A stretch of DNA of 20,710 bases from positions 1 through 20,710 of the IMG/VR virus record IMGVR_UViG_3300032084_002394; one strand, 5' to 3'. Below the pieces are notes generated by a model. That model searched no databases and was not told the DNA's origin. It was given only the letters and a program-made list of their open reading frames with translations. The position numbers and the translations under genes were made by a program. Below are positions 1 to 20,710 of the stretch, in pieces; the stretch's first letter is position 1; every line of letters starts with the position of its first letter. Source of the stretch: a virus.

Positions 1-1029
1 AGACCATTGTTCAGGAATAAACAGTCCAGATAATCCTGTAGTACCATCTTTATCTAATAAATCTGTTTTAACAGCATATATATCATTATTAGTAGGATTA
101 AGTATCATATCCTTAAGTGGATTACATTGATCTAAATCACCAACAGATCCTGCTGCAATAAACTGTCCTGTAGTCATCATTCCAGATGACATTGCGGGAC
201 GTAAATACTCATACGTATCCATCATCTTGGGTGCAATACCAGCTTCTTCATGAAAGAAATAAGTTGTAGGTCCACCTACTCCAGTTGTTGCATTCTTTTC
301 AAATGATGCACCTTGTATCTTAGATTTTAAACCTTTACTTGTTTTTCTATTGCCAATTCTAACCTCAATCTGCTGTTGCCAAAGTAAAACTTTTTCCGGG
401 TTACTTGGTCTATACCAAGCAGTATGCTCATTAAGAAAATCTTTATACTCTTCTAGAAACTTCCAGGATCCTTTATCATTAATGTAATCTTTAAGACTTG
501 CCCCTATTTTACAAACACTACCTTCTTCAAACCAGTATGTATTTATAAGCTTACCCATATGGAAATAAGAAGATGCTATCTGACGTTTTTTAAATATAGC
601 AGCATGTTTATTATTTAATTCTGCTATTATCTCATACATAGCCATATGATACTGAGCATCTCTAACTTTTGCAAATCCGTATGCTTTTTCTTCTTTATCA
701 TAAATAGGAAGAAAATTCAACCACATATAATAGTCTCTGGTTAAATACCATGTCTCACCTTTATTGTGATATATAACTCCATTTCTACATTTATCTTTTT
801 CTTTATCCCAATATGTAGTGAAGTCTTTTGATCTAAAAGGTTTGTTGCAATAAAACCCTTGATTATTAAATATTCTAGCCTGTTCATTAAAAATGAAAGA
901 CGTTTCATCAAAGTTATATTTACCAGGCTCCTTAAGTAATGGCAATAAAAAATCTAACCACTCTTGCTCATTTTCAAAAGTGGTTTCAGTCCATTGACCA
1001 TTATCATATGTTTGTACAATTTTATGCAT
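1..1029 (-). CDS. terL: Phage terminase large subunit (TerL), 3' end cut off by window edge
   Basis: The motor subunit of phage DNA packaging: an ATPase joined to a nuclease that translocates and cuts DNA at the portal. I translated 343 codons from the ATG at 1029; the reading frame is open to base 1, so the nuclease half is outside the window. A deviant Walker A lies at residues 145-160 (KKRQIASSYFHMG, like the KxRQ-type P-loops of T4-like terminases), a Walker B at 256-262 (TYFFHEE, with the catalytic Glu pair), and a GSVGD stretch at 294-298 fits the coupling motif. The N-terminal 100 residues are rich in aromatics. The start overlaps the end of the GroES-like gene by 8 bases, so the two are probably translationally coupled. 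The fold assignment is firm; the crAss-like affiliation is inference. Confidence 0.85.
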   Translation of the reverse strand, partial: MHKIVQTYDNGQWTETTFENEQEWLDFLLPLLKEPGKYNFDETSFIFNEQARIFNNQGFYCNKPFRSKDFTTYWDKEKDKCRNGVIYHNKGETWYLTRDYYMWLNFLPIYDKEEKAYGFAKVRDAQYHMAMYEIIAELNNKHAAIFKKRQIASSYFHMGKLINTYWFEEGSVCKIGASLKDYINDKGSWKFLEEYKDFLNEHTAWYRPSNPEKVLLWQQQIEVRIGNRKTSKGLKSKIQGASFEKNATTGVGGPTTYFFHEEAGIAPKMMDTYEYLRPAMSSGMMTTGQFIAAGSVGDLDQCNPLKDMILNPTNNDIYAVKTDLLDKDGTTGLSGLFIPEQWS

Positions 1030-1297
1030 CTACTATTTTTGCAAATATCATATCATAGTTCATCAGCTGTACTTTTTCGCCATCATGCATCATATCTATA
1101 CCGTCTGCATGTTCAGAGTATTTTACAACATCTCCAACCTCTAATCCTTGAACGGCATCTCCAACTGCTACTATATCAGCAATATATTCATTTACTACTT
1201 CTGTTTTTAGTATTGTTGTTCCCGGATAATATTGAGCTGGTACTTTGTTCTTTATCAATACTTTTCTGCCTATTGGTACTACCTTTTGCTTTGTCAT
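1022..1297 (-). CDS. GroES-like co-chaperonin
   Basis: A 91-residue protein of the Cpn10/GroES fold, which caps the GroEL folding chamber. Visible landmarks are an N-terminal strand like GroES (VVPIGRKVLIK, residues 6-16), a candidate mobile loop with a hydrophobic TTIL near 27-30 where GroES has IVL, a central AVGDAV / LEVGDVVKY region (44-60), and the closing strands EKVQLMNYDMIFAKIVDA (74-91). Phages such as T4 (gp31) use their own co-chaperonin to fold the capsid protein in host GroEL. The upstream ATG at 1330 would add 11 low-complexity residues; I prefer 1297 because AATCAAATAAAAATG resembles the A-rich starts of other genes here. It lies between a protein of unknown function and TerL, fitting a role in head assembly. 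Confidence 0.8.
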   Translation of the reverse strand: MTKQKVVPIGRKVLIKNKVPAQYYPGTTILKTEVVNEYIADIVAVGDAVQGLEVGDVVKYSEHADGIDMMHDGEKVQLMNYDMIFAKIVDA

Positions 1298-1350
1298 TTT
1301 TATTTGATTTTGATTTGTATATGGGTTCATCCCAGTATAAAAAAATTAAA

Positions 1351-1866
1351 TTATTGGTCATATGCTAGTCCTTGACCTCCGCGTACAGAGGTTGATTGTT
1401 CATCTTTTAAATCCTTAAATGCGCCTTTAAATGATTGCCTAATTGCGTCAAAGTCTTTAGCTACAGCTCTTATTTGACTAATGTTTCCATCTCTACCATC
1501 TGTTATTTGAGTATTTGCCATATATGTAGCCATATTATCTAAAGCCTTTTTAATTCCCATATATGCCCGCATTGTTGGCGTTTCATACATTTTTAAACAC
1601 ATATCTAAAGCATATCTTATCTTAGGATCTTCTGTAGATTCTTCTAAACTAACTTCTGTTATAACAATATCTTCTTTTTCATGTTCCGGTAAGTTAAAAA
1701 ATGGATTAGATTCTGGATCTGGACAAGCCATATAAAATAAATATTGATATATGGACATATATGATTCAGGATATTCTTCCATTATAGATTTTAAAAAGTC
1801 TAAAGTATAACAGTGTTCTGTCACTACTACTTTATCATTCTGAATATCAAATAATTTTACTATCAT
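1351..1866 (-). CDS. Conserved-looking hypothetical protein of the packaging operon
   Basis: A 171-residue soluble protein with no signal peptide or membrane segment. The first 90 residues are acidic and aromatic, with a PDPESNPFFNLPEHEKED stretch around 48-66; the C-terminal 80 residues look helical and end in a Gly/Ser-rich tail (STSVRGGQGLAYDQ). The start overlaps the stop of the preceding gene as ATGA (1863-1866). Its position just upstream of the co-chaperonin and TerL would suit a small terminase or head-completion protein, but I see no helix-turn-helix motif to support that. I do not recognise the family. Confidence 0.75.
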   Translation of the reverse strand: MIVKLFDIQNDKVVVTEHCYTLDFLKSIMEEYPESYMSIYQYLFYMACPDPESNPFFNLPEHEKEDIVITEVSLEESTEDPKIRYALDMCLKMYETPTMRAYMGIKKALDNMATYMANTQITDGRDGNISQIRAVAKDFDAIRQSFKGAFKDLKDEQSTSVRGGQGLAYDQ

Positions 1867-2228
1867 GTTGTTATATCATTTAATACAGTTGCCATTAGTG
1901 CTGCAATTTTTATAGATGAACCATTGTCAAAAAATATTTCAGTTCTACCCGGAACTAAATTCGCACCATCTACTACAGGACCTAAACTTACAACTTTAGT
2001 TCTATTATAATAACCGATCTGAAGTGACTCTATTATATTCTGTTCTTGAGTATCATATGAGATTGGAGCACCCAATGAACCAGTCAAGGCTGCAGTAACT
2101 GAAGGATCCGTGCCTGGCGGAAGTGTAGGTAACGGAGGACCAGGTTGAGTTACGGTTGTTGTAACTGTTTCTGCAAATTGTGTAACAATAGTACACAAAA
2201 TCATGTCATTTGGATCTATAGCTGCCAT
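1863..2228 (-). CDS. Hypothetical protein with proline-rich stretch
   Basis: A 121-residue protein. The N-terminal part contains a Thr/Pro-rich linker (TVTQPGPPLPTLPPGTDPS, about 26-44) and the C-terminal half is beta-rich (TKVVSLGPVVDGANLVPGRT, then FFDNGSSIKIAALM). No signal peptide or catalytic motif is visible. The mix of low-complexity linker and beta strands fits a small structural or virion protein. It is coupled to the next gene by ATGA and lies one base downstream of the nuclease gene. Function unknown. Confidence 0.7.
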   Translation of the reverse strand: MAAIDPNDMILCTIVTQFAETVTTTVTQPGPPLPTLPPGTDPSVTAALTGSLGAPISYDTQEQNIIESLQIGYYNRTKVVSLGPVVDGANLVPGRTEIFFDNGSSIKIAALMATVLNDITT

Positions 2229-2229
2229 T

Positions 2230-3039
2230 TTATTTTGTTTTTAGCCAATTAATAATACTAATAACTTCAGACTTAAGATAAGGTAAATCATACATTGTGA
2301 TATCTTCTAAAATAGGCTCTCCGTTTATATGTTCATTAATTGGATAACCATTTTCATCTTCACCTATTTGTTTAAATTTTACATGTTGTATTGTAAGCTT
2401 TCCTATTTTAAGTTTAGGATTATGCTTCTTAATAATATAAGCATAAATACTCAATTGTAGATTATAATGGTTTAGATTACAATCATCTAAATGAGATACT
2501 GGTTTATATAACTTCTTAGTTATACCCTCCCAATTAGTAAAGCCTTTTTCTTTTATTTCTTTATTTGTCTTGTAATCATTAATATTAATGACTCCATTTA
2601 CTATCTCAACTACATCAGCCTGGCCGCAAATTTTTGCAGACTTTAAATAAACTAAATGTTCTGGATATACGCCATCTGAAAGCTTTTGTTCTGGTGCTAG
2701 TTTAACACCATTTTCTTTAACTATAGGTTTTATTATTGGAACTTCAATTCCATTTTTTTCAATTGTTTTAAAATCTAGTATATCAGCTTCTCTTTGATTA
2801 TGATACCAATTACCAAGTTTAATTGCTCTATTTTTTTCTCCTTCCCAAGCATCTAAAATTTCTTTTGGTGTCATACCGTACCATTTAGATCTTTTATTTC
2901 TAGATGATTTTTTTGCTTGTGTTTCACCATCAAACGGTTCTTTAAACATGCTAACTAATGATGTAACACTAATCCAGTCTATCTTGTCTTGATCATTGCT
3001 TTCATATGTATGTCCTTTTTCTTTAAATGTTATTGCCAT
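2230..3039 (-). CDS. PD-(D/E)XK superfamily nuclease (RecB/Cas4-like)
   Basis: A 269-residue single-domain nuclease of the RecB/Cas4/lambda-exonuclease type. The motifs appear in the correct order: an early His in GNWYH (residue 80), an acidic residue in YPEHLVY (127), the metal-binding Asp in GQADVVE (142), the core DYKT (D155, K157), and the trailing QLSIYAYII motif (195-203). These give H, E/D, D-x-K and Q-xxx-Y, the usual active-site set. Such phage enzymes act in recombination-dependent replication, DNA processing before packaging, or host DNA breakdown. No helicase domain is fused. Encoded within the packaging operon, between a 71-residue unknown and a 121-residue unknown. Confidence 0.82.
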   Translation of the reverse strand: MAITFKEKGHTYESNDQDKIDWISVTSLVSMFKEPFDGETQAKKSSRNKRSKWYGMTPKEILDAWEGEKNRAIKLGNWYHNQREADILDFKTIEKNGIEVPIIKPIVKENGVKLAPEQKLSDGVYPEHLVYLKSAKICGQADVVEIVNGVININDYKTNKEIKEKGFTNWEGITKKLYKPVSHLDDCNLNHYNLQLSIYAYIIKKHNPKLKIGKLTIQHVKFKQIGEDENGYPINEHINGEPILEDITMYDLPYLKSEVISIINWLKTK

Positions 3040-3041
3040 AG

Positions 3042-3257
3042 CTATAAGTTTTGTACTCCTGGAAAATCAGGATTTTTATCTTTGTGTAATAATTGTGCAA
3101 CAGCTGACCCAAACTCTCTGTCATTAGGAAAATCTTTTCTCAACTCTATAACTTTTTCTTTAAAATATCTATCATTTTTACTTACATATGTATAGTCTAC
3201 ATTTTCAGTAAAATACTCTTTAGTTTGCCTAAGTTTATTTAGATCCGTCTTTGCCAT
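3042..3257 (-). CDS. Small hypothetical protein
   Basis: A 71-residue, charged, probably helical protein with FPNDREFGSAVAQLLHKDKNPDFPG near the C-terminus. No recognised domain. It overlaps the end of the upstream zinc-protein gene by 23 bases and is followed after two bases by the nuclease gene, so it is clearly inside the operon. The start (AAAATATAAAAGATG) matches the A-rich start context used here. Function unknown; a partner of the adjacent nuclease is possible but only suggested by position. Confidence 0.65.
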   Translation of the reverse strand: MAKTDLNKLRQTKEYFTENVDYTYVSKNDRYFKEKVIELRKDFPNDREFGSAVAQLLHKDKNPDFPGVQNL

Positions 3258-3561
3258 CTTTTATATTTTTATTTAACTTTTCTTCTTCTTCGTCTGTAAG
3301 TACAGCATTCCATTTATCTAAAGGACAAGAGCTAGATAATGATCTTATTTTAAGCCCCAAGCTGCAACCGCATTCACCACAACATGGTTCTGTCTTAGGA
3401 ACTGTACATTTTTTACCACCTCTATCTAATGAATCACACCTCACACAATGTTGCTCCCATCTTTCTTTAGCAATAGCTTCTACATGCTCCTTCTTAAATA
3501 ATTTATTTTTTATTCCTTCCAGAATTTGACTTCTATTATTAAAAATATCTTTTATTTTCAT
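3235..3561 (-). CDS. Cys-rich, probably zinc-binding protein
   Basis: A 108-residue protein whose centre carries eight cysteines: C39, C42, C52, C60, C61, C64, C66 and C79 (CVRC, then KKC, EPCCGECGC, SSSCPLDKW). The spacing allows two zinc sites, one from CxxC plus a later pair. The C-terminus is a charged Glu/Lys helix. Small proteins with a CGCSL...CPLxKW ending occur in phage structural regions, but I do not know a function. The start overlaps the HU-like gene as ATGA. Alternatives are a DNA- or RNA-binding zinc ribbon, or a disulfide-bonded virion protein. Confidence 0.7.
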   Translation of the reverse strand: MKIKDIFNNRSQILEGIKNKLFKKEHVEAIAKERWEQHCVRCDSLDRGGKKCTVPKTEPCCGECGCSLGLKIRSLSSSCPLDKWNAVLTDEEEEKLNKNIKDGKDGSK

Positions 3562-3917
3562 GATCTATTATTTTTAAATTCAGATCTTTTATCATTTATT
3601 TCTTTAATTTTAATCAACATTTTTTCATATTTATCTATCTTATTTTCAACAGATAATACTTTAGAATAGCCTTTATAGGTACGCTTTTCTAAATTACCTA
3701 AATAACTTTTGTTTTTAACTATAGCTTTTTCAAGTCTTGCTTTTCTTATTGAAAATGTACCTAATCCTTCAACATAAATTCTATTATCATCTAAATTAGA
3801 TAAAGCTTCTCTTACTTTAGCATAATAAAATTGAACTAGATCATCTACTACAGACTGATGCACCCCAACTTCATTTGAAATATTCTTTTTAAATGTTGTA
3901 TATTTTTTTGGTATCAT
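3558..3917 (-). CDS. HU/IHF-like DNA-binding protein
   Basis: A 119-residue protein with the HU/IHF layout: two helices (about 18-42, QSVVDDLVQFYYAKVREAL), then the signature turn YVEGLGTFSIRKA (48-60), which matches the GxGTF motif at the start of the DNA-embracing arms. The usual arm and Pro tip are replaced by a Lys/Tyr-rich segment (65-90), and an extra charged helix extends to the end. HU/IHF proteins bend and compact DNA. IHF-like proteins of this size occur in crAss-like phages, supporting the phage assignment. It overlaps both neighbours by four bases (ATGA). Confidence 0.75.
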   Translation of the reverse strand: MIPKKYTTFKKNISNEVGVHQSVVDDLVQFYYAKVREALSNLDDNRIYVEGLGTFSIRKARLEKAIVKNKSYLGNLEKRTYKGYSKVLSVENKIDKYEKMLIKIKEINDKRSEFKNNRS

Positions 3918-4270
3918 TCTCCAAGAATTTTAAAATCTAATAAAACTACACCCTCCTTTGAAGTTTGTATTTTATTAGATAATAGAATACTTTTTTTGCT
4001 ATTTCCATTTTTAGATATCAAGCCTTTTTTAGTAGCTTTATTTACAGCGTTTCTTGCAGATTGCGGGCTTTTAAATACATCATTTGTTACAGCTATCTTG
4101 CAAAAATCTGTAAGTTCATGCTCACCCAATAATCCTAATAGAGCTAGGCAATTTAAATCTGCATTGCTTATCTGTATATCATTGAAAAAACAATATGTTA
4201 GTATTTGATACTTTAATGTTTTATCTAAACTAGTTCTTATTTTCTTTGTTATTTTAGTTACTTCTGCCAT
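3914..4270 (-). CDS. Hypothetical protein, possible winged-helix
   Basis: A 118-residue basic protein. Residues 35-85 read as three helices with a turn (ALLGLLGEHELTDFCKIAV, then SPQSARNAVNKATKKGLI) followed by a beta-wing-like segment (KNGNSKKSILLS), which resembles a winged helix: recognition helix followed by 'GLI-K' and a strand. This is pattern reading only. A DNA-binding role is plausible next to the HU-like gene, which it overlaps by four bases, but a small terminase or structural role cannot be excluded. Confidence 0.6.
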   Translation of the reverse strand: MAEVTKITKKIRTSLDKTLKYQILTYCFFNDIQISNADLNCLALLGLLGEHELTDFCKIAVTNDVFKSPQSARNAVNKATKKGLISKNGNSKKSILLSNKIQTSKEGVVLLDFKILGE

Positions 4271-4272
4271 CT

Positions 4273-5220
4273 CTAAAGTTTTAAAATTATTTCCACTAAT
4301 CTCTCATCTGGATAAACATCTGATTTACCTCTTCTTACATTAGTGTGACTTAATAAGCCTTTAACTTTACCATAATATGCATCTTCTTGAAATTCAAATG
4401 CTTTCTTAGGACCGTACTTCTTTATAAACTGTTGAAGTCCTATTCTCATATCAATCTGATCTCTTTCTGCTATATATCTTAAAAGCTTATCAACCTCTTT
4501 TATTTGTTTGTCTGAATACCGGTGATAAAAAAATTTACCTCTAAATGGCTCATCAAGTTTTATAACTTGACTTTTATCTACAGCGGAATTAAAATATGTA
4601 CGGTATTCCGTAATAGTTCCATCTATATCTATGATTTCATCTAAGTATCCTGTAGAGCATATTTCTATACCAACAGAGTGTCTGTTCATATGTCCAGATC
4701 CAGTCTTACCTAAATGCCATCCATAGCCGCTTTCTGGAAAAGCTTGTACTGTATTACCATCATATTTATTATCACCTGTTTTATGGGATTGACCCCCTAT
4801 AACAAACTCTGTAGCAACTCTACCCCGGGTATCCTTGTTCCAATGATCTATTGTTCTGTATGGATTTTCTCTACCAGCTGTATGATGTAAAAAACAATAT
4901 TCATTCCCGCCTTTTTTAGAAACGTATTCATCTTTACTTAGATAATATTTATGGACTAACTGATTATAAGAAGTTTTAAAGTATTGCGAGTTTATATCAC
5001 TATCTTCATCAATTGCTTCACCGCTGGATTTACTCATGGTAAGCATATGCCATGTCTTAGATCCAACTATCCCATCTACTTTTAGTTGTTTTTCTAGCTG
5101 AAAGCGCATTACAGCCTTTTCAGTCTGGGGACCAAACTTACCATCTGGTATAACATTTATAATTTTTTGAAGTCTTACTACATTAGGTCCGGTATCTCCC
5201 TTTTTTAATAGCTTAGTCAT
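4273..5220 (-). CDS. Endolysin: peptidoglycan-binding domain plus N-acetylmuramoyl-L-alanine amidase
   Basis: A 315-residue lytic enzyme cutting the bond between MurNAc and the stem peptide. Residues 4-60 are a PG_binding_1 domain (KGDTGPNVVRLQ, DGKFGPQTEKAVMRFQ, VDGIVGSKTW). Residues 105-305 are Amidase_2: LHHTAG with the first zinc ligand at 112 or 113, GWHLGKTG (H169), NRHSVGIEIC (180-188), and the second and third ligands in LLSHTNVRRGKSDVYP (H292, D301). No signal peptide is visible, so export needs a holin or another route; no classic holin lies next to it. The binding domain at the N-terminus and catalytic domain at the C-terminus is an arrangement also seen in Bacteroidota phage lysins. 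Confidence 0.9.
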   Translation of the reverse strand: MTKLLKKGDTGPNVVRLQKIINVIPDGKFGPQTEKAVMRFQLEKQLKVDGIVGSKTWHMLTMSKSSGEAIDEDSDINSQYFKTSYNQLVHKYYLSKDEYVSKKGGNEYCFLHHTAGRENPYRTIDHWNKDTRGRVATEFVIGGQSHKTGDNKYDGNTVQAFPESGYGWHLGKTGSGHMNRHSVGIEICSTGYLDEIIDIDGTITEYRTYFNSAVDKSQVIKLDEPFRGKFFYHRYSDKQIKEVDKLLRYIAERDQIDMRIGLQQFIKKYGPKKAFEFQEDAYYGKVKGLLSHTNVRRGKSDVYPDERLVEIILKL

Positions 5221-5221
5221 G

Positions 5222-5524
5222 TTAAGATTTTTCTACTTTAAGTTTTCTTTTCTCTTTCTGAAAGTTTTCCTTAGCTTCTTTTTGATTATTACTCATTTCA
5301 TCAGGAGTTAATTTAGCATTCTCTACCTGCATATACGCATCTGCCAAGAAGGCTTGAGCCTGCATTCTCTTAGCACGAGACTCTTCTATCTCTGTCATTA
5401 AGTTCTCATACTGAGCCTGTATTTTTAGATGAGGTATTTGTTTTTTGTAAAAATCCGTAATTTCTTTACGTCTTTTATCAGCTTCTTCCGGAGTTAACGG
5501 TTGTTTGTTGGTCTCTTCACTCAT
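5222..5524 (-). CDS. Hypothetical helical/coiled-coil protein
   Basis: A 100-residue, highly charged protein predicted to be almost all helix, with heptad-like runs from about 24 to 95 (YENLMTEIEESRAKRMQAQ, then NNQKEAKENFQKEKRK). No membrane segment, so not a holin. It is the first gene after the promoter-like site at 5548-5578 and lies one base upstream of the endolysin gene. Small coiled-coil proteins in this position may be scaffolding or tail-chaperone components; nothing in the sequence decides this. Confidence 0.65.
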   Translation of the reverse strand: MSEETNKQPLTPEEADKRRKEITDFYKKQIPHLKIQAQYENLMTEIEESRAKRMQAQAFLADAYMQVENAKLTPDEMSNNQKEAKENFQKEKRKLKVEKS

Positions 5525-5547
5525 AATATTTAATTTAAAATTTTAAT

Positions 5548-5578
5548 CAAATATATGAAAAAAGTTTAAATAATTAAA
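5548..5578 (-). promoter_or_regulatory. Candidate Bacteroidota-type promoter for the lysis/packaging genes
   Basis: On the minus strand, TATATTTG (5555-5548) matches the TAnnTTTG -7 box of the Bacteroidota primary sigma factor exactly. A TTTA (5578-5575) sits 19 bases upstream, one mismatch from the TTTG -33 box. The predicted transcript would begin about 15-20 bases before the ATG at 5524. It lies in the largest gap of the left arm (56 bases). Confidence 0.45.
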
Positions 5579-5580
5579 GT

Positions 5581-6456
5581 TTACTGAATTGTTTTTCTAA
5601 ATGTATTATCCGAATAGTGTTCTATAACGATACCACGGTATTCGTCATTTACGTCTTGACCCATTATGTTGGTCTTCTTGATAAGTTTAGGTTTTTTCCT
5701 TATTATAGTAACGGATACGGGGTTAAATGTTTCAGACTCACCATCATAATCAGTTTGCTTTAATCTGTAATAAGATGTGCCATCAACAGGATTAACGTCA
5801 AGCCATGTATAATCTATTTGGGTGTTTGCATTTCCTGCACCGGTTATTCTGATCATTTCCCACCATTCATATGCATCTGTGCTGCGCTCAACAGAAAAGT
5901 AGTCATTATTTATTTGAGAAGCTGTTGACCATTCAACTATCACACCATCTTGAACAGGTTCAGCACTGAAGCTTAACAATTCAATAGGTAATGCTACTGG
6001 ATCTGATATGTCAAGGAAACCTACATGAGAATACTTATTGTTTAAGTTCCCCGTTCCGCCAGCATCTAAAACAAATGCAATAGCAATTGTAGTTGTGGGT
6101 AATGATACCATATATGTTCCATTTAGATTAGAGATATCATAATAAAACCAGCCCCCATCATAGAAATACAATGCAAATAGATCCCCACTTCTTATATCAC
6201 TTTCTTGAGACCACAATAAATCTACAGTATTCCAACTACTAAAATCATATATGGGAGATTGAAATACATAAAACTCACCATTAGTGTAAGTACCTGTTAT
6301 ATTGAAACAAAGTTCTCCAGAATGAGAACCTGTATTAGGCAATCCAGGTGAAGTCCATTCTCCAACTCCATCAAAGCTATCAAATTGCTCCAATATCTGC
6401 TGCCCGGATACAAAAACTGTACATAAGAAGAATACTATACTACTAATCCATTTCAT
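5581..6456 (-). CDS. Secreted protein with T9SS-cargo architecture
   Basis: A 291-residue protein built like secreted Flavobacteriia proteins. Residues 1-18 are a Sec signal peptide (MKWISSIVFFLCTVFVSG). Residues 22-150 are a beta-rich jelly-roll-like domain (DGVGEWTSPGLPNTGSHSGE, FQSPIYDFSSW). Residues 156-250 are the immunoglobulin-like module common before T9SS sorting tails (LPIELLSFSA, NNDYFSVERSTD, ITGAGNANTQIDY, TSYYRLKQTDYDGESETF). Residues 257-291 (KLIKKTNIMGQDVNDEYRG, then GIVIEHYSDNTFRKTIQ) resemble a compact sorting-tail ending. The start overlaps the upstream gene by 14 bases, so it is inside the phage operon. It may be delivered to the host surface or be a lysis or receptor-modifying factor; the role is unknown. 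Confidence 0.75.
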   Translation of the reverse strand: MKWISSIVFFLCTVFVSGQQILEQFDSFDGVGEWTSPGLPNTGSHSGELCFNITGTYTNGEFYVFQSPIYDFSSWNTVDLLWSQESDIRSGDLFALYFYDGGWFYYDISNLNGTYMVSLPTTTIAIAFVLDAGGTGNLNNKYSHVGFLDISDPVALPIELLSFSAEPVQDGVIVEWSTASQINNDYFSVERSTDAYEWWEMIRITGAGNANTQIDYTWLDVNPVDGTSYYRLKQTDYDGESETFNPVSVTIIRKKPKLIKKTNIMGQDVNDEYRGIVIEHYSDNTFRKTIQ

Positions 6457-6748
6457 CTAATATCTTTTTTAGTTCTGCACACCTTAAGTAATGCTCTTCT
6501 GTATCCTCTGCTACATAGTAGTCAATCATAGTCTCCAGCTCCTCTCTTTCAATACCTGAATGAGGATCATATGCCATAAGAGCAGTGGCACCTATATCAT
6601 GTTTCTCTTCTATTAGATCTTCAAATGCAATCTTATTTGTTAATACTCTATAGGAATTATCATATGCTGTATCTAACATTATGCGCTCTAATTGCATCTT
6701 TTCTAATTCAGATAATTGCTCTTCTTCATTAAACTCTGGTTGTTCCAT
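6443..6748 (-). CDS. Small acidic hypothetical protein
   Basis: A 101-residue, strongly acidic helical protein (runs such as FNEEEQLSELEKMQLERIML and ERELETMIDYYVAEDTEEH-like segments). No known domain. It is the first gene of the leftward operon, and its stop overlaps the start of the T9SS-like gene by 14 bases. Its position at the divergent junction would suit a small regulatory or DNA-mimic protein, but this is only position-based. Confidence 0.65.
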   Translation of the reverse strand: MEQPEFNEEEQLSELEKMQLERIMLDTAYDNSYRVLTNKIAFEDLIEEKHDIGATALMAYDPHSGIEREELETMIDYYVAEDTEEHYLRCAELKKILDEMD

Positions 6749-6934
6749 GTTACTTCTTTATATAAATAATATACAAATTTCCTAGCAGTCCCCCCACTCT
6801 TTAATCCAAAAAATTTATACCCCCTCTGCAAAATGTTGTATGTGTTGCATGTGCATGGGGTCCTATGATTCTGCTCCCCGGCTAAATTTTGAGTTGGGGA
6901 TACCCCCTAGCCAATAATTTAAAAAATTAAAGAT
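6749..6934. promoter_or_regulatory. Divergent intergenic region with competing G/C-tract hairpins
   Basis: Both arms are read away from this 186-base gap, so it should hold promoters for each. It contains GGGG at 6857-6860, CCCC at 6876-6879, GGGG at 6896-6899 and CCCCC at 6903-6907. The middle CCCC can pair with either G-tract, and the last G-tract with the following C-tract (GGGGATACCCC), extended by GGCT (6880-6883) with AGCC (6909-6912). ATACCCCCT occurs twice (6817-6825, 6900-6908). A TAAATTTTG (6883-6891 region) is one base off a -7 box on the plus strand. No exact promoter is seen on the minus strand. Confidence 0.5.
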
Positions 6935-7231
6935 ATGTCACAGAAAAAATTAATTTTCAGCAACAAATCACAATCAGTGATTGATTTCGTAATAAGCTTA
7001 GGTGCTAACACCATCAAGCTTATCAAGAACCCTAACACCAAGAAGAACTTCTTCGTGGTGGACGGCACCGAGATGACAGGCAGAGTATCAAAGGAGATAA
7101 CAAAGTTATCACCTGAACTCCGCGTCACCTGGGTTGACGTTGAAGGCGGAACAGAAGAGGACTCCTCTTACTTGTTACACCTTCCGGGCTCTGACGAGAA
7201 CACGTTGGACACTCTATCCTGCAAAGGATAA
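6935..7231 (+). CDS. Small hypothetical protein, first gene of rightward arm
   Basis: A 98-residue soluble protein: NKSQSVIDFVISLGANTIKL, KNPNTKKNFFVVDGTEMTG, then an acidic C-terminus with a YLLHLPGSDENTLDTL segment. No known domain. The codons between about 7010 and 7200 are noticeably richer in G and C (aagaagaacttcttcgtgg) than those of other right-arm genes, which could mean strong expression or a separate origin. The stop codon lies inside the hairpin at 7210-7236. Function unknown. Confidence 0.7.
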   Translation: MSQKKLIFSNKSQSVIDFVISLGANTIKLIKNPNTKKNFFVVDGTEMTGRVSKEITKLSPELRVTWVDVEGGTEEDSSYLLHLPGSDENTLDTLSCKG

Positions 7232-7236
7232 GAGTG
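7210..7236 (+). terminator. Hairpin spanning the stop codon
   Basis: CACTCTATCC (7210-7219) pairs with GGATAAGAGTG (7226-7236), ten pairs with one bulged A and a six-base loop. The TAA stop at 7229-7231 lies in the 3' arm. No T-run follows, so it may protect or process an mRNA end rather than terminate transcription. Confidence 0.4.
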
Positions 7237-7916
7237 CCCTAACGGGTTTGCCCTGTTGCTGGAAAGCATTGTTACTCAAGCGGGCTGAGTAACTGCGCAC
7301 TGTAGATTTGCGTGGAAACAGAACTACACTACTACCAATGTTTAAGGGATAGCATTGGTAGTAGTTATTTAATTATCCTATTACACTTAAAACCAAACAC
7401 GTTATGTACACAGAACATAATGGTGTAATCACTCCTTCAGAGTGGTTGACCAACCCAAACGCGTAGTAATACGTGGGTAATGCCGGTCCAAAGGCGGAGT
7501 TTAACCAGCTTAGCAACAGAAATAGGTTAAATTTTTTATTTGTGTGTGTTGCATTATTAATGTGACACCTCATTTGCCATAATCATTGGGTTGGCATCCA
7601 ATAAAATATTAATTAGTCCATAGTATATATATGGCTAACAAACACTAGATGGTAGAAGGTAACTGAAATGTTATGCTGGTACAATGCTATTGAAAAAGGA
7701 TGTGGTAGATTCCGTTGAGAAGATTAGTTCTAGAATAATCATTCTCTCTACATAGTCATTTAGTGTTAACTTAATGAGAGCACACAAGTAAAACTAATTG
7801 TCAGGGAATTCTGCAGGTAGAAAAAGAAAGACGTTAAACTAATGCCTTCTTGTGTGTTCTCTCTCTCTATAGAGTTTATATAATAGCAACCCGTTTATTC
7901 ACTTAAAACTTTAACT
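7232..7916 (+). ncRNA. Hairpin-rich non-coding region, candidate structured RNA(s)
   Basis: No credible gene on either strand in 685 bases. It holds a series of strong hairpins: GTTACTCA/TGAGTAAC (7271-7278, 7286-7293), a perfect 13-bp stem ACTACTACCAATG/CATTGGTAGTAGT (7328-7340, 7353-7365), nested stems 7381-7386/7423-7428 and 7401-7407/7415-7421, CACTC/GAGTG (7430-7434, 7440-7444), and a 13-bp closing stem GAGAGCACACAAG/CTTGTGTGTTCTC (7776-7788, 7849-7861, one G-U). Strand is assumed from neighbours. No tRNA or known RNA family was recognised. It ends just before the 61-codon gene, so part may act as that gene's leader. Confidence 0.5.
7328..7365 (+). terminator. Perfect 13-bp hairpin, possible terminator or RNA element
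   Basis: Both arms are fully complementary with a 12-base loop (7341-7352). The bases after it (TATTTAATTATCC) are AT-rich but not a clean T-run. It may end a short transcript from the junction promoter or be a structural arm of the RNA region. Confidence 0.45.
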
Positions 7917-8102
7917 ATGATGTTTGAAGATGCACAATTTATGGCTGACCTATATAGTATCAGCCCAGAATTAACATGTCAGTGTGATGATGTTCACACT
8001 TGTCAACAATGCCATGAAGCATATGAAGAAGGTAAGCGTATTCGTTTACAGAAACTTCAAGATGCCATGGATAAAAGTACTAAAAGGGCACAGAGTCCTT
8101 GA
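7917..8102 (+). CDS. Small Cys/His protein, possible zinc-binding
   Basis: A 61-residue protein, the only credible gene within 2.3 kb of non-coding sequence. Four cysteines, C21, C23, C29 and C32, with H27 and H33 (CQCDDVHTCQQCH), make a compact metal-binding knuckle; a basic helix follows (GKRIRLQKLQDAMDK). Codon use is AT-rich like other right-arm genes. The leader TTTATTCACTTAAAAC is nearly the same as that of the gene at 9540. The stop lies between the arms of a 9-bp hairpin (8088-8096 with 8121-8129). It could bind DNA, RNA or a host protein; family not recognised. Confidence 0.65.
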   Translation: MMFEDAQFMADLYSISPELTCQCDDVHTCQQCHEAYEEGKRIRLQKLQDAMDKSTKRAQSP

Positions 8103-8129
8103 GATTTGATCACCTCATCCACTCTGTGC
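8088..8129 (+). terminator. Hairpin enclosing the end of the 61-codon gene
   Basis: GCACAGAGT (8088-8096) pairs perfectly with ACTCTGTGC (8121-8129), with a 24-base loop holding the TGA stop. No T-run follows, so it may be an mRNA 3'-end or processing structure rather than an intrinsic terminator. Confidence 0.4.
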
Positions 8130-8807
8130 TTATCTAATTATGGGGACAACGGGACAACCTTGGTTTGAATCCTAAACGTTGTAGTGCTACTGAACAATAG
8201 TAGGTAGCACTCTTTATAGTTGTAATAACTGTGCACAATGGATTGGGTAAAACCAGGACGTGCAGTAGGAAGTAATTACCCTGCAAGATTAACTTTAATT
8301 AAGTTAATGATAAGTTACTACAATTTTATTTGACGAAGTGCCTTACCAAGGCTAGTCCTGCAATGAGGATGAAGAAAAGGGAATGGTAAACCCATCAAAG
8401 TATATCTGGACAGGCCAAAACACGTTTGAACTACAAGCAATCACTAGGAATAGGAGGTTGTCTCTTCATTGAGAGTAGGAGTGCTAGTCTGGATGAATTA
8501 TATTGTGGCAATAATGCCAAAATTAAATTAAATAAAACCCATATTGCTAACTGATCATTAGTATTATGGTCACAGGGACAAGATGCAGCATAGTCTCCTC
8601 GTTAGTTGAAAGAAGATACATTGAATTCAGTCTTTACTAACTACCTGTGAAAGCTAAGGTGAGAATCCTTGGAACGCTTAACATTGCCGTGGCTTATGTC
8701 TATCCTTGAGATAGCATTAGTGTCTATAGAAATGTTCGCCAGCTCTCATGGCGTTAAGATAAACCAGTAATGGTATAAATCCATCAGCAACTTGAAAGGC
8801 TGTGGAG

Positions 8808-8831
8808 ATATATATAGTTCGCTATATGTAT
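8808..8831 (+). other. UUCG-tetraloop hairpin
   Basis: ATATATATAG (8808-8817), TTCG (8818-8821), CTATATGTAT (8822-8831): ten pairs including one G-U, closed by the stable UUCG tetraloop. The loop-closing pair is G-C rather than the most stable C-G. It is one of the clearest signs that the region works as RNA. Confidence 0.55.
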
Positions 8832-9285
8832 TTTATAGAAGAGTATTTCAATATCCATGTAACGGCAGCGTCAAATCCCTTCGGGTGCGTGAGTTGTGTG
8901 GAGAGTATGACAGGCATGCTCTTGAGCTTAAAAGGCAATAAGAATTGAGATAGGTATTGGTACTATGGTGTTGTCGCACTTAGAGCTGGTATTAGAATTT
9001 GCATCTAGAATGCTGTGAGAAATCACGTGTTCGTATAGATAATAGTTTAGTGAGTAGCCGTGACAAGCAAAAGCAGGTGGGAGTAGTAGTCTAAACTTTT
9101 CAAAAGAAAGCAAGATTACATAAACTCTAAGCGTCTCTTATCATTAACCTGAATCCTAACTTAGCCATTAGATTGGCACATTTAAACAAGAAAAACAAAT
9201 GAAGAAAGCAAAATTAGTTTAGAGACTATTGTGATGGCACTAACGCCAACAATGTTCTTATCCTTCTGTAATATGAAGGCATAGA

Positions 9286-9373
9286 TAGCTCGCAAGGCTT
9301 GCTATGAAGGAATCCGGTAGTATCTGTAGTGAGGTGACAACCTCTTTAGCTCGTAAGGCATGCGGTATGAAAG
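9286..9373 (+). repeat. Imperfect direct repeat inside the structured RNA region
   Basis: TAGCTCGCAAGGCTTGC then TATGAAGG (9286-9310) recurs as TAGCTCGTAAGGCATGC, GG, TATGAAAG (9347-9373), differing at three positions plus a two-base insertion. A perfect GAGGT/ACCTC hairpin sits between the copies. Conservation of TAGCTCG-AAGGC suggests a repeated RNA module. Confidence 0.5.
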
Positions 9374-9432
9374 TGAACTTATGACCACTTTAGTAGTGAT
9401 GGCGGACATCTTAATCCGTGAACATGTACAGT

Positions 9433-9452
9433 ACAGACCAGAAATGGACTGT
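9433..9452 (+). other. GAAA-tetraloop hairpin near end of RNA region
   Basis: ACAG (9433-9436) pairs with CTGT (9449-9452) and CCA with TGG, an A-A mismatch between them, capped by GAAA (9441-9444), a GNRA loop of the kind used for tertiary contacts. Confidence 0.45.
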
Positions 9453-9489
9453 GTGAGATAATTACTGAAAAGTTAATTAATCTGTACAC

Positions 9490-9525
9490 AAAGAGTCAAG
9501 CTCTCAGCTCTTTATTTTATTCACT
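9490..9525 (+). promoter_or_regulatory. Terminator-like hairpin plus TTTATTCAC leader element
   Basis: AAAGAG (9490-9495) pairs with CTCTTT (9508-9513), followed by TATTTTATT. TTTATTCACT (9516-9525) lies 24 bases before the ATG at 9540, matching the leader of the gene at 7917. Only about 26 bases separate the hairpin from the start, leaving no room for a normal promoter between them. Confidence 0.5.
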
Positions 9526-9539
9526 CAAAATCAACCACT

Positions 9540-9872
9540 ATGAGAAACTTATTTAAAGATGCTATCTATCTATTTGACATGGAGATAGAAAAGCCTACTA
9601 TTATTACCAGCCAAGCTGATGATAGTTTTGAAGTACATGTCATTCCAGATATGGAAAGAAATTGTATTGATGGATTCCATATTAAAGAAGTTGGGATTCA
9701 ATTGAATATTTATATTATTAAAGATAATGAATTAGAAGAAAAAGACATTTTTAGTGGAAATCACATGGATGATAAATATTTTTTTGATTTTCTTAAATGG
9801 TTTCATGATAATCCAAATCAATTAATAGAAGTATTCTACAGAAGTAAATTAGAAGTAATAACTAAAACGTAA
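9540..9872 (+). CDS. Hypothetical protein
   Basis: A 110-residue acidic protein without membrane segment, mixed alpha/beta: NLFKDAIYLFDMEIEKPTII, then MERNCIDGFHIKEVGIQLN, and KYFFDFLKWFHDNPNQLIEV near the C-terminus. No recognisable family. It is the first gene after the giant RNA region and is followed five bases later by the 87-residue gene, so the two form an operon. Strongly AT-rich codons. Function unknown. Confidence 0.7.
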   Translation: MRNLFKDAIYLFDMEIEKPTIITSQADDSFEVHVIPDMERNCIDGFHIKEVGIQLNIYIIKDNELEEKDIFSGNHMDDKYFFDFLKWFHDNPNQLIEVFYRSKLEVITKT

Positions 9873-9877
9873 AAATT

Positions 9878-10141
9878 ATGGAAGGTAAATGGAAATCAGT
9901 ATTATTAGCAACTTATGAAGATGTTGAATCAGGATGTACTATACATATACATAGTTCAGACTTTCGCATGTACTCACCCAACAAACAAATTATAACCAAG
10001 CAAGATATATTTGAAAAAGCTTCTTGGGGAAAGGGTTTTAAAACATTGCACTACTCACCACTATTTGAAAAAGGACCTGTTAGGATCTTTACACCTGAAT
10101 CAAATAGTAAATATGTTGAGGAAGATATTTTCGGGGAATAA
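9878..10141 (+). CDS. Hypothetical protein
   Basis: An 87-residue protein, with start context AAAAATTATG. It reads as a small beta-rich fold (KWKSVLLATYEDVESGCTIH, then FRMYSPNKQII, then GPVRIFTPESN) with an acidic end. No catalytic motif or signal peptide. It follows the 110-residue gene by five bases and is probably co-expressed. Function unknown. Confidence 0.7.
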   Translation: MEGKWKSVLLATYEDVESGCTIHIHSSDFRMYSPNKQIITKQDIFEKASWGKGFKTLHYSPLFEKGPVRIFTPESNSKYVEEDIFGE

Positions 10142-10306
10142 CCCCAAAGTCGCATACTATAGGCGGTCTATAGTTAAAGCAGAGAGAACTGTGAAGTTGC
10201 AAATTAAACACAAGGTAAAAAGTCTCGTTCCTTAAAAAAAGAGAAAAAAATGTACACGGGAGTGCTATTTAATAGTACTCCTAATTTTTTAATTAACAAA
10301 TCAACT
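10142..10306 (+). promoter_or_regulatory. Structured leader with terminator-like hairpin and TTAATTAAC element
   Basis: No gene. A perfect stem ACTATAG-gcggt-CTATAGT lies at 10156-10174. A 10-bp stem with one G-U, GGAGTGCTAT/ATAGTACTCC (10259-10268, 10272-10281), has a 3-base loop and is followed by TAATTTTTTAATT, like an intrinsic terminator. TTAATTAAC (10289-10297) precedes the ATG at 10307 by 18 bases. Long A-runs (10233-10250) lie before the hairpin. Confidence 0.5.
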
Positions 10307-10378
10307 ATGAGAATTTTATTAATCATTGGTTTATTAGTGCTATTAGTACTAAGCCAAGCAAAACTTAACAAATTATGA
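10307..10378 (+). CDS. 23-residue membrane microprotein
   Basis: MRILLIIGLLVLLVLSQAKL plus three residues: a single hydrophobic helix with an N-terminal Arg and a short basic tail. Support comes from the A-rich start (AACAAATCAACTATG) behind a leader element and from the stop overlapping the next start as ATGA (10375-10378). Possible roles are a small membrane regulator or a holin- or exclusion-type peptide; none is shown by the sequence. Confidence 0.5.
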   Translation: MRILLIIGLLVLLVLSQAKLNKL

Positions 10379-10533
10379 AACAAAATGTAGCGTACCTATG
10401 GTTTGTTTTACTATTAGGAACATTTACAGCTATACTATCAGGTATGGGAACTGTAAATGTTATGGCCTTTATTATATCCTATTGTTTCTGGGGATGTATG
10501 TTGGCTCCTATGATCCAAATTAATGAGTCATGA
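10375..10533 (+). CDS. 52-residue two-helix membrane protein
   Basis: Two hydrophobic segments, about 6-22 (AYLWFVLLLGTFTAILSG) and 28-46 (NVMAFIISYCFWGCMLAPM), separated by a short Gly-rich turn. ATGA overlaps at both ends tie it to its neighbours. A small hairpin membrane protein could be a holin-like or superinfection-exclusion factor, but there is no family match. Confidence 0.55.
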   Translation: MKQNVAYLWFVLLLGTFTAILSGMGTVNVMAFIISYCFWGCMLAPMIQINES

Positions 10534-10649
10534 AAGAATTATGGCAAGAATTTAAATGGTATCATAAGTTAATAGTGATAACATATCTAGTAGGAGTAAT
10601 TATACAATGTGCTCTAAACATAGCAAGAAGTCCAGTATGGAACGGATAA
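10530..10649 (+). CDS. 39-residue membrane microprotein
   Basis: A charged N-terminus (MKELWQEFKWYHK) followed by one hydrophobic helix (LIVITYLVGVIIQCALNIA, 14-32) and a short tail. Coupled to the preceding gene by ATGA, and overlapped at its end by the next start. Function unknown. Confidence 0.5.
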   Translation: MKELWQEFKWYHKLIVITYLVGVIIQCALNIARSPVWNG

Positions 10650-10762
10650 CTGTGTCTCAAGGTGAGATACAGGATGCTATGAAGCACAGAGTACACAGGA
10701 ACAAGAAGAAATATTATAAAAAAGTTAAACATAAAAACAAATCAGATGAAAAAAATCAGTAA
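10637..10762 (+). CDS. 41-residue very basic protein
   Basis: No hydrophobic helix. The N-terminal ten residues are neutral (MERITVSQGE) and the rest is Lys/Arg/His-rich (VHRNKKKYYKKVKHKNKS), suggesting nucleic-acid binding. It overlaps the end of the preceding gene by 13 bases and the start of the following one by 17. The length of the overlaps lowers confidence, but the uninterrupted frame in this dense operon supports it. Confidence 0.45.
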   Translation: MERITVSQGEIQDAMKHRVHRNKKKYYKKVKHKNKSDEKNQ

Positions 10763-11003
10763 AGGAAACATTGCCATATTTTGTGGAATGTTATGTAGTT
10801 TATTATTTATGGCACCATTATATACAATGATGTTCTTTAATCCACAATTAAGCCAGGAATGGTTGACATTATCAATTGCACCCGGAATGTTAGGATGCGG
10901 ATTGCTTATATGTGGTAACTATATAGTAAACTTAGAAGAAAAAATAAAATTATTGCAACCACGTAAAAGTGGTTTTAATTTAGTAAAAACCAAAAAAAAA
11001 TAA
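10746..11003 (+). CDS. 85-residue inner-membrane protein with two helices
   Basis: Two hydrophobic helices, about 8-31 (NIAIFCGMLCSLLFMAPLYT) and 42-62 (LSIAPGMLGCGLLICGNYIV), then a charged tail ending in KTKKK, which should lie in the cytoplasm. The start is AAAACAAATCAGATG. No family recognised. It belongs to a run of small membrane proteins (10307-11191), probably expressed together. Confidence 0.65.
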   Translation: MKKISKGNIAIFCGMLCSLLFMAPLYTMMFFNPQLSQEWLTLSIAPGMLGCGLLICGNYIVNLEEKIKLLQPRKSGFNLVKTKKK

Positions 11004-11005
11004 TC

Positions 11006-11191
11006 ATGAACAGGACAGTAACTTATCAAAAAAAGCAAATTAACTACAGAGCTGAATTTCAATTAGTATTTGGATTTGCCATAGGTTTTCATACATATGA
11101 TGGATCTAGTTATAAATCAAAATTTTTTACACTGGTAATTCCAGGGATGACAATAGAACGTACAGTAAAAAAATACAAAAAAGATGTTTGA
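11006..11191 (+). CDS. Small hypothetical protein
   Basis: A 61-residue basic protein with a moderately hydrophobic middle (FQLVFGFAIGFHTYDG, 19-34) and a beta-like end (KFFTLVIPGMTIERTV). The start at 11006 follows the previous stop by two bases. No family recognised. It overlaps the next small frame by eight bases. Confidence 0.55.
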   Translation: MNRTVTYQKKQINYRAEFQLVFGFAIGFHTYDGSSYKSKFFTLVIPGMTIERTVKKYKKDV

Positions 11192-11303
11192 AGTAGATAA
11201 TAACTTATACATGTATACCAGAAATGGTATTTTACATTTCACGCCATCCTTGGCGTTCGCAGATAAGCGTAAAGATGAAGGAACAGATATAGGGGTAGCT
11301 TAG
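11184..11303 (+). CDS. Possible 39-residue peptide ending in a terminator
   Basis: An ATG at 11184 opens MFEVDNNLYMYTRNGILHF, then TPSLAFADKRKDEGTDIGVA, stopping at TAG within the terminator stem. A perfect internal hairpin CGCCA-tcct-TGGCG lies in the coding part. The composition is protein-like, but overlap with the terminator and short length keep this tentative. Confidence 0.35.
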   Translation: MFEVDNNLYMYTRNGILHFTPSLAFADKRKDEGTDIGVA

Positions 11304-11317
11304 GTTACCCTTTTTTT
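11293..11317 (+). terminator. Rho-independent-type terminator
   Basis: GGGTA (11293-11297) pairs with TACCC (11306-11310), with an 8-base loop and seven Ts after it (11311-11317). It ends the small membrane-protein operon. The ATG at 11337 follows 19 bases later. Confidence 0.6.
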
Positions 11318-11336
11318 AATTTAATAAAAATCAAAA

Positions 11337-11570
11337 ATGAAAAATTTATTTAAAAACCCAATTTTATACGTTGCAGCATGGTTTGCTGTAATAGGTACAT
11401 TAGCTGCACTATTAAGTTCTTGTGCAACTCATTATGTTGGATGTGATGCTTATGGTTTAAATGATGGTCTAGATTATAAAAAGCCTAAAAAAGGTAATGT
11501 TTATGAATCTGGATATGAAATTATGACTCCAGGTAGAGCAGAACATTTAGCAAAAATAAAAGATAAGTAA
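11337..11570 (+). CDS. Small putative lipoprotein
   Basis: A 77-residue protein with a long hydrophobic N-terminus (VAAWFAVIGTLAALLSSC, 12-29) ending in a lipobox-like LSSC, so C29 is the likely lipidated residue. The mature part is short and charged (KKPKKGNVYESGYEIMTPGR). The start AAAAATCAAAAATG is typical. The stop overlaps the next start (TAATG). Alternatively it is a simple membrane-anchored peptide. Confidence 0.6.
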   Translation: MKNLFKNPILYVAAWFAVIGTLAALLSSCATHYVGCDAYGLNDGLDYKKPKKGNVYESGYEIMTPGRAEHLAKIKDK

Positions 11571-12094
11571 TGTGGCGAACAATACTTAAAGGAGACCCTG
11601 GGAAACTATTTAAGGGTAATTCTTTTAATTTAGTACAATCTGAGGCAGGTTTATACTTGTCTCAGAGTTACTTTTCTCCCAATCAGTATAGAGCTGAATA
11701 TAAGATTAAATCTAATATCACCATCAATGAACATAAATATTATCCAGTCAGTTTAAAAATACCTAAATGGTATCAGGAAATCTTTAAAAGATTTGAAGCA
11801 TTAGGTATGCCAAGAAAGGCAAAAGTAAACTGCAAAGAATTAAAACTTAGCTTAGTAATTGATGAATCATTTGCTGCATTAGAGTATTACAATGAATCTA
11901 ATGGTATTGATTTTAAAAATCATTACTATAACATTGAAGTATTCAAACAATTGAGAAATAGATGGCGCATAGTAAGCGCGCATCTTAAACAAATTACTGA
12001 TGAAGAATTTGCCAGTTTTAATATACCTGAAGTAATTAATGAAGAAAATGCAGAGCGTATTTTAGAACTACCTAAAGATATTTTGCATAAATAA
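11570..12094 (+). CDS. Hypothetical protein
   Basis: A 174-residue soluble, basic protein. The first half is beta-rich with Tyr/Ser (FNLVQSEAGLYLSQSYFSPN, then YPVSLKIPKWYQEIFKRFEA); the middle KAKVNCKELKLSLVIDESFA could be a core strand pair; the end is an acidic helix (EENAERILELPKDILHK). No known family. Coupled to the small lipoprotein gene by TAATG. Function unknown. Confidence 0.7.
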   Translation: MWRTILKGDPGKLFKGNSFNLVQSEAGLYLSQSYFSPNQYRAEYKIKSNITINEHKYYPVSLKIPKWYQEIFKRFEALGMPRKAKVNCKELKLSLVIDESFAALEYYNESNGIDFKNHYYNIEVFKQLRNRWRIVSAHLKQITDEEFASFNIPEVINEENAERILELPKDILHK

Positions 12095-12095
12095 T

Positions 12096-12144
12096 TACGG
12101 TATGCCGTATACTAACAGTACCAGTATTATATATGTATAATACT
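12096..12144 (+). other. Two hairpins sharing a TATG loop
   Basis: TACGG-tatg-CCGTA (12096-12109) and AGTATTATA-tatg-TATAATACT (12123-12144, nine perfect pairs) follow the stop at 12094. Identical loops on unrelated stems suggest a recognition element or chance; they precede a long terminator. Confidence 0.4.
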
Positions 12145-12168
12145 ATAGAGTTTGGTTGATGAGTGGAG

Positions 12169-12217
12169 AGTAAGTTGCGTAGATGGGGGTGGTCCCTATC
12201 TGCGTTCTTACTTTTTT
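12169..12217 (+). terminator. Long-stem terminator
   Basis: AGTAAG (12169-12174) pairs with CTTACT (12207-12212), then CGTAGAT (12178-12184) with ATCTGCG (12198-12204, one G-U) and GGG with CCC, followed by TTTTTT. The next ATG is at 12232, leaving 14 bases between the T-run and the start codon. Confidence 0.65.
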
Positions 12218-12231
12218 AAAAACAAAAAATT

Positions 12232-12327
12232 ATGAAAAATAACGTAGAAACCGCAGGTATGGAGGCATTAGGGATATTCCTTATATGTGCTATTGCAGTA
12301 ATATTATGTGCATACCTAACAAATTAA
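12232..12327 (+). CDS. 31-residue membrane microprotein
   Basis: MKNNVETAGMEALGIFLICA followed by IAVILCAYLTN: a short polar start and a single hydrophobic helix (12-30). The start AACAAAAAATTATG follows the terminator directly. Six bases separate it from the next gene, so they are probably co-translated. Function unknown. Confidence 0.5.
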   Translation: MKNNVETAGMEALGIFLICAIAVILCAYLTN

Positions 12328-12333
12328 AATAAT

Positions 12334-12549
12334 ATGAAACTAATACTAATATTTACATGCTTATTAAATTTAGGTTTTATTGAACCTATGAATGAAAGCA
12401 ATGATGATAGAGAAATGTATTATATATATCTATCTGATGGAAATGTGATTGAACATGCATACAAAGAAGAAGTTCTTGAATGGATTGAAACAGGTACATT
12501 TGAATATAATGAAGACTTAACAATAAATACTTTATATAATGCAGATTGA
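12334..12549 (+). CDS. Small exported hypothetical protein
   Basis: A 71-residue protein with a signal-peptide-like start (MKLILIFTCLLNLGFIEPM) and a short acidic domain (MYYIYLSDGNVIEHAYKEE, then VLEWIETGTFEYNEDLTI). Probably exported to the periplasm. It overlaps the following gene by 11 bases. No family recognised. Confidence 0.6.
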   Translation: MKLILIFTCLLNLGFIEPMNESNDDREMYYIYLSDGNVIEHAYKEEVLEWIETGTFEYNEDLTINTLYNAD

Positions 12550-13006
12550 AGCAATAATGAATAGTTTAATACTCAAAAATGTAATTAAAGAAACTTCACC
12601 TCAAAATGTACAAGAGCTAATTTCTGGGATACTCAGCAAACCTCAAATAGAGTATATATCTGCAGTAATGCATAATGATAAATATGAATTTTTATCAAAG
12701 AATGATTATGTTAAAATTAAATATGATGATTCCGGTTTAAATTATGATCTTTTAGATCAATTGCATGATAAAGGTTTATATGATGGTAAATATATATATG
12801 GAAGAATTATTAATTCTGATGACTGGGGTGAAGATTTTAATCCGTATCATTATAACATGAAGGTTAATTTATTTTTACTAGATGATGATTTAAAGTTATT
12901 TTATTGTGAAGAAAAGATAAATACTTATAAATTAATCAAAATAAAAAAACAAAATATAAAATACTATCAATATGGCGCAGATATCACCACAACTTCTAGA
13001 GAATGA
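12539..13006 (+). CDS. Hypothetical protein
   Basis: A 155-residue soluble protein rich in Asp, Tyr and Lys: PQNVQELISGILSKPQIEY, then LDQLHDKGLYDGKYIYGRI and YNMKVNLFLLDDDLKLFYC, ending in a basic KLIKIKKQNIKYYQYG tail. It may start at 12539 or at the second ATG, 12557. No domain recognised. It overlaps both neighbours, as expected in this dense operon. Confidence 0.65.
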   Translation: MQIEAIMNSLILKNVIKETSPQNVQELISGILSKPQIEYISAVMHNDKYEFLSKNDYVKIKYDDSGLNYDLLDQLHDKGLYDGKYIYGRIINSDDWGEDFNPYHYNMKVNLFLLDDDLKLFYCEEKINTYKLIKIKKQNIKYYQYGADITTTSRE

Positions 13007-13184
13007 ATGGATAACTCATAATGGTTTAAAAAATTTCTTAAAAGATAAAAAGTTATCTTTTGGAGATGAAATGAATAGAAAATATGCATTTAAAGATGAT
13101 AAATTATTACAATTAGCTGATTGGGATGCATTTAATTATATAAAAGAAAACCATGTAGTAGAAAAACCAAAAAATTATAAATGA
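12972..13184 (+). CDS. Small hypothetical protein
   Basis: A 70-residue charged protein (LLENEWITHNGLKNFLKDKK, then FKDDKLLQLADWDAFNYIK), probably helical. Overlaps the previous gene by 35 bases and the HTH gene by four (ATGA). No family recognised; a partner for the adjacent HTH protein is possible from position only. Confidence 0.6.
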   Translation: MAQISPQLLENEWITHNGLKNFLKDKKLSFGDEMNRKYAFKDDKLLQLADWDAFNYIKENHVVEKPKNYK

Positions 13185-13420
13185 AAAGATTTGGTATAGT
13201 AAATTATGATGTTATGACTGATCCTGAAGTATCATTACAAGCAAAAGGATTATATTCATTATTATGTTGCTATGCTGATAAATCCAGAACTTGTTACCCT
13301 TCAATTTCAACTCTTGCAGATATTTCAAACAAAAGTACAACGCAAATATCTGTATATATTAAAGAATTAAAAGATGCAAATTATTTAAAAAGAATCAAAT
13401 ACAAAATTAAGCTTACATGA
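13181..13420 (+). CDS. Helix-turn-helix protein (HTH_36 / replication-initiator-like N-domain)
   Basis: A 79-residue DNA-binding domain. FGIVNYDVMTDPEVSLQAKG (4-23) followed by LYSLLCCYADKSRTCYPSIS (24-43) is the typical opening of HTH_36 proteins, in which a conserved YADK...CYPSI precedes the HTH. LADISNKSTTQISVYIKELK (45-64) is the helix-turn-helix, and NYLKRIKYKIK the first wing strand. Family members in replication initiators continue well beyond this; here the protein stops right after the wing, so it may be a stand-alone regulator or a shortened initiator. Confidence 0.75.
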   Translation: MKRFGIVNYDVMTDPEVSLQAKGLYSLLCCYADKSRTCYPSISTLADISNKSTTQISVYIKELKDANYLKRIKYKIKLT

Positions 13421-13475
13421 GTTAGCTATATTATTGTAATATTTTTTAATTTTTAGATTCAAAATAAGACAGCTT

Positions 13476-13509
13476 TTTATATAAAATGAACGTTTAATTG
13501 TTATATTTG
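13476..13509 (+). promoter_or_regulatory. Candidate Bacteroidota-type promoter
   Basis: TATATTTG (13502-13509) matches the TAnnTTTG -7 box exactly; a weak -33 candidate TTTA lies at 13476-13479 (22-base spacing). It sits 14 bases before the ATG at 13524 in the 103-base gap after the HTH gene, so the leader would be very short. Confidence 0.45.
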
Positions 13510-13523
13510 GTCATACTTATGCC

Positions 13524-13793
13524 ATGATAATACAATTGCCGTCCGGAAAAATAATTGAATGTTCTGTTGAGATATATTTACAACTATCTGATCAGGAATA
13601 CAATGAATTAAATGGACTAGGCGCTCAGTATACTAAAGAAGATTCTAATAATCCTTTTTATAATCAATATTCTAATGAATTAAAGCGTGCTAAGCAAGCT
13701 TTTGAAGAAGATCATGAACATGAGCCTTCTCTTTATGAAATAGATGATGAGGAAAAAAGAATTGATAAGGATTTTCATCCAGATGATATATAG
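13524..13793 (+). CDS. Conserved-looking hypothetical protein
   Basis: An 89-residue acidic protein opening with a two-strand motif (MIIQLPSGKIIECSVEIYLQ) followed by LSDQEYNEL; this 'I-LPSG-II...YL-LSD-E' pattern is common among small phage proteins of Bacteroidota, in my recollection. The C-terminus is very acidic (EEDHEHEPSLYEIDDEEKRI). Ends with TAG, which argues against TAG recoding. It lies just before the SSB-like gene, suggesting a role in replication. Confidence 0.65.
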   Translation: MIIQLPSGKIIECSVEIYLQLSDQEYNELNGLGAQYTKEDSNNPFYNQYSNELKRAKQAFEEDHEHEPSLYEIDDEEKRIDKDFHPDDI

Positions 13794-13813
13794 AATAAAT
13801 CTATTCTATTAAC
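13791..13813 (+). promoter_or_regulatory. Hairpin with CTATTAAC leader element
   Basis: TAGAATA-aatc-TATTCTA (13791-13808) is a perfect 7-bp stem that includes the stop codon of the preceding gene; it runs into CTATTAAC (13806-13813) and TTTTATT, 20 bases before the ATG of the SSB-like gene. Confidence 0.45.
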
Positions 13814-13832
13814 TTTTATTAAAATTTAAATT

Positions 13833-14402
13833 ATGTCAAAAAATCAAGTAACCGTGGTTGCTGATGATAACGGTAACGTTATACGTCAATCACAAAATCC
13901 AGAAATTGGATTCGTAAGAGTAACCCAAGAAGCAGTAAATTATAGCCAAACAGGATGGGTTCAAAGAAAAACTAGAAGTGCCTTAATTTTAGGTAATATA
14001 GATGATCTTAAAGAATTAAAATTTAAGAACAAACAAAAATTAGAAGGTAAAATTGTAGTTAAAGAATCTACAGAGCCATTTAATATGACAGATCCTGATA
14101 GAGATTTGAAAATAGCTGGTGATACCGGTATTATTTGCGCTACTGCAGATGGAGAGCCTATTTATAGAACAACTTTCTATGATGTAACTGGTGAACAATT
14201 AGATACATTTATTGCACATGCAAATGGAGATGCTATAAGACAAGCAAATGCAGAAGGTTCTGGAGCTGAGTCAATAGCTGAAAGTGAATTTAGTGATGAA
14301 GATGGTGATGAATCAGATTCATTAACTGTAGAAGATGAAGCAGAAGATGTTGAAGAAACATCAGAAGATGTTGAAGTAGATGAAGAATCATTTGAACTAT
14401 AA
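13833..14402 (+). CDS. Putative single-stranded DNA-binding protein
   Basis: A 189-residue protein with a beta-rich body (NQVTVVADDNGNVIRQSQNP, GFVRVTQEAV, TRSALILGNIDDLKEL, EGKIVVKESTEPFNMTDPDR, GEPIYRTTFYDVTG) and a long acidic, Ser/Glu/Asp tail (about 141-189) ending in ESFEL. Body plus acidic tail with a terminal aromatic is the plan of phage SSBs such as T7 gp2.5, where the tail recruits replication proteins. KIVVKESxxPFN resembles SSB-like proteins of Bacteroidota phages as I remember them; I could not check this. It is followed by a strong terminator. Confidence 0.55.
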   Translation: MSKNQVTVVADDNGNVIRQSQNPEIGFVRVTQEAVNYSQTGWVQRKTRSALILGNIDDLKELKFKNKQKLEGKIVVKESTEPFNMTDPDRDLKIAGDTGIICATADGEPIYRTTFYDVTGEQLDTFIAHANGDAIRQANAEGSGAESIAESEFSDEDGDESDSLTVEDEAEDVEETSEDVEVDEESFEL

Positions 14403-14604
14403 AATCCAACCTCCTAATGAGATATAAGTCCCAGGAAGACACCGTAACGTAGGCATTTTCGTTAATGTTGGGCACTGTAAAGTCAGTGATATTAAGCACA
14501 CGGGGGTATCCTACAGTAAGAAGGCTGTAGGACCCCTTTTTTTATTAACCACCTTAAAATTTTAATTATGGAATAGTCAAGAATTACATTTGAAACAACT
14601 AGTT
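14403..14604 (+). promoter_or_regulatory. Structured gap with abortive start
   Basis: No long gene. CACTG-taaagt-CAGTG (14473-14488 region) and the terminator at 14503-14543 are the main structures. After it, TTTATTAAC (14541-14549) and the best-looking start context in the window, TTTTAATTATG (ATG 14568), open a frame that stops at the third codon (ATG GAA TAG). The real start of the next gene appears to be 14605. Confidence 0.5.
14503..14543 (+). terminator. Strong Rho-independent-type terminator
   Basis: GGGG (14503-14506) pairs with CCCC (14533-14536) and TCCTACAG (14509-14516) with CTGTAGGA (14525-14532), a 12-bp stem with a two-base bulge and eight-base loop, followed by seven Ts. It closes the SSB-like transcript. 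Confidence 0.75.
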
Positions 14605-14808
14605 ATGAAGAATTACTTCACAACAAGAGTTTTTGTTAAAAAAACTCCAAGAGGCACAAGTAATACTTTAGCAGAGCATCTTAGAAAAGAGTTGCAAAAA
14701 CAAATTAATAGACATAAAGTATCTATTAATAGAAATGTTTTTGTTAAAACTCAAGAAGAGAAGGCAAAGTTAAAGATTGCTAAAGCTGAATGGAAAAAAA
14801 GACAGTAA
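14605..14808 (+). CDS. Small basic hypothetical protein
   Basis: A 67-residue, very basic protein (FVKKTPRGTSNTLAEHLRKE, then EEKAKLKIAKAEWKKRQ), probably helical at both ends and suited to nucleic-acid binding. A TTG at 14590 would add five residues, but the ATG at 14605 is more likely. The leader carries a two-codon ATG-GAA-TAG frame upstream that could tune its translation. No family recognised. Confidence 0.6.
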   Translation: MKNYFTTRVFVKKTPRGTSNTLAEHLRKELQKQINRHKVSINRNVFVKTQEEKAKLKIAKAEWKKRQ

Positions 14809-14840
14809 CATCTTGACAAAATCCTAAGAAAAAGGTGGGC

Positions 14841-14872
14841 TAGTGCTGAAAAAACCATAAGGCACTATTTTT
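14841..14872 (+). terminator. Terminator-like hairpin before the next gene
   Basis: TAGTGC (14841-14846) pairs with GCACTA (14862-14867), 15-base loop, followed by TTTTTATT. TTTATTAAC (14870-14878) then lies 24 bases before the ATG at 14894. Confidence 0.5.
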
Positions 14873-14893
14873 ATTAACTAAAACCAATATATT

Positions 14894-15409
14894 ATGTTAT
14901 CAAAAGATCAACAATCATTATTGCAAAAAGAAAGTGCAATCATGAAATTAAAAAACAGAGAAGAAAGATTTATATATTATGGAATATATGAATCATATTG
15001 TGCAAATAAGGACAATATTCAAAAGTTGCAATACACAAAACTCAATCCGCAACAACATTTTTTATTTAAACGTGTATTACACGGATTAAATATGTATTCA
15101 AAAGAACAAATTGCAGTAATGCATCCTCAAAAAAAGAAGAGAATCTCTAAAGTATGGCGTAAAGGTCAAAATGTTATAAATGAATGGAAGCAAATTTTAT
15201 CAAATAAAAAACTTAATAAGTTTTTGTTTGTGACATTTGGAGAAAGAAGTTCATTTGTAAGAGATCTTATGGAATATCCTATAAATGATATAGATCCAAA
15301 TTATGTGGATAAATCATCTTTAAAAGAACAGGGTATTACATATGAAGATTTAATCTTAAGATTTATGCAAGTGGGATTATTACCAAAAAATTTTCTTATA
15401 ATAAAATGA
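14894..15409 (+). CDS. Hypothetical protein
   Basis: A 171-residue basic, mostly helical protein: LKNREERFIYYGIYESYCAN, then LNPQQHFLFKRVLHGLNMYS, a Lys-rich PQKKKRISKVWRKGQNVI region and a C-terminal LKEQGITYEDLILRFMQVGL. No catalytic motif seen. The basic centre suggests nucleic-acid contact. The stop overlaps the HNH gene by four bases (ATGA). Family not recognised. Confidence 0.7.
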   Translation: MLSKDQQSLLQKESAIMKLKNREERFIYYGIYESYCANKDNIQKLQYTKLNPQQHFLFKRVLHGLNMYSKEQIAVMHPQKKKRISKVWRKGQNVINEWKQILSNKKLNKFLFVTFGERSSFVRDLMEYPINDIDPNYVDKSSLKEQGITYEDLILRFMQVGLLPKNFLIIK

Positions 15410-15672
15410 GAAAAGTAAGTAAAAAACTTGCACAACAACAAAGGGAGTATAGTAAGCTGCGTAAGACGTGGCTTACTGATCGCCCAGTGTGTCAAGCAAA
15501 AATTCATAGATGTACATTAAAATCTACAGATGTACATCATAAAAAAGGTAGGGGAAAGTATTTATTAGATACAAGTACCTGGTTATCAGTATGTAGAAAT
15601 TGCCACAATTGGATAGAAATACACCCAGAAGACGCAAAAGAATTAGGGTTTAGTATATCAAAAATAAAATAA
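15406..15672 (+). CDS. HNH endonuclease-like protein
   Basis: An 88-residue protein with the zinc-supported HNH layout: C29 and C36 (PVCQAKIHRC), H44-H45 (DVHHKKGRGK), then C63, C66 and H67 (WLSVCRNCHNWIEIH). Two Cys pairs would bind zinc, while the His pair and final His build the one-metal active site; the middle Asn position is not obvious. Small HNH proteins of this type in phages cut DNA at specific or nicked sites, often in packaging or homing. Overlap with the upstream unknown (ATGA) links them functionally. Confidence 0.75.
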   Translation: MRKVSKKLAQQQREYSKLRKTWLTDRPVCQAKIHRCTLKSTDVHHKKGRGKYLLDTSTWLSVCRNCHNWIEIHPEDAKELGFSISKIK

Positions 15673-15674
15673 TA

Positions 15675-16316
15675 ATGAAAAATTTAATAAAACAAACATT
15701 AGCAGTAATTGGATGTGTTATGCTATCTTTTGGGATAGTTGCAACAATGTCTTTTATTGCAGGACCTTCAAAAAGTAAAATAAAAATAGAAAAAAAATTA
15801 TTATCTAAAGGTAATGAAGCAGAAAGGTATTGCAATGAAAATGATTTTAATCAGGATTTTTGTATTCTCATAGATATGAGTTTACATTCTGGTAAGAAAA
15901 GATTTTATGTTTATGATTTTAAACAAAAAAAAGTTATACAATCATTTCCAGTAAGTCATGGTTGTGGAATTAACTCATGGGGATCTGGAGATAGTGCTGG
16001 AAATCCTAGTTTTAGCAATACAGTTGATAGCCATCTCTCATCTCTTGGTAAATATGCCATTGGAGATAGAGGTTGGAGTAGCTGGGGAGTAAATGTAAAT
16101 TACACGTTACATGGATTAGATTATTCTAATTCAAATGCTTATGACCGTTACATTGTATTTCACTCTTGGGAATGGATTTCAGATAATGAAATTTATCCTG
16201 CGGCATCAGCAGAAGGTTGGGGATGTCCAGCCATATCTAACAATAACTTTAATAAAGTAGATAAATTATTAAAAAATCAAACAAAACCCACTCTTATGTG
16301 GATTTACAATGAATAA
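15675..16316 (+). CDS. Exported L,D-transpeptidase-like protein (YkuD_2 type)
   Basis: A 213-residue protein anchored or exported by an N-terminal hydrophobic segment (LAVIGCVMLSFGIVATMSFI, 9-28). The body matches the murein L,D-transpeptidase catalytic family of Gram-negatives: FCILIDMSLHSGKKRFYVYD (62-81), SFPVSHGCG (90-98), SSLGKYAIGDRG (122-133), YTLHGLD (143-149), the catalytic His in YIVFHSW (H163) and the catalytic Cys in GWGCPAIS (C184). Such enzymes form or exchange peptide cross-links in the periplasm. In a phage it may strengthen or remodel the wall during infection. It overlaps the next small gene by one base. Confidence 0.82.
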   Translation: MKNLIKQTLAVIGCVMLSFGIVATMSFIAGPSKSKIKIEKKLLSKGNEAERYCNENDFNQDFCILIDMSLHSGKKRFYVYDFKQKKVIQSFPVSHGCGINSWGSGDSAGNPSFSNTVDSHLSSLGKYAIGDRGWSSWGVNVNYTLHGLDYSNSNAYDRYIVFHSWEWISDNEIYPAASAEGWGCPAISNNNFNKVDKLLKNQTKPTLMWIYNE

Positions 16317-16453
16317 TGGAAGATTGGAATAAAGATAAATATCAAGGTAGAAGAAAAGATCAGGTTGACTTTTCAAATAAAGTAGCAATTATATCAGGAG
16401 CAATTTTTATACTCCTGATTATAATTTCAACAATTATTAACCTATTAAATTAA
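16316..16453 (+). CDS. 45-residue single-pass membrane protein
   Basis: A charged N-terminus (MEDWNKDKYQGRRKDQVD) and one hydrophobic helix (VAIISGAIFILLIIISTII, 23-41). Start overlaps the previous stop (TAATG), and the frame ends six bases before the next gene, so it sits inside the wall-enzyme operon. A membrane partner or small holin-like protein is possible; no family recognised. Confidence 0.6.
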   Translation: MEDWNKDKYQGRRKDQVDFSNKVAIISGAIFILLIIISTIINLLN

Positions 16454-16458
16454 AAATC

Positions 16459-16743
16459 ATGAAAGATAGATCACAAAAAGCAATGGTTATAATATGCATG
16501 GTACTGGCATTTGGTACAGGTGTATTTGTAACAACAGCTATTAAAGTAGAGAAAGTGCATTACATTCATAAAAACAAATGTGATGGAATATGCATAGACT
16601 ATAGAGAAGCATATGGAATTGAAGAAGGTTTAGATGACATTTACTATTATGTAGATAAAATAAATAGTGGTGACACTACTAATCCTTGGACAGATTACAT
16701 TAAGAATAAATGCGAATACATTAATAAACAAATTCAAAAATAA
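16459..16743 (+). CDS. Membrane-anchored hypothetical protein
   Basis: A 94-residue protein with an N-terminal anchor (AMVIICMVLAFGTGVFVTTA, 8-27) and an exported domain holding three Cys (KNKCDGICIDY, then KNKCEYIN) which could form a disulfide. GIEEGLDDIYYYVDKINSG looks helical. It sits between the L,D-transpeptidase-like and DUF1287 genes, suggesting a periplasmic role in the same process. No family recognised. Confidence 0.65.
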   Translation: MKDRSQKAMVIICMVLAFGTGVFVTTAIKVEKVHYIHKNKCDGICIDYREAYGIEEGLDDIYYYVDKINSGDTTNPWTDYIKNKCEYINKQIQK

Positions 16744-16748
16744 TAATT

Positions 16749-17525
16749 ATGAAAAATTTAATTTCAATTTTAATACTGTCATTGCCACTATGTATGGTGG
16801 CATGCAGTAAAGATAAACTTGCAGAGGACTTGATGAGTTGGTATCCCACTGGAGAAGAATGGGATGATCATATAAATGTCATAGTAGAAGAAGCTAATAA
16901 AAGTAAAATTGAATCTTTAATTAATATTGATTCAACAAATACTTTTGGGCAATTAGTTGCAACACATGCAGATGTGCAGACATTGCAAAATACAGTATAT
17001 GATGGAAGTTGGGTTAACATAGGATATCCTGGCGGAGATCCTGGTTATCAACAAGGTGTTTGTACTGATGTTGTAATAAGAGCATATAGATTCATTAACA
17101 TTGATTTTCAAGAATTAATTCATGAAGATATGAAAATTGCTCACAGTGAATACAATAAAAGATATCTTACTAAAAAGTTAGATAACAATATTGACCATAG
17201 AAGAACTCAGAATATTCAAACTTATTTGACAAGAATAGGTGCTAAAATATCTGTCCCTAAAGTTAATGATTATAAACCAGGTGATATAGTATTTTGGGAT
17301 ATTGCTGCAGGACACACGGGTATTGTAAGTGATAAAAAATCTCTTAATCATGGAGGTTATATGGTTATTCACAATATTGGCGGAGGTGCTGAAATAGAAG
17401 ATCTCTTATATACTTGGACTCCTATGGAAGTTTACCGGCTTAATGATGATCATGTAAATAAATTACAAGAAAATTGTACTTTTGAATATAGTTATCATGA
17501 AGATTTTAAAAGATATGTCAAGTAG
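16749..17525 (+). CDS. DUF1287-family lipoprotein, NlpC/P60-like fold expected
   Basis: A 258-residue protein. Residues 1-19 are a lipoprotein signal (LPLCMVAC, C19 lipidated). From about 65 the sequence follows DUF1287: VYDGSWVNIGYPGGDPGYQQ, GVCTDVVIRAYR (C105), LIHEDM, NNIDHRRTQNIQTYL, YKPGDIVFWD, GHTGIVSD (H189) and MVIHNIGGG (H208). The Cys-His arrangement is that of NlpC/P60-like amidases and peptidases, so peptidoglycan is the expected substrate, though the family's reaction is not established to my knowledge. The end overlaps the helicase gene. Confidence 0.8.
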   Translation: MKNLISILILSLPLCMVACSKDKLAEDLMSWYPTGEEWDDHINVIVEEANKSKIESLINIDSTNTFGQLVATHADVQTLQNTVYDGSWVNIGYPGGDPGYQQGVCTDVVIRAYRFINIDFQELIHEDMKIAHSEYNKRYLTKKLDNNIDHRRTQNIQTYLTRIGAKISVPKVNDYKPGDIVFWDIAAGHTGIVSDKKSLNHGGYMVIHNIGGGAEIEDLLYTWTPMEVYRLNDDHVNKLQENCTFEYSYHEDFKRYVK

Positions 17526-18615
17526 AGAGAAAGTTCAAAAAGAAGCTTTAGAAATAACCCTAGGTCACAAACGTTGTGGCTTAGGGATTTCTATGGGTGT
17601 TGGTAAAACTAGAATAGCATTGCAACACCTTATAAAGAACTATGATCCTAATGGTAAGTATTTAGTTGTAGTTCCAAAGAATGCTGTAATAGATTCTTGG
17701 AATGATGAGCTGGTTAAGATGAAGAAGGATGTTTATTTATCACAACAAATAGAATTTGTAAATTATAGATCTATACATAAATGTAATCCAAATGACTACA
17801 GTATAGTTTATTTAGATGAGTGTCATAACTTATTACTTTCACATGAAGAGTTTCTTAAAAACTATAATGGGAAGATTTTAGGTTTAACTGGTACTCCACC
17901 TAGAAAAGGATCAGAAAAGTATACAATGGTTCAAAGATATTGTCCTATTGTATATGAGTTTAGTGTAGATGAAGCAACAGATAGTAATATTCTTAATGAT
18001 TATAGAATAATTATACATCATTTAGAATTATCTAAACTGCCAAACTTAAAAAAGACAAATAAGCAAGGTGGTGTATGGTATACATCTGAAGTAAAAGATT
18101 ATGCTTATTTAAATAGGCGTTGTCAAGAAGCTATGAGTGGAAAAGCTCAGCAAATGGCAGCAATAATGAGAATGCGTGGATTAATGGAATATGCAACTAA
18201 AGAAAGTTACTTAAATGGTATTATAAAAAATATTTCATCTAAGTGCATTATATTTGCCAACACACATAAACAAGCAGATCGTGTTTGTAAACATAGCTAC
18301 CATTCTGGAAATAAAAAATCAGATGAAAATCTAGAATTATTTAGTGATGGAAGAATTGATAAATTATCTTGTGTATTACAGCTCAGTGAGGGTATATCTA
18401 TTCCTAATCTGCGTCAAGGTATTATTATGCATGCTTATGGTAATAATAGGAAATCAGCGCAAAGAATAGGTAGACTTTTAAGGCTATCTCCAGATCAAAA
18501 AGCAACATGTCATATATTATGTTATAAAGGTACTCAAGATGAAAAATGGGTTACAGAGGCATTAAAGACATTTGATCAAAATAAAATAGAATATTTTAAT
18601 CCTTTAAATACTTAA
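17515..18615 (+). CDS. SF2 DEAD/DEAH-type helicase
   Basis: A 366-residue ATP-dependent helicase or translocase. Walker A is GISMGVGKTR (catalytic Lys near residue 31), motif II is DECH (101-104), motif III-like LTGTP (124-128), a second RecA-like domain begins near KCIIFANTHKQADRV (243-257), and motif VI is QRIGRLLR (316-323). The layout resembles SNF2/UvsW/T5-D10-like phage helicases, which act in replication, recombination or repair. An earlier ATG at 17482 is possible but would overlap the DUF1287 gene by 44 bases; 17515 leaves an 11-base overlap. Third in line after two envelope genes, but its job is on DNA. Confidence 0.85.
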   Translation: MSSREKVQKEALEITLGHKRCGLGISMGVGKTRIALQHLIKNYDPNGKYLVVVPKNAVIDSWNDELVKMKKDVYLSQQIEFVNYRSIHKCNPNDYSIVYLDECHNLLLSHEEFLKNYNGKILGLTGTPPRKGSEKYTMVQRYCPIVYEFSVDEATDSNILNDYRIIIHHLELSKLPNLKKTNKQGGVWYTSEVKDYAYLNRRCQEAMSGKAQQMAAIMRMRGLMEYATKESYLNGIIKNISSKCIIFANTHKQADRVCKHSYHSGNKKSDENLELFSDGRIDKLSCVLQLSEGISIPNLRQGIIMHAYGNNRKSAQRIGRLLRLSPDQKATCHILCYKGTQDEKWVTEALKTFDQNKIEYFNPLNT

Positions 18616-18706
18616 GTAGAATGATGCAGATTTCAGATAGGCTAGATCACTGAATAACTTGGGGGGACTGTAAAGCGAGTTCTCCCCTGCATGTTCTTAA
18701 ATTATT
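18616..18706 (+). promoter_or_regulatory. Short gap with G-tract/C-tract hairpin
   Basis: GGGGGGAC (18661-18668) can pair with GTTCTCCCC (18679-18687) with one bulge. The downstream TGTTCTTAAATTATT is T-rich but has no clear T-run, then the ATG at 18707. The TTTATTMAC element of other leaders is absent. Confidence 0.4.
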
Positions 18707-18982
18707 ATGAATACAAAAGAACTAGAAAAGATATATAATAAAAGATGTGAGGAAGATAGTCCTGCTATTATCCTATATAATGATAATGTAAATACATTTG
18801 ATCATGTAATAAATTGTTTAATTCAATTTGTAGATCACACCAGTATACAAGCAGAGCAATGCGCTGTATTAGTACATAATAAAGGTAAATGTTCTATAAA
18901 AAAAGGTGATATATCAGATCTAATACCTATAAAATCAAAATTATTAATGCACAAATTAAATGTAGAAATAGAATATGGGTAA
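18707..18982 (+). CDS. clpS: ClpS-like adaptor protein
   Basis: A 91-residue protein aligning by eye with Bacteroidota ClpS over its whole folded core: PAIILYNDNVNTFDHVINCL (19-38), IQFVDHTSIQAEQCAVLVHN (39-58), KGKCSIKKGDISDLIPIKSK (59-78), LNVEIEYG. ClpS delivers N-degron substrates to the ClpA/ClpC unfoldase. The ligands for the substrate alpha-amino group in E. coli (N34, D35, H66) correspond to N25, D26 and H57 here; the following Asp is replaced by Asn (N27). The N-terminal extension is short. Phage use could redirect host proteolysis or block the host adaptor. Its stop overlaps the zinc-ribbon gene. Confidence 0.85.
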   Translation: MNTKELEKIYNKRCEEDSPAIILYNDNVNTFDHVINCLIQFVDHTSIQAEQCAVLVHNKGKCSIKKGDISDLIPIKSKLLMHKLNVEIEYG

Positions 18983-19211
18983 AATGAAAGAATTATATAT
19001 TCAAATGCAAGAAGAAGAATATGAAGGAAATCCTTCAGAATATATTGCAGAACATATAAATAGAATAAATGAAGGGTTTTCAGCAACTAATATATTATGT
19101 CCAAATTGCATGAAAGAAAAGTTAGCTCAAGATAGTGAAACTGATCTAAAATGCTTTAAATGCGGATATGATTTTATTAAAATAGATGAAAAAACTGTAA
19201 AATTTAAATAA
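18975..19211 (+). CDS. Small zinc-ribbon protein
   Basis: A 78-residue protein: an acidic helical N-terminus (ELYIQMQEEEYEGNPSEYI), then two CxxC knuckles, C42/C45 (LCPNC) and C60/C63 (KCFKCGYDF), spaced as in zinc ribbons of transcription or nucleic-acid proteins. Start is ATG 18975, overlapping ClpS by eight bases, or 18984. Its coupling to ClpS suggests joint expression; a substrate or partner role is speculation. Confidence 0.7.
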   Translation: MGKMKELYIQMQEEEYEGNPSEYIAEHINRINEGFSATNILCPNCMKEKLAQDSETDLKCFKCGYDFIKIDEKTVKFK

Positions 19212-19228
19212 TACTAAAATCAAGCAAA

Positions 19229-19795
19229 ATGAAAATATTCAAAAAATTAATGAAATTCTTACTAATAAGTGTATTAATGCTTGGATTAGGTATATTTATG
19301 TCTCATTACATAGAAGTTGGAGATTATAATGATTATGGTGAAGAAAGAATTTATATATCTGATAATGGATTTCATATAGATATTATAATTCCGGATGAAA
19401 ATAATGATTACACTGCTTATGGCTGGGGATCTAAGGTTTTCTTTATGGAAATTCCAACTTGGGATGATTTAACATATGATGTTGCATTTCAAGCTTTATT
19501 TACAAAACCTGCATCATGCATGCGTGTGACAAAGTATGATCAATACCAATCAAATTGGCAAATTATTAGATTGTCTGAAGAACAGCTTTTTTATATAAAA
19601 AAAAGAATAAATGAGCAATTTAAATATGATAGTGCCGGAAATAAAATATTAATCAAAGATAATTACTATGAGGCTAAAGGATCATACTGGGCTTTAAATA
19701 CATGTAACACTTGGGCAAACAATATAATTAAATCAGCAGGCCTAAGAGCTAAATTATATACATTAAATAGTGAATCAATAAGTGAATTATACTAA
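19229..19795 (+). CDS. DUF2459-like membrane-anchored protein (NlpC/P60-like)
   Basis: A 188-residue protein with an N-terminal anchor (FLLISVLMLGLGIFMSHYI, 10-28). The rest matches DUF2459 signatures as I know them: IYISDNGFHIDIIIP (41-55, H49), the AYGWGSKVFFMEIPTWDD run (63-80), IIRLSEEQL (112-120), YYEAKGSYWALNTCNTWANN (146-165, C159) and IIKSAGL. H49 and C159 would make a Cys-His pair as in the NlpC/P60 fold; the reaction is unknown. It faces the periplasm by its anchor. It overlaps the metallopeptidase-like gene by 14 bases. Confidence 0.72.
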   Translation: MKIFKKLMKFLLISVLMLGLGIFMSHYIEVGDYNDYGEERIYISDNGFHIDIIIPDENNDYTAYGWGSKVFFMEIPTWDDLTYDVAFQALFTKPASCMRVTKYDQYQSNWQIIRLSEEQLFYIKKRINEQFKYDSAGNKILIKDNYYEAKGSYWALNTCNTWANNIIKSAGLRAKLYTLNSESISELY

Positions 19796-20078
19796 AAAAG
19801 TTAATTATTGGATTAAAAAATTACAACTTGATAAATGGTCTATTGAAATAGAATCAATAGATCATGATCAGGTTATTTGTGATTGTCCACCAGAAGATTG
19901 TTATTTCATAGGTATACATTATAATGATACAATAAAAAAAGGTATAATATTTCATGACAGAGATCTTACAGAAGAAGATATAATACATGAGTTATTACAT
20001 GTTAAGTATTCTGATTGGTCAGAAGACCAGGTTAATAAAGAAACAGAAAAACTATTAAACCAAAATAAAGATGAGTGA
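19782..20078 (+). CDS. Small HExxH zincin-like protein
   Basis: A 98-residue protein with the zinc-metallopeptidase signature HELLH (69-73: H69, E70, H73) in DLTEEDIIHELLHVKYSDW, and E87 as a possible third ligand. The N-terminal part is a small beta layer (LDKWSIEIESI, YFIGIHYNDT, KGIIFHDRD), as in the minimal phage zincins. No signal peptide, so the target is cytoplasmic. Protease activity is unproven; anti-restriction proteins also use this fold. Confidence 0.7.
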   Translation: MNYTKKVNYWIKKLQLDKWSIEIESIDHDQVICDCPPEDCYFIGIHYNDTIKKGIIFHDRDLTEEDIIHELLHVKYSDWSEDQVNKETEKLLNQNKDE

Positions 20079-20136
20079 AGACTATTTTGCAATTCGCAAA
20101 TCACAAATTAAAAACCAAAACAAAGAAAATGAGTAA
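20071..20136 (+). CDS. Possible 21-residue linking peptide
   Basis: ATG 20071 encodes MSEDYFAIRKSQIKNQNKEN plus Glu. It overlaps the previous stop and the next start (ATGAGTAA), as expected of translational coupling, but its length and lack of features make it tentative. Confidence 0.3.
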   Translation: MSEDYFAIRKSQIKNQNKENE

Positions 20137-20335
20137 ATATGAAGTAGTATTTAGAACATATTATAAACGTGCAGTCATAGATCAAAATTATATTATTGAA
20201 GCTGATAGTGAAGAAGAAGCTTATGATTTAGTAATGACTGGACATTCAGATGAATATACTGAAGAAGTAGTAGAACTTCTTAATGAAGTATCTAGTGAAC
20301 ATCAATATACTGAAAAAATAGAAGAAGATGAATAA
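20129..20335 (+). CDS. Small acidic hypothetical protein
   Basis: A 68-residue protein starting at ATG 20129 behind AACAAAGAAAATG; a GTG at 20075 would add 18 basic residues that look non-coding. It begins with beta strands (KYEVVFRTYYKRAVIDQNYI) and EADSEEEAYDLVMTG, resembling small proteins in which an A/S-E-E-A-x-D-x-V helix follows a strand pair, and ends acidic (EVSSEHQYTEKIEEDE). Function unknown. Confidence 0.6.
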   Translation: MSKYEVVFRTYYKRAVIDQNYIIEADSEEEAYDLVMTGHSDEYTEEVVELLNEVSSEHQYTEKIEEDE

Positions 20336-20561
20336 GTTATTATTAGTAGCACTCTTATTAGTAGGGTGTGGAGACAAAGAAAGATCAGAGAAGTATGAAG
20401 ATGATTGGTCAAAAGCTAAGCCTCTTGTAATGGAAAGATATATAGATGGATCAAGTTACTATGAAAGAAAAATAAGTACATTCATAATGGATGACCACAA
20501 GATTATAATATATCATGGTAGCTATGGTGGACGTATGGTAGCAATACCTTTAAAAAAATAA
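20328..20561 (+). CDS. Small putative lipoprotein
   Basis: A 77-residue protein with a short lipoprotein signal (MNKLLLVALLLVGCG; lipobox LLVGC, C14). The mature part is charged, then beta-like (YYERKISTFIMDDHKIIIYH, then GGRMVAIPLKK). It overlaps the preceding gene by eight bases. Phage lipoproteins of this size often block superinfection or support lysis; no direct evidence here. Confidence 0.65.
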   Translation: MNKLLLVALLLVGCGDKERSEKYEDDWSKAKPLVMERYIDGSSYYERKISTFIMDDHKIIIYHGSYGGRMVAIPLKK

Positions 20562-20564
20562 ATT

Positions 20565-20710
20565 ATGACTGAAAATGAATTAGAATTATTAGGTTTTGAA
20601 AAACAAATAATAACTGATGATGAAAGTCAAAATGGTTATGACTTTCATTTTTATGTATATAAAGTAGTAGATGGTTTAACATTTGTATCTTGTGCTAATG
20701 ATGAAGCGGA
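20565..20710 (+). CDS. Hypothetical protein, 3' end outside the window
   Basis: The first 48 codons of a gene, starting MTENELELLGFEKQIITDDE, then NGYDFHFYVYKVVDGLTFVS, open to the right edge. The 'LGF-K...YDFHFYVY' pattern is a small alpha/beta fold start found among short phage proteins. Start is three bases after the lipoprotein stop (AATTATG). Function unknown. Confidence 0.5.
   Translation, partial: MTENELELLGFEKQIITDDESQNGYDFHFYVYKVVDGLTFVSCANDEA

Follow-up and report, generated by a model that had tools for sequence, protein, structure and literature searches.

A phage-encoded ClpS protein, its recurrent helicase neighbour and a structured leader RNA

A short gene on a viral genome fragment raises the question of what a phage might do with ClpS, the small adaptor that supplies the host Clp protease with proteins, when one residue of the binding site is changed: deliver proteins to the host protease, shift the choice of what is delivered, or jam the host's adaptor site. 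The fragment, IMGVR_UViG_3300032084_002394, is a viral record 20,710 bases long that was analysed over its full length and is hereafter called the window; the gene, clpS, lies at positions 18707–18982 on the plus strand and encodes 91 amino acids from an ATG start. As the window fragment lacks terminase, portal and capsid genes, these were read in a related 115-kb contig, that of locus L172, where the terminase is ~25% identical to those of crAss-like phages, the portal and head proteins match PHROG families and the capsid match is weak. Crassvirales or crAss-like phages are found, at low identity, among the named relatives of the terminase, portal and head proteins, and the window may derive from a large tailed phage related to the Crassvirales, with a ClpS of Bacteroidota type. 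The same contig (L251–L256) also encodes proteins of up to 5,244 amino acids, a ribonucleotide reductase and a DNA polymerase.

The reading frame at 18707–18982 encodes a genuine ClpS. It matches the PF02617 profile with an E-value of 2.7e-14, and its 53.1 bits clear the gathering threshold of 23. Weak matches to several NCBIfam ClpS models stay below the narrow equivalog cut-offs of those models. An AlphaFold2 model computed from a 54-row alignment reaches a pLDDT of 86.3 with its elements in ClpS order, and the top PDB ranks for this model are almost all ClpS chains (Foldseek E 3e-7). The best solved structures are ClpS of M. smegmatis, E. coli, Caulobacter and Arabidopsis, with Z of 13–15 (maximum 15.1), and the L7/L12 structures score well below them at Z 10. 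Searching the PDB with the alignment likewise retrieves ClpS, unlike a phmmer search with the single protein, whose sole matches, to hexokinase, contain no significant individual stretch and were discarded as noise. A sequence-only reading of this DNA had recognized a phage-encoded ClpS core, which the profile score, the predicted fold and the viral nature of the record bear out; a profile search, proposed there as the check that could place the protein outside ClpS, places it inside PF02617.

The protein adds a member to a known family, and phage-encoded ClpS as such is already known. In a survey of jumbo phages, one such protein (AMM43882.1) was proposed to serve host ClpAP as its adaptor (PMC7824862), and Atu_ph07, a jumbo phage of Agrobacterium, encodes a ClpS, gp708, along with ClpA, ClpX and ClpP-like proteins (PMC6102473). 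The window protein resembles these two in being a phage-encoded ClpS proposed to work with host ClpAP, but differs in that its gene has a structured RNA leader and its sampled relatives are without a Clp_N unfoldase. Our literature search found no paper on ClpS in crAss-like phages. With chromosomal Bacteroidota ClpS the window protein shares the fold, the NDxxNTFDHV motif, the Phe gatekeeper, the His ligand and the extension length at ~50–60% identity, whereas it is phage-borne, encoded beside a helicase and carries Val rather than Cys at residue 42. The latter is its only departure from the conserved set, that is, the alignment positions that 85% or more of the 79 chromosomal Bacteroidota sequences share. 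More than 500 related loci are present in viral contigs, and the occurrence of clpS in hundreds of these makes the idea of a phage adaptor testable in a common virus group.

An association of clpS with an SF2 helicase recurs in large Bacteroidota phages and was unexpected. The window copy of this SF2/SNF2-type helicase occupies 17482–18615 on the plus strand (Pfam ResIII/Helicase_C; PHROG DNA helicase, E 2e-37). Among 72 non-redundant phage clpS loci the helicase lies on the same stretch in 35; clpS follows it directly in 28 of these and overlaps it in 2 more owing to a start-codon artefact. Viewed from the helicase, clpS is the next gene at 7 of 12 loci and not at the other 5, so that clpS is evidently dispensable. 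The gene behind clpS, which overlaps its stop codon, encodes a protein with weak zinc-ribbon matches (18975–19211, plus strand) and had been suggested as a possible co-encoded partner of the adaptor. The ribbon follows the helicase in the absence of clpS in L331, L334 and L335, however, and most clpS loci have no ribbon; since it stands behind the helicase whether clpS is there or not, it is a helicase neighbour with clpS as an optional gene between the two, and the idea of a dedicated ClpS partner is rejected. In L331 (5125–5155), which lacks clpS and the RNA, the gap between helicase and ribbon contains a hairpin with a run of T, resembling a terminator. Related helicases are found in Flavobacterium phage FpV21 (Fipvunavirus, 32% identity) and Cellulophaga phage phi14:2 (Crassvirales, 25% identity); no ClpS is annotated after the helicase in either phage, and tblastn retrieved none from them.

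The window ClpS pocket comprises N25, D26, N27, F31 at the gatekeeper position, V34 and H57. In a crystal structure of Caulobacter ClpS with bound peptide, the residues that hold the α-amino group are Asn47, Asp49 and His79, and Asp48 is a pocket residue (PMC12493166). Pocket mapping equates N25, N27 and H57 with Asn47, Asp49 and His79, and D26 with Asp48; the ligands Asn47 and His79 and the adjacent Asp48 are present in the window protein as N25, H57 and D26. Residue 27 (codon AAT, 18785–18787, plus strand), mostly Asp in ClpS, sits on the Asp49 position, which makes the substituted residue one of the α-amino ligands. The claims that N25, D26 and H57 are kept and that the next Asp has become Asn both stand, but D26, previously counted among the amino-group ligands, lines the pocket instead. 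In a modelled M. tuberculosis ClpS–ClpC1 complex, an Asp at the D26 position makes the strongest unfoldase contact and is followed by Pro (PMC6274998), so that a natural ClpS can be without Asp at position 27.

Given this anatomy, the simplest and most likely reading is that of an adaptor that would use the host unfoldase and host N-degrons, and we assign a probability of roughly 0.6 to the window protein being a functional Bacteroidota-type adaptor on host ClpA/ClpC. During infection, the phage ClpS would dock on the N-domain of the host unfoldase and bind proteins whose N-terminal residue is bulky and hydrophobic, its N-terminal extension would thread into the unfoldase pore and the substrate would be passed to ClpP, while the extra ClpS would draw the host protease off ssrA-tagged proteins and further substrates that it takes directly. 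The disordered extension of E. coli ClpS enters the ClpA channel, where pore loops pull on it during delivery, and ClpS also inhibits the degradation of ssrA substrates (PMC9663308). The window extension counts 16 residues before the core from the first ATG, compared to 16–24 in most bacterial homologues, and this normal length favours delivery over competition for the adaptor site. Clp genes were scored in 21 related phage records, including 100–200-kb contigs and one 636-kb phage, the window itself being a 20.7-kb fragment: none of the 21 carries a Clp_N unfoldase domain and none an aminoacyl-transferase, with positive controls detected, and ClpP is present in 4. In these relatives, the former absence speaks against pairing with a phage-encoded unfoldase and the latter against pairing with a phage Leu/Phe transferase, and the earlier proposal of an adaptor for the host protease fits the missing unfoldase. 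As a counterpoint, one charged contact to the α-amino group is lost with N27, a change that should tune affinity without abolishing binding. If true, a phage adaptor redirecting the host N-degron protease would be a cheap route to reshape the host proteome.

The change at residue 27 could alternatively shift which N-termini are bound, so that the phage would mark chosen proteins, a reading that we regard as improbable. The position is a direct ligand, and among distinct sequences Asn is commoner in phage (22 of 110) than in chromosomal Bacteroidota ClpS (4 of 79; Fisher p = 0.005), although these sequences are not independent and their relatedness is ignored in the comparison. Residue 27 is nonetheless variable in the 79 bacterial proteins (Asp in 66, Glu in 6, Asn in 4, Ser in 2 and His in 1), as a ligand it touches the backbone amine, which every N-degron has, rather than a side chain, and the bacterial copies have the same gatekeeper, F31. 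On a tree of 124 ClpS sequences built without the residue-27 column, a tree with few columns and many weak forks, the Asn27 state needs at least 12 changes. Furthermore, the best bacterial match by E-value, L091, has a motif, NDNVNTFDHVINC, identical to that of the window and shares with it the stretch LYNDNVNTFDHVINCL; its gene stands at a chromosomal locus after the triosephosphate isomerase (tpiA) and prmA genes and is not part of a prophage. The nearest phage protein, L002, is 92% identical to the window ClpS and has Asp at this position. The chromosomal Asn27 copies, L091 among them, the repeated changes on the tree and the Asp of L002 rule out a phage-specific change, and the changed binding-site residue is better described as ordinary natural variation than as a special phage adaptation. 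The window Asn27 lies inside the natural range, and the identity of residue 27 is not ClpS-defining.

Less far-fetched but still unlikely is a competitor that would bind host ClpA/ClpC, deliver poorly and jam the adaptor site, thereby shielding proteins of the phage, or others, from ClpAP/ClpCP. A known contact to the amino group is weakened by N27, and in one phage clade (L008, L056, L009, L031, L080 and others) the extension is down to ~4 residues, the form expected of a non-delivering adaptor; the window extension, however, is of normal length, the remaining pocket residues are kept and N27 also occurs in chromosomal ClpS presumed to be functional. Inhibitory versions may thus occur among these phages: judged by the E. 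coli model, such proteins could bind yet not deliver, which makes the short-extension clade a source of candidate natural inhibitors to set against candidate natural activators. Extensions of this length are also seen in L221, L050, L060, L038, L207, L247 and L236. We further doubt that clpS is a dispensable, host-derived hitchhiker drifting under weak selection. Its dN/dS between the window and L002 is 0.61 as opposed to 0.09–0.22 in six neighbours, a contrast that comprises 11 changes only (Fisher p = 0.04), and this excess of replacements makes relaxed constraint or a new role possible; the gene's absence from 5 of the 12 helicase loci points the same way. Against drift, the reading frame is intact, the host-conserved residues are kept, the placement is conserved across dozens of diverged phages and the leader RNA covaries. 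Between the same two loci the helicase differs at ~1% of bases and the leader at ~16% with its structure kept, and a short recombination tract could be the source of both the leader divergence and the clpS dN/dS.

The leader occupies the 91-nt gap between helicase and clpS (18616–18706), which folds into a closing helix and two hairpins to form a three-way junction (18619–18696, plus strand). The closing helix P1 pairs 18619–18629 with 18687–18696 and encloses hairpins A (~18632–18654) and B (~18661–18686). The structure begins 3 nt past the helicase stop codon and ends 10 nt before the clpS ATG, and clpS-linked copies in general start at the same distance and end 9–13 nt before the ATG. The fold recurs in L002, L172, L184 and L214, all of which are recovered together with the window by a covariance model. 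The model also finds copies before other genes at E-values of 1e-5 to 1e-8, namely before a 57–60-residue lipoprotein (L338, L340, L345 and others, among them the L172 contig with its second copy) and before a 374-residue protein in L342; coordinates of copies outside the window are L255 18318–18394, L338 3890–3981 and L342 1122–1206. In an alignment of nine distinct copies to the model, pairing holds in 94% of cells, and both partners differ between copies in 14 of the 25 pairs, a level that none of 500 shuffles reached; the alignment was fitted to the structure, which favours pairing, yet controls with slid partners fall far lower, to 41–55%. Two loop motifs, UAGGCC and GGCG, are nearly invariant, and the window has GCU and AGC instead. 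The GCU of loop A (18641–18643) may kiss the AGC of loop B (18674–18676), a contact hinted at by this matched exchange, which is a single event.

No family in Rfam release 15 matches the leader even at permissive thresholds, and its reading as a known riboswitch is rejected on this ground; Rfam riboswitch-like leaders are also short, cis-located RNAs with a junction and hairpins, but the similarity is one of outline only. A loop-variant scan for other compensated kissing pairs gave 10 pattern matches, none fitting the model, and a looser pattern scan picked up 67 contigs, of which the model fits only four that were already known. BLASTN of one copy against named phages found none, and a scan of Bacteroidota chromosomes, run without a positive control, found none in 118 genomes under strict filters and none in 4 others. 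A match in L346 (E 0.003–0.01) was left out, as its loops differ. At the clpS loci L003 and L005 the leader is absent and clpS abuts the helicase.

The likeliest role of the leader is control of the next gene's translation, with antitermination and processing as alternatives, and the folded RNA between helicase and clpS would probably set clpS expression in cis. At about even odds, the leader is the first example of a class of cis-acting phage RNAs still to be catalogued. Its members would be three-way junctions whose two conserved loops probably kiss; they would stand just upstream of the start codons of unrelated genes (clpS, the small lipoprotein and the 374-residue protein) and control their expression, the phage thus switching host proteolysis via an RNA signal. 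The recurrence of clpS beside the helicase in Bacteroidota-type phages and the uncatalogued leader are the striking parts of the locus; as a covarying structure outside Rfam 15, the leader gives RNA biochemistry a defined target and may exceed the clpS half of the locus in novelty.

Elsewhere in the window, a gene for a GroES-like co-chaperonin (1022–1330, minus strand; Cpn10 E 4e-5, PHROG GroES E 3e-9) provides the phage with a second protein-quality-control gene. Upstream of the helicase lie genes for an L,D-transpeptidase (YkuD_2; 15675–16316) and a DUF1287 protein (16749–17525), and downstream of the zinc ribbon a DUF2459 gene (19229–19795), all on the plus strand; the YkuD gene is just 75% identical between the window and L002, its neighbours 95–99%. 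Finally, a 2.8-kb stretch at 6760–9540 is nearly free of long open reading frames. Positions 9079–9510 on the plus strand match the GOLLD RNA covariance model over its full length with 46 bits (E 2.9e-10) against a gathering score of 150, which makes this segment a candidate GOLLD-like giant RNA; the model also matches L003 at 272–706, and window 8805–9530 is 97% identical to L003.
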